Shown here: one piece after another, positions 1 through 64,000 of the stretch
How positions within the stretch are numbered: the stretch's first letter is position 1
How the letters are laid out: every line of letters begins with the position of its first letter
Source: Ulvibacterium sp.
Lineage (GTDB): Bacteria > Bacteroidota > Bacteroidia > Flavobacteriales > Flavobacteriaceae
Assembly: GCF_028285715.1 (NCBI RefSeq)
Contig: NZ_JANQOO010000016.1
Coordinates: forward strand, 1-64,000
Reading direction: 5' to 3'
DNA length: 64,000 nt
Translations under genes and position numbers: made by a program
The notes under the pieces: model-generated
Told to the model about the DNA's origin: nothing
The model's input: only the letters and a program-made list of their open reading frames with translations
The model's database searches: none

Positions 1-197
1 ATGAAAATGCGGTATTCTATTATCGAATCCACAGTCCCGTTGTTCTTATCGAATTTGATCATCAAGGACCAATCGGTATTCGAGGGAATGGCAGGCAACC
101 CACAAGAAATCACATACATACCATAGTACGGACCCCGAATGGAAATGATTACGGGAAGGATTATTTACGGCAACATTTGGCAAAACATCATCATTAA
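1..197 (+). CDS. DUF3500 family protein, C-terminal fragment
   Basis: The frame beginning at base 3 is open from the window edge to a TAA at 195-197 and encodes the last 64 residues of a protein whose start lies outside the window. It contains the segments [16 protein letters not shown] and [19 protein letters not shown], which I recognise as the conserved end of DUF3500 proteins. The biochemical role of that family is not established to my knowledge. The short open frame on the opposite strand here is a shadow of this gene. A cupin gene follows 68 bases downstream on the same strand. Confidence 0.8.
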
Positions 198-265
198 ATG
201 TCAGTTGTTGACAATGACTACACGCTTTACAGTCCATTCATTCCAATGAAAAATCCCTAAACAAA

Positions 266-700
266 ATGAAGGAAAAGGAAATTATACGAAACGGAGAAGG
301 TGAAAACTATAACTATGCCCAAGATCATTGCTTCATTAAACTTTCTTCCCATAATACCAATGGGGAACTGAGTATTGTTGAGGATACCTTAAAACCAGGG
401 TTTTATCTTGGGAGACATCAACACAAGATAATGACGGAGGTCTTTTATATCCTAGAGGGGGAAGTGGAATTCATTTTCGACGATGAGTCAATTACCGCAG
501 GGCCTGGAGATACCCTAACCGTTCCTCCCCATGTTTGGCATGCGGCAAAATGTGAAGAAGGAGGCAAAATGCTGACGCTATTCAAAAATGGCCAGTTCGA
601 CCTGTATTTGGAAAAACTATCAAAGCTGTCCGACAGTGATTTTGCAGATGCGGAGCTTATGAAGTCCGTTTCCGCCGAATTTGATATCTACGAGGAATAA
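266..700 (+). CDS. cupin domain protein
   Basis: This 144-residue protein carries a single cupin barrel. The first cupin motif is at residues 49-65 (GRHQH, then Glu58, then LEGE), giving His51, His53 and Glu58 as likely metal ligands. The second motif around PPHVWH supplies His92. Cupins of this size bind a divalent metal and may be enzymes or small-ligand sensors, so the substrate cannot be read from sequence. There is no signal peptide, so it is probably cytoplasmic. It is the first of four small + strand genes and lies 37 bases before a DUF1801 gene. Confidence 0.85.
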   Translation: MKEKEIIRNGEGENYNYAQDHCFIKLSSHNTNGELSIVEDTLKPGFYLGRHQHKIMTEVFYILEGEVEFIFDDESITAGPGDTLTVPPHVWHAAKCEEGGKMLTLFKNGQFDLYLEKLSKLSDSDFADAELMKSVSAEFDIYEE

Positions 701-737
701 GTCAAAAAGAAATAAAACCACCTTTACCTAAAAAATC

Positions 738-1103
738 ATGACCAATAGAAATCCGGAAGTCGACGAATACCTCAAGAAGAAAAATCATCCTTTGGAGGCT
801 GAAATCCAAAGGGTCCGGGAAATTATCTTAAAGACCCATCCCGATATTGAGGAAACCATAAAATGGAGCAGCCCCACCTTTATATATAAGGGGAACATGG
901 CCTCCTACTTTATGAATGCCAAGAAACATGTTAGTCTAATGTTCCACAAAGGAGCTTTGATCAATGATACTACCGGACTGCTTCAAGGCGATGGTAAAGA
1001 GGCAAGGACTGCAAAATTCGCAAGTATGGCCGATATAGAAAACCATAAAAAGGATTTACAGCGCGTGGTACTGGGTTGGATAAAAATGCGTGATAATTCG
1101 TAA
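738..1103 (+). CDS. DUF1801 domain protein (YdhG-like fold)
   Basis: This 121-residue protein fits the DUF1801 family. It opens with a charged helix (VDEYLKKKNHP), then a helix ending in IEETIKWSSPTFIYKG. That Trp plus Pro-x-Phe arrangement is typical of the family's hydrophobic cleft. Conserved hydrophobic strands follow (MASYFM, HVSLMFHKG), with an ARTAKF segment near the C-terminus. The family includes proteins called iron chaperones by analogy with frataxin, but the function of most members is unknown and I assign none. The neighbours are likewise small cytosolic proteins. Confidence 0.8.
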   Translation: MTNRNPEVDEYLKKKNHPLEAEIQRVREIILKTHPDIEETIKWSSPTFIYKGNMASYFMNAKKHVSLMFHKGALINDTTGLLQGDGKEARTAKFASMADIENHKKDLQRVVLGWIKMRDNS

Positions 1104-1169
1104 CGAAGTTGACCAATAAGGTTATTACCGGATTAAATTGATTTAGTGAATATTCCAAAGATTGAGGCA

Positions 1170-1613
1170 ATGCATGACATCATTTGGCAATTTGAACATT
1201 CGGTAGAATGCAATTCGCATAAATCCTTTGCATGGGCCTTTTGGACCGATGTATCTAATTGGGAGCGTCTTGAAGGGAAAGCGGTGGAATGGATAAAGCT
1301 TCATGGGCCTTTTGCCATAGGTACTTCAGGTGCCACAAAAACTCCGGGACAACATCCCTATACATGGACCATAACACAGCTTGAGCCTGAACGCTCCGCG
1401 ACTATTGAAATGCCCTTGGATGGTGCCGTATTTTGCAATATAATAATGATGGAATCTATGGGTCCCAACCGGACCCAAATCACCCAACGTTTGAGTCTGG
1501 CCGGTGAAAATGCCCCCGATTTTGCCAAGGGCATGCGCACCTTTGAAACAAGTGCACCCCAAGGCCTCAAAAAACTGGCGAAAGCCATTGAATCTGCTTA
1601 TAATACGGTCTGA
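1170..1613 (+). CDS. SRPBCC (START-like) family protein
   Basis: This small protein of about 147 residues resembles the polyketide-cyclase/START-like SRPBCC fold. It begins with a strand ending in EHSVECN, followed by FAWAFWTDVSNWERLEG, the usual 'fxxltD.xxWxxW' helix and loop. Later strands alternate (ATIEMPLDG, RTQITQRLSL), and a long C-terminal helix (APQGLKKLAKAIESA) closes the ligand pocket. I chose the ATG at 1170; an in-frame GTG at 1146 would add eight residues that do not resemble the family. Ligand and role are unknown. Confidence 0.7.
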   Translation: MHDIIWQFEHSVECNSHKSFAWAFWTDVSNWERLEGKAVEWIKLHGPFAIGTSGATKTPGQHPYTWTITQLEPERSATIEMPLDGAVFCNIIMMESMGPNRTQITQRLSLAGENAPDFAKGMRTFETSAPQGLKKLAKAIESAYNTV

Positions 1614-1653
1614 TTTCCAGAACTATGGGTTAAACTAAAAGGGCACATTAAAA

Positions 1654-2220
1654 ATGGAGGAATTGGATACGCTTTACGTTACCGAGAGAAGAACATGGCG
1701 AAAATGGCTGTGGCAAAATTTTGAGAAAAAGAAAGACATTTGGTTGGTATATCCCAAAAAATCTACCGGAAAACCTAGAATCGAATACAATACCGCCGTG
1801 GAGGAGGCCTTGTGTTTTGGTTGGATCGATAGTACCGTTAAATCCCTTGACGCAGATCACACCTTACAACGGTTTACCAAAAGGCGAACGAAAAGCGGCT
1901 ATTCCCAAGCCAATAAAGAGCGATTGAAATGGTTGTACAAAGAGGATTTGCTTCACGATTCGATCAAGGAAAGTGCCAAGGCCATTGTCGATCAGGAATT
2001 TGAGTTTCCTTCGGACATATTAGAGGAAATACGGAAGAATGCCAGGGCTTGGGAAAACTATCAAAAACTCTCAGACCCGTACAAGCGCATACGAATCGCT
2101 TATATTGATAGCGCCCGAAAACGCCCGGAGGAGTTCAAAAAACGATTGTTGAATTTCATCGCCAAAACTCAGGAAAACCAATTAATAAAGGGGTTTGGAG
2201 GAATTGATAAGTATTATTAA
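1654..2220 (+). CDS. YdeI/OmpD-associated family protein
   Basis: This 188-residue protein matches the YdeI/OmdA family sometimes annotated as bacteriocin-protection proteins. Diagnostic parts are WLVYPKKSTGKP, EALCFGWIDSTVKSLD near residues 49-64, and QRFTKRRTKSGYSQANKERL around residues 70-90. A helical C-terminal half with an AYIDSARKRPEEFKKR segment follows. The family's molecular activity is not settled. It ends the four-gene + strand run and converges on korB, whose stop codon lies 50 bases away. Confidence 0.8.
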   Translation: MEELDTLYVTERRTWRKWLWQNFEKKKDIWLVYPKKSTGKPRIEYNTAVEEALCFGWIDSTVKSLDADHTLQRFTKRRTKSGYSQANKERLKWLYKEDLLHDSIKESAKAIVDQEFEFPSDILEEIRKNARAWENYQKLSDPYKRIRIAYIDSARKRPEEFKKRLLNFIAKTQENQLIKGFGGIDKYY

Positions 2221-2269
2221 AACTTGAATTCCTAGGTAGGGCAAACAACCACCAAGTAAACCTTTCCAA

Positions 2270-3289
2270 TTACTTCACTTCATAGGTTTCCCCGGAAAAG
2301 AAAAGGTCGTTTACCTGGGTAAAATTGGAATTGGCCTTTACCTGTTGCGTTAGCGCATCTTCCCTTTCCTCAAAGGTCACATCCTCATAACTCCGAATAA
2401 TCCCAGTAACCAAAGGATAGGACAAGCGTACCAACATTTGATGTAGTGTAGGATCCTGGGCCCTGGCATCATGCACCAAAATATCTTCTTCAGTGACCCC
2501 GTTCTCGCCCAGGGTAACTACTTCCAACTGCAGTCCCTTAAGGACCAAACCCTTATCCTTGTCTTTCCCAAAAATCATTGGTTTACCATGCTCCACAAAC
2601 AACTGTTGGTCTTCCCGTACCTTTCTATCGGTAAATTTGGAGAAGCACCCATCATTAAAAATGGGGCAGTTCTGCAATACCTCGATCAAGGACGTTCCCT
2701 TGAAACTTTCGGCGGCTATAAACAAGTCAGTCATCTCTTTCGGCGTATTCCCCCCTACCCTGGCAAAAAACCGTGCCCTAGCCCCCAGGGCCAGTTCGCC
2801 CGTAGAAAATGGAGGTTGCGTATTGCCATGGGGCGAGGATTTTGTTTTTTGCCCAACTAGGGAAGTCGGTGAAAACTGACCTTTGGTCAATCCGTAAATC
2901 TCGTTGTTGAACAAAATGATATTCAAATCGATATTCCTACGAAGAATGTGAATCAGGTGATTGCCCCCAATGGCCATACTGTCTCCGTCTCCTGTGATGA
3001 CCCATACACTTAGCTCGGGATTCGCCAGTTTCACCCCTGTGGCAATGGCAGGAGCTCTTCCATGAATACCATGCATGCCATAGGTGTCCATATAATAGGG
3101 AAAACGGGAAGAACAGCCAATACCCGAAATAAAGACAACATCTTCTTTTTTGACACCAATCTCCGGAAGCGCCTTTTGCATGGCCCTTAAAATCACATAA
3201 TCATCGCAACCCGGGCACCAACGCACCTCCTGATCACTGGCAAAATCCTTGAACGTATATTTTTTTGGAGCAGCTGTTTCCATAATCAC
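2270..3289 (-). CDS. korB: 2-oxoacid:ferredoxin oxidoreductase, beta subunit (KorB-like)
   Basis: This is the thiamine-diphosphate subunit of a 2-oxoacid:ferredoxin oxidoreductase, which oxidatively decarboxylates a 2-oxoacid (probably 2-oxoglutarate) to the acyl-CoA and reduces ferredoxin. It has WCPGC at residues 24-28, GIGCSSRFP near 57-64, and the ThDP/Mg motif GDGDSMAIGGNH starting at residue 100 with Asn128-Asn129 downstream. At 339 residues it has the usual length for a KorB. The start at 3289 overlaps the korA stop by 4 bases (ATGA), implying translational coupling. A start three codons later is possible. Substrate choice between 2-oxoglutarate and other oxoacids is by analogy. Confidence 0.92.
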   Translation of the reverse strand: MIMETAAPKKYTFKDFASDQEVRWCPGCDDYVILRAMQKALPEIGVKKEDVVFISGIGCSSRFPYYMDTYGMHGIHGRAPAIATGVKLANPELSVWVITGDGDSMAIGGNHLIHILRRNIDLNIILFNNEIYGLTKGQFSPTSLVGQKTKSSPHGNTQPPFSTGELALGARARFFARVGGNTPKEMTDLFIAAESFKGTSLIEVLQNCPIFNDGCFSKFTDRKVREDQQLFVEHGKPMIFGKDKDKGLVLKGLQLEVVTLGENGVTEEDILVHDARAQDPTLHQMLVRLSYPLVTGIIRSYEDVTFEEREDALTQQVKANSNFTQVNDLFFSGETYEVK

Positions 3290-5157
3290 TGTATGAGTTG
3301 TTTGAACTTCTGTACAAGTTCATCGTTTCCAAACGGCAATCCCTGTATCTTGTTGAATTGCAAAAATGTATATCCATCAAAATTGGCCCGTAGTACCTTT
3401 GCAAATTGACCATTGTTCAATTCACAAACTACAATTTTATCAAACTTTTTAAGGATTTCCTCGGTATTTCGAGGTAGCGGATTAATATAGTTGAAATGGG
3501 CCATGCCAATATCCGTGTGACCCTCACCATGTAATTGCTTTATTGCAGTATGCAGGGAACCATAGGTACCTCCCCATCCGATGACCAAGAGACGGCCGGA
3601 ATCGCCAAATTCCGTTTCCAGCTCTGGAATAAAATTCTTAACCCTTTTGATTTTCTCGGACCGTATTTTTGTCATGTACCCATGATTTTCGGGTACGTAG
3701 GACACATTTCCGGTGACGCGGTCCTTTTCCAAGCCACCAATACGATGTTCCAATCCTTCCGTTCCCGGTATGGCCCAATTACGGGCCAAGGTGTCCGAAT
3801 CCCTATCGTAGGGGTGCCAATTTTCCTTGGCCTCTTTGATCCTATTACTTTTAATTTCGGGCATCTCGGCTATGGTCTTAATTTTCCATGGTGCCGACCC
3901 GTTGGCAATATAGCCATCCGTCAATAAAACCACGGGGGTCATATGCTCCAAGGTCAATTTTGCGGCTTCATAAGCAAAGTCGAAACAATTGGCTGGAGTA
4001 CTCGCGGCAATGACGATGACCGGACTTTCCCCGTTCCGACCATACATGGCCTGCAACAAATCCGATTGTTCCGTCTTTGTGGGCAACCCTGTAGAAGGAC
4101 CGCCCCGTTGTACATTTACCACTACCAAGGGGAGTTCCACCATCATAGCCAGACCCAATGCTTCCCCCTTAAGGGCAAGACCGGGGCCCGAAGTTGTGGT
4201 TATGGCCAAGTTTCCTGCGAAAGAAGCCCCAATGGCGGAGGTAATTCCTGCAATCTCATCTTCTGCCTGCAATGTTTTAACGCCAAAGTGCTTATGTTTT
4301 ACCAATTCATGCAGAATATCGGAAGCTGGGGTAATAGGGTACGACCCTAAAAAAAGGTCTAAATCGGACTTTTCCGCCGCCGCGAGAAATCCCCAGGCCG
4401 TTGCCGTATTGCCCAATAATATTCGATAAGTGCCTGCGGGCATTTTGGCCGGGGCAATGGTATACGCATTGGGAATGAGTTCCAAGGTCTCCGCAAAATA
4501 GTATCCGGAGTTCAGTACCTTAGTATTGGCTTCCGCGATGAGGGGCCTGTCCTTGAATTTTCGTTTTAAAAATTCTATGGTGTGTTTTGGGGAGCGATGA
4601 TACATCCAATACACCATCCCCAAGGCGAACATATTCTTGCTCCGTGTAATACTTTTGTTGTCAATGCCCGTAAGATCCTTAAGGGTCTCCTTAGTTATTG
4701 AAGTCATGGCTACTTCTATGACCCTGTAGTTTTCCAAACTACCATCCTCCAAGGGATTGGTCTCATATTTTGCCTTTTCCAGATTCTTTCGGCCAAAGGA
4801 ATCCGTGTCCACGATAATGGTATGTCCTGGCTTTACCGCATACAGATTGGTCTTTAGGCCGGCAGGGTTCATAGCCACCAACAAATCCACATTGTCCCCA
4901 GGTGTATTGACCTCCATACTCCCGATATGTACCTGAAAACCGGAAACGCCGTATAAACTTCCTTGGGGAGCCCTAATTTCAGCAGGATAATTGGGAAAGG
5001 TAGCCACATCATTACCGAACATGGCCGAGGTATCCGAAAACTGGGTACCCGTCAATTGCATCCCATCCCCGGAGTCGCCGACAAAGCGAACCACCACGGC
5101 TTCCAGGACTTTATTCCCTTGGTCTGAATATTCAAATATAAGAGGCTTCTTGGCCAT
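3286..5157 (-). CDS. korA: 2-oxoacid:ferredoxin oxidoreductase, fused gamma-alpha subunit (KorA-like)
   Basis: This protein of about 623 residues fuses two modules. The N-terminal gamma-like domain (roughly residues 15-230) contains VRFVGDSGDGMQLTGTQF and ATFPNYPAEIRAPQGSLYG. The alpha domain (from about 245) contains FLGSYPITPASDILHEL, a QAEDEIAGI segment, TTTSGPGLALKGE, and VVNVQRGGPSTGLPTKTEQSD, the pyrimidine-binding domain of oxoacid oxidoreductases. With KorB it forms the enzyme core. I prefer the ATG at 5157 (MAKKPLIFEY) over one four codons upstream. The gene is divergent from a 2[4Fe-4S] ferredoxin that could be its electron acceptor. Confidence 0.92.
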   Translation of the reverse strand: MAKKPLIFEYSDQGNKVLEAVVVRFVGDSGDGMQLTGTQFSDTSAMFGNDVATFPNYPAEIRAPQGSLYGVSGFQVHIGSMEVNTPGDNVDLLVAMNPAGLKTNLYAVKPGHTIIVDTDSFGRKNLEKAKYETNPLEDGSLENYRVIEVAMTSITKETLKDLTGIDNKSITRSKNMFALGMVYWMYHRSPKHTIEFLKRKFKDRPLIAEANTKVLNSGYYFAETLELIPNAYTIAPAKMPAGTYRILLGNTATAWGFLAAAEKSDLDLFLGSYPITPASDILHELVKHKHFGVKTLQAEDEIAGITSAIGASFAGNLAITTTSGPGLALKGEALGLAMMVELPLVVVNVQRGGPSTGLPTKTEQSDLLQAMYGRNGESPVIVIAASTPANCFDFAYEAAKLTLEHMTPVVLLTDGYIANGSAPWKIKTIAEMPEIKSNRIKEAKENWHPYDRDSDTLARNWAIPGTEGLEHRIGGLEKDRVTGNVSYVPENHGYMTKIRSEKIKRVKNFIPELETEFGDSGRLLVIGWGGTYGSLHTAIKQLHGEGHTDIGMAHFNYINPLPRNTEEILKKFDKIVVCELNNGQFAKVLRANFDGYTFLQFNKIQGLPFGNDELVQKFKQLIQ

Positions 5158-5223
5158 AAGAAAAAACAAAAAATAGGTTAATAATCAACGGATAAAAAAT
5201 AATCCTGCCCTTTTCTTTCAAAT

Positions 5224-5237
5224 ATGATTTTTATCAT
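5224..5237. promoter_or_regulatory. FNR/CRP-like palindrome between korA and ferredoxin
   Basis: The sequence ATGAT-TTTT-ATCAT is a perfect 5-bp inverted repeat with a 4-base spacer. Its core TGAT-N4-ATCA equals the core of the FNR consensus TTGAT-N4-ATCAA. It lies 67 bases from korA and 59 from the ferredoxin start, in the divergent region, so it could act on both. A second copy of the core lies upstream of nifJ at 5800-5811. The regulator is not in this window. Confidence 0.45.
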
Positions 5238-5295
5238 TAATTCCCCATAAGGATACCCCTAAATTTACATATCTAAACATTAAAAATAGGGAAAA

Positions 5296-5649
5296 ATGGC
5301 TATCATTATAACAGACGAATGCATTAACTGTGATGCCTGTATTTCTGAATGTCCGAATACGGCAATTTACGAACCCGATCAGGAGTGGTCCTACTCTGAC
5401 GAAACTGAGCTAAGTGGCATGGTTACCCTGCCCTCCAATGGGGCCGAAGTAGATGCCGATGCCGAAAACGAGCCTATATCCGAGGAATTCTATTTTATTG
5501 TACCCGATAAGTGTACGGAATGTGAAGGATTTCATGATGAGCCACAATGTGCCTCCGTTTGTCCGGTGGACTGTTGTGTGCCCGATGACAATCATGTAGA
5601 AACGGAAGAACAACTCTTGGCGAAGAAGGCTTGGTTATATGATGAATGA
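5296..5649 (+). CDS. 2[4Fe-4S] ferredoxin
   Basis: This 117-residue acidic electron carrier has two Cys clusters. The first is CxxCxxCxxxCP at Cys9, 12, 15 and 19. The second has Cys73, 76, 85 and 89, with eight residues between its second and third Cys. About 50 acidic residues separate the clusters, and the N-terminus lacks any signal. The arrangement resembles the Alvin/YfhL-type ferredoxins with an extended second loop. It sits between divergent korAB and nifJ, which suggests it accepts electrons from one or both oxoacid oxidoreductases. A strong terminator hairpin follows at 5724-5763. Confidence 0.92.
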   Translation: MAIIITDECINCDACISECPNTAIYEPDQEWSYSDETELSGMVTLPSNGAEVDADAENEPISEEFYFIVPDKCTECEGFHDEPQCASVCPVDCCVPDDNHVETEEQLLAKKAWLYDE

Positions 5650-5723
5650 CTTCTTTGTTGAAAGAATCTTCCACATTTTACCTTTCTAGACCCTAAAGTT
5701 TTGGTTGGTTTACATGATGTTAC

Positions 5724-5763
5724 AAAACCGCCGTCGATTTGCTAGTATCGATGGCGGTTTTTT
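5724..5763 (+). terminator. rho-independent terminator after ferredoxin
   Basis: AAAACCGCCGTCGAT pairs with ATCGATGGCGGTTTT across an 8-base loop (one G-T pair) and runs into a T tract. It lies 75 bases after the ferredoxin stop codon. Confidence 0.85.
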
Positions 5764-5799
5764 GATGTTTCCAACACCGGGATATTCCAACGGCTTTCC

Positions 5800-5811
5800 T
5801 GATAAATATCA
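5800..5811. promoter_or_regulatory. FNR/CRP-like palindrome upstream of nifJ
   Basis: TGAT-AAAT-ATCA has the same core and the same 4-base spacer as the site at 5224-5237. It is 132 bases before the nifJ start, in the only stretch available for its promoter. Recurrence in both promoter regions of one functional block argues for a shared redox or CRP-family regulator. Confidence 0.45.
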
Positions 5812-5942
5812 TGTTATGAGAGTAGTACGCTTTTTATTTTTATAGAAGCAATCAAAAATCCTGTATCATTATAAAAGGGGTATTGTACGATAGAGTACCT
5901 CCTTTTTTAAACAATCCGGTATCGTAATACAAGCTATCCATT

Positions 5943-9473
<3,531 letters not shown>

Positions 9474-9513
9474 TACGTACCAAGGATGAAGTAAACAATT
9501 AAAATTATTGGAA

Positions 9514-9891
9514 ATGGAAGATAAGGCCCGCAAACTATTTGATGAAGCAATACAAAAATTAAGAGAGGCCAATGAAGAATTGTGTAGACCGGAAGAGGAT
9601 GTGGTCCCTTCTTTGGTCTGCAGTAATTCCCAATTTGCCATCCAGAGTTATTTGAAAGGATTTCTTATGCTCAACGGATCTACTCCAAACAATGAGGATT
9701 CGATTGACCGATTATACGAGCAATGCAGAAAGATCAATAAAAACTTTGAAGAAGTTAATCTGTCCGGTTTTGGATGCAATATGCATAAAGAGGATTCTAG
9801 ATTCTGCAATGAACCCTCAGAATTTAGCCGATGTTTTGATATTGCGGATAGCTTGGATACGTTTCTTAGGCGGGAAAGGGTTATTAGTTAG
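9514..9891 (+). CDS. HEPN-like small protein downstream of nifJ
   Basis: This protein of about 125 residues is all-helical and begins with the amphipathic helix DKARKLFDEAIQKLREA. A segment SNSQFAIQSYLKGFLMLNG near residue 40 resembles the second helix of HEPN domains. I see no RxxxxH catalytic motif and no adjacent nucleotidyltransferase (MNT) gene, so a toxin RNase role is not supported. It has six cysteines (about residues 24, 36, 71, 87, 97 and 107), many for its size. I chose the ATG at 9514 over a TTG two codons earlier. It follows nifJ by 40 bases and precedes a strong terminator, so it is probably cotranscribed with nifJ. Confidence 0.6.
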   Translation: MEDKARKLFDEAIQKLREANEELCRPEEDVVPSLVCSNSQFAIQSYLKGFLMLNGSTPNNEDSIDRLYEQCRKINKNFEEVNLSGFGCNMHKEDSRFCNEPSEFSRCFDIADSLDTFLRRERVIS

Positions 9892-9919
9892 GAATAAATG
9901 GATCTTCCTTGCCTTATGT

Positions 9920-9954
9920 AGGGCCGATTTGAACTAGTTCAAATCGGCCCTTTG
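9920..9954 (+). terminator. rho-independent terminator after the nifJ unit
   Basis: A perfect 32-bp palindrome (AGGGCCGATTTGAACT and its complement) is followed by TTTGATTTTG. It lies 29 bases after the HEPN-like gene and closes the nifJ transcription unit. Confidence 0.85.
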
Positions 9955-10025
9955 ATTTTGTGACCATCGCACAGCCCTAAAAGAACGAATCCTAATGATG
10001 GTATGAAATCCATATCTTTTTCGAC

Positions 10026-10033
10026 TAACTTTG
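10026..10033 (+). promoter_or_regulatory. TAnnTTTG -7 element for ABC exporter
   Basis: TAACTTTG matches the Bacteroidota -7 consensus TAnnTTTG and lies 29 bases before the start codon. No clear -33 TTG is visible. Confidence 0.5.
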
Positions 10034-10061
10034 TTGCCTCCGCTCGAGAACAAAGAATACA

Positions 10062-11801
10062 ATGGCAGACAAAAAAGTTAGTGTCCTAAAGGCATTTAGA
10101 ACTATTATTTGGCCCAGAAGAAAACTGGTCTTTGTGGGTCTGTTGCTCATAGTTATTAGTAGGGCGGCCAGTTTTGTAGCACCCATTTCCCTACGCTTTT
10201 TTTTGGACGATATAGTCCCCAATAAAAACTATGATCTACTAAAAATTCTGGTTGTTGTGGTCATTCTGTCCTTTTTGGTACAGGCGGTAATGTCCTTTCT
10301 TTTGACCAAAGTATTGAGCATACAGGCGCAATACATGATATCGGAATTACGGGCCCAAGTACAAAAGCAAGTCCTTTCCCTACCCATACGTTTTTTTGAT
10401 AATACCAAATCCGGGGCCTTGGTCTCACGTATTATGAGCGATGTGGAAGGTGTCCGCAATCTGATCGGTACCGGTTTGGTACAACTCGTAGGGGGGACCC
10501 TAACCGCGGTGGTATCGCTCGTTTTGTTATTGCGGATCAGTCCAACCATGACCCTGTTGACCTTTATCCCCTTAATTCTTTTTGCATTCATTGCATTGAA
10601 GGCCTTTAAGATTATACGGCCGGTCTTTAGAGATCGGGGCAAAATAAATGCGGAGGTAAAGGGACGCTTAACCGAAACCTTGGGTGGAATTCGGGTCATT
10701 AAAGGGTTCAATGCCGAAGCACAAGAAGCGGAAGTCTTCGAGGGCGGCGTGAGGAGATTGTACGAAAACGTTAAAAAGAGTTTAACCGCGACCGCCGTTA
10801 TGACCAGTTCGTCCACTTTTCTGTTGGGGCTGGCGACCACAGGAATAATGATGGGGTATGGAGGTTATAAGATGATGCAAGGGGAGTTAAGTACGGGGGA
10901 ATATTTTGAGTTTACCTTTTTGTTGGCCTTAATGGTGGCCCCTATCGTTCAGATGAGTAATATAGGAAGCCAACTCACCGAAGCATTGGCGGGTCTGGAC
11001 CGTACCGAGGAATTGATGAACGAATCCGCAGAAGCCGATAATAAGGAACGCACTAAGGTACTTTCCAATATTTTGGGCCATATGGTCTTTGACCGGGTTT
11101 CCTTTGCCTATGAAGAAGACAAGGAAGTGCTACACGATGTAAGCTTTAAGGTCGCAGCAGGTCAAGTTATTGCCTTGGTGGGGAGCTCGGGCTCCGGTAA
11201 ATCTACCATTGCAGGTTTGGCCGCAAGCTTCTTGAGTCCGGATTCAGGCCACATTACCATTGATGGCCATGATATGTCCAAAGTTGATCTGACCAGTTTT
11301 CGTCAATTTTTGGGCGTAGTACTACAGGACGACTTCCTATTCGAGGGCACCATTAGGGAGAACATTTTGTTTCCTAGACCTGACGCTAGCGAAAAAGAGC
11401 TGGAAAAAGCAGTACGAGCCGCTTATGTAAATGAATTCACGGATCGTTTCGACGATGGTCTTGACACCTTGATCGGTGAACGCGGGGTAAAGCTCTCAGG
11501 CGGCCAAAGACAACGTATCGCCATTGCCAGGGCGGTTTTGGCAAACCCTAAAATTTTAATATTGGACGAGGCCACATCAAGTTTGGATACGGAAAGTGAA
11601 GCCTTGATTCAAAAGAGTTTGGCCGAACTTACCAAAGGACGGACCACATTTGTTATAGCACACAGACTGAGCACCATTAGAAAAGCCGATCAAATCTTGG
11701 TCATCGAAAATGGAAGTATCGCAGAACAGGGAACCCATGAAGAATTGATTGCCTCGGAAGGGCGGTACTATAATCTCTTTACGTATCAAGCAAGGATTTA
11801 G
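10062..11801 (+). CDS. ABC transporter, fused permease/ATPase (MsbA-like exporter)
   Basis: This 579-residue half-transporter has an N-terminal six-helix exporter domain (residues about 15-310) and a C-terminal nucleotide-binding domain. The ATPase motifs are canonical: Walker A GSSGSGKST near residue 373, Q-loop VLQDDFLFEGT, signature LSGGQRQR near 478, Walker B ILILDEATSS near 500, and the H-loop AHRLSTI. It would work as a homodimer in the inner membrane. Similar proteins export lipids or drugs, and the substrate cannot be read here. It makes a useful contrast with the degenerate ABC protein at 55091-56758, whose motifs are all changed. Confidence 0.93.
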   Translation: MADKKVSVLKAFRTIIWPRRKLVFVGLLLIVISRAASFVAPISLRFFLDDIVPNKNYDLLKILVVVVILSFLVQAVMSFLLTKVLSIQAQYMISELRAQVQKQVLSLPIRFFDNTKSGALVSRIMSDVEGVRNLIGTGLVQLVGGTLTAVVSLVLLLRISPTMTLLTFIPLILFAFIALKAFKIIRPVFRDRGKINAEVKGRLTETLGGIRVIKGFNAEAQEAEVFEGGVRRLYENVKKSLTATAVMTSSSTFLLGLATTGIMMGYGGYKMMQGELSTGEYFEFTFLLALMVAPIVQMSNIGSQLTEALAGLDRTEELMNESAEADNKERTKVLSNILGHMVFDRVSFAYEEDKEVLHDVSFKVAAGQVIALVGSSGSGKSTIAGLAASFLSPDSGHITIDGHDMSKVDLTSFRQFLGVVLQDDFLFEGTIRENILFPRPDASEKELEKAVRAAYVNEFTDRFDDGLDTLIGERGVKLSGGQRQRIAIARAVLANPKILILDEATSSLDTESEALIQKSLAELTKGRTTFVIAHRLSTIRKADQILVIENGSIAEQGTHEELIASEGRYYNLFTYQARI

Positions 11802-11848
11802 CGAGATACCCTTGATTTTGAAAAACCAACAAGTTTGATTTTTAACCT

Positions 11849-12181
11849 TTAGGATTCTGCCGGGGCCAATTCGATTTCAAGCCCTTCCAAGTCCGCTACT
11901 ATTGGGATTTGGCATCCCAAACGGCTATTGTCCTCAACATAGAAGGCTTCTGCCAACATGGCATCCTCCTCATCCGATTTTTCGGGAAGTTCATGCTCGG
12001 ACTTGACATAGCATTGGCAGGAAGCGCACATGGCCATACCTCCACAAACCCCTATTGTACCTTCCGGAGCCAACTCGTAGGAACGTACCAGTTCCATCAA
12101 GTTCATATTCATATCGGTAGGGGCATCAACTTCGTGAAGCACACCCTCCCTGTCCGTAATCTTAATTTTTATATCCGACAT
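11849..12181 (-). CDS. [2Fe-2S] ferredoxin, adrenodoxin type
   Basis: This 110-residue protein has the ligand pattern CGGMAMCASC: Cys46, Cys52 and Cys55, with the fourth ligand Cys90 in RLGCQIP. The spacing C-x5-C-x2-C fits the vertebrate/adrenodoxin class that serves Fe-S cluster assembly and P450s. It is encoded next to NifU- and Mrp-like Fe-S assembly proteins, so a role in cluster biogenesis is the natural inference. It has its own promoter (12235-12269) and converges on the ABC exporter gene. Confidence 0.92.
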   Translation of the reverse strand: MSDIKIKITDREGVLHEVDAPTDMNMNLMELVRSYELAPEGTIGVCGGMAMCASCQCYVKSEHELPEKSDEEDAMLAEAFYVEDNSRLGCQIPIVADLEGLEIELAPAES

Positions 12182-12234
12182 CTCCGAGTATCGTTAGAAT
12201 TCATCTATTTCTCCTTAATTCGGAAAAGAAGATG

Positions 12235-12269
12235 CAAAAATAGGGTTTTCCGGGTATTTGTCGGACAAA
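12235..12269 (-). promoter_or_regulatory. Bacteroidota-type promoter for [2Fe-2S] ferredoxin
   Basis: On the minus strand, TTTG (12266-12269) is followed after 23 bases by TATTTTTG (12235-12242), matching the -33 TTTG and -7 TAnnTTTG elements. The start codon is about 50 bases downstream. This is one of the few sites in the window where both elements can be seen. Confidence 0.6.
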
Positions 12270-12419
12270 GTACGGAAGTTTACAAGTTAAGCGTAAAACA
12301 ATAGGAACTGAATTAGTGAAATAGCGTATTCAGAGACTGTAATCCATTCACCGTCAAGTCTATACTTGTCATAAAGAAATCCGGGAAATGCATTCCCCGG
12401 AATCACTATCCAAAAAAGT

Positions 12420-12659
12420 TTAGCTTAAATTGATTACCTCCTCAATTTGCGGTGCGTGTTTTTTTATGGTCATCTCCACTCCGCTTTTTAAGGTCATTTG
12501 ATTTACACTGCATCCCACACAATTGCCTTGTAAGCGAACTTTGACAGACTTATCGTCATCAATGGATATCAGAGAGATATCCCCACCATCACTTTGTAAG
12601 AAGGGGCGAATTTCCTCCAATGCCTTCTCTACGTTTGATTTAAGTTCCTCGGATGTCAT
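12420..12659 (-). CDS. NifU-like Fe-S scaffold domain protein
   Basis: This 79-residue protein consists of just the NifU C-terminal domain. It has LQSDGGDISLISI and the CVGC motif (Cys47 and Cys50) that holds a transient Fe-S cluster. Stand-alone versions act as scaffold or carrier in cluster delivery. Its start overlaps the stop of the Mrp gene by 4 bases, so the two are translated together. That pairing of carrier and P-loop ATPase supports a joint role in [4Fe-4S] maturation. The highly Fe-S-dependent KorAB, NifJ and ferredoxins lie nearby. Confidence 0.92.
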   Translation of the reverse strand: MTSEELKSNVEKALEEIRPFLQSDGGDISLISIDDDKSVKVRLQGNCVGCSVNQMTLKSGVEMTIKKHAPQIEEVINLS

Positions 12660-13801
12660 ACTTTCTTACCTTTAACTGCAGCACAGCCTGCCATTGTCGT
12701 AATCTTGATTGCTTCCGTTGGGGGAAGGTTTTTATTTCTACGCACCAACTCCTGCACAACGCTCTTGGTCAGATCCTCAAAAGCCAGTTCCACCGGAGTG
12801 GCCGTTTGCAATGCGGCGGGACGACCTACATCCCCCGCTTCGCGAATGCTTTGAACTAAGGGGATTTCTCCCAAGAAAGGAACATCCAAATCCTGTGATA
12901 AATTTTTGGCCCCTTCCCTACCAAAGATATAATATTTATTCTCAGGTAGCTCAGCAGGTGTAAAATAGGCCATATTTTCCACAATACCCAACACAGGGAC
13001 ATTAATAGAATCTTGTTGGAACATGGCCACTCCCTTCTTTGCGTCCGCTAATGCCACTTCCTGGGGTGTGCTTACCACTACGGCACCGGTGACCGGCATG
13101 GATTGCATGATGCTCAAATGTATATCGCCCGTTCCCGGTGGCAGATCCAACAACATAAAATCCAAATCTCCCCAATGGGCATCGAATATCATTTGGTTCA
13201 ATGCCTTGGAAGCCATTGGCCCCCGCCAAATCACCGCTTGATTGGGTTGGGTAAAAAACCCAATGGACAATAACTTCACCCCATAATTCTCAACGGGCTT
13301 CATTTTGGATTTGCCATTAACGGTAATCGCCAATGGTTTCTCATGGGCCACGTCGAACATAATGGGCATGGATGGGCCATAAATATCCGCATCCAACAGG
13401 CCAACATTAAACCCCATTTTGGCCAGGGTAACCGCCAAGTTTGCGGTTACCGTAGATTTGCCAACACCTCCCTTGCCAGAGGCGACCGCAATAATATTTT
13501 GAATTCCCGGAATGGGTTTACCCTTAATTTCATTGACTTTGGGTTTGGTAGGGGCATCCACTTTGATATTGATCTTTATCTTGGCCTTTTCATATACCTC
13601 CCTGTGGATAACCTTAAGGATTTCCACTTCGGTCTTTTTTCGGGCCTGTAGACTAGGGTTCTTTATGGTAACATCTACCTCTACCTCATCCCCAAAAATC
13701 TGTATATTCGTTACGGCACCACTTTCCACCATATTTTGTCCCTCGCCAGGCACGGTTATTTTTTCCAGTGCCTCCAAAACCGCTTTCTTCTCGATTTTCA
13801 T
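12656..13801 (-). CDS. apbC: Mrp/ApbC-type Fe-S cluster carrier ATPase
   Basis: This 381-residue protein has an N-terminal MIP18/DUF59-like domain (residues about 5-80) and a P-loop ATPase domain with the deviant Walker A SGKGGVGKST at 108-117. DADIYGPSMP, IWRGPMASKALNQ and LLDLPPGTGDIHLS follow. Mrp/Nbp35 ATPases bind and transfer [4Fe-4S] clusters to apoproteins. It is the first gene of a two-gene unit with the NifU-like protein. Length and domain order are normal. Confidence 0.93.
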   Translation of the reverse strand: MKIEKKAVLEALEKITVPGEGQNMVESGAVTNIQIFGDEVEVDVTIKNPSLQARKKTEVEILKVIHREVYEKAKIKINIKVDAPTKPKVNEIKGKPIPGIQNIIAVASGKGGVGKSTVTANLAVTLAKMGFNVGLLDADIYGPSMPIMFDVAHEKPLAITVNGKSKMKPVENYGVKLLSIGFFTQPNQAVIWRGPMASKALNQMIFDAHWGDLDFMLLDLPPGTGDIHLSIMQSMPVTGAVVVSTPQEVALADAKKGVAMFQQDSINVPVLGIVENMAYFTPAELPENKYYIFGREGAKNLSQDLDVPFLGEIPLVQSIREAGDVGRPAALQTATPVELAFEDLTKSVVQELVRRNKNLPPTEAIKITTMAGCAAVKGKKV

Positions 13802-14023
13802 GTAAAATCTTCTTTGTATTGCTATAAAATGATACTAAACAAAGATACGCCTTACACATGAGATTTAGAAGGGGATGGATTGAAAATGAAGATGTAACGA
13901 TAGAATTCTGTTATTGGATATTCCGTCCACATTCTTAATCGAAAAGAACCTATTCGCCCTATAAAAAGTGCGCTGTTCCAAAGTGGATTGGTTCAACCCT
14001 CTCGACAGATTGCAATCGATATC

Positions 14024-14572
14024 CTACAACATCCTCACTAGTTTTTTAAAGACCTCTTTTCCCATATCTTTGGTTGCCCTTGGAGATCCATTGTTATGCG
14101 ACCACTCGGAAAAATTGACTTTTATACTCGGTAATGAGTCTTCCAAGATTTGGTTTACATAATCAATTTCACAACTAGGGGCAAACCGCTCATTGGTGAC
14201 AATGATCAAGCCATCTATGCTCCCATCAAAAAACATTCGAATAGATCTTCTCTTTTGCAGCAAATTGTTTTTGGACTGATAAACGGCCAGCCTATATTTT
14301 TTTCGTACCGCCTCCTCCTCTATTCCCTCCATGAGATGGGCGTATTGGGTTTTTGAGAACTCCGGGATAATGAGGCCAATGGTATGCGCCTTTTTGGACT
14401 TAAGTGCCTTGGCGGAACTATTGGGCTTATAATTATACGTATCCGCTATTTTTCGGATTTTATTTTTGGTCTTTTCACTGACCTCCCGACTGTCGTTCAG
14501 TGCTTTGGAAACCGTGGATTTTGAATAGCCCGATAAATAGGCTATTTGCTTGATATTGATTTCGGATTTCAT
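14024..14572 (-). CDS. LacI-family regulator, C-terminally short
   Basis: The 182 residues begin with a complete LacI helix-turn-helix and hinge (INIKQIAYLSGYSKSTVSKAL, with YKPNSSAKAL near residue 50). The first part of the ligand-binding domain follows (HTIGLIIPEFSKTQYAHLMEGIEEEA, DGLIIVTNE). Family members are about 330-345 residues; this one stops after KKLVRML, near the middle of the ligand domain. Downstream bases in any frame do not look like the missing half. It may be a truncated pseudogene or a short DNA-binding protein unable to sense ligand. Neighbours give no sugar-utilisation context. Confidence 0.65.
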   Translation of the reverse strand: MKSEINIKQIAYLSGYSKSTVSKALNDSREVSEKTKNKIRKIADTYNYKPNSSAKALKSKKAHTIGLIIPEFSKTQYAHLMEGIEEEAVRKKYRLAVYQSKNNLLQKRRSIRMFFDGSIDGLIIVTNERFAPSCEIDYVNQILEDSLPSIKVNFSEWSHNNGSPRATKDMGKEVFKKLVRML

Positions 14573-14878
14573 GGTATGCCTATACTACGCCTTAAATAAT
14601 TATTATCTTATTTCAAGTGAGTTATAGCCATTCCCACTGCCAAAAAATGTATTCGCTCTTTAGAATAATGGCGATTTACTTTTCTAATAGACTTGCTACC
14701 TTGGCAAGTTGTTACACCCAGTTCAACATTTTTGACGCATTTAACAAAATCTTCAAAAAGCGGATAAGGTTTTGCTGCCGAAGAAGTAGGAAAAGAAATG
14801 GTTTTGATAAATTTCGTGATTGAAAAAAGCAGGAAGAAGTTCGTCGGACTTCAAAAGAGCAACAACAACGGATCAAGG
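14573..14878. other. intergenic region, no gene seen
   Basis: These 306 bases upstream of the short LacI gene hold only short open frames that resemble nothing I know. A weak hairpin (ACTTGC paired with GCAAGT) lies near 14692. The lacI promoter is presumably here. Confidence 0.5.
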
Positions 14879-15217
14879 TTATTGCCTGAGCTCCTTAAAG
14901 GGATCCCAAAAGTGTTTTTCAAAGTCCACAATTTGATTGTCGACCACCTGGATGCCTTCATTTTCCAGTAATTGTTGCATCAGATTGATTCCATCAAAAT
15001 GGTGTTTTCCAGTTAGAAGACCTGTTTTATTCACGACCCTATGGGCCGGTACCTCGGGCATATTTCCCGCACCGTTCATTGCCCACCCCACCATACGTGC
15101 GCTCCTGGCCGCGCCTAAATATTTGGCAATTGCACCATAAGAGGTAACCCGTCCAAAAGGAATCTGCCGGGCCACTTCGTACACTTTTTGAAAAAAATTT
15201 TGATTTTCAGGCTTCAT
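14879..15217 (-). CDS. alkyltransferase-like (ATL) protein, MGMT fold
   Basis: This 112-residue protein has the DNA-binding and active-site half of O6-alkylguanine-DNA alkyltransferase: IPFGRVTSYGAIAKYLG, then ARMVGWAMN. The catalytic PCHR is replaced by PAHR, with Ala58 in place of the acceptor Cys. Such alkyltransferase-like proteins bind O6-alkylguanine without removing the alkyl group and hand the lesion to nucleotide excision repair. The 15207-15217 overlap with the LysE gene suggests cotranscription with it and trmB. Confidence 0.88.
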   Translation of the reverse strand: MKPENQNFFQKVYEVARQIPFGRVTSYGAIAKYLGAARSARMVGWAMNGAGNMPEVPAHRVVNKTGLLTGKHHFDGINLMQQLLENEGIQVVDNQIVDFEKHFWDPFKELRQ

Positions 15218-15839
15218 GGGTAAAAATGCGGATAAGGGTAATGATTAATAAGGCAACCATTAGGGCACTTAGGATATAGTTCGAATTCTTGGAAAACTGA
15301 CTCGTTTTTGCCTCCAATTTATTGAAATATATGGTATACATGTATAGTACGGAAAAGGTTCCCGAACCTACGGCCAGAATAAAGGTAACGATATCCCAAA
15401 TTTCAAATTTTATCCAACCACTGGCATTCCACATAATATTTAAGCCGCTATAATAAGGAATGGTCAATAGATTTAATGCGGCCAAAAGCATCCCTTTGAA
15501 AAAACTGTTCTTTTTGCTAACCTTCACCAGTTTTGGTGGTTTCTTTTTGTTTCGCCGGGCGGCTATGTAAAAATAGACTGCAAAAAAGGCGAATACGCCC
15601 ACGGCGATATCCATCAAAACCTCAACGACCCCAGGGTTTTTGTTCAGGAATTTTGATATAAGCACGGCAATATATGCCTGGATCATTATCATACTGGAAA
15701 CACCCGTACTGAATATGATGCCGTTCAATTTCCCCTTTTCCACACTGGTCTTTGCAGCATTCATATTTAATAGTCCAGGCGGTACGGTAGCCATAAAAGC
15801 TGCCGAAAATGTGGCGAAAAAAAGAATGAGCAAGTGCAT
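15207..15839 (-). CDS. LysE/RhtB-type transporter
   Basis: This 210-residue inner-membrane protein has about six hydrophobic segments and the family's N-terminal pattern FSAAFMATVPPGLLNMNAA, where the PPG stands for the LysE 'PGP' motif. A basic loop (RRNKKKPPKL) follows the third segment. LysE proteins export amino acids or similar small molecules; the substrate is unknown. It lies 3 bases downstream of trmB and overlaps the ATL gene by 11 bases, so the three form a compact unit. Confidence 0.8.
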   Translation of the reverse strand: MHLLILFFATFSAAFMATVPPGLLNMNAAKTSVEKGKLNGIIFSTGVSSMIMIQAYIAVLISKFLNKNPGVVEVLMDIAVGVFAFFAVYFYIAARRNKKKPPKLVKVSKKNSFFKGMLLAALNLLTIPYYSGLNIMWNASGWIKFEIWDIVTFILAVGSGTFSVLYMYTIYFNKLEAKTSQFSKNSNYILSALMVALLIITLIRIFTHEA

Positions 15840-15842
15840 AGG

Positions 15843-16511
15843 TCAATTTATCCTAAATTGAATATAGGTAATGGATTTTCCCTCCTCTAGATATTGCTGC
15901 TCATAAAACGTCCGTATGCCAAGAACCTCGGGCGGGCTGCCTTCATTCTTGTAAACATCATGATTGGCATACGTAATCTGTTGACCCGTGCCATGGAGCA
16001 GCCCCAAGGTGTAGCCGTGCAAAAATTCGCTATCGGTCTTTAGGTGAATCGGTCCGCTTGGCCTAAGTACTTTGCGGTATTTTTCCAAAAAGTCCAAGTT
16101 GGTCATGCGATGCTTGGTTCGTTTATATTTTATCTGTGGATCGGGAAAAGTAATCCAGATTTCCGATACTTCATCTTCGGCGAATAGTTCATCGATCAGC
16201 TCTATTTGGGTCCTAAGAAAAGCTACATTCCCCAAATTATCCTCCAAAGCGATTTTGGCTCCTCTCCAAAGCCGGGCTCCTTTGATATCGATACCAATAA
16301 AATTCTTATCCTTCTCAAGACGTGCAAGACCCAAGGTATATTCTCCCTTGCCACACCCCAATTCCAAGACTATGGGATTATCATTGCCAAAATGGGATTG
16401 CCAATTGCCTTTTAGGGAAAATCCCGCCCGTATTTCCTCCCTATTGGGTTGTAGTACATTTTTGAACGTTTCATTCTCCTTAAATCGTTTCAGCTTGTTC
16501 TTGCTTCCCAC
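15843..16511 (-). CDS. trmB: tRNA (guanine46-N7)-methyltransferase
   Basis: TrmB methylates G46 in the variable loop of tRNA using SAM. The protein of about 222 residues has the SAM site VLELGCGKGEYTLGLA, the FPDPQIKYKRTKHRM segment typical of TrmB, and a C-terminal IRTFYEQQYL. I chose the GTG at 16511 because it gives MGSKNKLKRFKEN, the usual Flavobacteria start, and has AGAAGG six bases upstream. A TTG nine codons earlier is less likely. Confidence 0.92.
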   Translation of the reverse strand: MGSKNKLKRFKENETFKNVLQPNREEIRAGFSLKGNWQSHFGNDNPIVLELGCGKGEYTLGLARLEKDKNFIGIDIKGARLWRGAKIALEDNLGNVAFLRTQIELIDELFAEDEVSEIWITFPDPQIKYKRTKHRMTNLDFLEKYRKVLRPSGPIHLKTDSEFLHGYTLGLLHGTGQQITYANHDVYKNEGSPPEVLGIRTFYEQQYLEEGKSITYIQFRIN

Positions 16512-16691
16512 AACTGCCCTTCTTTGATAATACGGCAAAGCTAAGGAAATCTTTATTCCTTAAGTATTTTGTTTCCCATAACCCCAATAATGTCTTTGAG
16601 TAAAAAAATAGTTAAAACTTCTTTGGATAGGCTAAAGTCCTGCGCCGCTTACTTTTTGCAGTTCTATGTGAAATCCGGGACCATTTGGATA

Positions 16692-17756
16692 TTAAATGGT
16701 TTTCATTTCAATTTTCTTTGCTTTTTCCAAGGTAAATGAAAATTCGGAACCTACTTCCTCCACACTTTCCACATAGATTTTCTCGTCATGGGCCTCGATA
16801 ATATGTTTTACTATGGAGAGGCCCAAGCCAGAACCACCTTCACTTCTACTACCGCTTTGGTCCACCCTATAAAAACGTTCGAACAAACGAGGAATATGCT
16901 TTTGGGGTATGCCCTCACCGTTATCCGTTACTCTTACGATTACCTTGTTCTTGATAAGGTTTTCCACACTCACCTCGGAAGTGCCATCCCTGTGGCCATA
17001 TTTAATGGAGTTTACCAAAAGGTTGGTCAATACCTGTTGGATTTTTTCCTTATCGGCATATACATAAATGGGCTCGGTATACTCCATATCAAATGTAAGC
17101 GTGATCTTTTTTTTGGCGGCTTTCATTTCCAGCAAATCAAAAACACTATGAATAAGCTCTATAACATCAAAGTCTTCCCGTTCCAAATTAAGGTCCCCTA
17201 CTTCCAATTTGGTTATTAAATCCAAATCCTTAATGATGTATATAAGTCGTTCTACAGCTTTATTGGCTCGCTGTAAGTATTTCTTACGTATGCTCTTATC
17301 CTCCATAGCCCCGTCCAGCAGGGTAAGTATATAACCTTGGACCGTAAAAAGAGGTGTCTTTAATTCATGGGAAACATTGCCTAGAAAATCTTTCCGATAC
17401 TCTTCGCGGATTTTTAAGGTATCGATTTCAATCTTCTTATCCTGGGCAAATTTCTCTATTTCAGCTGTAAGTGTCCGCATATCTGTGGTAATGGGTCCTG
17501 AAGTAAAAGAGGAGGAATCCAACAGCGCCACATCATCATAAATCTTTTTGATCCTTCTATAGATGAATTTCTCTATCCTGATCTGGAGTACGGCAAAGGA
17601 GGTTGTAAAGACCAGTATTGAAAAAAGTAAAACGATAGACCAGTCCAAAGTTTGTAGAAAATACAACAGACCGCCCAAAAGCAAAGAGGACAACAGGGTA
17701 ATCAGCACCGCGGATCGAAAAGCAAATCGATATGACCTCTTAAGTTGAATAGGCAT
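16692..17756 (-). CDS. sensor histidine kinase, PhoR-like
   Basis: This 354-residue kinase has two transmembrane helices (about residues 13-33 and 39-59) with almost no periplasmic loop. The dimerisation domain follows with phospho-accepting His130 in NVSHELKTPLF. The ATPase domain has an N box (LVNSIKYG), G1 (DNGEGIP), an F box (FERFYRVD) and G2 (GSGLGLSIV). No PAS domain is seen. It overlaps the response-regulator stop by one base (TAATG), so the pair is cotranscribed. Lack of a sensory loop fits PhoR-type kinases, but the signal is inferred. Confidence 0.92.
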   Translation of the reverse strand: MPIQLKRSYRFAFRSAVLITLLSSLLLGGLLYFLQTLDWSIVLLFSILVFTTSFAVLQIRIEKFIYRRIKKIYDDVALLDSSSFTSGPITTDMRTLTAEIEKFAQDKKIEIDTLKIREEYRKDFLGNVSHELKTPLFTVQGYILTLLDGAMEDKSIRKKYLQRANKAVERLIYIIKDLDLITKLEVGDLNLEREDFDVIELIHSVFDLLEMKAAKKKITLTFDMEYTEPIYVYADKEKIQQVLTNLLVNSIKYGHRDGTSEVSVENLIKNKVIVRVTDNGEGIPQKHIPRLFERFYRVDQSGSRSEGGSGLGLSIVKHIIEAHDEKIYVESVEEVGSEFSFTLEKAKKIEMKTI

Positions 17757-18442
17757 TATAGCACAAACTTATAGCCCACTCCCTTAACGGTCTTAAAATG
17801 ATTTTCCCCGATTTTTTCTCGAAGTTTACGAATGTGCACATCAATGGTACGGCCCCCTACCACAACCTCGTTGCCCCATACTTTATCTAGAATGACTTCT
17901 CTTTTAAATACCTTGCTGGGCTTTGATGTCAATAGTGCCAAAAGCTCAAATTCCTTTCTGGGAAGTACAATTTCCTTACCGTCATTTACTATTTTATATT
18001 CCTCCCGATTAATGACAATATTGCCCACTTTTACGATGTCCTCTTGTGGATCGGCATCTTCCTTTAACCTGCGGAGCAACGCTTTTACCTTACTCACAAG
18101 GACCTTGGGTTTTATAGGCTTGGTGATATAATCATCAGCCCCGGCATCAAAACCGGCGACTTGGGAATAATCCTCACCCCGTGCGGTCAAAAAGGTGATA
18201 ATGGTGTTTTCCAGTCCAGAAGTATTGCGCATGATTTCGCATGCCTCTATCCCATCCATTTCGGGCATCATTACGTCCAAAATAATAAGGTGCGGTAATT
18301 TCTTTTTCGCTTTCGCTACGCCTTCAACACCATTTTTGGCGGTAAAAACCTGATAGCCTTCCGAAGATAGGTTATAACTAACGATTTCCAGAATATCGGC
18401 CTCATCGTCCACTAAAAGTATTCTAATGTCCTTTTTTTTCAT
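17756..18442 (-). CDS. response regulator, OmpR/PhoB family
   Basis: This 228-residue regulator has a receiver domain with the acidic pocket VDDEAD (about residues 11-16), phospho-accepting Asp56 in ILDVMMPE, and a Lys in DYITKPI. The C-terminal winged helix ends GGRTIDVHIRKLREKIG followed by KGVGYKF, as in PhoB. OmpR-family proteins bind direct repeats in 11-bp register, and such an array is present in the divergent region at 18632-18681. That makes the adjacent TonB receptor operon a plausible target. Phosphate control is inferred from similarity to PhoB/PhoR. Confidence 0.92.
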   Translation of the reverse strand: MKKKDIRILLVDDEADILEIVSYNLSSEGYQVFTAKNGVEGVAKAKKKLPHLIILDVMMPEMDGIEACEIMRNTSGLENTIITFLTARGEDYSQVAGFDAGADDYITKPIKPKVLVSKVKALLRRLKEDADPQEDIVKVGNIVINREEYKIVNDGKEIVLPRKEFELLALLTSKPSKVFKREVILDKVWGNEVVVGGRTIDVHIRKLREKIGENHFKTVKGVGYKFVL

Positions 18443-18631
18443 CTGTTGGCTTTTGTTTTCAATAAATCAATAGGCCATCCATACCGGCACGGATGGGTTA
18501 TTTGCCTTTGAACGGGTTGCTTGGAAATCAGTCCCTTATCATGGCTCATTACATTGCTTTTAAACTGTCAATTCACCAAATGTAAAGATAATAGGATTAT
18601 CCCAAAACGGCTTAACGTTCATTTAATATAG

Positions 18632-18681
18632 TAACATTTACATAACATTATTGCAATAAAGGTTTAACATGGACGTAACTC
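18632..18681 (+). promoter_or_regulatory. Pho-box-like hexamer array upstream of TonB receptor
   Basis: TAACAT occurs at 18632, 18643 and 18665, and TAACTC at 18676, exactly 11, 22 and 11 bases apart. The slot at 18654 holds a degenerate CAATAA. Five hexamers with 5-base spacers in 11-bp register is the architecture bound by PhoB/PhoP response regulators, and TTAACA-like hexamers are the Bacillus PhoP type. It lies 50-99 bases before the receptor start and is divergent from the PhoB-like gene. Confidence 0.5.
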
Positions 18682-18730
18682 GACTTTTACCTCACCTAGC
18701 GTTCTTTGCGCCATAACCAAATTCTAATTA

Positions 18731-21607
18731 ATGAGATATTTTGTAGTGTGTCTTTGTCTTTTCGGCACCATGTTTTTAGGGGCCCAGGACACCGGTAGTA
18801 TTGTCGGAAAACTCACTGATAAAGAGCTAAATAACGAACCTCTCGCCTTCGCCAATGTCCTCCTGAAGGGAACCACAAAAGGAACTACTTCGGATTTTGA
18901 TGGGCTTTATGAAATTCCAAATCTAGAGCCGGGCACATATATAGTGGTCTTTAGCTATTTGGGGTATGAAACCATAGAAATTCCAAACGTTGAGGTAGTC
19001 GCTGGGAAGGTGACTACCATTAATGTACCAATGAGTGCATCTGAGGGAGTTTCCTTGGACGAGGTTGTGGTTACCACAGTGGCGCGAAAGGATTCCGAGG
19101 TGGCTTTGCTTCTGGACCAGAAAAAGGCCGTGACCGTGGTTGAGAGTATTGGTGCTGAGCAGTTGAACCGTCTGGGTGTTTCGGATGCTTCGGCGGCCAC
19201 CACCAAAATTTCCGGGGTATCCAAATCTGAGGGTTCCGGTCAAATCTATGTACGGGGTCTAGGCGATAGATATCTCACTACGACCTTAAATGGTTTGCCC
19301 GTTCCTTCCGATAACATTGACAAAAAGAATATAGATCTGTCCTTACTTCCGTCTAGATTTATCCAAAATGTATCCATTAGCAAAACATTTGCACCCAATA
19401 ATTCGGCGGATCAGGCTTCGGGGAATATTAATATTTCTTCAAAGGAAGTAACTTCTAGAAAGGATTTTGGTATCAGTTTTGGTGGAGGTATAAATTCCAA
19501 CGCCGGAACGGTTTATGATGATTTCAAAGTCACTGCCGTTAACAGCGATATTAGTTTGGGAGTTTTTTCAAGACCTTACCAAAATGCCAATTTGCAAAAT
19601 GCACTAACGGGGCAGAGCTGGAATACCCAAACCGTTGATGTTCCCTTGAACTATTCCTTTGGCTTCAATGCCGGCGGTTTTTTGGATGAAGCGGGGAAAT
19701 TGCGCTTGTATCTGGCCGGTGGCCAATCTGTGGATCACGAATATAGAGAGGGACTGTTTCTTGAATTTGATAGGGGACAACGCAATGATTCCGTTCCGGA
19801 CGGCGACAACAGGTTTTGGAGGCGTACCGTGAACACCAGCGGTATTTTGACCGGGGAATACAGAATTAATGATGCCCATAAGTTACGATTCAATGCCTTT
19901 GCCATTAACAAAGTATTTGAGGAAACCTATGAAGCCGGTAGAAGCGGAGGAGCTGTTGTATTTGAAGAATTATCTCCGGAGGAACGCGGTTTTCAATTTG
20001 TTAGGGATCAAAACATTAAAAACACCTTTTTAGCCATAGGCCAACTTCTTGGAACCCATGACCTATCTGAAAATAACACCTTGGATTGGGCCGTAGGCTA
20101 CAATAGATTGGCGGCCGATGAACCCAATCGTATCAGAAACGAGGTTAACATTATGAATGAGGACCCCACCCTAGGTATTCCACAAGGACAAATACAGTTG
20201 GGAAATGTTGGAGCCTTACAACAACGTAAAACCTCTCAGGAAATCTTGGATGACGAATTTAACGGTCGCATCAGTGATGCGATCACGCTAAAGGAGAATG
20301 AAGATGGTGATGCCATTTATAAGTTGAGTTTTGGTGGTGATGGAAGGATTAAACAAAGAGAGTTCAATTCGGTATTTGAAGGTTTTGACGATAGCTCAAG
20401 GGGGGCCTTAAATCCATCTTCCATAGACAATTTAACCGAAGTATTTACACAACAAAATATCGATGACGGATTATTGACACTTACCTCACAGTTTGACACT
20501 TATGATGCGGAGTTGACATCTTTTGCCGGATTTGCGGATTTTGTCGGTGTTTTTGGAAAGCTTACAGCAGAGCTCGGCCTACGTTTTCAAAGTGATGAGA
20601 TCAATGTAGATTTTGACGTTACCAATTTTATAGATCCCGTGACCTTTCAGCCAAGGGTAGGATCTTCAAACCTATCTTACGAAAGATTGTATCCCGCCCT
20701 TAATCTAAAATATGATTTAAACGATAAAATGGCACTTCGATTGGCGGGCAGTTTAAGTCAGACTCTTCCTGAATTCAAGGAAATTGCTCCTTTTGAATAC
20801 ATTTCGGCCATTGGCCTCATTGAACGGGGTAATGTTTTTTTGGAAGCATCCACGACTACTAATGTGGATTTAAAGTTTGAATTCTTTCCAAGTTCCGACC
20901 AACTTTTATCCTTGACCACCTATTACAAGAATATCAAGGATCCTATAAACAAGTCCTTGATTTTTGGTGGAGGCTCAAACCGATTTTCCTATTTCAATAC
21001 AAGTGATAACGCCAGAATTCTTGGGGTCGAGTTGGAGGCTAGAGTATATCTGATTCAAAAAAGGGACTCTTTGCCAAATTTGAGATTGTCCGGTAATGTC
21101 TCCTACATTGACCATAAACAAGATTTAAGGGAGGATGGACGAAATGTGAATAACAGTCGACGGACATTTAGATATAGGGGGTTGGATGAAATTGGTTTGG
21201 AAGGTGCCTCGGATTGGACCACCAATCTCGCTTTGACCTTAAATACAGGCAACGAATATCCCTATGAGTTTACCCTTGCCGGCAATTATGCTTCGGATCG
21301 GATATTTGCTTTGGGAGCACCCAGGGCCCAAAGTCCTCTTGGAACGGATGGGGTCCTTTTGGAAGATACCAACTTTAATGGTGAAATTATTGAAAGGGGA
21401 GTCGTGGTTTTGGATTTCATATTCAGAAAAGAGATTAACGACAGGTTAACAATCGGAGCTTCCGTCAAAAACCTCTTAAATCCAGTTTATCGTCGTGACC
21501 AGTTGGTTTCGGATGAGCCTGATCAATCTACGAGAACAAGGGAGGAAGAGGTCTTAACGTATACGAGAGGTGTAAACGCTAATGTGAGCATTAATTATAA
21601 ATTCTAA
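18731..21607 (+). CDS. TonB-dependent outer-membrane receptor
   Basis: This 958-residue receptor has a signal peptide (MRYFVVCLCLFGTMFLGAQ), then a carboxypeptidase-regulatory-like domain (about residues 22-100, ending LDEVVVTTVAR). The plug domain contains GVSKSEGSGQIYVRGLGDRY and NGLPVPS, and the 22-strand barrel ends in an aromatic residue (NVSINYKF). It imports a ligand across the outer membrane using TonB energy. It is not a typical SusC, because the next gene is not SusD-like. It lies 9 bases before the repeat lipoprotein, so the two form an operon, and a Pho-box-like array precedes it. Confidence 0.92.
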   Translation: MRYFVVCLCLFGTMFLGAQDTGSIVGKLTDKELNNEPLAFANVLLKGTTKGTTSDFDGLYEIPNLEPGTYIVVFSYLGYETIEIPNVEVVAGKVTTINVPMSASEGVSLDEVVVTTVARKDSEVALLLDQKKAVTVVESIGAEQLNRLGVSDASAATTKISGVSKSEGSGQIYVRGLGDRYLTTTLNGLPVPSDNIDKKNIDLSLLPSRFIQNVSISKTFAPNNSADQASGNINISSKEVTSRKDFGISFGGGINSNAGTVYDDFKVTAVNSDISLGVFSRPYQNANLQNALTGQSWNTQTVDVPLNYSFGFNAGGFLDEAGKLRLYLAGGQSVDHEYREGLFLEFDRGQRNDSVPDGDNRFWRRTVNTSGILTGEYRINDAHKLRFNAFAINKVFEETYEAGRSGGAVVFEELSPEERGFQFVRDQNIKNTFLAIGQLLGTHDLSENNTLDWAVGYNRLAADEPNRIRNEVNIMNEDPTLGIPQGQIQLGNVGALQQRKTSQEILDDEFNGRISDAITLKENEDGDAIYKLSFGGDGRIKQREFNSVFEGFDDSSRGALNPSSIDNLTEVFTQQNIDDGLLTLTSQFDTYDAELTSFAGFADFVGVFGKLTAELGLRFQSDEINVDFDVTNFIDPVTFQPRVGSSNLSYERLYPALNLKYDLNDKMALRLAGSLSQTLPEFKEIAPFEYISAIGLIERGNVFLEASTTTNVDLKFEFFPSSDQLLSLTTYYKNIKDPINKSLIFGGGSNRFSYFNTSDNARILGVELEARVYLIQKRDSLPNLRLSGNVSYIDHKQDLREDGRNVNNSRRTFRYRGLDEIGLEGASDWTTNLALTLNTGNEYPYEFTLAGNYASDRIFALGAPRAQSPLGTDGVLLEDTNFNGEIIERGVVVLDFIFRKEINDRLTIGASVKNLLNPVYRRDQLVSDEPDQSTRTREEEVLTYTRGVNANVSINYKF

Positions 21608-21616
21608 ATCAAGTAA

Positions 21617-24451
21617 ATGATGAAAAAGTTAATTAAATTTCTAGGTCTGGCCCTTTTTGCTGGGGCTCTATTTGTAGGGTGTAGCAGTGATGATAACGAC
21701 CCGGCACCTACGCCAAACCCGCCACCAGGGGGTGGGGGTGGTGAAGACACAACCCTTTCAGGTACTATCGAAGAGGATAGGCAATTGGATGCCTCACAAC
21801 AATATACTATTGATGGCAGTGTTTTGGTAGCCTCGGGAGTAACCCTTACTATTCCCGCGGGTACGGAAATTGTATCAAATACCGGTAGCGATAATTACTT
21901 GGCGGTGTTGCAAGGAGGAAATATCGATATTCAAGGTACCGAGGCCAATCCTGTTGTAATGCGTTCCAATGGTACTGCAGGAACTTGGGGAGGCCTATTG
22001 CTTTGTGGTAATGCCACAACCACTGCAGGTGAAAATGTAACCGCCGAAGTAGGAGGGCTTGTGTACGGAGGTTCTGACGACGCTGATTCCTCAGGTAATA
22101 TTGACTATTTGATCATTAGGGATGCTGGTGCGGTGATTTCCGGTGATTCTCAATTCAATGGCCTATCGCTATATGCCGTAGGCTCCGGGACTACCATTGA
22201 CAATGTGGCCATAATAAACGGTACGGATGATGGGATTGAATTTTTTGGAGGTACTGTCAATGTTAGTAATATTTATTTAGAGAATAACCTGGATGATGCC
22301 ATCGATTGGACAGAAGGTTGGAATGGAACGCTCAGCACTGCCTATGTGATCAATACTGTAGAAAATTTTTCAACCATCGTCGAAGCGGATGGGGTCAATA
22401 ATAATCCTACGATCGATGGTCTTACCGGTATTTCCTCTACAGGTGGTTTGGCCATTCAAATGAAGAATGCCTCCGGAGCCACGATCAATGGTTTTACTGC
22501 AACAGGTTTCCAAGATTTATTTGATTTTCCAGGTACTTCCGGTCCTGCTGAACTACAAATTGATGGGGCAGATGCCAATACTGCGGATGATGCCGTATAT
22601 GCCTCATCCCAAACCAATGCAAGTTTGTTTGCCTGGGCCACCGAAGCCATTGTTGGCGGTCAATTACCGGCGAACATAACTGCCGATTTAACGCTTGATC
22701 CCACTGTGGAGTATACCATAAGTGGTGCAGTTCTCGTAAACAGTGGTGCTACTTTGACCATTCCGGCTGGAACACAAATTGTTTCCGAGTCCGGTACCGC
22801 TAACTATTTGGCCGTATTACAAGGTGGTTCCATTGATATCCAGGGAACCTCCACTAGCCCTGTAGAAATGCGTTCCGATGATGGTGGTGATTGGGGTGGA
22901 CTCCTAGTTTGTGGTAATGCTACTACCACGGCCGGTGAAAATGTAACCGCTGAAGTTGGTGGGCTTGTTTACGGTGGTAGCGACGATACCGAATCTTCCG
23001 GTAGCATTCAATATTTGATCTTAAGAAATACAGGGGCACAGATTAATGCCGACTCACAATTCAACGGTCTCTCCCTATATGGTGTGGGTTCAGGAACCAC
23101 CATTGATAATGTTGCCGTTATTGAAGGTGCCGATGATGGTATAGAGTTCTTCGGTGGTACGGTCAATGTTACCAATTTCTATGCCGAGAATATTGAAGAC
23201 GATGCCATAGACTGGACGGAAGGTTGGAGCGGTACTTTGGATGTCGCCTATGTGGTCAATACCATTCAAGGTTTCTCTACTGCCGTAGAAGCGGACGGAG
23301 TCAATAATAATCCTACAGTAAGCAATTTTACCGCCATATCATCTACAGGTGGTTTGGCCATTCAAATGAAAAATGCTTCTGGGGCGACCATTACCAATTT
23401 TACAGCCACTGGTTTTGATGATTTATTTGATTTCCCAGGCACTTCCGGTCCTGCTGAACTACAAATTGATGGGGCAGATGCCAATACCGCGGATGATGCC
23501 GTATATGCTTCGTCGCAGACCAATGCAAGTAATTTTGCTTGGGCAACAGGTGGTTTGACTTCTGAAGTATTACCTGCAAACATTACCGCGGATACCACTT
23601 TGGATGCTGCCGTAATATATACCATTAGTGGTCCGGTCCTCGTGAATAGCGGTGCAACTTTAACTATCCCCGAAGGAACTGAAATAGTGTCCGCTTCCGG
23701 TACCGCCAACTACTTGGCCGTATTGCAAGGAGGTGCAATTGATATTCAAGGATCCGCTACCAGCCCTGTAGAAATGCGCTCCGAAGACGGAGAACCATGG
23801 GGTGGACTTTTAATATGTGGTAATGCTACAACAACGGCAGGTGAGAATGCTACAGCCGAAGTTGGTGGCTTAATTTATGGAGGCGATAACGATACTGAGT
23901 CCTCTGGTAATATCGACTATTTGATCCTAAGGGATACCGGGGCCCAAATCAATGCGGATTCCCAATTTAATGGCTTGACGCTCTATGCGGTTGGTTCAGG
24001 TACCACTATAGACAACGTAGCCTGTATTGGGGGTGCCGATGATGGTATCGAATTCTTTGGAGGAACGGTTAACGTAACCGGCTTTTATGCAGAAGACCTA
24101 GAGGATGACTCCGTAGATTGGACGGAAGGTTGGAATGGTACTTTGGCGGACACCTTTGTTAAGCACACGATTGCTGGTTTCTCTACCGCAATTGAGGCCG
24201 ATGGTATTAATGCCAACCCAACATTAACTAATTTCACTGCGGAATCTTCTGTTGGTGGCGTAGGTATACAAATGAAGAACGCTTCCGGTGCAACTATTAC
24301 CGGATTAAGCTTAACAGGTTATGCTACACAATTTGATTTCCCAGGAACTTCTGGCCCTGCTGAATTACAAATTGATAGTGCGGACGCTAATGAAGCAACT
24401 ACGTACACCTCTTCAACAACAGTTGAGGCGGATTTTGATTGGATCAATTAA
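21617..24451 (+). CDS. surface lipoprotein with three ~300-residue beta-helix-like repeats
   Basis: This 944-residue protein has a lipoprotein signal (LFVGC, lipid Cys22). The acidic run SSDDND after the Cys is the kind of signal that sends Bacteroidota lipoproteins to the cell surface. A Pro/Gly linker (PTPNPPPGGGGG) follows, then three tandem copies of a ~302-residue unit. Each unit runs from LTIPxGTxIVS through CGNATTTAGEN, GTTIDNVA, DDGIEFFGGTVNV and DWTEGW to FDFPGTSGPAELQID. The short periodic strands suggest a right-handed beta-helix or stacked-strand fold. Coexpression with the TonB receptor suggests a ligand-capture partner in place of SusD. I know no assigned function. Confidence 0.85.
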   Translation: MMKKLIKFLGLALFAGALFVGCSSDDNDPAPTPNPPPGGGGGEDTTLSGTIEEDRQLDASQQYTIDGSVLVASGVTLTIPAGTEIVSNTGSDNYLAVLQGGNIDIQGTEANPVVMRSNGTAGTWGGLLLCGNATTTAGENVTAEVGGLVYGGSDDADSSGNIDYLIIRDAGAVISGDSQFNGLSLYAVGSGTTIDNVAIINGTDDGIEFFGGTVNVSNIYLENNLDDAIDWTEGWNGTLSTAYVINTVENFSTIVEADGVNNNPTIDGLTGISSTGGLAIQMKNASGATINGFTATGFQDLFDFPGTSGPAELQIDGADANTADDAVYASSQTNASLFAWATEAIVGGQLPANITADLTLDPTVEYTISGAVLVNSGATLTIPAGTQIVSESGTANYLAVLQGGSIDIQGTSTSPVEMRSDDGGDWGGLLVCGNATTTAGENVTAEVGGLVYGGSDDTESSGSIQYLILRNTGAQINADSQFNGLSLYGVGSGTTIDNVAVIEGADDGIEFFGGTVNVTNFYAENIEDDAIDWTEGWSGTLDVAYVVNTIQGFSTAVEADGVNNNPTVSNFTAISSTGGLAIQMKNASGATITNFTATGFDDLFDFPGTSGPAELQIDGADANTADDAVYASSQTNASNFAWATGGLTSEVLPANITADTTLDAAVIYTISGPVLVNSGATLTIPEGTEIVSASGTANYLAVLQGGAIDIQGSATSPVEMRSEDGEPWGGLLICGNATTTAGENATAEVGGLIYGGDNDTESSGNIDYLILRDTGAQINADSQFNGLTLYAVGSGTTIDNVACIGGADDGIEFFGGTVNVTGFYAEDLEDDSVDWTEGWNGTLADTFVKHTIAGFSTAIEADGINANPTLTNFTAESSVGGVGIQMKNASGATITGLSLTGYATQFDFPGTSGPAELQIDSADANEATTYTSSTTVEADFDWIN
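21770..24448 (+). repeat. three intragenic tandem repeats of ~0.9 kb
   Basis: Homologous points (the LTIP codons at 21845, 22754 and 23660) are 909 and 906 bases apart. Copies 1 and 2 are nearly identical at the DNA level over the stretch near 22530-22620 and 23442-23530, differing mostly at third codon positions. This is the mark of recent duplication or ongoing gene conversion, so copy number could vary between strains. Confidence 0.85.
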
Positions 24452-24504
24452 CATTAATGTTATAAAATCCTCTTTTCTATACTTGTTATAGAAAACGAAC
24501 AATC

Positions 24505-24545
24505 AAAAACCCCGGATAAGAAAGAAATCTTATCCGGGGTTTTTT
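24505..24545 (+). terminator. terminator after receptor/lipoprotein operon
   Basis: AAAAACCCCGGATAAGA pairs with TCTTATCCGGGGTTTTT around a 6-7 base loop and ends in a T run, 54 bases after the lipoprotein stop. Confidence 0.92.
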
Positions 24546-24730
24546 GTTTGAAACAGTCTTGAAAGGCGTTCCCGATACAATGGCCCCAGGGCTAAAGGCG
24601 GTTTTAATGTAGCCTAGGTCAAAATATTGCGCAAGCTTTCCACAGGACGGAGTCCATATTCCTTCCTTTCTTAAAGCCTCACAATATTGTTGGCAACAAA
24701 TTAATGCCAATTGCCATTATCCTGCATTTC

Positions 24731-24793
24731 ATCGAATTTTTCCAAGGATTACGGGCCTCAAAAGGACATCGTGCATCAGAATTCCTATATTTG
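24731..24793 (+). promoter_or_regulatory. promoter and shared upstream element of mini T9SS gene 1
   Basis: TATATTTG at 24786-24793 matches TAnnTTTG and is 28 bases before the start codon. The word ATCGAATTT at 24731-24739, preceded by CCTgCAtTTc, recurs at 25291-25299 before the next gene in a similar context. This suggests the two genes and their promoters were duplicated together. Confidence 0.45.
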
Positions 24794-24820
24794 CGGTACG
24801 CTATTTGTTACCCATACTCT

Positions 24821-25129
24821 ATGAAGCACCTTTACCTCGTCTTTTTTTTACTTTTCATTTCCATCGTCTACTCGCAAGATGCCAAGACCAATGGAGACAT
24901 AGACGGGTTTACGCTCTATCCCAATCCCGTAACACAGGGCAAGGTATATATTAGTACTACGGAAAATGCCCCAAAGAAAATTTTGATTTTTGATGTGCTG
25001 GGAACCAAGGTATTACAAACCACTCTTTTGGGCAACGAATTAAATCTTTCCGATTTGGATGCAGGGGTATATGTACTGCGTGTTTTTGAAAGAAACAAGG
25101 TAGCCACCCGCAAGCTTATCGTTAAATAG
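24821..25129 (+). CDS. mini-protein: signal peptide plus T9SS type A sorting domain (1)
   Basis: These 102 residues are a Sec signal peptide (MKHLYLVFFLLFISIVYSQ), a linker of about 12 residues, and a complete T9SS type A C-terminal domain. The domain runs from FTLYPNPV through VYISTTEN and LNLSDLDAGVYVLRV to RKLIVK. The domain normally targets a large cargo across the outer membrane and is then cleaved, but here there is no cargo. I chose the ATG at 24821 because it starts the signal peptide. It is a paralogue of the next gene. Confidence 0.85.
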   Translation: MKHLYLVFFLLFISIVYSQDAKTNGDIDGFTLYPNPVTQGKVYISTTENAPKKILIFDVLGTKVLQTTLLGNELNLSDLDAGVYVLRVFERNKVATRKLIVK

Positions 25130-25367
25130 ACCTATTTTTTTTACATTGATCGATACCGATTAGCTGTAGAAAAAAGAAGGTTAAATCTTTTTACATCAGT
25201 ACTTTCCTAATGTATTTCTTAGTTTTTGCATTCGATAATAGGTAGAAAAATCCGATGAACGGTTTGTCTCGTTTTATTCACCTACAATTTATCGAATTTC
25301 ACAACATTTTCACCGGATACGTAGTCCCTTTCTGTATCTTTATACTGTTGATCCCAAATCAATACCT

Positions 25368-25691
25368 ATGCAAAAACTCTACTTTGGCATTTTTATGCTA
25401 TTTGCTGTTTCCGTATATGGTCAGGAAGTCGTTGGTACTCCTCTTGCCTCAACTACGGAAAATTCCACCTTCAAGCTATATCCCAACCCGGCCCTTGATG
25501 ATGTGGTATATATTACTACGCCCAGAAACCTCAACAAGGAAATTGCTGTTTATGATGTTTTTGGAGAAGTAGTCTTAACGGACAGAATACGATCTAACGC
25601 CCTCAATATTTCTAAATTGGTCTCAGGGGTGTACGTGTTACAGGTTACCGAAAATAACAAGACCATGACAAGAAAGCTTGTCGTGAAATAA
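25368..25691 (+). CDS. mini-protein: signal peptide plus T9SS type A sorting domain (2)
   Basis: These 107 residues have the same design as the preceding gene. A signal peptide (MQKLYFGIFMLFAVSVYGQ) is followed by a short linker and a sorting domain (FKLYPNPALDD, VYITTPRN, ISKLVSGVYVLQV, MTRKLVVK). The two share the layout LYPNP...VY(I)(S/T)T...GVYVL.V...RKL(I/V)VK. A 238-base spacer and its own upstream region separate it from its twin. Possible roles are a small secreted product, a decoy for the sorting machinery, or remnants of larger proteins. A terminator follows. Confidence 0.85.
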   Translation: MQKLYFGIFMLFAVSVYGQEVVGTPLASTTENSTFKLYPNPALDDVVYITTPRNLNKEIAVYDVFGEVVLTDRIRSNALNISKLVSGVYVLQVTENNKTMTRKLVVK

Positions 25692-25708
25692 TCGATATTA
25701 TAAAGAGG

Positions 25709-25742
25709 AAAAAAAGGAATCCACTTATGGATTCCTTTTTTT
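25709..25742 (+). terminator. terminator after mini T9SS gene 2
   Basis: AAAAAAAGGAATCCA pairs with TGGATTCCTTTTTTT around a short loop, 18 bases after the stop codon. Confidence 0.9.
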
Positions 25743-25762
25743 ATGCTTTGGCCTTATCCCCT

Positions 25763-25770
25763 TACCTTTG
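25763..25770 (+). promoter_or_regulatory. TAnnTTTG -7 element for LuxE-like gene
   Basis: TACCTTTG matches the -7 consensus and lies 16 bases before the ATG at 25787, giving a very short leader. No -33 element is clear. Confidence 0.45.
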
Positions 25771-25786
25771 CTCCTACAAGAGCCCT

Positions 25787-26767
25787 ATGATAGATACCAA
25801 TAAAATATTTGGGATAAAGTCAAAATTAGAGTTTGAACGCTTCGCATGGCAAATATTCAATTTTCAGTACAACAACAATGTCGTTTATCATGACTTTTGC
25901 GATCATTTGGAAAAAACTCCGAATAAATTGGTAGGTATAGAAGAAATACCTTTTATGCCCATAGAGTTTTTTAGGAGTAAAAAAATTATCTCTTCGAAAA
26001 AGAATTCCCAAATTGTATTTACCAGTAGCGGAACCACGGATACCCGAACCAGTAAGCACTTTGTTATCGATCCCTCCCTATATACAAAAAGCTACCGGGC
26101 CGCTTTCAATCGTTTTTATGGAGATGTTACCAAATACTGCGTTTTGGCTTTACTCCCGTCTTATTTGGAAAGAGAGGGTTCTTCTCTAATCTATATGGTA
26201 AATGACCTAATTGATCAAAGCCATCACCCGGATAGCGGATTTTATCTCAACAATCTTAAAGGCCTACAAGAAAAATTGGTGCACCTTGATGCCCAAGGAG
26301 ACCAAACCCTTCTATTAGGAGTTTCCTTTGCCCTTATGGACTTGGTAGAAAAACATACATTTTCCTTAAAGAATACCATTGTAATGGAAACCGGCGGGAT
26401 GAAAGGCAAAAGGAAGGAAGTGGTCCGTGAAGCCTTGCATGGCATTCTTAAAAAAGGGTTCGGGGTGAGCCATATCCACTCTGAATATGGCATGACGGAA
26501 TTATTGTCCCAAGCCTATTCCCAAGGTGATGGCCTTTTTAAAACCCCTCCATGGATGAAAGTCCTGATCCGAGATCCCGAAGATCCATTGTCACCCCAAA
26601 ATGATGGGAAAACCGGAGGAATAAACATTATAGACCTAGCCAACATATATTCCTGTTCCTTTATTGCAACCCAAGATTTGGGGAAACGGTATACCGATGG
26701 AAGTTTTGAAATCTTGGGCCGTTTTGACCATTCGGACATCCGTGGATGTAATTTGATGGTGTTGTAA
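25787..26767 (+). CDS. LuxE/PaaK-like acyl-protein synthetase family protein
   Basis: This 326-residue protein is related to LuxE and the adenylate-forming superfamily. It has IVFTSSGTTDTRTSKHF near residue 80 (the phosphate-binding loop), LLPSYLEREGSSLIYM, an ETGGMKGKRKEV segment, HSEYGMTELLSQAYS, and a C-terminal GRFDHSDIRGCN. LuxE activates fatty acids for the luminescence reductase. Flavobacterial homologues occur without lux genes, so the acyl substrate is unknown. I chose the ATG at 25787 because upstream codons overlap the terminator hairpin. Confidence 0.82.
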   Translation: MIDTNKIFGIKSKLEFERFAWQIFNFQYNNNVVYHDFCDHLEKTPNKLVGIEEIPFMPIEFFRSKKIISSKKNSQIVFTSSGTTDTRTSKHFVIDPSLYTKSYRAAFNRFYGDVTKYCVLALLPSYLEREGSSLIYMVNDLIDQSHHPDSGFYLNNLKGLQEKLVHLDAQGDQTLLLGVSFALMDLVEKHTFSLKNTIVMETGGMKGKRKEVVREALHGILKKGFGVSHIHSEYGMTELLSQAYSQGDGLFKTPPWMKVLIRDPEDPLSPQNDGKTGGINIIDLANIYSCSFIATQDLGKRYTDGSFEILGRFDHSDIRGCNLMVL

Positions 26768-27102
26768 ATAATGGATTAAAAATTAGCAATTACCAATAAC
26801 AATCCTAACCAATGGTTTAAGGTTGTAAAATGTAATTGGAGAAACTCCCAAAAATGATGGGGTAGCACATCTAACCCTATGTAAAAGAGCAAGTTTAAAC
26901 CTAATCACTTTTAGGTGTTAAATCACTATTGACCCCTTTCACTTTGCAACCAGGAAATGGCAAACTTGAAATTGAACTTGTACAACCGATATTCGGCGAC
27001 AACTGACCAATATCCTGAGATTTTTTTCGTTATACTGATTTATTGTTTCATTGTTTACAAAATTGTAGCCCACCTAGTAACCCATTAACCGACTTTAAGC
27101 TC

Positions 27103-29631
27103 ATGCGGACGTATTATTTAGCCATTTTAATTTTACTTGGATGCCTTTTTTGTACAGCCCAAAGGGTAGATAAGACCAAGGTGCCAGATTGGGTGAATCC
27201 AATTCCTTTTATTCATGAAGAGGCTAGTAAAAATCAAGGAGGTTATCAATATCTATTACTTGATTTCCAAGACAATTTACCAAGGCAAAATGTTTACAGG
27301 CACTACGCAATAAAGGTGCTGAATACCAAGGGAATTCAAGAAATGTCCGATATTGATGTGACCTATGACCCCTCTTATCAGAAACTCGAATTTCACCAGA
27401 TAAGATTGGTTAGAAATGGAACTATAATAGACAGATTGGGAGAAAGTACGATAAATGTTTTCCAGAGGGAAACTCAAATGGAACGGTCCCTTTATGATGG
27501 TTCTTTTACGGCAGTCATTAATTTATGGGATGTTCGGGAAGGTGACATTATAGAATATGCGTTTTCGATTAAAGGATTTAATCCAATAAACAAAGGAAAC
27601 TATTCCACCACTTTGTATCAAGAATACACTTCCCCGGTAAATCGAATTTATAACAGAATCATAACCAACAAGACCAATAAGATATGGTATAAACTATTGG
27701 AAGGGGCAAGTGAACCTACGGTCACAAAAACACATAAAAGAACAGAATATATTTGGGATTTGGACGGTTCTCAGAACAAATTATATGACAGTAATGTTCC
27801 GCCCTGGTTTGATATACAAAAAAGAGTGTCCATTTCAACTATGGAGGATTGGGGTAAGGTTGTAGATTGGGCCAAAGGGTTATATACTTATCCCACGGAT
27901 AACCTATCTGTTGCTAAAGAACTGATGATAGAGGATGAACCATTGGATGAACGTATAGTGCAACTAATCCGATTTGTACAGGACGAAATAAGATATTTAG
28001 GTTTTGAATCCGGTATTGGGGCCTATAAGCCCAATATACCATCAAAAGTGTATCGCCAACGCTATGGAGACTGTAAGGACAAGTCACTCCTATTGGTATC
28101 CCTTTTGCGAAAAGAAGGCGTTTCTTCCTTTCCTTTATTAGTAAATACGCAATTGCGAGATGGTATAAGAAATTTGTTGCCAAGCCATAACATCTTTGAT
28201 CATTGTATCGTTTATTTCAATTTTGAGGGCAAGGATTTTTATGTGGATCCTACAATTTCCGATCAGGGAGGAAATTTGGAAAATCTATCTTTCCCTAATT
28301 ACGGAACTGGACTTCTTGTAAAGTCAAATGAGGATGGTCTAATAACTATTTCAAAAGGTAAAAAAAGCGGAATAACTATTAACGAACGTATCAGGATAGA
28401 TTCAATACAGGGAAGTGCCACTTTGAGCATAGAAACCGAATATACAGGAGGTAAAGCAGACTATATACGGAGTTACTTCAATAACACTCCAATGGAAACT
28501 ATTGAGAAAGAATATATTAACTACTACAGCAACCTTTATCCTCAAATTGCTTTCTCTAGCGGAATCAAATTAAATGATGGTCTAAGAAATTCATATAATA
28601 GCGTTTATGTAGAAGAATACTATGAAATAAATGAGTTTTGGTCAAAATCTGAAGAGGGAATCCTTTATTGTGAGACCTATCCTTTAGTACTGGAATCCCT
28701 AATTAATTATCCTGTTTCTGCCAAAAGGAATATGCCATATCATCTCGGTGAGCCCCATTCCTTTTCCCAAAAGACCACGATAGAGCTTCCTGAGAATTGG
28801 CCTGTAAATGCTACCGAAAAAACCATTGAAGGAACTGGTTTTAAGTATACCAATAGCATAAAAGGATTTGGGTCTAGCCTAAGTGTAGCGCATACTTATG
28901 ACCTTGATACAGATACGCTGCCAGCTGATCAAGTTGCCTTATTTCAAGAGAAGAATGATGAGATAAAGAACAGTTTATCCTACTACCTTACATATGACTC
29001 CCAAAATGCTGGGTTTAAGTTAAGTTGGGTTTCTATTTTGCTCTTAGTCCTTGCCGTAATATCTGGATTCTATTTTTCACTAAAAATCTTTCGGGAATAT
29101 AACCCAAAACCTCAAGGCAATGGGCCCGAAAAGCCCATTGGAGGATGGTTGATACTACCGGCCATTGGCTTGTTGCTCTCCCCTATTCTAATCTTGGTAC
29201 AAGTCGTTTCAGAAGATCAATTCAATGAGCATATTTGGTCCGCATTTTACAATCTGCAAGAAGGGCAATCTTTGAATCTTGTCTTTCTTTATGGTGCTGA
29301 GCAATTCTACAATTATCTATTGATAACCTTTAGTGTTCTGCTTATCATCCTCTTCTTCAAAAAAAGGACAAGTCTTCCAATACTTATTACCATATACTAT
29401 ACATTGGCGTTTTTGGTCCCCCTCATAGACTTGATACTCGTAGAACAATTGGTGCCGGGACAGTTAGGTGAGGCAGAGACAATGGCATCTTATAAAGAAA
29501 TTGCCCGAAGTTTTATCACAGCGGCTATCTGGATACCTTATTTTAATATTTCGCAGCGGGTAAAAGATACGTTTTGTAGGACTTACGAAAACTCCAAAGT
29601 ATCGGTAGTAATCCAAAATTCGGAGGCTTAG
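27103..29631 (+). CDS. DUF3857 - transglutaminase-like - DUF2569 membrane protein
   Basis: This 842-residue protein starts with a signal peptide (MRTYYLAILILLGCLFCTAQ), chosen over upstream in-frame codons. A DUF3857 domain spans about residues 50-220. The transglutaminase-like core follows with RYGDCKDK (Cys near 323), an FDHCIVYF His and a YVDPT Asp, so the catalytic triad appears intact. A further beta-rich domain follows, then a transmembrane helix near 645. The C-terminal part has GGWLILPAIGLLLSPI and three more helices, like DUF2569. The first domains would be periplasmic and anchored by the last. No function is established. Confidence 0.85.
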   Translation: MRTYYLAILILLGCLFCTAQRVDKTKVPDWVNPIPFIHEEASKNQGGYQYLLLDFQDNLPRQNVYRHYAIKVLNTKGIQEMSDIDVTYDPSYQKLEFHQIRLVRNGTIIDRLGESTINVFQRETQMERSLYDGSFTAVINLWDVREGDIIEYAFSIKGFNPINKGNYSTTLYQEYTSPVNRIYNRIITNKTNKIWYKLLEGASEPTVTKTHKRTEYIWDLDGSQNKLYDSNVPPWFDIQKRVSISTMEDWGKVVDWAKGLYTYPTDNLSVAKELMIEDEPLDERIVQLIRFVQDEIRYLGFESGIGAYKPNIPSKVYRQRYGDCKDKSLLLVSLLRKEGVSSFPLLVNTQLRDGIRNLLPSHNIFDHCIVYFNFEGKDFYVDPTISDQGGNLENLSFPNYGTGLLVKSNEDGLITISKGKKSGITINERIRIDSIQGSATLSIETEYTGGKADYIRSYFNNTPMETIEKEYINYYSNLYPQIAFSSGIKLNDGLRNSYNSVYVEEYYEINEFWSKSEEGILYCETYPLVLESLINYPVSAKRNMPYHLGEPHSFSQKTTIELPENWPVNATEKTIEGTGFKYTNSIKGFGSSLSVAHTYDLDTDTLPADQVALFQEKNDEIKNSLSYYLTYDSQNAGFKLSWVSILLLVLAVISGFYFSLKIFREYNPKPQGNGPEKPIGGWLILPAIGLLLSPILILVQVVSEDQFNEHIWSAFYNLQEGQSLNLVFLYGAEQFYNYLLITFSVLLIILFFKKRTSLPILITIYYTLAFLVPLIDLILVEQLVPGQLGEAETMASYKEIARSFITAAIWIPYFNISQRVKDTFCRTYENSKVSVVIQNSEA

Positions 29632-29646
29632 AAAGAGCTCATATCA

Positions 29647-30000
29647 TTATTCCTTTTTCCATAAATCCCCATTATCGCTGCGTATCAGGGTGCGTGAATC
29701 AACAATCCTAAAATGAAAGGGAAGTGCAAAGCTAGAGGTTGGCTCCTGTTCCAAAAAAATTTCACCATCTTCCACCCTGTAATCAAATCGATATGCCGTA
29801 TCCCCGCCGTCAAAACGTATATTGGCCCTGGAGGCATCGAGAAAATGAACGAATTCCGTACAAGTTTGTTCCTCGGTACAATCGGGAATTTCATGGACAA
29901 ATCGGCCTTGTAAGCGATTCGCACAACAATCATCCTCACCGCACGAAACGAAAAACATTAAGATTAAAAAAAGGGATAATACATCCTTAACCGATTTCAT
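29647..30000 (-). CDS. small lipoprotein, unknown family
   Basis: These 117 residues begin with a lipoprotein signal (ILMFFVSC), and GEDD after the Cys suggests surface export. The mature part is rich in beta strands and has Cys-containing segments (DDCCANRLQG, IPDCTEEQTC). A final ILxRSDNGDLWKKE resembles small lipocalin-like or META-like lipoproteins, but I cannot assign a family. It lies between the convergent DUF3857 gene and tyrS. Confidence 0.65.
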   Translation of the reverse strand: MKSVKDVLSLFLILMFFVSCGEDDCCANRLQGRFVHEIPDCTEEQTCTEFVHFLDASRANIRFDGGDTAYRFDYRVEDGEIFLEQEPTSSFALPFHFRIVDSRTLIRSDNGDLWKKE

Positions 30001-30068
30001 TTCAAGTCGTATTATCTATACCTACAAGATACGAAAATCGATAAAAGCTGTTTCTTCTAATATGGATT

Positions 30069-31364
30069 CTAGTCTACCAGCAGAACAAAATAATTCCTTC
30101 TGCCCTTTTGCAAAAGCACAAACCGTTCATTGATGAGGTCAGAAGTGGTTATGACGTAATTTTCCTTGACCTTCTCCTTGTTTACGGAAATGGAATTCTG
30201 TTTTAGTTCCCTTCTCGCTTCGCTATTGGACCCCAAAAAACCGGTTTTGGCGGAAAGTGCTCCGATCATATCCAAACCGCTTTCCAATTCCACCCTGGGA
30301 ATAGGGCCTTGGGGTACCCCTTCAAAAACATCTAAAAAGGTCTTTTCGTCCAAGAGCTTTAAATCTTCCGGAGTAGATTTTCCAAAGAGAATCTGACTGG
30401 CCTTTACGGCATTATGCAAATCCTCTTGGGAGTGTACCATTACGGTTATTTCCTCGGCCAAACGTCGCTGTAGTATCCTTAAATGGGGCGCTTCACGATG
30501 TTCGTTGATTAAATGTTCAATACCCTCTTTTGAAAGAAAGGTGAAGATTTTTATATATTTTTCCGCATCCTCATCGGAAGTGTTCAACCAGTATTGATAA
30601 AATTTGTAGGGCGAGGTCCTATGGGCATCCAACCATATATTGCCTCCTTCGGTCTTCCCAAACTTAGTGCCATCGGCTTTGGTAATCAAAGGGCAGGTCA
30701 GGGCATATCCTTTTCCACCGGCCATCCTTCGTATAAGCTCGGTTCCTGTAGTGATATTGCCCCACTGGTCGCTACCGCCCATTTGAAGTGTGCAATTATG
30801 ATTTTGATAGAGGTACAAAAAATCGTAGCCCTGTACCAGCTGATAAGTGAACTCAGTGAAGGACATCCCTTCGGTGGATTCCGCAGAGAGTCTTTTTTTC
30901 ACGGAGTCCTTAGCCATCATGTAGTTTACCGTAATGTGCTTACCTATATCACGGATGAAGTCCAAAAATGAAAAATCCTTCATCCAATCGTAATTGTTGA
31001 CAAGCACCGCTGCATTATCGGATTCACTATCAAAATCAAGAAATCGTGATAATTGTGCTTTTAGGGCCTCCTCATTAAGACGCAATGTCGCCTCATCCAG
31101 CAAGTTGCGTTCGGAGGATTTTCCTGAAGGATCACCTATCATTCCTGTGGCACCACCTACCAGGGCGTACGGTTTGTGTCCGGCCAATTGAAAATGCCGA
31201 AGCATCATCACACCTACCAGATGGCCTATGTGTAGCGAATCGGCAGTCGGGTCTATACCTACATAGGCAGATTGCATTCCGCCCATTAGATGTTCTTCCG
31301 TACCAGGCATGGCATCGTGCAGCATTCCCCGCCATTTTAATTCTGATACAAAGTTGGAAGCCAT
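30069..31364 (-). CDS. tyrS: tyrosyl-tRNA synthetase
   Basis: TyrS charges tRNA-Tyr. The 431-residue class I synthetase has HIGH at residues 45-48 (SLHIGHLVG), the tyrosine-pocket segments [13 protein letters not shown] and [12 protein letters not shown], and the KMSKS-equivalent KFGKTEGG near 230. A C-terminal S4-like RNA-binding domain ends [18 protein letters not shown]. Length and motif order are normal for bacterial TyrRS. A -7 element lies 25-33 bases upstream. Confidence 0.96.
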
Positions 31365-31389
31365 GATAACTCTCTTTTACATTTTGCTG

Positions 31390-31397
31390 CAAATATA
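31390..31397 (-). promoter_or_regulatory. TAnnTTTG -7 element for tyrS
   Basis: On the minus strand the bases read TATATTTG, matching the -7 consensus, 25 bases before the tyrS start codon. Confidence 0.55.
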
Positions 31398-31455
31398 AAA
31401 GGAAATCCAATGGTTTCTGTTTTTCAGAAAGCCAAATTAATCCGTCCCAAATATG

Positions 31456-31463
31456 TAACTTTG
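31456..31463 (+). promoter_or_regulatory. TAnnTTTG -7 element abutting the epimerase start
   Basis: TAACTTTG lies only 4 bases before the ATG at 31468. If it is a real -7 element, transcription would begin at or next to the start codon, giving a leaderless mRNA. Confidence 0.4.
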
Positions 31464-31467
31464 GGTT

Positions 31468-32475
31468 ATGGTTTTGGTTACCGGAGGTACTGGAATGGTC
31501 GGGGCACATTTGCTACTTCACTTGTTGCAGGGGAATATCCCGATCAAAGCAATACATAGGCCAAAAAGCAATCTTCAAAGGGTTAAAAAAGTCTTCAACT
31601 ATTATACCGAGAACGGTGATGACCTCTTTCAGCAAATTAATTGGATAGAGGCCGACCTCAATGACATTCCGGCATTGGAAATCGCTTTTAAAGACGTGGA
31701 ATATGTATACCATGCCGCTGCACTGATATCTTTTGACCCGGGCGACTACAAAAAACTATTTGAAACCAATGCAAAAGGCACTGCCAATATCGTTAATCTC
31801 TGCATTGAAAAAGGGATAAAGAAGCTGTGCTATATAAGCACAATAGGAACCATAGGAAAAAGTGCCGAAGATACCATGGCCACAGAGGAAAACGAATGGT
31901 CCGATCAGGAGGTCAATGTCTATGCACTTACCAAATATTCGGCAGAAATGGAAGTTTGGAGAGGTTCCCAAGAAGGTCTGCCCATTGTGATCCTAAATCC
32001 AGGAGTAATCATAGGTCCTGGTTTTTGGGACAGGGGTACCGGCGACCTATTTACTACAGCAAATAAAGGATATACATATTACCCTCCTGGCGGTACCGGT
32101 TTTATTACTATTCATGACGTGGTCCATATTATGATGTCCCTGATGGAATCCAAAATATACAATGAGCGATTTATTACAGTGGCCAAAAATTTGACTTTCA
32201 AGGAAATCTTGCAGCAAATGGCCCAGGCTTTGGGAAAGCAAAAACCAAATAAAGAACTGAAAGTATGGCAATTGGAAATTGGAAGATGGTTTGACTGGCT
32301 TAGAAATCTTTTTACCGGTCAGGGCAGGCGAATTACAAAAAATGCTATCCGATCCTTAAAACATCGTGAATTCTATAGCAGTAAAAAACTAAAAGATAGC
32401 TTAGGTTTCGATTTTGAGCCTCTGGATGGGGCCATTGAATTTTGCTGTGCCAAGTTTAAGGAAGAGAATCCTTGA
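31468..32475 (+). CDS. NAD(P)-dependent epimerase/dehydratase family protein (extended SDR)
   Basis: This 335-residue protein has the Rossmann motif VTGGTGMVGAHL at the extreme N-terminus and the catalytic YALTKYSAE (YxxxK) near residue 152. The substrate-side GPGFWDRGTGD segment follows. It belongs to the extended short-chain dehydrogenases acting on nucleotide sugars or related alcohols; the substrate is unknown. The start is fixed because the Rossmann strand begins at residue 2. Its last 20 bases overlap the convergent DUF4296 gene. Confidence 0.9.
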   Translation: MVLVTGGTGMVGAHLLLHLLQGNIPIKAIHRPKSNLQRVKKVFNYYTENGDDLFQQINWIEADLNDIPALEIAFKDVEYVYHAAALISFDPGDYKKLFETNAKGTANIVNLCIEKGIKKLCYISTIGTIGKSAEDTMATEENEWSDQEVNVYALTKYSAEMEVWRGSQEGLPIVILNPGVIIGPGFWDRGTGDLFTTANKGYTYYPPGGTGFITIHDVVHIMMSLMESKIYNERFITVAKNLTFKEILQQMAQALGKQKPNKELKVWQLEIGRWFDWLRNLFTGQGRRITKNAIRSLKHREFYSSKKLKDSLGFDFEPLDGAIEFCCAKFKEENP

Positions 32476-32884
32476 CCTTTTTTGATTTTTTTTTCTTTGA
32501 GCCCCTCTTCTTTTCCATTTCAACGGCCTTTAAACTATCACTGATCTTATTGGCCTCCTGAAGAGCTTTCTTTTCTTTTTCCAGATTTGCTTCCACTTCT
32601 TCATAAATGGCTTCGTATTCCGAAGGAAGGGATGCATAATACGTGTCGCTTTGCACAAATCGGGCGCTATCAATGTTGTACTTCTTGAAAATATAGTCCG
32701 TCGGTTCGATATTATGTTCCTTCAATATGGAAATATTGGTGTTCTTTGCGGCATTTATCACCGCCAAATCCTTTAGGATGGCCACCATTTGATCTTTTGG
32801 AATCAAATCCTTTGGTTTTTCCATCAACTGTTCGCCGCATGCGACAAGTAAACCAATCAACCCAAAAAAAAGTATTCGTCCCAT
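32456..32884 (-). CDS. DUF4296 domain lipoprotein
   Basis: This protein of about 142 residues has a lipobox (LIGLLVAC) and then the DUF4296 pattern KPKDLIPKDQMVAILKDLAVINAA. It continues with YIFKKYNIDSARFVQSDTYYASLP and a long charged coiled coil ending in a Lys-rich tail (GSKKKKSKKVKDS). I chose the ATG at 32884, just after the dihydroorotase stop, because it gives a compact signal. An ATG four codons upstream is possible. The gene follows dihydroorotase in the same unit; function unknown. Confidence 0.85.
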   Translation of the reverse strand: MGRILFFGLIGLLVACGEQLMEKPKDLIPKDQMVAILKDLAVINAAKNTNISILKEHNIEPTDYIFKKYNIDSARFVQSDTYYASLPSEYEAIYEEVEANLEKEKKALQEANKISDSLKAVEMEKKRGSKKKKSKKVKDSLP

Positions 32885-32885
32885 G

Positions 32886-34220
32886 CTATCGCTCAAAAGT
32901 TAATCGCCTGCCATTTCTTTTGGTCGAAAACTTCCCATTTTCATACGCTAAATGACCATTCACAAAGGTATGGGATATTTTGGAAGAAAAAATGGATCCT
33001 TCAAAAGGAGACCATCCACATTTATACAAAATGTTATCCTTTGATACGGTCCAAGGCCTATCAAGATCTACTAAGACCAAATCGGCAAAATACCCCTCCT
33101 TAATGAATCCACGTTTTTCTATTTGAAATAAAATAGCAGGATTATGACACATTTTGTCCACTATCTTTTCCAAGGAAATGGCACCTTCTTTATATTTTTC
33201 CAAAACGGCGGGCAGTGCATGTTGTACCAAAGGTCCTCCCGAGGGAGCTTTGGTATATACATTATCCTTCTCCTCCAGGGTATGGGGAGCATGGTCCGTA
33301 GCGATCACGTCAATGCGATCATCCAAAAGTGCCTCCCAAAGCTGTTCTCTATCCAGGGCTGTCTTTACGGCAGGATTCCATTTTATTAAGGTGCCTTTGT
33401 CCTTATAATCCGTGTCCGAAAACCAAAGATGATGTATACAGACCTCAGCCGTTATCTTTTTCTCTTTTAAAGGAATATCGTTTCGAAACAATTGGGTCTC
33501 CTTGCCCGTAGATAAGTGGAACACATGTAATCTGGCTCCGGTTTTTTTTGCCAAGGCAATAGCCTTGGATGAAGAAAGGTAGCATGCCTCTTCACTACGT
33601 ATTATTGGATGGTATTGTATGGGGATGTCTTCTCCATACCTTTCCCTGTGCCATGCCAAATTCCTCTTTATGGTTCCTTCATCCTCGCAATGCGCCGAAA
33701 TTACCATTTCCGTGTTCCTAAAAATCTTTTCAAGTACGGCCTCGTTATCCACCAACATGTTTCCCGTAGATGAGCCTAGAAACAACTTTATCCCGGAACA
33801 GGCATTTTTATCCAGTCGTTTTATTTCCTCCAGGTTGTCATTTGTCCCTCCAAAAGGGAAGGAATAATTGGCGTAGGAAGTTTTGGCGGCCACGGCAAAT
33901 TTCTCCTCCAACCTTTCTATGGTAACGGTTTGTGGATTTGTATTGGGCTGTTCCATAAAAGTGGTAATCCCCCCCGCTATAGCCGCTCTACTTTCAGAGG
34001 CGATGTTCCCCTTGTGGGTAAGCCCAGGTTCCCTAAAATGAACTTGGTCGTCAATAATTCCCGGCAAAAGATAGCGGCCCTGGGCATCTATAATCTCTGC
34101 ATTCACATTGGTGATATCCCTATCTATTCTAAGAATGCCATCATCTTCAATCAACACATCGCTTTCGAATATTTTGTTCTCATTGACGACCTTGGCATTC
34201 TTTATTAACTGCCTACTCAT
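32886..34220 (-). CDS. pyrC: dihydroorotase
   Basis: Dihydroorotase closes carbamoyl-aspartate to dihydroorotate in pyrimidine synthesis. The 444-residue amidohydrolase has IIDDQVHFREPG, a GGITTFMEQPNT segment, GIKLFLGSS with the candidate carbamylated Lys, ISAHCEDE and ATDHAPHTLEEKD. The usual HxH metal pair reads Gln59-Val-His61, so the first His is replaced. I recall this variant in other Bacteroidota. Downstream metal ligands are present, so it is probably active. The neighbouring DUF4296 and GT2 genes are 1 base away on each side. Confidence 0.9.
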   Translation of the reverse strand: MSRQLIKNAKVVNENKIFESDVLIEDDGILRIDRDITNVNAEIIDAQGRYLLPGIIDDQVHFREPGLTHKGNIASESRAAIAGGITTFMEQPNTNPQTVTIERLEEKFAVAAKTSYANYSFPFGGTNDNLEEIKRLDKNACSGIKLFLGSSTGNMLVDNEAVLEKIFRNTEMVISAHCEDEGTIKRNLAWHRERYGEDIPIQYHPIIRSEEACYLSSSKAIALAKKTGARLHVFHLSTGKETQLFRNDIPLKEKKITAEVCIHHLWFSDTDYKDKGTLIKWNPAVKTALDREQLWEALLDDRIDVIATDHAPHTLEEKDNVYTKAPSGGPLVQHALPAVLEKYKEGAISLEKIVDKMCHNPAILFQIEKRGFIKEGYFADLVLVDLDRPWTVSKDNILYKCGWSPFEGSIFSSKISHTFVNGHLAYENGKFSTKRNGRRLTFER

Positions 34221-34221
34221 G

Positions 34222-34950
34222 TTAAAACCTGTTTTTTTGGAAAAGACTGCGCATTTTCATCATAAATACTCCGAAAATAGCCTCTCCAATAATGGAAGAA
34301 CTCATCTTTGATTTTCCTTTTTCACGATCTCTAAATATAATGGAAACTTCCTCTATTTTATAGCCTTTAAGATAGGCTCGAAATTTCATTTCTATCTGAA
34401 AGGCATAACCAATAAATCGTACCGAATCCAATTTTAGATTTTCCAATACATGCCGTTTGTAGCATACAAAACCTGCTGTGGGGTCATGTACGCGCATACC
34501 GGTCACCATCTTTACATAAAAAGAAGCTCCATAAGACAACAAAACCCTATATAATGGCCAGTTTACCACGTTGACTCCTTTTTTATAACGGGAGCCAACG
34601 GCCACATCGGCACCATTTTTACAAGCGCGGAGTAGCCGTTTTAGATCGGTAGGGTTATGTGAGAAATCGGCATCCATTTCAAAAATGTAATCATACTTTC
34701 TTGTAATGGCCCACTTGAATCCATGGATATACGCAGTTCCTAAGCCCGATTTTTCTTTTCTGACCTCCAAGAACAAACTTTCAGGAAACTCCTCTTGCAT
34801 TTTTTCTACAACGGATGAGGTTCCATCCGGGGAGTTATCGTCAACAATAAGTACATGAAAATCGGTGTCCAATCCAAAGACAGCCCGGATTATAGCCTCA
34901 ACGTTTTCCAATTCGTTGTACGTTGGAATAATGACTAGGCTGTTCGACAT
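34222..34950 (-). CDS. polyprenol-phosphate mannose synthase-like glycosyltransferase (GT2)
   Basis: This 242-residue GT2 enzyme has LVIIPTYNELENV, VDDNSPDGTSS, the metal-binding FEMDADFSHNP (DxD) and GSRYKKGVNVVNWP. It has no C-terminal membrane domain, like the soluble class of Dpm1. It would transfer a sugar from NDP-sugar to polyprenyl phosphate at the inner membrane face. A GT39 protein, which uses such lipid-linked sugars, is encoded divergently next door, supporting a joint role in envelope glycosylation. Confidence 0.88.
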   Translation of the reverse strand: MSNSLVIIPTYNELENVEAIIRAVFGLDTDFHVLIVDDNSPDGTSSVVEKMQEEFPESLFLEVRKEKSGLGTAYIHGFKWAITRKYDYIFEMDADFSHNPTDLKRLLRACKNGADVAVGSRYKKGVNVVNWPLYRVLLSYGASFYVKMVTGMRVHDPTAGFVCYKRHVLENLKLDSVRFIGYAFQIEMKFRAYLKGYKIEEVSIIFRDREKGKSKMSSSIIGEAIFGVFMMKMRSLFQKNRF

Positions 34951-34969
34951 GGGTATATTTGGATTTGCA

Positions 34970-34977
34970 CAAAAATA
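34970..34977 (-). promoter_or_regulatory. TAnnTTTG -7 element for GT2/pyrC unit
   Basis: The minus strand reads TATTTTTG, 19 bases before the GT2 start codon. It would drive the GT2-pyrC-DUF4296 unit. Confidence 0.5.
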
Positions 34978-35054
34978 GTGTTTTCAACAGAGTGGAAAAA
35001 TGAAGTAACTCTAATTGTACTTTGAGCAAAGGACAGGAAGATGCCCAGAATTTG

Positions 35055-35062
35055 TAATTTTG
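35055..35062 (+). promoter_or_regulatory. TAnnTTTG -7 element for GT39
   Basis: TAATTTTG matches the consensus and is 19 bases before the GT39 ATG, mirroring the divergent GT2 promoter. Confidence 0.5.
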
Positions 35063-35081
35063 ACCTAAATGAAGTGAATAC

Positions 35082-36749
35082 ATGCCAGTAAGACTGCCTA
35101 AACTCTTTCTATTACTTTTAGGAATTATTTTAGTCCTTAACCTATTACAAGCCCATTTTACGGAACTTATTTTTGATGAAGCCTATTACTGGCACTATGC
35201 CCAAAATATGGCCTGGGGATATTTTGATCACCCTCCAATGGTGGCATTACTTGTGAAGATTGGCAGCTTCTTTTTTAAGGGAGAACTTGGAATTAGGTTT
35301 ATGAGCTGTCTACTATCCGTTGCTACCATTACTGTACTGTGGTTAATGATAGACGATGACGGGAAACGGAAATACATTACCCATTTCTTCGTATTGGTAT
35401 TTTCCATGACCCTAATGAATGCATATGGGTTCTTTACCTTACCCGATACGCCCTTATTGTTCTTTACGGCTTTGTTTTTATTGATTTATAAACGATTTAT
35501 TCAAGAGCCTTCCTATTTATGGGGCATTATTTTAGGAGTGACCATGGCCGCTTTGATGTACAGTAAATATCATGCTGTTTTGGTTATCCTCTTTGTGCTG
35601 TTGTCCAATCTAAGGCTGTTGACCAACAAGTTTGCATGGTTTGCCGTAGGGGTGGCCTTGCTCTGTTATATCCCACATTTTTTGTGGTTATATGAAAATG
35701 ATTTTGTTTCCATTCGATATCATTTGTTTGATCGGCCGAATGGGGCTTACGATTTTGAGAAATATACTTTGGGGTTTTTAATTAATTTGGTCGCTATCTT
35801 CGGGTTGACTTTCCCATGGATTTATAAGGCGGTTTTTAAGACAAAATCATCCAGTCTTTTTACAAAGGCACTACTTTATCTCACTTATGGGGTACTGCTT
35901 TTCTTTTTCCTCTCCAGTTTTAATAGGAGGGTTCAAACACAATGGATCATTGTGGTTTCCATTCCTATGGCCGTCCTTGTCTTCCAGCGGATGTTAACGG
36001 ATACTACCCTACGAAAATGGATCTATAGAACCGGGATAGCCACTATTGTGATTATACTATTCCTACGTATCGGCCTCATATACAAACCTTTTTTTCCAGT
36101 ATATTACGAGACCCATGGCAACAGGCAATGGGTAAGCGAGCTACAAGCAGAAATAGGTGACATTCCAGTAATCTTTGAAAACTCGTATCGCAACGCACCT
36201 ATGTATGCCTTTTATTCGGGGAATCCGACATTTTCACTTAATACGTACATGTATCGAAGAAATCAATACTCCATAGATGATTCAGAAGAAAAATTACAAG
36301 GTAAAAAAGTTCTTTACGTTTCTAAATATATAAAGAAGGGCGATCTTTCCTTTACCAAGGTAGATGGAGCCCACTATAAAGCCAGGTATATCCGGAATTT
36401 TGAATCTTTCCGAAAATTGGAAGTTTTGGTTGAGAAAAAAGAATGGGCACTGGGCCATGAGGAAGAGCATCTTTTTAAAGTTTACAATCCATATGATATC
36501 GATATTGACCTTAAAAAGCTAAAGTTTAGCATAGCCTATTTAAACGATTACAAACAGGTGAAGGATGTTGAGCCTTTGAAAGTCCATCCGGTATCAGAAA
36601 ATATTTTATCGCTTAAACCCAATGATACCTTGAATTTTTCGTTTATGTTTCCAAAACCCAAAATCAAAGATCCTGGTTATTTCAGAATCGGTATTTCAGA
36701 AAACAAACTACCCCTTGGACTCAATGGAAAAAATATTAAACTAGAATAG
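35082..36749 (+). CDS. GT39-family membrane glycosyltransferase (ArnT/PMT-like)
   Basis: This 555-residue protein has about ten transmembrane helices in its first 340 residues. The family's catalytic FDEAYYWHYA (Asp32-Glu33) sits in the first periplasmic loop, with YFDHPPMVAL after it. The soluble C-terminal part (about 340-555) is periplasmic. Such enzymes transfer a sugar from a polyprenyl-phosphate donor to lipid or protein acceptors in the periplasm. The divergent GT2 gene may make that donor. Its stop overlaps the next GTG start by one base. Confidence 0.88.
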   Translation: MPVRLPKLFLLLLGIILVLNLLQAHFTELIFDEAYYWHYAQNMAWGYFDHPPMVALLVKIGSFFFKGELGIRFMSCLLSVATITVLWLMIDDDGKRKYITHFFVLVFSMTLMNAYGFFTLPDTPLLFFTALFLLIYKRFIQEPSYLWGIILGVTMAALMYSKYHAVLVILFVLLSNLRLLTNKFAWFAVGVALLCYIPHFLWLYENDFVSIRYHLFDRPNGAYDFEKYTLGFLINLVAIFGLTFPWIYKAVFKTKSSSLFTKALLYLTYGVLLFFFLSSFNRRVQTQWIIVVSIPMAVLVFQRMLTDTTLRKWIYRTGIATIVIILFLRIGLIYKPFFPVYYETHGNRQWVSELQAEIGDIPVIFENSYRNAPMYAFYSGNPTFSLNTYMYRRNQYSIDDSEEKLQGKKVLYVSKYIKKGDLSFTKVDGAHYKARYIRNFESFRKLEVLVEKKEWALGHEEEHLFKVYNPYDIDIDLKKLKFSIAYLNDYKQVKDVEPLKVHPVSENILSLKPNDTLNFSFMFPKPKIKDPGYFRIGISENKLPLGLNGKNIKLE

Positions 36750-37402
36750 TGGAACCTATATTTAGAAATACATCCACCATAGATTGGATAACACTTCTAC
36801 TATTTGGAAGCCTGTTATTTGTTATAGTGGCTAAAAGTCTGTTTTACGGTCGATTTCTAAATTTCGTCATCTTACCCTTTAACAACAAATATATCTTTAT
36901 GTATAATAAGAAGGAAAAGTTGATGAACTGGTTCCATATCTTTTTTACGTTTTTTCAAATCATAAATTTTTCCCTGTTCATTTTCCTAACTTCAAAGATA
37001 TTGCTGCAAAAGGAAAACGACTCGTATCCCATGTATCCGATTATTCTGGGTGGGTTGGTTTTATTCATACTGATAAAAATTTTTTTACAATTGGGCAACG
37101 GTTTCATCTTTGGCGTCAATAAAGTTATTGGTGAACTCATTTTTAAGAAACTATCTTATCTGAACTATAGTAGCATGGTAATGTTCCTTGCCAATATAGT
37201 TCTTGTTTATATAATCAAAGATTCCAAGGTTGTAGTTTATTTATCCATTTTCTTAATTCTTTTGATAAATGCAATCGGCTGGATTACAGTGTTGAAGAAT
37301 CATCAAAAATTCATCACTGGCAATTTTTTCTATTTTATTTTGTACCTTTGCGCTCTCGAAATTGCGCCGTTCATCATCATTGGAAGTTATCTAAAAGACT
37401 AG
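36749..37402 (+). CDS. DUF4271 membrane protein
   Basis: This 217-residue integral membrane protein has six or so hydrophobic segments (for example WITLLLFGSLLFVIVAKSL, IILGGLVLFILIKIFL) and the loop FNNKYIFMYNKKEKL. The pattern fits DUF4271, which in Flavobacteria commonly precedes the uroporphyrinogen-III synthase gene, as here. It starts with GTG, overlapping the GT39 stop by one base. Function is unknown. Its 3' end contains the promoter for the next gene. Confidence 0.85.
   Translation: MEPIFRNTSTIDWITLLLFGSLLFVIVAKSLFYGRFLNFVILPFNNKYIFMYNKKEKLMNWFHIFFTFFQIINFSLFIFLTSKILLQKENDSYPMYPIILGGLVLFILIKIFLQLGNGFIFGVNKVIGELIFKKLSYLNYSSMVMFLANIVLVYIIKDSKVVVYLSIFLILLINAIGWITVLKNHQKFITGNFFYFILYLCALEIAPFIIIGSYLKD
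37343..37350 (+). promoter_or_regulatory. TAnnTTTG -7 element for hemD-like gene
   Basis: TACCTTTG, followed by GCGCTC, lies inside the end of the DUF4271 gene, 58 bases before the hemD-like start. It would allow expression independent of the upstream unit. Confidence 0.5.
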
Positions 37403-37408
37403 GTTTAT

Positions 37409-38155
37409 ATGAAAGTAAAGACGATTTTGGTGTCCCAACCGGAGCCGAAAATGGAAAACTCCCCATATTCAAGACTTATTGACAAGGAAAAGGTAAAGGT
37501 AGATTTTAGGCCATTTATTCATGTAGAAGGAGTTGATGCAAAAAATGTTCGTCGTCAAAGAATAGACCTAAAAAATTACACGGCCATTATTCTTACCAGC
37601 CGCAATGCAGTTGACCACTTTTTTAGGATAGCGGAAGAAATGAGATTTAAGGTGCCGGACACCATGAAGTACTTTTGCCAATCCGAAGCCGTTGCTTATT
37701 ATCTTCAAAAATATGTGGTTTATCGTAAGCGTAAAATTTACGTAGGAAAGCGCATTTTCAATGAACTTGTTCCCCTTTTCAAAAAATATAAGGAGGAAAA
37801 ATTTTTGCTTCCCTCCTCGGATTCCCTTAAACCAACAATACCTGAGGCTTTGGATAAGGTAGGCATCGATTGGACCCGAGGAATTTTCTATAAGACAGTA
37901 ATCAGCGACCTGTCCGATCTTCGTGATGTTTATTATGATGTCCTCGTATTCTTTAGTCCTTCGGGCATAGAATCCCTTTTAAAGAATTTTCCCGATTTTG
38001 AACAAAACGATACGCGTATTGCAGTATTTGGAAATTCTACCGTAAAAGCTGCCACCGATGCCGGTCTACGAATAGATATTAAGGCTCCTACCCCGGAAAC
38101 ACCTTCTATGACCATGGCCCTGCAGAAGTATATCACTGCGGTAAACAAAAAGTAA
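37409..38155 (+). CDS. hemD: uroporphyrinogen-III synthase family protein
   Basis: This 248-residue protein has the two-lobed HemD layout: ILVSQPEPKMENSPYSRL at the N-terminus, LKNYTAIILTSRNAVDHFF, FCQSEAVAYYLQKY, and VLVFFSPSGIESLLKNFP with a final AVFGNSTVKAATDAGLR. The enzyme cyclises hydroxymethylbilane in tetrapyrrole synthesis. Identity is weak in this family, so the function rests on fold-level motifs and on synteny with DUF4271 in Flavobacteria. It ends at a bidirectional hairpin. Confidence 0.8.
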   Translation: MKVKTILVSQPEPKMENSPYSRLIDKEKVKVDFRPFIHVEGVDAKNVRRQRIDLKNYTAIILTSRNAVDHFFRIAEEMRFKVPDTMKYFCQSEAVAYYLQKYVVYRKRKIYVGKRIFNELVPLFKKYKEEKFLLPSSDSLKPTIPEALDKVGIDWTRGIFYKTVISDLSDLRDVYYDVLVFFSPSGIESLLKNFPDFEQNDTRIAVFGNSTVKAATDAGLRIDIKAPTPETPSMTMALQKYITAVNKK

Positions 38156-38207
38156 AGAGGTTCATTTTTAGAAAAATCCGAAATTTTCGTTTCATCGAAC
38201 CTCTTTA
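38153..38207. terminator. bidirectional terminator between hemD and pckA
   Basis: TAAAGAGGTTC (beginning with the hemD stop) pairs with GAACCTCTTTA, an 11-bp stem around a 33-base AT-rich loop. It lies between two convergent genes and could stop both. Confidence 0.6.
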
Positions 38208-38243
38208 TGCCATCACTGTATGGGTCTCATTTTGGCCTGGCGT

Positions 38244-39872
38244 CTAAAAGGCATATCGCTGTGGTCCTCCCCGTCGTATTTCCTCGGTAGCATGCGATTC
38301 AAATTTCTTGAAGTTTTCACGGAACGCATTCGTCAACTTAAAGGCAGTTCTGTAGTAGGCTTCATCGTTATTCCAAGTGGCCCGCGGACTTAGGACACTG
38401 GTCGGAACTCCGGGACATCGCCTAGGTTGTGCCACACCGAACACCGAGTGGATATGATAGGTATCATAGGTATACAATCCCAAATCACCATTCAAAACAG
38501 CCTGGATCATGGCGCGGGTGTATTTTAGTTTCATTCGCGTCCCAACACCATACGATCCCCCAGTCCACCCCGTATTCACCAACCAAACATTTACTCCGGC
38601 CTCGGTCATTTTCTTACTTAACATTTCGGCGTATTTTGCTGGATGCAATGGCATAAAGGGAGCTCCAAAACAGGCAGAAAAAGAGGGAATAGGCTCTACC
38701 ACCCCAGCTTCGGTTCCTGCCACCTTGGCCGTATATCCAGAAATAAAATGATACGCGGCTTGACTGGGAGTCAGTTTGGAAATAGGAGGTAGTACCCCAA
38801 AGGCATCCGCTGTTAAGAAAAAGATATTCTTGGGATTATGACCTATGGATGGCCTTTGAACATTGTCAATGTGGTACAAGGGGTAACTCACACGGGTATT
38901 CTGCGTGATGGAAATATCGGAGAAATCAACTTCACCCCTATCGTTCATAATCACGTTTTCCAGAATTGCGCCTTTTTTAATCGCCCCATAAATTTCAGGT
39001 TCATTTTCTTGGGAAAGGTCAATCACCTTGGCATAACATCCCCCCTCAAAATTGAAGATTGCGTTTTCATTGTTCCAACCATGTTCATCATCACCGATTA
39101 GTTTGCGGGTAGCATCCGTGGACAAGGTTGTCTTACCGGTTCCCGATAGTCCAAAGAAAATAGCCGTATCCCCTTTTTCTCCCACATTGGCGGAGCAGTG
39201 CATGGGTAACGTATTCTTATATACAGGGAGTATAAAATTAAGCGCGGAAAAAATTCCTTTCTTAATCTCTCCCGTGTAGCCCGTTCCTCCAATCAACGCA
39301 ATTTTTCGGGAAAAATTCAATATGGCAAAGTTATGCTGTCGCGTACCATCCTCTTTCGCAACGGCTCTAAATCCCGGAGCATTGATTACCGTCCATTCGG
39401 GTTCAAAATTCTTCAATTCCTCTTCCGTGGGTCGGATAAACATATTGTATACAAATTGGTTGGACCAGGGATATTCGGTAATGACCCGAATATCCATTCG
39501 GTAGTTGGCATCGGCACACGCGTAGCAATCGCGCACATAAAGTTCCTTGTTGTTCAAATAAGTGATAACCTTATCATAGAGTTTATCAAAGGCCGAAGGT
39601 TCGAAAGGCATATTGATGCCACCCCACCATACTTTTTCGGAAGTAATAGCATCTTTTACAATGAACCTGTCCTTGGGCGATCTTCCCGTAAATTCACCAG
39701 TGTGTATCGCCAAAGCTCCCGATGAGGCTTCCCTCCCCATATTCCTCTCCAAAGTAATCCCGTGAAGATTTGAGGAATCTAGTTGATACTGTATATCGTT
39801 ATGGGTAATCCCATAATTTTTAAGGGAAATAGACCTTGGTTTATTTTTCGATATATCCATCCGAACCAACAT
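38244..39872 (-). CDS. pckA: phosphoenolpyruvate carboxykinase (ATP)
   Basis: PckA converts oxaloacetate and ATP to phosphoenolpyruvate, the first step of gluconeogenesis. The 542-residue enzyme has TGRSPKDRFIV, the P-loop GLSGTGKTTLS near residue 245, the metal site DDEHGW, and the PEPCK signature NIFFLTADAFGVLPP. The C-terminal NTGWTGGSYGVG binds the adenine nucleotide. A start four codons later (39860) is equally possible. It lies 18 bases after the DUF423 gene, so the two may be cotranscribed. Gluconeogenic flux fits growth on amino and organic acids. Confidence 0.95.
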   Translation of the reverse strand: MLVRMDISKNKPRSISLKNYGITHNDIQYQLDSSNLHGITLERNMGREASSGALAIHTGEFTGRSPKDRFIVKDAITSEKVWWGGINMPFEPSAFDKLYDKVITYLNNKELYVRDCYACADANYRMDIRVITEYPWSNQFVYNMFIRPTEEELKNFEPEWTVINAPGFRAVAKEDGTRQHNFAILNFSRKIALIGGTGYTGEIKKGIFSALNFILPVYKNTLPMHCSANVGEKGDTAIFFGLSGTGKTTLSTDATRKLIGDDEHGWNNENAIFNFEGGCYAKVIDLSQENEPEIYGAIKKGAILENVIMNDRGEVDFSDISITQNTRVSYPLYHIDNVQRPSIGHNPKNIFFLTADAFGVLPPISKLTPSQAAYHFISGYTAKVAGTEAGVVEPIPSFSACFGAPFMPLHPAKYAEMLSKKMTEAGVNVWLVNTGWTGGSYGVGTRMKLKYTRAMIQAVLNGDLGLYTYDTYHIHSVFGVAQPRRCPGVPTSVLSPRATWNNDEAYYRTAFKLTNAFRENFKKFESHATEEIRRGGPQRYAF

Positions 39873-39890
39873 TTTCTGGTTAAAAATTGC

Positions 39891-40277
39891 TCAGTTTAAA
39901 CTCCTGAAACTATGATAGCCCAAAAGTATCCAACCTAACACGAGTAACGTCCCGCCAATTGGGGTTAAAAAAGCAATCGACTTAGCATTAAAACTTGTAA
40001 TACTGTTTATCGCCAGTAGGTATATAGAGAAGGAAAATAGAATTACTCCACTAAAAACGCAGTAAAATATCCATTTTTTCCTTTGCTCCGGAATCTTATT
40101 TACGTTCGCCAGTATCAATAGAAAAAAAGCATGGTACATTTGATATTTTACCCCGGTCTCAAAAGTCTGTACCGCCTTGACATCCACTAGCTTCTCCAGA
40201 CCGTGCGCCCCAAATGCTCCCAATAGTACCGCCGACATCCCTAAAATTGATCCTATCAAAAAAATTGTTCTGTTCAT
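39891..40277 (-). CDS. DUF423 membrane protein
   Basis: This 128-residue protein has four hydrophobic helices and the DUF423 N-terminal pattern FLIGSILGMSAVLLGAFGAHGLEK. A QTFETGVKYQMYHAFFLLIL segment follows, and it ends LLVLGWILLGYHSF. The family is widespread and of unknown function. It is divergent from the saccharopine dehydrogenase-like gene and just upstream of pckA. Confidence 0.9.
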   Translation of the reverse strand: MNRTIFLIGSILGMSAVLLGAFGAHGLEKLVDVKAVQTFETGVKYQMYHAFFLLILANVNKIPEQRKKWIFYCVFSGVILFSFSIYLLAINSITSFNAKSIAFLTPIGGTLLVLGWILLGYHSFRSLN

Positions 40278-40363
40278 AACTTCGCTGGCCCTCTTTTTTA
40301 TAAATGTAACAAATTGATACCTTAGTGCTTCGTATTATTTGCAAAACTAACCGTATAAAACCT

Positions 40364-41737
40364 ATGTTGCGAAAAATATTGATTATTGGTGCGGGAAAAT
40401 CCACCGCCTATCTTTTGGATTACCTCTTGGAAAAGGCGGCCTCCCAACAGTTACACATTACCATTGGTGACTTGAACCCCGATACCATTTCCAAATCTGT
40501 AAAAGAACACCCCTCCTGTACCGTAATACAACTTGATATTTTTAAGGAAGACGATAGAAAAAGGACCATTAAAAATTCTGATATTGTTGTTTCCATGCTA
40601 CCCCCCAGAATGCACGGTAATGTGGCCAAGGACTGTCTTGCCTTTGGAAAGCATTTGGTTACGGCATCCTATGTTAATTCGGAAATCCGTACGTTACATA
40701 AAAAAGTTAAGGAAAAGGGGTTGGTCTTTATGAACGAAATGGGCCTGGATCCAGGGATAGATCATATGAGTGCTATGCAGGTTATTGATCGAATTAGGCG
40801 AGAGGGAGGAAAAATGTTGTTGTTCGAATCCTTTACAGGAGGGTTGGTCGCACCGGAGAGCGATACCAATCTTTGGAACTATAAATTTACCTGGAATCCG
40901 AGAAATGTAGTATTGGCGGGACAAGGCGGCGCGGCAAAATTCATTCAGGAAGGGACTTACAAATACATCCCCTATCACAAACTCTTCAGAAGGACGGAAT
41001 TCTTTGAAATTGAAGGGTATGGTCGTTTTGAAGGATATGCCAATAGGGATTCCCTGGATTATAGGAAAGCCTATGGCCTTGAAGATGTTTTGACTCTTTA
41101 TAGAGGCACTATGCGAAGGGTCGGATTTTCCAAGGCATGGAATTTGTTCGTTCAGCTAGGCATGACAGATGATAGTTACTCCATTGAAAACTCAAAAGGC
41201 ATGTCCTATCGAGAATTTGTTAATCTGTTCCTTCCCTACTCGCCAACAGATTCGGTGGAGCTTAAATTAAGACACTATTTAAAGATAGATCAGGACGATA
41301 GCATATGGGGCAAATTGTTGGAGTTAGATCTTTTTAGTGCCAAAAAAACCATCCCATTGGAGAATGCCACACCGGCACAAGTACTGCAATGGATTCTTGA
41401 AGATAGCTGGACCCTGACCAAAGATGACAAGGATATGATAGTCATGTACCACAAGTTCGGTTACGAGCTATCCGGAAAAAAGCAGCAAATAGATGCCAAT
41501 ATGGTAGTTATCGGAGAAAACCATAGCCACACCGCTATGGCCAAAACGGTAGGGCTCCCTGTGGCCATAGCCACCCTCCTGATATTGAATAAGGAAATTA
41601 AGACGCCAGGGGTACAGATTCCGATTACCAAGGAAGTATACGAGCCTATTCTTTCCGAACTTAGTGCGCTAGGCGTAGTTTTCAAGGAATTTAAGGTGCC
41701 TTACCTGGGATATAACCCAGATTCCGTTGCAAGTTGA
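40364..41737 (+). CDS. saccharopine dehydrogenase family protein (reductase type)
   Basis: This 457-residue protein has the nucleotide-binding motif ILIIGAGKSTAYLLDYL at the N-terminus and MNEMGLDPGIDHMSAMQVID, the saccharopine reductase (LYS9/AASS-type) segment. ESFTGGLVAPESDTN and AGQGGAAKFI follow. It probably acts on saccharopine or a related imine in lysine metabolism. The ATG at 40364 starts the Rossmann strand; earlier codons are leader. An Lrp-family regulator, often found beside amino-acid catabolic genes, follows 136 bases downstream. Confidence 0.88.
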   Translation: MLRKILIIGAGKSTAYLLDYLLEKAASQQLHITIGDLNPDTISKSVKEHPSCTVIQLDIFKEDDRKRTIKNSDIVVSMLPPRMHGNVAKDCLAFGKHLVTASYVNSEIRTLHKKVKEKGLVFMNEMGLDPGIDHMSAMQVIDRIRREGGKMLLFESFTGGLVAPESDTNLWNYKFTWNPRNVVLAGQGGAAKFIQEGTYKYIPYHKLFRRTEFFEIEGYGRFEGYANRDSLDYRKAYGLEDVLTLYRGTMRRVGFSKAWNLFVQLGMTDDSYSIENSKGMSYREFVNLFLPYSPTDSVELKLRHYLKIDQDDSIWGKLLELDLFSAKKTIPLENATPAQVLQWILEDSWTLTKDDKDMIVMYHKFGYELSGKKQQIDANMVVIGENHSHTAMAKTVGLPVAIATLLILNKEIKTPGVQIPITKEVYEPILSELSALGVVFKEFKVPYLGYNPDSVAS

Positions 41738-41843
41738 GGTATCTTTCTTTGAAATCACCCCCAGGAATCATTTGACTATTGACTTCTGCTTCTATCAATT
41801 TGCGAATAGAACGAGCAAAGATTATCTATTTGCACATATTTCA

Positions 41844-41851
41844 TAGTTTTG
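41844..41851 (+). promoter_or_regulatory. TAnnTTTG -7 element for Lrp gene
   Basis: TAGTTTTG matches the consensus and is 22 bases before the ATG. The upstream saccharopine gene has no obvious terminator. Confidence 0.4.
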
Positions 41852-41873
41852 TTTTTAAATTGAAATATATTCC

Positions 41874-42344
41874 ATGAAATCTAATAACGAAAAAGTAAAA
41901 ATAGATGGTATCGACAAGAAAATTCTAAGATTTCTTATGCAAGATGCCCGTAAGCCCATTTTGGAAATCGCACGAAATATCGGCATTTCCGGAGCCGCTA
42001 TACATCAACGTCTTCGAAAATTGGAAGCTTCTAAACTATTGGCCGGATCTAAATTCATCATCAATCCCAAGGTCATGGGCTACACCACCATGGCATATAT
42101 CGGTATATATTTGGACAAAGCAATGAGCAATCCGATAGCCGTAAAGCATTTGGAAAAAATCCCCGAGGTTTTGGAATGCCATTACACCACGGGGAATTGG
42201 TCCATACTCATAAAAGTCCTTTGTAGGGACAATGAACATCTGATGTATGTGCTCAACAAGGAAATACAACAAATTGAAGGTGTTTCTAGAACCGAAACCT
42301 TTATTTCCCTGGCTCAGCAGATTGACAGGCAAATCTCCATTTAA
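41874..42344 (+). CDS. Lrp/AsnC family transcriptional regulator
   Basis: This 156-residue regulator has a winged helix (IDKKILRFLMQDARKPILEIA, then ISGAAIHQRLRKLE) and a C-terminal RAM/effector domain (AYIGIYLDKA, VLECHYTTGNWSILIKVLCRD). Lrp-family proteins sense amino acids as octamers or dimers. Adjacency to a saccharopine dehydrogenase suggests control of lysine degradation. The last 4 bases overlap the convergent GNAT gene. Confidence 0.92.
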   Translation: MKSNNEKVKIDGIDKKILRFLMQDARKPILEIARNIGISGAAIHQRLRKLEASKLLAGSKFIINPKVMGYTTMAYIGIYLDKAMSNPIAVKHLEKIPEVLECHYTTGNWSILIKVLCRDNEHLMYVLNKEIQQIEGVSRTETFISLAQQIDRQISI

Positions 42345-42772
42345 TAGTTAAATTCGATAAGTACAATGGGCTCTTTCTCTGCAATACCCCCGGCGGCCAA
42401 ATAGGCTTTTTGGGCCGCAATATTGGATTTCTCCGTAGCTACCCAAGCTTCAGTACAACCGAGTTGCCTGCCGTATTCCACCAAAAACTTCGTCAACTTT
42501 CGGCCAATGCCCTTTCCTTGAAAGTCATCTAGGACCGAAACCTCATTTACAAAAAGCTGAGGGTCTTTATCGGGATGGACATAGTGGAATCCCGACGCCA
42601 TTCCTACAACATCATCTCCATGATAGGCCAGGACCAGGTGATGCCTCTTGTCCTTGATAAATTCAGCGGTACGATTTGGTTTAATGGGATAATCGAACAA
42701 TCGATCTCCAATACTTTGTAAAGCCGGCAAATCATCTATTGTGGCCAGTCCTATAGTTATATTTTCTTCCAT
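42341..42772 (-). CDS. GNAT-family N-acetyltransferase
   Basis: This 143-residue protein has the GNAT acetyl-CoA site in VNEVSVLDDFQGKGIGRKLTKFL (the Q-x-x-G-x-G/A pattern QGKGIG). The preceding strand VGMASGFHYVHP and a final LGCTEAWVATEKSNIAAQKAYLAAGG are also typical. The acceptor is unknown. I chose the ATG at 42772 over one nine codons earlier, which lies close to the terminator hairpin. Confidence 0.9.
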   Translation of the reverse strand: MEENITIGLATIDDLPALQSIGDRLFDYPIKPNRTAEFIKDKRHHLVLAYHGDDVVGMASGFHYVHPDKDPQLFVNEVSVLDDFQGKGIGRKLTKFLVEYGRQLGCTEAWVATEKSNIAAQKAYLAAGGIAEKEPIVLIEFNY

Positions 42773-42784
42773 AATGTTGGGTAT

Positions 42785-42820
42785 AAAAAAACCTGTCAAG
42801 TTTATTTTACAAGACAGGTC
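42785..42820 (-). terminator. terminator after Zn peptidase gene
   Basis: On the minus strand ACCTGTC pairs with GACAGGT and runs into seven T, 20-25 bases after the peptidase stop. Confidence 0.85.
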
Positions 42821-42842
42821 CTATTTAAATTATTCGTAGGAA

Positions 42843-43538
42843 TTAATCCCTACCGCCAAAAACCTGTAAACCCCAGTAGACCAATGTGGCCAATGAACCG
42901 ATTGCAGCTACCAAATAAGTGCGGGCAGCCCACTTTAGGGCATCCTCGGAACCTTTGTATTCTTGCTGGGTAACCATATTCTTTTGTCGTAACCATACCA
43001 AGGCCCTTTTACTTGCATCATACTCCACGGGCAAGGTAACAAAGCTAAATAGCGTAGCCATGGCCATCATCACCAATCCGGCAACCGCTATATAATATCC
43101 CAGACCAACACCGGCAGCGGCTCCTAACATTAATCCCCCAAAAACTACCCACATGGACATCCCCGAGGTGATACTCACGACGGGAACCAATTTGGAACGC
43201 ATGGTTAACCATTCATAGGCCTGGGCATGCTGTACCGCATGACCACATTCATGGGCAGCGACCGCAGCAGCAGCAGCGTTGCGCTGGCTATAGACCCCTT
43301 CGCTCAAATTGACCGTTTTGTTTTTTGGGTTATAATGGTCGGTAAGCATCCCTGGTGTAGAGATTACCTTTACATCGCGGATTCCGTGATCCGCCAACAT
43401 TTTCTCCGCAATCTCGGCACCACTCATCCCATTCTGCAAGTGCACTTTGGAGTAGTGTCTAAATTTACTTTTAAGTTTTGCACTTACCAACCAGCTTACC
43501 AAGGCAATGGCTCCAATTAATATATAATATCCCATCAT
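42843..43538 (-). CDS. neutral zinc metallopeptidase, membrane-anchored
   Basis: This 231-residue protein has an N-terminal membrane helix (YYILIGAIALVSWLVSA) and an MSGAEIAEKML segment. The zinc-binding motif HECGH lies at residues 96-100, preceded by NLSEGVYSQRNAAAAAVAA. Two or three more membrane helices follow, then a LPVEYDASKRAL segment with the likely third ligand Glu. This fits the Zn_peptidase_2 (YugP-like) family, thought to act on membrane proteins. A start one codon later is possible. Confidence 0.9.
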   Translation of the reverse strand: MMGYYILIGAIALVSWLVSAKLKSKFRHYSKVHLQNGMSGAEIAEKMLADHGIRDVKVISTPGMLTDHYNPKNKTVNLSEGVYSQRNAAAAAVAAHECGHAVQHAQAYEWLTMRSKLVPVVSITSGMSMWVVFGGLMLGAAAGVGLGYYIAVAGLVMMAMATLFSFVTLPVEYDASKRALVWLRQKNMVTQQEYKGSEDALKWAARTYLVAAIGSLATLVYWGLQVFGGRD

Positions 43539-43935
43539 AACTTCTCAATTTTAAATATTTGTTTTAAAGTTAAAAAAGATTCCCCTAAGCACGGAGATGA
43601 CTTTTCACTTTATCAAGCAAAAATCCCGCCAATGTATCTAGACGCCTTTATGGATGCGAACAAGGTGACAAATACTGACAAAATGTACATTAAATTGCCT
43701 TACTCAGGTCCTATTTTAATCAAAACCTACAAAAGTGCCAGGACTCCAATAATCCATGGCCAAGTATTGTAGATACACTATTGCGGCATAACCCACATAT
43801 AAATCTGAGCACGATTCCTTGTGCAATTCCCACATACAACCCTCCTCAAAAAATGGTTCGCGTTATATCCCTGACGCTTGGAGCAAATTAAGATAAGACG
43901 GAGTTAAATCATGGGGGCCTGATGGGATAACTCTG
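43539..43935. other. intergenic region between Zn peptidase and leuS
   Basis: These 397 bases contain no gene, RNA or repeat I can support. A 46-codon open frame starts near 43632 but resembles nothing. The peptidase promoter should be near 43540-43600. I see no terminator hairpin for leuS. Confidence 0.5.
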
Positions 43936-46788
43936 TTACCCTACAATGTTCACAATTTTCCCCGGTACCACGATAACCTTTTTGGGTGTTCGGCCCTGTA
44001 ATTGTTGTTGGGTCCTTTCGTGGGCCATTACGGTTTTTTCAATCTCTTCCTTTGCCATATCCAAAGGAAGTTCCAAGGTAAAGCGCATTTTACCATTAAA
44101 GGAAATTGGGTATTCCTTGCTACTTTCCGTTATATACTTTGCTTCGAATTTTGGGAAGGACGCATAAGAAATGGTTTGGGTATGACCAAGTCCCTGCCAT
44201 AGTTCTTCCGCAATATGTGGGGCATAGGGAGATACCAAAATGGCAAGAGGTTCCAAGATTTCCCGACTCGTACATTTTTGGGCCGAAAGTTCATTGACAC
44301 AGATCATAAAAGTAGAGACCGAAGTATTGAAGCTAAAGTTCTCAATATCTTCTTCCACCTTTTTGATCGTTTTGTGCAGGGTTTTTAGGTTTTCCTTGGA
44401 AGGCTCGCTATCCGAAACCGAAAATGTGCCCTCTGTACCGGAATGATACAAGCGCCACATCTTTTTCAGAAAGGAATGCACTCCGGTAATCCCTGCAGTG
44501 TTCCAAGGTTTGGATTGTTCCAAGGGACCTAGGAACATTTCGTACAGACGTAGACTGTCCGCCCCGTATTCCTCGCAAATCTCATCCGGGTTGACCACGT
44601 TGTACTTGGATTTGGACATTTTTTCTACTTCGCGTCCCACAATATATTTGCCTTCTTCCAGGATAAATTTTGCTTCCTCGTATTCAGGTTGCCATTTTTT
44701 AAAGGCATCAATGTCCAACTCATCCGATGAATTGACCAAAGAAACATCAGCGTGTATAGGGGTAACTTTTTTTTCTTGTATCAATCCTTTGGAAACAACA
44801 TTGACGGTACCTTCTTCTCTAAAGACAAAGGCGCTCGTTCCGGTAATCATCCCCTGATTAATCAATTTTTTGGCATATTCATCTGCCGGAACCCAACCCT
44901 TGTCAAACATAAACTTCTGCCAAAAACGGGAATAGAGCAAATGCCCCGTAGCGTGTTCGCTACCCCCTATATATAGGTCCACATCCTGCCAATAGTTAAC
45001 GGCTTCCCGAGAAAAAATCGCATCGTCATTATGCGGATCCATATAGCGGTTAAAGTACTGGGAGCTCCCTGCCCAGCCTGGCATGGTATTTAACTCCAAT
45101 GGAAATACAGTTTTATTGTCGATTAAATCGTTCCCAACAACCCTATTGGTCCCAATGTCCCAGGCCCAGTCGGTAGCATTGCCCAATGGGGGCTCCCCGG
45201 TTTCCGTGGGGAGGTATTTTTCTACTTCGGGCAATTCCAAAGGGAGATGTTCTTCTCCAAGTATTTGCGGCATTCCCTCCGCATCATAATAGACCGGAAA
45301 AGGTTCGCCCCAATACCGCTGGCGACTAAAAACGGCATCGCGTAAACGATAATTCACCTTGCCTTTTCCCGCTCCGATTTTTTCAAGTTCCGCAATAATT
45401 TTCTTGGTCGCCTCCTTGTAACTTAGCCCGTTGAGAAAATCGGAATTGGCAATGATCGTCTTTTCCTTATTGGCGAAGGCTTCCTCCGAGATATCCACGC
45501 CTTCGAAAATATTGGGAATAGGGATACCAAAGTGCTTTGCAAAATCATAATCGCGTTGATCCCCGCAAGGAACGGACATCACGGCCCCGGTCCCATAACC
45601 GGCGAGTACATAATCCCCTATCCAAACAGGGATGGTCTCCTTGGTAAAGGGATGTTCGGCAAAGGCTCCTGTAAAAGCCCCGGTTATGGACTTTACATCC
45701 GCCATTCGATCCCGTTCGGAACGTTTGGCAGTGGCTTCCACATAAGCTTCCACCTCAGCTTTTTGTTCCGGAGTGGTTATTTTGGATACCAATTCATGCT
45801 CAGGCGCCAAGGTCATAAAAGTGGCTCCAAATATGGTATCAGGTCTCGTAGTAAAAACTTCTATAAAAGTTCTGGGTTCTAGGTTCCGAGAGTTATCAAA
45901 CGTTGACTCCAAAACCTTAAATTTTACACTTGCGCCCTCCGATCGACCAATCCAGTTGGTTTGCGAATCCTTAAGGGGCTGGGGCCAATCAATTTTTTCG
46001 AGCCCATCCAACAACCGCTGGGCATAGGCCGTGATACGCATACTCCATTGGGTCATCTTCTTTCGGATTACGGGATGTCCCCCTCGTTCCGAAACCCCAT
46101 TCACAACTTCGTCATTGGCCAATACGGTTCCCAAGGCCGGACACCAATTAACCTCGGTGTCCGCCAAATAGGTCAATCTGTATTTAAGTAACATCTCCTG
46201 CTTTTCCTTGGGCGAAAAGGCGGCCCAATCCGTTGCCGAAAACAGGGGTGTATCATCGTTACAGGATGCTTTTACATTTGCATTTCCTTCCTCTTCAAAT
46301 AATCCTATCAAATCTGTTATATCTTCGGCTTTATCCGAATTAAGATTGTACCACGAGTTAAACAGTTGTATAAAGATCCATTGTGTCCACTTGTAGTATT
46401 TCGGGTCTGACGTGCGGACTTCCCGGCTCCAATCAAAGGAGAAACCCAATTTATCCAATTGCTCCCTATACCTCTTGATATTGGTCTCCGTGGTTATGGC
46501 CGGATGCTGCCCGGTCTGAATGGCATACTGCTCAGCGGGCAATCCAAACGAGTCATATCCCATGGGATGCAATACATTAAAGCCTTTATGACGTTTATAC
46601 CGTGCGTAAATATCGCTGGCTATATAACCCAAAGGATGGCCAACATGCAATCCCGATCCGGAAGGATACGGAAACATATCCAAAACATAGAATTTTTCTT
46701 TTTCGGAATCGTTGCTTGCCCTAAAAGTCCCGTGCTTTGCCCAATATTCCTGCCACTTGGCCTCAATTTCCTTGAAATTAAATTTCAT
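43936..46788 (-). CDS. leuS: leucyl-tRNA synthetase
   Basis: LeuS charges tRNA-Leu. The 950-residue class I synthetase has the HIGH region [16 protein letters not shown] near residue 42 and an editing domain with [28 protein letters not shown] follows, then the KMSKS motif [16 protein letters not shown] near 705 and an anticodon domain ending in [19 protein letters not shown]. It is longer than E. coli LeuRS (860), as is usual in Bacteroidota, owing to insertions. It is divergent from ftsX. Confidence 0.96.
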
Positions 46789-46870
46789 TGAGAGGTTTTT
46801 AAAAGAAAATGATCATAATCCCATTGATGTGTACACCAATGAAAGTATGATCTTTGAGTTTAGTTTAGGG

Positions 46871-46878
46871 CAAAAATA
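46871..46878 (-). promoter_or_regulatory. TAnnTTTG -7 element for leuS
   Basis: The minus strand reads TATTTTTG, 82 bases before the leuS start codon, in the divergent leuS/ftsX region. Confidence 0.45.
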
Positions 46879-46925
46879 AGTTTATTGGACTTACTTTCCT
46901 ATTTTTACACCATTGATAAATAGCT

Positions 46926-47804
46926 ATGGGCAAATCCTTTGAGCAGTACCAAAGACGTAAATTGATCTCCTCCTACTTTTCCGTAGTCTTGAGTATAGGT
47001 TTGGTATTATTTCTATTAGGGGTCCTGGGACTTCTTGTCCTCAACACCAATAAATTGGCAAACCATTTTAAGGAACAGATTACCTTATCCGTTTTTTTAA
47101 AGGATAACGCCAAAGAAGTGGAAATAGACCAATTGCAAAAGAGTTTGGCCATGTCGGAGTACACCAAATCCGCTACTTACGTTACCAAGGAAGAGGCCGC
47201 AGAAATGCATAGTGAGGAAATCGGGGAGAACTTTTTGGATTTTTTGGGCTACAATCCGCTTAAAAACTCCATTGATGTGAACCTTAATGCAGACTTTGTT
47301 TCACCTCTTCAAATTGAAGAAATTGCAGCAGACCTCGGCCAGAAAAGTTATGTTGACGAAGTGAGTTATGACGAACCCCTGGTTGGACTATTAAGTGAAA
47401 ATGTAAAAAAGGTCAGTTTCTGGATTTTAGTAGCCAGTGCTGTTTTTACCTTTATCGCCGTTTTACTCATCAATAGCTCCATACGATTGTCCATTTACTC
47501 CAAACGATTTATTATCAAGACAATGCAAATGGTAGGGGCTACCAAAACCTTTATTCGAAAACCGTTTATATGGACCAATATAAAATTGGGAATGCTTGGC
47601 GCGCTATTGGCCCTTCTAGTCTTGGTCATAGCTTTGTTCTACCTGGACAGAAACTTTCCGGAGCTTGGGCTCTTTAGGGATACCACCATGTTAATAGGTC
47701 TCTTTGGCAGCGTTTTTGTTCTAGGAGTTTTTATCTCATTCATCAGCACATATTTTGCAACACAACGTTTCCTTAACCTTAAAACGGACGAATTATATTA
47801 CTAA
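46926..47804 (+). CDS. ftsX: FtsX-like cell-division permease
   Basis: This 292-residue protein has FtsX topology: a cytoplasmic N-terminus (SFEQYQRRKLISSYFSVVLS), a first membrane helix near 15-40, a periplasmic domain (about 45-165), and three C-terminal helices with INSSIRLSIYSKRFIIKTMQMVGAT between them. FtsX with FtsE links division to peptidoglycan hydrolase activation; no ftsE is seen in this window. It begins a tight unit with DUF3098, uppP and truB, a grouping I know from other Flavobacteria. Confidence 0.93.
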   Translation: MGKSFEQYQRRKLISSYFSVVLSIGLVLFLLGVLGLLVLNTNKLANHFKEQITLSVFLKDNAKEVEIDQLQKSLAMSEYTKSATYVTKEEAAEMHSEEIGENFLDFLGYNPLKNSIDVNLNADFVSPLQIEEIAADLGQKSYVDEVSYDEPLVGLLSENVKKVSFWILVASAVFTFIAVLLINSSIRLSIYSKRFIIKTMQMVGATKTFIRKPFIWTNIKLGMLGALLALLVLVIALFYLDRNFPELGLFRDTTMLIGLFGSVFVLGVFISFISTYFATQRFLNLKTDELYY

Positions 47805-47812
47805 ATTTGCGT

Positions 47813-48082
47813 ATGGCCAAAAATCAGAAGAATAAGACGGGACAACCACCAAAACCGGAATTTATCTTTCAGCGTAAAAACTACCTTTTCATGTTCATTG
47901 GAATAGCTTTCATTGCGCTAGGCTTTATTTTAATGAGTGGAGGTGGAAGTGATGACCCCGCTGTTTTCAATGAGGATATCTACAATTTTAGGCGAATACG
48001 TCTGGCCCCTACTCTTGTACTTATCGGGCTTGGGATAGAAGTGTATGCCATTTTGTTGAATCCACATAAGAAGCGTAACTAA
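47813..48082 (+). CDS. DUF3098 small membrane protein
   Basis: This 89-residue protein has two membrane helices (YLFMFIGIAFIALGFILM and LAPTLVLIGLGIEVYAIL) separated by SGGGSDDPAVFNEDIYNFRRI. That is the DUF3098 pattern, found between ftsX and uppP in Flavobacteria. Function unknown; the genomic setting suggests a cell-envelope role. I use the ATG at 47813 rather than a TTG two codons earlier. uppP begins 2 bases after its stop codon. Confidence 0.88.
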   Translation: MAKNQKNKTGQPPKPEFIFQRKNYLFMFIGIAFIALGFILMSGGGSDDPAVFNEDIYNFRRIRLAPTLVLIGLGIEVYAILLNPHKKRN

Positions 48083-48084
48083 TT

Positions 48085-48879
48085 TTGGATACGCTTGATG
48101 CTATAATCCTGGGTATTATTCAAGGATTGACCGAATTTCTGCCAGTGTCTTCCAGTGGCCATTTGGAATTGGGAAAGGCCATATTGGGAGATAGTTCCAT
48201 TCCACAAGAAAGTCTTCTATTTACCGTAGTACTCCATTTTGCCACCGCATTGAGCACCATTGTAGTCTTTAGAAAGGACGTTTGGGAAATTTTGTCCGGT
48301 CTTTTCAAATTTCGATGGAACGAGGAAACCCAATTCTCCCTTAAAATACTTATCTCCATGTTGCCCGCAGCATTTATTGGTCTTTTTTTTGAAGAAAAAT
48401 TAGAGGCCTTTTTCGGTGGTAACATTCAATTCGTTGGTTTTATGCTATTGATTACTGCAGTATTGCTCTATTTTGCGGACAAGGCCAAGGATACGGACAA
48501 AAAAGTCAACTATCCAAAAGCCTTTATCGTTGGAGTTTCCCAAGCTGTAGCCATGCTGCCCGGAATTTCGAGAAGCGGTGCCACCATCGCCACTTCGGTA
48601 CTTCTGGGTGTGGACAAAGCCAAAGCCGCCCGGTTTTCTTTCTTAATGGTCGTACCACTTATTTTAGGCAAAATGACCAAGGATGTCATGAGCGGGGAAC
48701 TCAATTTCCAAGACGAAAATGTTGTCGCCATGGGTACCGGATTTATTGCTGCCTTCATTGCGGGTCTGGCCGCTTGTACTTGGATGATTCAATTGGTAAG
48801 GAAGAGCAAACTCACTTACTTTGCATTCTACTGCCTTATTGTTGGACTTTTGACAATTGGGTACAGTTTTTGGGGTTAA
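48085..48879 (+). CDS. uppP: undecaprenyl-diphosphatase
   Basis: UppP recycles the undecaprenyl carrier by dephosphorylating undecaprenyl-PP for cell-wall synthesis. The 264-residue inner-membrane protein has the two catalytic regions QGLTEFLPVSSSGHLEL and PGISRSGATIATS and about eight helices. Translation must begin at the TTG at 48085: an in-frame stop lies at 48076-48078, no ATG precedes the first catalytic motif, and homologues start at the same point (AIILGIIQG). Confidence 0.95.
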   Translation: MDTLDAIILGIIQGLTEFLPVSSSGHLELGKAILGDSSIPQESLLFTVVLHFATALSTIVVFRKDVWEILSGLFKFRWNEETQFSLKILISMLPAAFIGLFFEEKLEAFFGGNIQFVGFMLLITAVLLYFADKAKDTDKKVNYPKAFIVGVSQAVAMLPGISRSGATIATSVLLGVDKAKAARFSFLMVVPLILGKMTKDVMSGELNFQDENVVAMGTGFIAAFIAGLAACTWMIQLVRKSKLTYFAFYCLIVGLLTIGYSFWG

Positions 48880-48924
48880 ATGCCTATATTCCGATTATTG
48901 TAAAGACGGCAAAGTAATCTTGAA

Positions 48925-49638
48925 ATGGATATCCTTACCAAAGATGATTTTTTAGATGGGCAACTTCTTTTAATCGATAAGCCCTTAGGATGGTCTTCTT
49001 TCCAAGCAGTAAACAAAATCAAATGGGCCCTACGCAAAAAATTCCATCTCAAAAAGATAAAAGTAGGACACGCAGGCACTTTGGACCCTTTGGCGACAGG
49101 ACTTTTGTTGATATGTACCGGAAGGTTTACCAAGAAAATCGAAGAATTACAGGGTCAGAAAAAAGAGTATACCGGCACCATTACCCTCGGGGCCACAACA
49201 CCATCTTATGACCTGGAAACCGAAATCGACACAGTTTTTCCGGTTGATCATATTACCAAGGAGGTGGTTCATTTGGCCATGGAAAAGTTTATCGGTGAGA
49301 TTGAACAGCGGCCGCCTGTCTTTTCTGCGTTGAAAAAAGATGGAAAACGGCTATATGAATATGCAAGGGAGGGTAAGGAAATTCAGGTGAAAAAAAGAAA
49401 AGTGGTCATTTCCGAATTTGAAATCAAGACCATGGACTTGCCCATACTGGAGTTTCGTGTGGTGTGCAGTAAGGGTACATATATTCGTTCCTTGGCCCAT
49501 GATTTTGGCAAGTCATTGGATTCCGGCGGATATTTGTCCGACCTGAGAAGAACCAAAATAGGGGCCTATAACGTAAATAAAGCCGTTGATCCTATTGTTT
49601 TTAGTGAAAAAATTCTTGGAAAAGGCAGCGTACATTAG
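48925..49638 (+). CDS. truB: tRNA pseudouridine55 synthase
   Basis: TruB makes pseudouridine 55 in the T loop of tRNA. The 237-residue protein has LLIDKPLGWSSFQAVNKI and the catalytic motif GHAGTLDPLATGLL with Asp54. QRPPVFSALKKDGKRLYEYAREG and CSKGTYIRSLAHDFG follow. It has the short form without a PUA domain. It is the last member of the ftsX-DUF3098-uppP-truB run. Confidence 0.96.
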   Translation: MDILTKDDFLDGQLLLIDKPLGWSSFQAVNKIKWALRKKFHLKKIKVGHAGTLDPLATGLLLICTGRFTKKIEELQGQKKEYTGTITLGATTPSYDLETEIDTVFPVDHITKEVVHLAMEKFIGEIEQRPPVFSALKKDGKRLYEYAREGKEIQVKKRKVVISEFEIKTMDLPILEFRVVCSKGTYIRSLAHDFGKSLDSGGYLSDLRRTKIGAYNVNKAVDPIVFSEKILGKGSVH

Positions 49639-49712
49639 TGGTTTTTGCGTACTCCGGCTTTTCCATTTAACGAAAGTTTAAAATATTTCGATAAAATATC
49701 GGTTATAGCATT

Positions 49713-50444
49713 ATGGACCTAAACCGTCAGCAGTTATCTTTTTTAATTACATTTTTCGCCATGGGTATCATGGTGTTGGGGCTCTACAATATCCATTTGG
49801 GCCAACGACAGGCAGAGGAATATGTGGTAGAGATGATATTGGACCAAAAAATTTTGGAAGAGCTGATCGAGGAAGAAGAGAAAAAATTGGAGAAGTTGCA
49901 GGAAGCCGACCCCATTAAAAGCCATATGGCCTTCAATGAAAATGAAAAACCCAGTTTTGGCAATCCGGAGCCTCTAAAAACCCTGGAAGAGCTTATGGAG
50001 GAGCAGAAAGCTGCTACTGACAGTGAGAATCCTTCAGATTTAATGGCGGATTCCGACTATACAGAACGGGTAAAGGAACTGGCCAAAAAAAGAGAGGAAC
50101 AAAAACAACTTTTAGGAGAGAAAGAAGCTCAAAAAAAGGAGTTTACCAACAATCTGGCCAAACGAAGGACTTCTGTTTCCTTTTCTCTTGTGGGCCGTAA
50201 TAATTATAAGCTTCCACCACCTATCTATACTTGTATTGAAGGAGGAAAAGTGGTCATTAACATAAAAGTAGATGGACTAGGCAATGTCGTTGAAGCTCAT
50301 TTTAACGGAAAAAGTTCCAGTACCTCCAATGGGTGTTTGGTAGATAACGCAATCTCCTATGCGTTGAAGGCAAAGTTCAATTCCTCTTCGAAAACAACAC
50401 AAAAAGGTACGATTACTTATTTATTTCAAGGGAAGACGCGCTAA
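49713..50444 (+). CDS. TonB-like energy transducer
   Basis: This 243-residue protein has one N-terminal membrane helix (about residues 8-28). A highly charged coiled coil spans about 45-155, rich in EEEEKKLEKLQ-type heptads. The C-terminal domain from about 165 has YTCIEGGKVVINIKVDGLGNVVEAHF, the TonB-C strand pattern. The Pro-rich rod of classical TonB is replaced by the coiled coil. It could energise outer-membrane receptors or serve as a TolA-like link. Its 3' end overlaps the convergent thioredoxin-like gene. Confidence 0.75.
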   Translation: MDLNRQQLSFLITFFAMGIMVLGLYNIHLGQRQAEEYVVEMILDQKILEELIEEEEKKLEKLQEADPIKSHMAFNENEKPSFGNPEPLKTLEELMEEQKAATDSENPSDLMADSDYTERVKELAKKREEQKQLLGEKEAQKKEFTNNLAKRRTSVSFSLVGRNNYKLPPPIYTCIEGGKVVINIKVDGLGNVVEAHFNGKSSSTSNGCLVDNAISYALKAKFNSSSKTTQKGTITYLFQGKTR

Positions 50445-51032
50445 GATATCCTTTAAAGTAGTGACTCCTTTGTCCTTATTGTACCATACCTGAAGATCCT
50501 GTTTAAACTCCGGGGTAAGTGTCCCAAACGACTCCTTGAATTCCTTTACCATTTCAGTTGCGGTACTTGGCCTTGGTCCCCAATCTCCCAATACCTCCCC
50601 TGTCACTTCATCTATAATAATGAGTTTAGGGATAGACAAGGTTCCCTCAGTCAAAAAATGGCTCATTAGCTCAAGATTCTCATCCCGTAAAAGAATCTTT
50701 AGCGAAATATTGGGATTCGAATCTGCTATTTTGTTCATTACGGGCAAGGTAGGAGCGGCATCACCACACCAACTTTCGGTAAGTACAAGAAAAGTAATCT
50801 TCCTTGTAATCGCAGAGATAAAAGCCATACTTTTCGTATCTACCTTTACGGTCTTATCAAAACGCTTCATGCGTTTGTCATTGAGTAGGGTATAATTGGT
50901 CAAGGCTTCGGTCTGTTTTGGACCCGTAGATTTTCCTTCGGCCACCAATTCGCCCACTTTAGCCCGGTATTCCCCATACGATAAGGTCCGGGGTAAACTT
51001 TCCTTAATTAATTCTTGAACGGTTTTGTACAT
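50421..51032 (-). CDS. thioredoxin-fold protein with WCGDA motif
   Basis: This protein of about 203 residues has a helical N-terminus and then a thioredoxin fold: ITFLVLTESWCGDAAPTLPVMNKIA, ISLKILLRDE, SIPKLIIIDEVTGEVLGDWGPRP. The active site WCGDA keeps only one Cys, so disulfide exchange would need a partner or the fold serves binding only. It has no signal peptide and is probably cytoplasmic. The ATG at 51032 is preferred to one four codons earlier. Its end overlaps the TonB-like gene by 24 bases. Confidence 0.85.
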   Translation of the reverse strand: MYKTVQELIKESLPRTLSYGEYRAKVGELVAEGKSTGPKQTEALTNYTLLNDKRMKRFDKTVKVDTKSMAFISAITRKITFLVLTESWCGDAAPTLPVMNKIADSNPNISLKILLRDENLELMSHFLTEGTLSIPKLIIIDEVTGEVLGDWGPRPSTATEMVKEFKESFGTLTPEFKQDLQVWYNKDKGVTTLKDILARLPLK

Positions 51033-51177
51033 TATTGTTTCCATAACTGCATTGTCTGAGTCAACAAAATTAACTGTTACTTTATTTTCAAATGGTGACC
51101 TAGGTTACATTGGTAGTCAAAAACAAACAATACTTACGATCCCTTAATTCCTTGCTTTTTCAGAGCATTGCCAAAGC

Positions 51178-51210
51178 TAAAGGTCCCCTGAAAGTTCAAG
51201 GGACCTTTTT
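51178..51210. terminator. terminator hairpin downstream of the 51236 gene
   Basis: AAAGGTCCC pairs with GGGACCTTT around a 12-base loop. The longer T run follows on the + strand, but the nearest gene end is the minus-strand gene stopping at 51236, so it may act in either direction. Confidence 0.6.
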
Positions 51211-51235
51211 GCGTATAACTTTCTCTTTCATAGTC

Positions 51236-51532
51236 CTAAGGTAGAATACTACTTGGCCTCGAATCTAAAATAGTCTCGTCATCATTCTCCAAATAAATAA
51301 TGTCCTTTAATTCCAAAATCATTCCTTTATATGGGTTAAAATTCTCAGGCAAATGGAAATACGTATCAAAATCCACATCAATGATTTCCTCATCTTCAAT
51401 ATAGATAACCGTATTTAGGTCCAAATCTCCGGCTGCAACTAGGGCTTCAGCCATTTGCCCATGTATTCCTCCTGCCCAAAGTAAACAAGCAGTTAGGGTC
51501 AATGAAATCTTTTTATACTTATTCCTGATCAT
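51236..51532 (-). CDS. small secreted acidic protein, unknown
   Basis: These 98 residues begin with a signal peptide (KKISLTLTACLLWAGGIHGQ), followed by a short acidic domain with repeated IYIEDEEIIDV and ELKDIIYLENDDETIL segments. I do not recognise the family. It lies 57 bases downstream of the 51590 gene on the same strand and probably shares its promoter and the AGTA-N-TACT sites. That links it to the TetR-controlled region that follows. Confidence 0.6.
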   Translation of the reverse strand: MIRNKYKKISLTLTACLLWAGGIHGQMAEALVAAGDLDLNTVIYIEDEEIIDVDFDTYFHLPENFNPYKGMILELKDIIYLENDDETILDSRPSSILP

Positions 51533-51589
51533 GGTCAATTGTATTAAATATAGAGTTATTAAGTTATTTTCTGATATGCTATAGACGGT

Positions 51590-51952
51590 CTATCCAAGAA
51601 GTTCCTTGGCCCTTATGCTTTTTGAAATATCGGCGAAGAGTTTTGTGACCGTTTCTGAAAAGGTCTTTCCGTCGGTTCTGGACAATGACGCAATAGTGCT
51701 ACCATCTTTCATTTTTAAAATACTCACCACCTGTACTTCAATTCCCTGGAATTGTAGCAGCTTTTTCAGATCCGATAATTTGTGCCTATCAAAGTGTAAT
51801 GAAGCATAAACAAATTCGTAATAGAGGTTGGAAGGTCTACCGATCCTAAACAACATTCCAGGTCTGACTGGAATTTCTTCCATGTTGGCTTTTGGATTGC
51901 GTTCGTTCCTTTCGTCGAACTTGGGAAAGGGTAGTATTACTTCTTTTTTCAT
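51590..51952 (-). CDS. small protein related to the 57593 and 58006 products
   Basis: These 120 residues show no signal peptide. The core (about residues 48-105) reads ASLHFDRHKLSDLKK, then VQVVSILKMKDGSTIASLSR and DGKTFSETV. The 58006 product has the matching order IHFPRKN, VTNIKIKSNGNTVVTLKR, NGRKFFKHF; the 57593 product shares LTLRREDGRDFYNLF. I infer a small paralogous family; identity is low and judged by eye. It lies upstream of the 51236 gene and is preceded by a -7 element and two AGTAATACT palindromes. Function unknown. Confidence 0.6.
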   Translation of the reverse strand: MKKEVILPFPKFDERNERNPKANMEEIPVRPGMLFRIGRPSNLYYEFVYASLHFDRHKLSDLKKLLQFQGIEVQVVSILKMKDGSTIASLSRTDGKTFSETVTKLFADISKSIRAKELLG

Positions 51953-51996
51953 TCCTTTAACCTTACCAAATACTTTGATTACATTATTTGATAAGG

Positions 51997-52004
51997 CAAA
52001 GATA
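51997..52004 (-). promoter_or_regulatory. TAnnTTTG -7 element for the 51590 gene
   Basis: The minus strand reads TATCTTTG, 44 bases before the start codon. The palindrome at 52027-52035 would lie at about -33, where a repressor could block RNA polymerase. Confidence 0.5.
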
Positions 52005-52026
52005 ATTACGGATTGCTCATTTTAAA

Positions 52027-52078
52027 AGTAATACTTAGTTAAACACAAGTTAAACTTTCATAATATGAGAGTAATACT
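52027..52078. promoter_or_regulatory. two AGTA-N-TACT palindromes (candidate TetR operators)
   Basis: AGTAATACT occurs at 52027-52035 and again at 52070-52078. The second is followed by AT, so the 11-mer AGTAATACTAT is identical to bases 57474-57484 beside the tetR gene. Shared exact sequence 5.4 kb apart, only in promoter regions of this block, argues for a common repressor. Confidence 0.55.
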
Positions 52079-52181
52079 ATTAATATTAAATATTTTTTCC
52101 CATATACCGGGCGGGTGACACTAAGCAATGGAAAGGCGTATTTCACTTGGGTATAGCATTGCAGACATTTCAAGATTAAGG

Positions 52182-52235
52182 AGTTCCTTGAAAAAGGAAC
52201 TTTTCCAATTCCTCCCGCCTATTCAATTGGCGGGA
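52182..52235. other. two hairpins downstream of the tolC-type gene
   Basis: AGTTCCTT-gaaa-AAGGAACT (52182-52201) and TCCCGCC paired with GGCGGGA (52213-52235) lie 85-140 bases past the operon's last stop codon. Neither has a minus-strand T run, so termination is uncertain; they may stabilise the transcript end. Confidence 0.5.
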
Positions 52236-52320
52236 CAAATAAACACGCGCTTCAAGATTTACGAATGAATCGATTTTTTCCCATCAAAATTTAAAAAGAT
52301 CCTTTTCATTTTATTTGCAA

Positions 52321-53727
52321 TCAAAGGTTTTCCGGATTCAAGGCAAGGCTGTTGAAAAGTTTGGCCTTGGCCGTAAAGTACTTGTTTTGTACTTCGTTCT
52401 GCTTGAGTTCGGCATCGATTAGGCTGCTTTCGCGCGAGTTAATAAGAAATAAGGAGCTTTCCCCAAAACTAAACTTGCGTTCCTCCGCGGTCAACAGGGT
52501 CTGATAATCAGCTACGATGTCATCTATCAATACGTTCTGGGAATCAAAAGATTCCAATTCCCGATAAATCCCTAATATTTTGTTCTGAATCTGCACCTCG
52601 GCATTGTCTCGTTCAAATTGGGCGTCTTGCAGCTTAAATTTGGCTAACTTTAAATCTCCGCGTTCCTTCCTTAAAAATAACGGAAACCTAAAGGTCACTC
52701 CCCCTTTATACTCCTCTGGTTCAAAGGAGTTTATAAGCTCTGGAGTTTCGGTCAAAAAGTTATATTCCAAATCAATTTGAGGTAACAGTTTGTTGGTTTT
52801 CAATCTTTTATCTACTCTCAAACCGTCAATCTTAAAATCCAAAGACCTTAATTTCGGATGATTCTCCAAGGTAAAGCTATCCAAGGGTCTACCCAGAATT
52901 TCAAGAGTAGTATCAATATCCTGTTCAACATAGATATCCGGGATTACATTGGGTTGAATCTCAACGGGAATATTATCGTTTAGCCATAAAAAGTTGGAAA
53001 GATCTAAGGCGGCCTTTATCATTCTTACTTTGGCCTGTTCCAAACTCAAGGCCCTATTTTGCACTGCAATCCTTGCCTCTACGGTATCTATTGATGCAAT
53101 GTCACCGGCTAATGCGCTTTTTCGAATACCCTCAAAGCGTATTTGGGCATTGGTCAAAAAATTTCTAAATATCTCCGCATCCTTGTATGCCTGCAACCAA
53201 TCAAAATAAGCCAGGGAAGCCTCAAATAAAATCTGGTTTACCAAGAGATCTCGATCCGCTTTAGTCTGTTCCCTAAAGAACTTGGCTTGTTTTAACGTGG
53301 CCATGCGCTCATTTATCCAAGAGCCCCTTCCCAGGGAAACGGATACTCCGGCACTATAGAGTCCATCGGTGGGTACTGAGAGGGAAGGATCCAGAAACTC
53401 CCCTTCGTTCTGCTCAAAATTCCCTTTCAGTTCTATCCCGTACCATGTAGGGATCTTGAAAGTGGCATTAAGTTCATCATAATACTCAATCCCTTTGAAC
53501 TCTTTTCGATCATAGTCCACCTCAATTTTTGGATCAAAACCACCACGGGCCCTCATTAGGTTGGCCTGTCCAATGCCGATATTCAATTCTGCCTGCTTGG
53601 CTACGGGATGATATTTTTTGACGTACCCTAAATACTCCTTAAAATTGAGCACCAGGGTATCTACATCCTGGCCATGTAGAGCTGATGTCATACAAATGAC
53701 GATAAGAAAAATAATATGCCTTTTCAT
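52321..53727 (-). CDS. TolC-type outer-membrane efflux protein
   Basis: This 468-residue protein has a signal peptide (RHIIFLIVICMTSALHGQ) and then the two TolC-like repeats of long helices and strands. Examples are AELNIGIGQANLMRARGGFDPKI, the helix around LSLEQAKVRMIKAALDLSNFLW, and the late helix ESSLIDAELKQNEVQNKYFTAKAKLFN. It would form a trimeric outer-membrane channel. As last gene of the tetR-ABC-HlyD unit, 2 bases after the adaptor gene, it completes a tripartite exporter. Confidence 0.9.
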   Translation of the reverse strand: MKRHIIFLIVICMTSALHGQDVDTLVLNFKEYLGYVKKYHPVAKQAELNIGIGQANLMRARGGFDPKIEVDYDRKEFKGIEYYDELNATFKIPTWYGIELKGNFEQNEGEFLDPSLSVPTDGLYSAGVSVSLGRGSWINERMATLKQAKFFREQTKADRDLLVNQILFEASLAYFDWLQAYKDAEIFRNFLTNAQIRFEGIRKSALAGDIASIDTVEARIAVQNRALSLEQAKVRMIKAALDLSNFLWLNDNIPVEIQPNVIPDIYVEQDIDTTLEILGRPLDSFTLENHPKLRSLDFKIDGLRVDKRLKTNKLLPQIDLEYNFLTETPELINSFEPEEYKGGVTFRFPLFLRKERGDLKLAKFKLQDAQFERDNAEVQIQNKILGIYRELESFDSQNVLIDDIVADYQTLLTAEERKFSFGESSLFLINSRESSLIDAELKQNEVQNKYFTAKAKLFNSLALNPENL

Positions 53728-53729
53728 AT

Positions 53730-55085
53730 CTATTTTTTATCGGCATTAGCCATCTTGTCACTTTCAGGCTGATAGTAATTGGGGGGGAATCCGTTGAGTT
53801 GTCGCCACAACTCGAACCATATGGGGACATCTTCCAAAAGCGCTATGGTGTTGGCTCCTGAACCTACCCTCAAATCTTTTGGCCATGGATGGTCTTCTAC
53901 ATCCGGTGCCAAAAGGATGCGATATTTACCGTTATCGCTGATAAATGTTTCAATGGCTACCACAACGCCCCCATACGTTCCATAGGAGAGATTGGGCCAT
54001 CCACTAAAGATTATTACGGGCCAACCATCAAACTGTATCCGTACCTTTTCACCTAAATGCATCAACGGTAGGTCTATGGGTCTGACAAAAGTTTCCACGG
54101 CCATTTCATATTGAGCGGGCATAATGCCTACCAATTGATCTCCTTCCTTAAAAGTCTCCCCGATTCCGGATTGTATGGCCTTGTTTATAAAACCGGTCTG
54201 TGGTGCCCGGATGTAATACAGATCGTTGCGTATTTCATAATTGGTAAACTCATTCTCCAGCTTGGTTACCTGCGCCTCGGAATCAAACTGATTTGATTGA
54301 GCGGTGAACTTATCACTTTGTGCTTTCGCAATTTTATCGGCATATTCCGCCTTTACCCGGGTAATCTCAACTTCTGAATTGATTACTTCATTCTTACTGG
54401 CCAATAACTTGTTTTCTTGGGAAATGAGTTTAGCCTGGGTTTCTTGTTGTTTCAAACGTTTTTCCTCCACATCGGTAACGGCCTTTAATCCTTCACTCTC
54501 CAATTGCGAGGTACGGTCAAATTGTCTGTTTGCTATTATAATATTGGTCTTTGCCGCTTCAAGATCAATACTATCGCTCTGTACTTTCAACCTTGCCTGT
54601 AACAGTTTATTCCTCGCCTGCTCCAATTTCAGCTTTAATTCCTTTTCTAGCGCATTGATTTGGTTGTCCAAAGCCTTTACCTTCTCTTGATAGGAACGTA
54701 CGGACATGGATTTGGCCTTAATCTGCTGTCCTGTCCTTTCGACCAGCATTGGGTCGAAATATTCGTTCTTGATTTCCGAAATATGCAATATGGTATCCCC
54801 CTTCTGAACGAAATCACCTTCCTTGACATACCATCTTTCAATCCTTCCTGGAATTGGCGATTGTATGGTCTGAGGTCTCTGATCTGGGGTCAAGGTGGTG
54901 AGATAACCTTCACCGGTAACATTCTGTGTCCAGGGTAAGAACAAAATGATTATGAAAGCTACGGCAAATCCTGCCAAGAACCTATTGAAGTGCTTGTAGT
55001 GCCGCTTATGGAAAACTTTTTCCGTGGATTTGTATCCCCTCAAATCCACGTTCTTGTTTACTCTATTTCTTGAGATATTCAACAT
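53730..55085 (-). CDS. HlyD-type membrane-fusion (adaptor) protein
   Basis: This 451-residue adaptor has one membrane helix (FLAGFAVAFIIILFLPW, about residues 33-52) and a first lipoyl half (QSPIPGRIERWYVKEGDFVQKGD). A long coiled coil spans about 125-285, rich in Gln, Lys and Glu, followed by the second lipoyl half (IRAPQTGFINKA) and a beta-barrel domain. It would bridge the ABC protein and the TolC-type channel. The long hairpin and two lipoyl halves match type I secretion and ABC efflux adaptors. It lies 5 bases after the ABC gene. Confidence 0.92.
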   Translation of the reverse strand: MLNISRNRVNKNVDLRGYKSTEKVFHKRHYKHFNRFLAGFAVAFIIILFLPWTQNVTGEGYLTTLTPDQRPQTIQSPIPGRIERWYVKEGDFVQKGDTILHISEIKNEYFDPMLVERTGQQIKAKSMSVRSYQEKVKALDNQINALEKELKLKLEQARNKLLQARLKVQSDSIDLEAAKTNIIIANRQFDRTSQLESEGLKAVTDVEEKRLKQQETQAKLISQENKLLASKNEVINSEVEITRVKAEYADKIAKAQSDKFTAQSNQFDSEAQVTKLENEFTNYEIRNDLYYIRAPQTGFINKAIQSGIGETFKEGDQLVGIMPAQYEMAVETFVRPIDLPLMHLGEKVRIQFDGWPVIIFSGWPNLSYGTYGGVVVAIETFISDNGKYRILLAPDVEDHPWPKDLRVGSGANTIALLEDVPIWFELWRQLNGFPPNYYQPESDKMANADKK

Positions 55086-55090
55086 AGAAT

Positions 55091-56758
55091 CTATTTTTCG
55101 CTAGTTAATTTGCCTTTTTCCAAAGTGAGGATTCGGCCACATCGATCTATCCATTTAGGGTTTTGACTTACTACCATCAAAGCCCATGGACTATCTTTAT
55201 GGGTAAGGAAATCCATAATACGGACAGCCTCTTTTTCATCAAATTGGTCCAAAGGATCCTTAAGAATTATTAATTCAGGTTTTCTTACTATACTACGTGC
55301 CAACACTATTTTTTTGGAAATAGTGTAGGAAATCTGTTTTCCCTCCGGATAAATAATGGTCTTTAGACCGTGGGGCTGTTCCTTTACAAACTCGGTAAGC
55401 CCGGTCTTTTCCAAGGCCCAATAGATATCATCCATGGGTACGTCATCATCACCAAAGGTTATGTTCTCCAAGATAGTGCCCTCAAAAGGCGACTCCTCTG
55501 TGAGCGATTGACCCAAATGTGCACGGTAATAATTAAGATTGAGTCCCCTCAACGACACATTGTTAATGAAGATATCGCCCTCGTCGGGTTCAATTATACC
55601 TGCTATGAGTCTAAGCAATGTGGCCTTACCGGAACCATTGGGTCCCTGTAACAAAATGGTACAACTTGGGGTTATGGTAAGGGAAACATCGTCTATTATC
55701 TTTTTATTGGTTCCTGGTGCCCTAAAAGTCACTTTGTCCAATTCCACGGTAAACCCTTCATGCTCCTTAAATGGTTTTTCTCCTTGTTGGGGCTCCAACT
55801 CCTTATCCACCACTTGACCTAGTTTTTCCAAAGAGGTAAGTACGTCATAAAATGATTCCAATCCCAAAATAAGCTTCTCCACGGAGGCAATGACCAATAG
55901 GATAATAATTTCCGCTGCCACAAACTGACCAATGTTCATTTCCTGGTTGAGCACTAACAAACCACCTATTAAAAGTAGTCCCGCGGTAACCAATACCTTA
56001 AACCCTATCATCTGTATGAACTGTAGTACCAATATCCTAAAGTGGCTTTCCCTAGCTTCCAGATACCCATCTACAAGGCTATCGCTTTTCCTAAGGGCGT
56101 GGTTGGTCCTACCGGAAAGCTTAAAGCTAACAACGGAACGGGCCACCTCTTGTATCCAATGCGCAACCTTGTATTTGTTCTTGGATTCATCCAAACTAGT
56201 TTCCAATCCCCTTTGAATCGTAAATTTAAATACTATGTAAATCAACACTATCAGTAATATCCCGTAGATAATAAAGAAAGGATGGTAAAAGGAAAGCAGT
56301 AGTAGTCCGAAAATAATCTGGAGCAAAGCCGTTGGAAAATCTACCAAGAGCTTGGACAGTCCTTTTTGAATATTCAGGGTATCAAAAAAGCGATTGGCCA
56401 ATTCAGGTGGGTAAAAATTCCGTAATTCGCTCATTCTTATTTTGGGGAATCTATAGGTAAATTCAAAGGAGGCACGCGTGAATATTTTTTGTTGGATATT
56501 TTCGATAATCCTTATTTGCATCAACTGCAATATCCCTGCAAAGGCAACCCCCAGAGTAACCAGTACCACCAGTATTATCCAAGAAGTACTCACTTGGGCT
56601 CCTTGAATGAGGTTTATAATGGCTTGAATACCCAAAGGCAAGGAAAGGGTCACAAGTCCGGCAAAGATGGCATAATAAAAAATTTGAAGTACATCCTTTC
56701 TATCCAATTTAAGCAGCCCTACCAAGCGCTGCCAAGCCGTTAAAATCTTTTTCGCCAT
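55091..56758 (-). CDS. ABC half-transporter with degenerate nucleotide-binding domain
   Basis: This 555-residue protein has an exporter-type membrane domain with about six helices (residues 25-300) and an NBD (about 335-555) whose fold is recognisable but whose catalytic residues are changed. Walker A reads GPNGSGKAT, with Ala379 for Ser. The Q-loop Gln aligns with Thr420. The LSGGQ slot reads ISYTI (476-480). Walker B reads IILKDP, with Lys500 for Asp and Asp501 for Glu. The H-loop His aligns with Gln532. There is no peptidase domain. The frame is intact and the operon neighbours are well kept, so this looks like a functional pseudo-ATPase and not decay. The substrate is unknown. Confidence 0.9.
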   Translation of the reverse strand: MAKKILTAWQRLVGLLKLDRKDVLQIFYYAIFAGLVTLSLPLGIQAIINLIQGAQVSTSWIILVVLVTLGVAFAGILQLMQIRIIENIQQKIFTRASFEFTYRFPKIRMSELRNFYPPELANRFFDTLNIQKGLSKLLVDFPTALLQIIFGLLLLSFYHPFFIIYGILLIVLIYIVFKFTIQRGLETSLDESKNKYKVAHWIQEVARSVVSFKLSGRTNHALRKSDSLVDGYLEARESHFRILVLQFIQMIGFKVLVTAGLLLIGGLLVLNQEMNIGQFVAAEIIILLVIASVEKLILGLESFYDVLTSLEKLGQVVDKELEPQQGEKPFKEHEGFTVELDKVTFRAPGTNKKIIDDVSLTITPSCTILLQGPNGSGKATLLRLIAGIIEPDEGDIFINNVSLRGLNLNYYRAHLGQSLTEESPFEGTILENITFGDDDVPMDDIYWALEKTGLTEFVKEQPHGLKTIIYPEGKQISYTISKKIVLARSIVRKPELIILKDPLDQFDEKEAVRIMDFLTHKDSPWALMVVSQNPKWIDRCGRILTLEKGKLTSEK

Positions 56759-56761
56759 GTA

Positions 56762-57436
56762 TTAAGCTTTTAGGGATTTAAACACCAAATCAATGAAATA
56801 TTGGGTGGGGGTTATGTCTTCATTGCAATCCGTTAAGGATGAAAAGTGTTCCTTTAGGAAATATTGGTGCAAAGATCCTTCGATGATGGTACTTGAAAGA
56901 CTGGATGGGTAAGGATACGTGGAATCCAGGGCCTTTATCATATCACTTATACGGTTTATCAGCCTCTTATAAATCACAAAATACCCTTCCTTGTTTTCCT
57001 CATCAACCTCTTTTGTCAAATAGGATTTTGAATATTCATTGATCACAATCTTGTTCAAGATAACTTCGTTGATATGTGAAAAGGCCGAATCTTCCTTTGT
57101 TTCACGGGTCATTATCTCAATGGCCTTGGTAAGCTTGTCTTTTGTATTGGGAATACTATTGGTAAAAAACACCAATTGATACTCCAACCACCCCCAATAC
57201 CATGAAGTTAGGTATAACAGAAGTTTATGTTTATTTTCAAAATACCTGTAAATGGAGCTTTCATTGGATCCAATCCTAGCACCTAATTTTCTAAATGTAA
57301 AACTTTCGAATCCCATCTCATGTATCATTAAAATACCCTCTTCCACTATTCTTTTTCCAAGAACTGAAGATTCCGGATCCTTGATGAATATTTTTTCATT
57401 AATCCCGATTTTTAATGATTGCAATAGATGCTCCAT
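56762..57436 (-). CDS. TetR-family transcriptional regulator
   Basis: This regulator of about 224 residues has a TetR helix-turn-helix: GKRIVEEGILMIHEMGFESFTFRKLG, then ARIGSNESSIYRYFENKHKLL. A long helical ligand-binding domain follows (WYWGWLEYQLVFFTNSI). I chose the ATG at 57436; upstream codons run through the promoter. It is the first gene of the exporter operon, 3 bases before the ABC gene, and is divergent from the 57593 gene. Palindromes beside its promoter suggest autoregulation. The inducer is unknown. Confidence 0.92.
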   Translation of the reverse strand: MEHLLQSLKIGINEKIFIKDPESSVLGKRIVEEGILMIHEMGFESFTFRKLGARIGSNESSIYRYFENKHKLLLYLTSWYWGWLEYQLVFFTNSIPNTKDKLTKAIEIMTRETKEDSAFSHINEVILNKIVINEYSKSYLTKEVDEENKEGYFVIYKRLINRISDMIKALDSTYPYPSSLSSTIIEGSLHQYFLKEHFSSLTDCNEDITPTQYFIDLVFKSLKA

Positions 57437-57463
57437 GTTTAGTCTTGTTTTATAGTTATCGCA

Positions 57464-57471
57464 CAAATATA
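57464..57471 (-). promoter_or_regulatory. TAnnTTTG -7 element for tetR operon
   Basis: The minus strand reads TATATTTG, 27 bases before the tetR start. The palindrome ATAGTAATACTAT (57472-57484) directly abuts it on the upstream side, inside the promoter spacer. Confidence 0.6.
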
Positions 57472-57510
57472 ATAGTAATACTATCGTTATATAATAGTTT
57501 AACAACTATT
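57472..57510. promoter_or_regulatory. candidate TetR operators in tetR / 57593 intergenic region
   Basis: ATAGTA-A-TACTAT (57472-57484) is a perfect 13-bp palindrome. AATAGTT-TAAC-AACTATT (57493-57510) is a second inverted repeat sharing the ATAGT half-site. The inner AGTAATACT also occurs twice upstream of the 51590 gene. Position over the tetR promoter fits autorepression. Confidence 0.6.
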
Positions 57511-57523
57511 TAACGAAAGTGAC

Positions 57524-57554
57524 ACTTCCATATTTGGAAGTATTGCTATATTTG
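57524..57554 (+). promoter_or_regulatory. promoter and operator-like sites of the 57593 gene
   Basis: TATATTTG (57547-57554) is the -7 element, 38 bases before the GTG start. AGTATTGCT (57539-57547), one mismatch from AGTA-N-TACT, overlaps its first base. ACTTCC-ATATTT-GGAAGT (57524-57541) is a further inverted repeat just upstream. Confidence 0.5.
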
Positions 57555-57592
57555 TAAAAAGGATGGTATGAAACTGATAATATCATAATAAA

Positions 57593-57988
57593 GTGAAACT
57601 ATTTGTAATATTTGTAGGAATTGTTGCCCCCTGTTTTATAGGGAATGCACAACAAACAGGTTTGTTGATCTTGGACGACTACCAAAAAATTGAGACCTCC
57701 TATGCCTCTACCATACATGAAATACAACTTCCCGCAGAAGAGGTGATGGCCATAATGGGCGGTTTGAACGATTGGGACGGAATGAACAACTATTTTAACA
57801 TATTTGGGAGTAAACTAATTGTTGAGCGTATGGATATAAACAGTGATGGATCCAAACAACTTACGCTAAGACGTGAAGATGGTAGGGATTTTTATAATCT
57901 ATTCCAGACTATCACCGCAAAATTAATTCCTATTGCAGTAGAAACCAATTCGGACAATATAGACCTCAAGACCTATAATACGCAATAA
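57593..57988 (+). CDS. small secreted protein, first of a pair divergent from tetR
   Basis: These 131 residues start at GTG and carry a signal peptide (LFVIFVGIVAPCFIGNAQ). The mature part has IHEIQLPAEEVMAIMGGLN and then SDGSKQLTLRREDGRDFYNLF, the core shared with the 58006 and 51590 products. I know no family name. It is divergent from tetR with operator-like palindromes in between, so it is probably in the same regulon as the exporter. The next gene lies 17 bases downstream. Confidence 0.65.
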   Translation: MKLFVIFVGIVAPCFIGNAQQTGLLILDDYQKIETSYASTIHEIQLPAEEVMAIMGGLNDWDGMNNYFNIFGSKLIVERMDINSDGSKQLTLRREDGRDFYNLFQTITAKLIPIAVETNSDNIDLKTYNTQ

Positions 57989-58005
57989 CCTAAATTCAAT
58001 ATAAT

Positions 58006-58395
58006 ATGAAAGCAGTAGTATTTTCCCTAGTATTTATGCTCGCAGGTTTTACGGCCATGGCACAGGACACTAGCGATTTGGTCGAAATTGGCGATGTTAT
58101 GAGCATTAACGTTCCAGAAAATGGAAATTTTGAACACATTCATTTTCCTCGAAAAAATGTTATAATTAAAAGAGGTGCCATAGCTGATATGAAAAGTGTT
58201 CATGGAAACGAGGTATTGGTTACCAACATCAAGATAAAAAGTAACGGAAATACCGTAGTTACCTTAAAACGCAAAAATGGTCGAAAATTTTTCAAACATT
58301 TCCCGTCCGTAAAAGCTGATTTGGAAAATGCATTGACCAAAGGCGAACTAAAAATTGACGATTCTTCCGAAAAGGATGAAATTGCCAGAAGATAG
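58006..58395 (+). CDS. small secreted protein, second of the pair
   Basis: These 129 residues have a signal peptide (VVFSLVFMLAGFTAMAQ) and a basic core, FEHIHFPRKNVIIKRG followed by VTNIKIKSNGNTVVTLKRKNGRKFF. A charged C-terminal tail follows. The core resembles the 51590 product in order and spacing. The protein is probably periplasmic or exported. It lies in one unit with the 57593 gene and is followed by a hairpin with a perfect 10-bp stem. Function unknown. Confidence 0.65.
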   Translation: MKAVVFSLVFMLAGFTAMAQDTSDLVEIGDVMSINVPENGNFEHIHFPRKNVIIKRGAIADMKSVHGNEVLVTNIKIKSNGNTVVTLKRKNGRKFFKHFPSVKADLENALTKGELKIDDSSEKDEIARR

Positions 58396-58420
58396 ATAGC
58401 ACTTAATTTTGTTCTCTCAG

Positions 58421-58478
58421 AGCACCGGCCCACTCACAATCGTATTCGCTAGACGGTTTTGGTCCCAAGGCCGGTGCT
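58421..58478. other. perfect 10-bp stem with a 38-base loop after the 58006 gene
   Basis: AGCACCGGCC (58421-58430) pairs exactly with GGCCGGTGCT (58469-58478). The loop is 38 bases, and TCTATTT follows. It is probably the end of the 57593-58006 transcript, although the loop is long for a simple terminator. Confidence 0.55.
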
Positions 58479-58589
58479 TCTATTTACAAAGGTTTCCAAA
58501 ATCATGGAAATATTTTCTTTATTATCCTTATACCGCTTTATGCCAGACGGAATGTCTTGGTATATTCAATATGTCAGAAAAAGGAAATG

Positions 58590-59513
58590 CTAATATTCTC
58601 CAAACCAATTAAATTTTTTCTCAATTATTTTTGTTTTGGTCTCTTCAATATGTTCCAAAAAAGCCTTTGCCACCGGAGATAGTTTTTTAGAACTTAACCA
58701 AACCAAATTCCATGTTGTTATTATGGGAAGCCCTTTCACGGGAATAATCTGAAGGTCTCCATTGCTCAGCTCGTTCTTAATTCCAATCAAGGGCATTATG
58801 GAACTTCCCAAACCGGCAAGTACGGCCTGCTTTACCGCCTCATTGGATGTAAGTTCCATCTTCTTACGTATAGAAAATCGATTCTGGGTAATAAAATTTT
58901 CCATAGCGCCCCTAGTGGCCGAACCCGGTTCCCTAAAAATCAAGGGGATTTCCTCAAAAAGTTTTTTTCCTTGCCCATGATTTTGTGAGATCATTCCAGA
59001 TGAGCTAACAAAAAACAGCTTGTTCTCCATAAGTTCCACACGATCTATTTTTAATTTTTTGGGGAGAACGGATACCAAGGCAAAATCTACCTCGTTTTGC
59101 TCCAGGCTTTCAACCACTTTGGTTTTGTTGGTTACATCCATTATCAAATCGATTCCCGGATGTTTTTTCATGAATTCCGAAAGAAAGTAGGGGATAACAT
59201 ATTTTCCGGTAGACACTACTGAAATTTTCATACGACCGGCTAGTTGTCCTTCGTAAAATAAGGTTTTATAGTTTATGGCATATACTTCGTTCAGAATTTT
59301 CTCTGCCGCTTCGGCTATTTCCTTACCGAAATCCGTGATAAACAATTTACGTCCAACTACTTCGGTAAGGGGAAGTGAAAACTGGTCTTGAAAATTCTTA
59401 AGCTGAATGGAAACCGCGGGTTGCGTAAGGTGCAGTTCCTCGGAAGCCTTGGTAATACTTTGTGTTTCAGATATTTTAAGAAATATTTTAAGTTGATGCA
59501 GCGTATAGTTCAT
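58590..59513 (-). CDS. LysR-family transcriptional regulator
   Basis: This 307-residue regulator has an N-terminal winged helix (LHQLKIFLKISETQSITKASEEL, then LTQPAVSIQLKNFQ) and a two-lobed effector domain (MKISVVSTGKYVIPYFLSEFM, FALVSVLPKKLK, REPGSATRGAMENF). Length is normal. LysR proteins usually control the divergent neighbour, here isocitrate dehydrogenase, using a region that holds an exact 11-bp direct repeat 22 bases apart. The RExGSxTR segment recalls CbbR/CysB-like regulators, but the effector is unknown. Confidence 0.92.
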   Translation of the reverse strand: MNYTLHQLKIFLKISETQSITKASEELHLTQPAVSIQLKNFQDQFSLPLTEVVGRKLFITDFGKEIAEAAEKILNEVYAINYKTLFYEGQLAGRMKISVVSTGKYVIPYFLSEFMKKHPGIDLIMDVTNKTKVVESLEQNEVDFALVSVLPKKLKIDRVELMENKLFFVSSSGMISQNHGQGKKLFEEIPLIFREPGSATRGAMENFITQNRFSIRKKMELTSNEAVKQAVLAGLGSSIMPLIGIKNELSNGDLQIIPVKGLPIITTWNLVWLSSKKLSPVAKAFLEHIEETKTKIIEKKFNWFGEY

Positions 59514-59578
59514 AATAAAAATTAATATAATTCATAATAAATATAAATATTAATTTATCAATAATGGTGTTATTTTTG
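59509..59578. promoter_or_regulatory. LysR/icd divergent control region
   Basis: TTCATAATAAA occurs exactly twice (59509-59519, 59531-59541), 22 bases apart or two helical turns. ATTAATAT (59521-59528) is inverted at 59547-59554. TATTTTTG (59571-59578) is the icd -7 element, 55 bases before its start. The AT-richness makes the inverted repeat weak evidence; the 11-bp direct repeat is stronger. Confidence 0.45.
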
Positions 59579-59632
59579 CTGCCAATAAATACAATTTAAA
59601 TATTTAAAAATCTCGAAATCCTTAAAAAACGT

Positions 59633-61066
59633 ATGGACAAAATTACAGTAGCAAAAGGTGATGGTATTGGACCGGAAATTATGGACGCAACCTTGGATAT
59701 ACTCATAAACGCGGGCGCACAGCTGGAGATAGATGAAATAGAAATCGGGGAACAGGTATATCTTGCTGGAAATACCGCTGGAATTGCCCCAGAATCTTGG
59801 GAAAGTATTCGTAAAAACAAGGTTTTTCTAAAGGCACCAATAACTACTCCCCAGGGCGGAGGATATAAAAGCCTCAATGTAACCACTAGAAAATCCTTGG
59901 GACTATATGCCAATGTGCGCCCCTGTAAGAGCTTACATCCGTTTATCAGCACCAAACATCCCGATATGGATGTAGTTATTATTCGAGAGAATGAAGAGGA
60001 CCTTTATGCCGGTATAGAGCATCAACAAACGGATGAGGTAGTTCAATGCCTTAAACTGATAAGCCGCCCAGGATGTGAAAAAATAGTACGCTATGCCTTT
60101 GAATTTGCAAAAAAGTACCATCGAAAAAAGGTCACTTGTTTTACCAAGGACAATATTATGAAACAAACGGATGGTCTGTTTCATAAAGTTTTCGATGAAA
60201 TCGCCGCTGAATATCCGGAAATAGAGAACGAACATTGGATCGTAGATATAGGTGCCGCTAAAATGGCGGATACACCGGAGTTGTTCGATGTAATCGTAAT
60301 GCCGAATCTTTACGGGGATGTCCTCTCCGACGTTGCGGCCCAAATAACAGGTTCCGTAGGTTTGGCAGGTTCTGCCAATATAGGCGAGGAGTGCGCCATG
60401 TTCGAAGCCATCCACGGTTCGGCACCACGTAGGGCAGGTCAAAACCTAGCCAATCCGTCTGGGTTATTACAGGGAGCCATAATGATGTTAAACCACTTGG
60501 GACAAACGGATATAGCCGAGAAGGTTCAAAATGCTTGGCTATGTACCATGGAAGAAGGCATTCATACCTATGACATATACAAAGAAGGAATAAGTACAAA
60601 AAAAGTAGGCACCAAAGAGTTTGCAAAAGCGGTAATCGCCAATCTGGGCAAGACGCCCAAAACATTGGCCAAGGTAAGCTATGAAAAAGGGTCGCCTTTA
60701 AATCTACCCAAATACGAGCGTAAACCTCTTGCGGATAAGGTCTTGGTAGGGGTAGACCTATTTGTGCATTGGCCCGGTTTCGACGCCAACGAAATTGGGC
60801 AAATATTGCAGAAGTTAGATAATGAAAAAGTAAAATTGACCATGATTACCAATAGGGGCATAAAAGTGTGGCCCCGTGGGTTTAAAGAGACTTTTTGTAC
60901 CGATCACTGGAGATGCAGGTTCTCCGCAGAGTCCGACCAAATGGAAAAGGATGAAATTGTTAGGCTTATGGGCGATGCCGTAAAGCATAATATCGATGTC
61001 ATCAAAACTGAAAACCTTTATCAATTTGATGGAAAGCAAGCTTTTTCGTTGGGCCAAGGGCAATAG
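59633..61066 (+). CDS. icd: isocitrate dehydrogenase with C-terminal extension
   Basis: This 477-residue enzyme oxidatively decarboxylates isocitrate to 2-oxoglutarate. It has VAKGDGIGPEIMD, the substrate site around KSLNVTTRKSLGLYANVRP, and IIRENEEDLYAGIEH. The metal and dehydrogenase signature MPNLYGDVLSDVAAQITG and EAIHGSAPRRAGQN follow. About 140 residues beyond the usual end (from YERKPLADKVLVGVDLF) match the extended Thermus-type form. It probably uses NADP, but cofactor choice is inferred. Its product is the likely substrate of KorAB earlier in the window. Confidence 0.93.
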   Translation: MDKITVAKGDGIGPEIMDATLDILINAGAQLEIDEIEIGEQVYLAGNTAGIAPESWESIRKNKVFLKAPITTPQGGGYKSLNVTTRKSLGLYANVRPCKSLHPFISTKHPDMDVVIIRENEEDLYAGIEHQQTDEVVQCLKLISRPGCEKIVRYAFEFAKKYHRKKVTCFTKDNIMKQTDGLFHKVFDEIAAEYPEIENEHWIVDIGAAKMADTPELFDVIVMPNLYGDVLSDVAAQITGSVGLAGSANIGEECAMFEAIHGSAPRRAGQNLANPSGLLQGAIMMLNHLGQTDIAEKVQNAWLCTMEEGIHTYDIYKEGISTKKVGTKEFAKAVIANLGKTPKTLAKVSYEKGSPLNLPKYERKPLADKVLVGVDLFVHWPGFDANEIGQILQKLDNEKVKLTMITNRGIKVWPRGFKETFCTDHWRCRFSAESDQMEKDEIVRLMGDAVKHNIDVIKTENLYQFDGKQAFSLGQGQ

Positions 61067-61391
61067 TAGCAAATATGGCAAACCCAATCCTCGGGAAGAA
61101 GAATGTGTTCCCCCCGAGGATGAGGGTGCCATAAAACTGGTACAAGGTGTTTTCTCACCTGTGGAGGCGGCCGATGTGCTTTTATCATTGATTAATGATA
61201 AAATCAAGTTTCACACCGTCCAAGCACTCAACCTGCAAAAAGGCTATCAAGAAGACATCTCGCATTCCGAAGAACGCATCAAGGAATTAAAGGAAGCAAA
61301 AAACATGGTAAAGAATCTTGTGGTAAAAGCCCATAAGGAGGGTATGAAATTGGAAATAAGCAGCCCCATAAAAATCAGCCTTACCAAGTAA
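61029..61391 (+). CDS. small helical protein overlapping the icd end, unknown
   Basis: These 120 residues start at the only in-frame ATG (61029), inside the last 38 bases of icd. After a basic N-terminus comes GAIKLVQGVFSPVEAADVLLSLINDKIKFHTVQALN. A helix (ERIKELKEAKNMVKNLVVKAHKEG) follows, and the end reads LEISSPIKISL. I recall similar small Bacteroidota proteins with an FSxxEAxxxLxxLIxxKI-x-FH pattern, but none with a known role. Overlap with icd implies coupled translation. Confidence 0.65.
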   Translation: MESKLFRWAKGNSSKYGKPNPREEECVPPEDEGAIKLVQGVFSPVEAADVLLSLINDKIKFHTVQALNLQKGYQEDISHSEERIKELKEAKNMVKNLVVKAHKEGMKLEISSPIKISLTK

Positions 61392-61437
61392 TTCCCGTAA
61401 ACCTTATTTTTGCGCTTAATAATCAACGACCACCTAA

Positions 61438-62400
61438 ATGGATTTACATCTATTGGTAGATAATCTTACCAATCCCGCACTTCTTTTTTTCTTTTTAGGC
61501 ATTATTGCCGTACAGCTCAAAAGCGATTTGGAAATTCCACCTAATTCCTCAAAATTCATTTCGCTCTATCTCATGTTCTCCATTGGCTTCAAAGGCGGAC
61601 TCGAGCTTTCGCATAGTGATTTGGATATGGAAATATTGTGGTCCCTGCTTTTTGGGGTATTTCTGGCCCTTTTCGTCCCTATATATGCTTATTTCATCCT
61701 ACGTCGAAAATTCAATGTCGCCAATTCGGGAGCCATAGCAGCGGCCTATGGTTCCGTCAGCGCAGTGACTTTCGTAACGGCCGTTTCCTTTTTGGAAATC
61801 GAACAAATAGGGTTCGGGGGGCATATGGTGGCGGTAATGGCCCTAATGGAGGCGCCTTCAATTATTATTGGGGTCTTGCTAATGGCGTACTTTCAAAAGG
61901 ACAAAAAAAGTGCGGTGAAGCTTAACGGTGTGCTACATCATTCGTTGACCAATGGTAGCGTACTTCTTATTTTGGGAAGTTTGGTTATTGGTTTTTTGGC
62001 CAGTGATCAGCAGGCCAGGGGCATAGAGCCTTTTACCACGGATATTTTTAAAGGATTCTTGGCGGTATTCTTATTGGATATGGGCATAAGTAGTGGAAAA
62101 AAACTAAACGATTTTCTTAAAAAGGGATGGTTTGCTTTTTTCTTTGCCATCATAATTCCCCTAATAAATGGATGTATTGTAGCTGTAGTCAGTTCAACTT
62201 TTACCGAAAGTGTGGGCAATCGGTTTTTATTCGCTATTTTGGCAGCAAGTGCCTCTTACATAGCGGTACCGGCGGCAATGCGTTTAGCTGCACCCCAAGC
62301 CAATCCTAGTCTCTATCTACCTATGGCACTTGCCATTACCTTCCCCTTTAACATCACCTTGGGTATGCCCCTTTACCTTTACATTGTCCAAACGTTTTGA
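61438..62400 (+). CDS. SbtA-like sodium-dependent bicarbonate transporter family permease
   Basis: This 320-residue protein has about ten membrane helices and the Sbt_1 pattern: NLTNPALLFFFLGIIAVQLKSDLEIP, ISLYLMFSIGFKGG, GAIAAAYGSVSAVTFVTAVSFLE and ILAASASYIAVPAAMRLAAP. Cyanobacterial SbtA imports HCO3- with Na+. In heterotrophs the family may supply bicarbonate for carboxylases. No PII-like SbtB gene is adjacent. It follows icd and the small overlapping gene on the same strand. Confidence 0.88.
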   Translation: MDLHLLVDNLTNPALLFFFLGIIAVQLKSDLEIPPNSSKFISLYLMFSIGFKGGLELSHSDLDMEILWSLLFGVFLALFVPIYAYFILRRKFNVANSGAIAAAYGSVSAVTFVTAVSFLEIEQIGFGGHMVAVMALMEAPSIIIGVLLMAYFQKDKKSAVKLNGVLHHSLTNGSVLLILGSLVIGFLASDQQARGIEPFTTDIFKGFLAVFLLDMGISSGKKLNDFLKKGWFAFFFAIIIPLINGCIVAVVSSTFTESVGNRFLFAILAASASYIAVPAAMRLAAPQANPSLYLPMALAITFPFNITLGMPLYLYIVQTF

Positions 62401-62435
62401 TCTAATACCTATCTTTGGTTGAAAGTTGAACCCCT

Positions 62436-62999
62436 ATGGAAAAACACAGATGCGGCTGGTGCCTGGGAGATGACCTATACGAAGCCTATCACGACTACGA
62501 ATGGGGCGTTCCTGTAAAGGACGATGACACCTTATTCGAGTTTCTGATATTGGAATCCTTTCAAGCCGGTCTCAGCTGGATTACCATCCTTAGGAAACGC
62601 GAAAACTTTAGAAAGGCCTTCGATAATTTCGATTACAAGAAAATAGCTGCATATGACCAAAATAAAATCAATGCCCTTCTACAAGATTCCGGTATCGTAA
62701 GAAACAAACTAAAGATACATGCCACGATTACCAATGCCCAAGCCTTTATGGAAGTACGGCGAGAATTTGGAACTTTCAGTGATTACATTTGGGGTTTTGT
62801 AGATGGAAAGCCTATTAAAAACACCTTTAAAAGTTATAGGGAGGCCCCAGCTAATACAGCACTTTCCGATGCCATTAGCAAAGATTTGAAGAAAAGGGGC
62901 TTTAAATTTGTAGGTAGTACCGTGGTCTACGCCCATATGCAGGCAACAGGCATGGTAAATGATCACGAAACCCAATGTTTTAGGTATCATGAGGTATAA
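62436..62999 (+). CDS. tag: DNA-3-methyladenine glycosylase I
   Basis: Tag removes 3-methyladenine from alkylated DNA. The 187-residue enzyme has the N-terminal zinc ligand region HRCGWCLGDDLYEAYHDYEWG, the catalytic LILESFQAGLSWITILRKRENF, and a C-terminal zinc half YAHMQATGMVNDHETQCF. Both halves of the zinc site are present, so it should be active. Its end overlaps the next gene by 11 bases. Confidence 0.95.
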   Translation: MEKHRCGWCLGDDLYEAYHDYEWGVPVKDDDTLFEFLILESFQAGLSWITILRKRENFRKAFDNFDYKKIAAYDQNKINALLQDSGIVRNKLKIHATITNAQAFMEVRREFGTFSDYIWGFVDGKPIKNTFKSYREAPANTALSDAISKDLKKRGFKFVGSTVVYAHMQATGMVNDHETQCFRYHEV

Positions 63000-63573
63000 C
63001 ATCCTTTTCTTGTTGGTCTTTATTATGGGTCTTTCACCATGTTTTGGGCAGGCCAAATACGAACGGGAGTTCCGTATCTTGAAAAAACAATTCCCTGAAA
63101 AAGCCCTGAACTATATCTCCGAAGAAATACAAGGGGCGAAAAGGGTGCGGTTTTACAAGGAAATAGATAGCGCCAAAATCAGTTTTGAGGCCAAGTTCAA
63201 AAAAGACAAACTCAACTATAGTATTGAGTTTGATGAAAATGGAAAACTTGAGGATATAGAAATTACCATACAACAGATAGACATTCCCAATTCGAGCTGG
63301 GCAAACATCCAAGAATACCTTAGTACAGGTTTTAAAAAATCAAAAATCAGAAAAATACAGCAGCAATATCCCTTACTAGATGGGGAATCCCCTGAAACTA
63401 CCATCAAGAATGCATTTCAAAATCTATTGCTTCCTTCCATAAACTATGAATTGATCGTAAATGCAAAAAAAGAAAAGGAATATGAACAATTCGAAATTCT
63501 CTTTGACGCAAAAGGAAATCTGCTGAAACTAAGAAAGTCGCTGCCACCAAATTATGACCACGTACTCTATTAA
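62989..63573 (+). CDS. secreted PepSY-like protein
   Basis: This protein of about 194 residues has a signal peptide (NILFLLVFIMGLSPCFGQ) and two similar units. Each has a helix and strands ending in a FDENGKLEDIEI or FDAKGNLLKLRK turn. This recalls the PepSY-like (DUF2874) fold of small periplasmic inhibitors, though the match is by eye. I chose the ATG at 62989, inside the end of tag, because it begins the signal. It overlaps the DUF2490 gene by 20 bases, so tag, this gene and DUF2490 form one unit. Confidence 0.7.
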   Translation: MRYNILFLLVFIMGLSPCFGQAKYEREFRILKKQFPEKALNYISEEIQGAKRVRFYKEIDSAKISFEAKFKKDKLNYSIEFDENGKLEDIEITIQQIDIPNSSWANIQEYLSTGFKKSKIRKIQQQYPLLDGESPETTIKNAFQNLLLPSINYELIVNAKKEKEYEQFEILFDAKGNLLKLRKSLPPNYDHVLY

Positions 63574-64000
63574 ACCAATATGTGGAGGCCTTGCATTGCT
63601 ATTTTTTCAATCTATAGCTGCACAGAATTTTACCGGTTATTGGAAGCCGGAAGTAGCGATCAATTATAAAGTCGCCACCAATTATTCCCATAACTTTTCA
63701 CTTGATGTTCGCAATTATACATACCGCAACGACAATCTTCAGCTACGTTCCCGTCATTTGGATATCGCCCATTTTTCCAAATTGGACATTGGTAATAGCC
63801 AAAGTTTGGCTGTTGGGATACAATATAGATTTAGAAATGTTTTTGAAGACCAGGAGCAAAATGAACTTCGGTTTACCCAGCAATACAATATTACCCACCA
63901 GCGTGGTACTGTAAGATTTGGAGATCGATTACGAACGGAACAACGAATAACACCAGCTAGGACCATATACCGATTTAGATACCGATTTGCCCTGGATTTT
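63554..64000 (+). CDS. DUF2490 family protein, cut by the window end
   Basis: The frame is open from the ATG at 63554 to the last base (149 codons), so the C-terminus lies outside the window. It has a signal peptide (GGLALLFFQSIAAQ), then NFTGYWKPEVAINYKVATNYSH. Alternating amphipathic strands follow (LQLRSRHLDIAHF, SLAVGIQYRFRN) and end in RTIYRFRYRFALDF. This is the DUF2490 pattern, a predicted outer-membrane beta-barrel of unknown function. It overlaps the PepSY-like gene by 20 bases. Confidence 0.82.
   Translation, partial: MTTYSIKPICGGLALLFFQSIAAQNFTGYWKPEVAINYKVATNYSHNFSLDVRNYTYRNDNLQLRSRHLDIAHFSKLDIGNSQSLAVGIQYRFRNVFEDQEQNELRFTQQYNITHQRGTVRFGDRLRTEQRITPARTIYRFRYRFALDF

Follow-up and report, generated by a model that had tools for sequence, protein, structure and literature searches.

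Our alignments indicate that a family of ABC-exporter-derived proteins in Bacteroidota combines clade-wide loss of the catalytic residues of the nucleotide-binding domain (NBD), purifying selection on the dead domain, and disappearance of the whole NBD in one nested lineage, which retains the operon and in which coupling helix 2 is eroded. The member described here lies in the window, the whole 64,000-nucleotide stretch of Ulvibacterium sp. DNA that was analysed (contig NZ_JANQOO010000016.1). We lean slightly towards a reading in which its product, of ABC descent, serves as the inner-membrane part of a tripartite HlyD-TolC apparatus and works independently of hydrolysis, with an energy source and cargo that we infer. 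An ABC exporter is generally regarded as a primary pump, with its ATPase as the defining part. Many Bacteroidota keep an ABC-type export set with a dead ATPase, and these sets may thus run on something other than their own ATP hydrolysis.

The window operon comprises four contiguous genes on one strand, in the order tetR, ABC, HlyD, TolC. These genes, and the two domains of the ABC-derived protein, are:

56762-57505, reverse strand: TetR-family regulator (Pfam TetR_N above cut-off)
55091-56758, reverse strand: ABC-exporter-derived protein with a degenerate NBD (555 aa, intact frame, ATG start)
55793-56758, reverse strand: membrane domain of that protein, residues 1-322, its better conserved half (Pfam ABC_membrane and conservation)
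55094-55753, reverse strand: degenerate NBD of that protein, residues 336-555 (Pfam ABC_tran and AF2 model)
53730-55085, reverse strand: HlyD-type periplasmic adaptor, 451 aa (Pfam HlyD_3/Biotin_lipoyl_2 above cut-off)
52321-53727, reverse strand: TolC-type outer-membrane channel, 468 aa (Pfam OEP above cut-off)

The coordinates and Pfam matches confirm the first-pass annotation in that the frame is intact and the gene lies between tetR and intact HlyD- and TolC-type genes. The TTG start listed for TetR is probably too far upstream, as many relatives align from about residue 24. The window protein has the ABC_membrane plus ABC_tran architecture of a type 1 secretion ABC exporter (HlyB/PCAT type), with both matches above cut-off (37.5 bits for ABC_membrane; 64.9 bits for ABC_tran, cut-off 25). 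Its AlphaFold (AF2) model is moderate (mean pLDDT 68.8, pTM 0.44) and contains the strands and helices of the degenerate NBD; the top Foldseek matches, TM287/288 and PCAT1 among them, are ABC exporters, with TM-scores of only ~0.4-0.6. The membrane domain alone, as a single sequence, gave no match to PDB sequences at E 0.1, and a membrane-domain profile search reached ComA, PCAT1 and HlyB. A search against an anti-phage library returned weak matches, to the P-loop region.

We called NBD motifs by alignment with the window's own canonical exporter (10062-11801), taking the motif names and the expected role of each residue from general knowledge. The altered positions are:

55718-55720, reverse strand: A-loop position, Ala347 (Tyr in 5/5 canonical rows)
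55622-55645, reverse strand: Walker A, GPNGSGKA, with Ala379 and the rest of the P-loop kept
55499-55501, reverse strand: Q-loop position, Thr420
55319-55333, reverse strand: signature position, ISYTI (476-480) in place of LSGGQ
55256-55261, reverse strand: Walker B Asp-Glu position, Lys500-Asp501
55163-55165, reverse strand: H-loop position, Gln532

All the changes named by the first-pass annotation (Ala379, Thr420, ISYTI, Lys500-Asp501 and Gln532) are thus present, and the A-loop aromatic is missing as well. The residue roles are partly borne out by the available part of PMC7756269. Judged by Walker A and B, signature and H-loop, the window protein lacks a catalytically competent NBD. A homodimer of it would very probably be incompetent for ATP hydrolysis, as had been proposed, and the loss of catalytic residues is common to the TetR-ABC-HlyD-TolC family.

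The family is widespread. A search with the window protein found matches in 21 of 40 relatives at E 1e-30 and, at E 1e-40, in 97 of 395 genomes sampled from the phylum; a separate search at E 1e-20 reached 197 of 395 genomes, a figure that may include other exporters and is not a family count. Within the genus, all three genomes examined carry the gene, the window's own included. Named hosts in the set of the best 80 of 512 matches include Ulvibacterium, Flagellimonas/Allomuricauda, Aquimarina, Maribacter, Arenibacter and Eudoraea, and relatives also occur on seven plasmid records of Persicobacter, Aureibacter and Riemerella. Five of these seven are annotated 'ABC transporter ATP-binding protein' (e.g. 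WP_309940528.1), and genes so labelled may be misdescribed in many Bacteroidota genomes. HlyD lies directly downstream at 171 of 172 core loci with >1.4 kb of flank, and TolC downstream at 119 of 121 with >3 kb; among basal loci with enough flank the figures are 7 of 8 for HlyD and 6 of 8 for TolC. A relative of the window TetR is found upstream on the same strand at 139/183 core, 0/8 basal and 0/9 NBD-less loci, and is divergent at two of the nine NBD-less loci.

The alignments show that motif loss is a family trait. We reduced 243 loci to 215 unique proteins (28 duplicates) and dropped L193 and L207, both cut at the 3' end, and the window's own copy; the final 214 rows, which include the window protein and the window canonical exporter, comprise 191 core, 9 basal, 9 NBD-less and 5 canonical sequences. 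Among the 191 unique full-length core members (window included), whose counts lean towards close Flavobacteriaceae because 77 rows come from the Flavobacteriaceae set of the best 80 of 512 matches, Walker A survives in 167, Lys378 in 180 and the A-loop aromatic in 74; 20 retain the Walker B Asp and 18 the catalytic Glu (6 have the pair), 7 have the Q-loop Gln and 4 the H-loop His, and the signature GG is found in none. Outside that set, 97 of the 114 rows keep Walker A, 20 the Walker B Asp, 17 the catalytic Glu, 6 both of these residues, 7 the Q-loop Gln and 3 the His, and none has the GG; a set thinned at 80% membrane-domain identity (83 rows) gives a similar pattern. A single protein, L234, is noted as retaining Walker A, Asp, Glu and His together. 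Positions conserved at ≥90% in the core NBD include the P-loop glycines and lysine, Phe425, Gly427 and Asn432 after the Q-loop, and Ala487 and Arg488 in the helix after the signature.

The replacement residues vary between members. Position 501 is Asp in 155/191, position 500 is distributed by clade (K 84, E 66, D 20, N 9, others 12), position 420 is Thr in 59/191, position 532 is Gln in 48/191 and position 379 is Ala in 6/191. Ala379 and Gln532, whose conservation the first-pass annotation had raised, are therefore not conserved as such; Lys500 is not conserved family-wide but is clade-wise. Near-standard motifs are restricted to a basal group (n = 9, 29-36% identity) with Walker A, Walker B Asp and catalytic Glu in 9/9, His in 7/9, Q-loop Gln in 0/9 and signature GG in 1/9. 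Changes on a careful tree (58 NBD-bearing rows) number 6 for the Walker B Asp, 7 for the catalytic Glu, 3 for His and 7 for Walker A, counts that cannot separate gain from loss and whose simple reading suggests repeated loss of catalytic residues. The pattern suggests an order of loss that runs from signature and Q-loop, through Walker B, Glu and His, to the A-loop and Walker A in places and finally the whole domain. Six full-length proteins (L164, L199, L222, L226, L229, L240) have lost Walker A residues too, a stage between a dead and an absent NBD. Separately, 25/191 core and 5/9 basal members, e.g. L154, L157, L182 and L227, carry a poorly conserved N-terminal extension of 150-185 residues; it gave no Pfam match in three proteins scanned, and our guess is that it is a remnant of a C39-like domain.

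The degenerate NBD is under constraint. Omega (Nei-Gojobori, own script) for the NBD is 0.022-0.046 in 7 disjoint pairs (median 0.042) and 0.022-0.061 over all 14 usable pairs; the membrane-domain median is 0.024. The dN/dS comparison that had been proposed for the NBD thus points to purifying selection. Because GG is absent from all 191 members and NBD omega is low, the altered motifs reflect more than chance. We had considered that the window gene is a lone decayed allele among homologues with standard motifs, the outcome named in the first-pass annotation as counting against it; no such picture is seen among the 191 members, and motif loss across them together with purifying selection rules it out. 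In 18142 of 18145 core pairs the membrane domain, which has many invariant positions throughout, is better conserved than the NBD of the same protein; in canonical exporters the NBD is the better conserved domain in 10/10 pairs. Basal pairs are mixed (NBD less conserved in 22/36), so this reversal may predate the loss of the catalytic Asp and Glu. Retention of the P-loop by most members suggests that nucleotide still matters to them, and the NBD appears to be retained as a domain, though not for catalysis.

We identified at least nine unique proteins, a count among the members examined, that have no NBD: they are 332-339 residues long and end at the linker, and at all nine loci HlyD follows directly downstream, then TolC. 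In the careful tree (67 rows) they form one clade (100/100) whose sister is L157, a protein with a dead NBD (100/98), and both lie inside the degenerate clade (100/100); the outgroup branch is very long, and the root therefore rests on few distant rows. These nine members strengthen the first-pass suggestions of a gated conduit or another energy source. We considered several independent NBD losses, as the nine fall in families f17, f23 and f24, which also hold NBD-bearing copies, and rejected this as both trees give one clade. A split of the NBD into a neighbouring gene was also rejected: HlyD is directly downstream in all nine loci, and a canonical exporter query finds nothing in the flanks of eight. 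Beside one NBD-less member, at L134:10209-10955, a lone ABC NBD frame lies ~1.3 kb past TolC; it is absent from the other eight flanks. Two further candidates, the apparently NBD-less G642 (353 aa) and the 514-aa match G585, were dropped because they are cut by contig ends.

Four features of the membrane domain are conserved in ways that bear on function:

56105-56167, reverse strand: coupling helix 2 region, residues 198-218, conserved in members with an NBD and eroded in NBD-less members
55997-55999, reverse strand: Lys254, predicted TM5 (K/R in 190/191 full-length, 9/9 basal, 9/9 NBD-less, 0/5 canonical)
55910-55912, reverse strand: Glu283, predicted TM6 (E in 189/191, 9/9 basal, 9/9 NBD-less, 0/5 canonical)
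55877-55879, reverse strand: Glu294, predicted TM6 (E in 191/191, 8/9 basal, 7/9 NBD-less, with D/E in all basal and all NBD-less members, 0/5 canonical)

Residues 198-218 are what we take, by homology, to be coupling helix 2. Its 12 conserved positions are retained on average at 24% in the NBD-less members versus 84% in 12 full-length relatives, against 59% versus 70% for the whole membrane domain. Only 35 of 20000 random sets of 12 positions reach retention this low, and when excess loss is compared over 179 windows, the top place goes to residues 199-224. No other stretch of the NBD-less membrane domain is eroded as much as coupling helix 2. In the NBD-less members the coupling helix 1 region (112-136 in window-protein numbering) is 86% retained; a lack of NBD contact in these proteins does not predict this conservation, and the region may therefore serve a use other than NBD docking.

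The charged residues are also found in the basal group, where Walker B is kept, and ComA, which is ATP-driven, has a Glu at the counterpart of 294; the charges are therefore not tied to the loss of ATP hydrolysis. A spacing of 11 residues along a single predicted helix would allow E283 and E294 to share a face. The conserved E283, E294 and K254 are suggestive of a proton drive, an assignment we regard as tentative and on balance doubtful.

An obvious alternative is that the protein is powered in trans, with a canonical half-exporter or free NBD hydrolysing ATP as in exporters with one degenerate site. Known heterodimers tolerate one such site, according to the available part of PMC7756269, the window genome has 52 ABC_tran matches, and the helix 1 region is conserved even in NBD-less members. 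Against this, no second exporter frame or half-exporter with a consensus site was found near the window operon. No half-exporter with a consensus site was found at the nine NBD-less loci either, where the frame by L134 is the only lone NBD past TolC. Another ABC-domain frame occurs in the flanks of just 6/208 unique loci (65/208 having <6 kb of flank): three in f71, the one beside L134, and two ~260-aa frames resembling importer-type ATPases. Docking of a foreign NBD predicts a conserved helix 2, and its erosion where the NBD is gone therefore weakens the trans model. When we searched the nine NBD-less genomes with the L157 NBD, no close NBD appeared: among the matches listed the best-scoring reached 101 bits at 31% identity, identities reached 33%, and the top matches lay in frames of ~600 aa. 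As a yardstick, run with phmmer and only roughly comparable in score with the genome search, eleven near full-length relatives score 163-211 bits against the L157 NBD and five canonical exporters 72-90; the 190 core NBDs have a median of 139 bits with 183 above 101, and nine family NBDs are 37-43% identical to it. Since 7 of the 190 family NBDs score at or below 101 bits, a diverged orphan NBD could be missed, and a close one would stand out. Family f71 differs. A canonical exporter frame lies upstream of the dead-NBD gene, on the same strand and some 60 bp to 1.3 kb away, at all five loci examined:

L188, 2-595, same strand: canonical exporter frame, cut by the locus end
L195, 3124-3945, same strand: canonical exporter frame, cut by the locus end
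L202, 2-883, same strand: canonical exporter frame, cut by the locus end
L208, 2850-4778, same strand: canonical exporter frame
L212, 1295-3115, same strand: canonical exporter frame

The three frames read, at L188, L195 and L202, have intact NBD motifs over their available length, and the upstream exporter is a possible partner in that lineage. The first-pass idea of pairing with an unlinked NBD is therefore weakened for the family as a whole, by helix 2 erosion and the lack of a close NBD in the nine genomes, and stays live for f71; overall we consider power in trans distinctly unlikely.

The membrane domain could instead be a scaffold only, anchoring and positioning HlyD under TolC while cargo such as Sec-exported proteins enters from the periplasm. 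This would fit the dispensability of the NBD in one lineage and the correlation of HlyD with membrane-domain identities (r = 0.963, over non-independent pairs of 181 sequences). It would also fit two tandem ~130-aa proteins with signal-peptide-like starts, which lie divergent from tetR on the forward strand:

57593-58395, forward strand: two tandem small proteins (57593-57988 and 58006-58395)

Such a small protein is divergent from tetR in 59/74 loci with at least 2 kb upstream, in the Flavobacteriaceae set of the best 80 of 512 matches, where the next neighbour occurs at 37, and 76/98 small-protein frames have a signal-peptide-like start by a crude rule. Seven scanned gave no confident Pfam match. 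Three related small proteins flank the operon in all (57593-57988, 58006-58395 and 51590-51952), and across the class no conserved neighbour was found, with 14/91 loci at most. The tandem proteins are possibly cargo or partner, in an association that is not absolute: of 9/40 relatives that carry the small protein, four have it away from the ABC gene and two have no ABC gene at E 1e-30. We treat the small protein as a lead and not as the cargo. Its occurrence in other genomes apart from the ABC gene, or where that gene is missing, counts against the scaffold, as do the TM5/TM6 charges and the many invariant membrane-domain positions, which suggest more than an anchor; we judge a pure scaffold unlikely. 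An ATP-binding switch, in which the kept P-loop binds ATP and gates by binding alone or hydrolyses slowly, draws on the retention of Walker A in 167/191 and on Gly372, Gly377 and Lys378, which are among the best conserved NBD residues. Yet the A-loop aromatic is present in only 74/191, Pro477 (104/191) and Tyr478 (82/191) would be expected to disturb the ATP sandwich, the window protein has no Walker A Ser/Thr, and NBD-less members exist, which leaves a switch or residual catalysis quite improbable. The lost catalytic motifs would also suit a decaying pseudogene, a reading made next to impossible by an NBD omega near 0.04, the intact frame and an operon kept in distant families.

The working mode that we modestly favour is one independent of hydrolysis. 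The ancestor would have been an ATP-driven, type-1-secretion-like ABC exporter. The membrane domain would be the working part, moving or gating substrate into the HlyD-TolC conduit without ATP hydrolysis of its own. The most likely energy source would be the proton gradient, acting via K254, E283 and E294; the next candidate would be a conduit that is passive or gated by its substrate. The NBD, where it survives (most lineages), may brace the coupling helices or clamp them as a nucleotide sensor. Such a role would account for drift at the hydrolysis residues alongside a conserved scaffold and P-loop, and in one lineage this role may have become dispensable too.

More broadly, the family may be a second case in which an ABC exporter has independently become an exporter free of any ATPase need, here in an envelope-spanning HlyD-TolC machine, with all stages alive and proton power supplied by charges that predate the loss of hydrolysis; we put this forward as a speculative proposal that could well be wrong. 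If it is true, living relatives hold a near-intact NBD, a dead NBD under purifying selection, and no NBD. With a dead ATPase kept widely and one lineage dropping the NBD, the conversion of a primary to a secondary pump could then be studied stepwise.

Among the papers listed by searches of the open-licence PMC literature, we found no description of this dead-NBD HlyD-TolC exporter family. A paper on F. johnsoniae tolC coevolution treats its operon as RND-type, which the authors could not confirm (PMC10197871); by the description in the part available, the operon differs from ours in gene order. The portion of PMC12487129 available only lists HlyD and TolC domains. In heterodimeric exporters, as the accessible parts of PMC8277102 and PMC7756269 describe, Asp replaces the catalytic Glu (TmrB D500) and loss of the Glu goes with an altered H-loop. 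The Asp at the catalytic Glu position makes our family resemble the degenerate-site heterodimers TmrAB, TM287/288 and TAP, from which it differs in having no consensus-site partner near the window operon, more motifs lost, and NBD-less relatives; the canonical exporter upstream in f71 is the exception to the missing partner.

Sequence kinship and HlyD-TolC partners are shared with the type 1 secretion and peptide exporters (HlyB, LssB, PrtD, PCAT1, ComA). The family departs from these in its altered catalytic motifs, and the window protein falls below the cut-off of every NCBIfam model among the best 25 of 167 matching, the best being TIGR03375 LssB (185 bits against a cut-off of 693). A second likeness is to the SLiPT proteins (SbmA/BacA). 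The available part of PMC13316013 describes SbmA as an ABC membrane domain that lacks an NBD, is driven by protons and has a glutamate ladder, one that is incomplete in an NBD-bearing relative, and proposes for SbmA/BacA an NBD-bearing ABC ancestor whose coupling helices were lost. Our NBD-less clade is a partial parallel, as an ABC-exporter membrane domain without an NBD. Unlike SLiPT proteins, the window protein retains an NBD, and proteins at a dead-NBD stage are still common. Pfam scans of two NBD-less members gave a match to ABC_membrane (PF00664) and none to an SbmA family; neither these two nor the window protein matched any SbmA model at E 0.01. The helix 1 region is kept here, helix 2 is kept with the NBD and eroded without it, and proton coupling is suggested only by conserved charges. 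The NBD-less members sit in a HlyD-TolC operon and therefore probably export, in which they also differ from SLiPT. The family is thus closest to SbmA in working principle and to the type 1 secretion exporters in ancestry, and by the tests made it belongs to neither.
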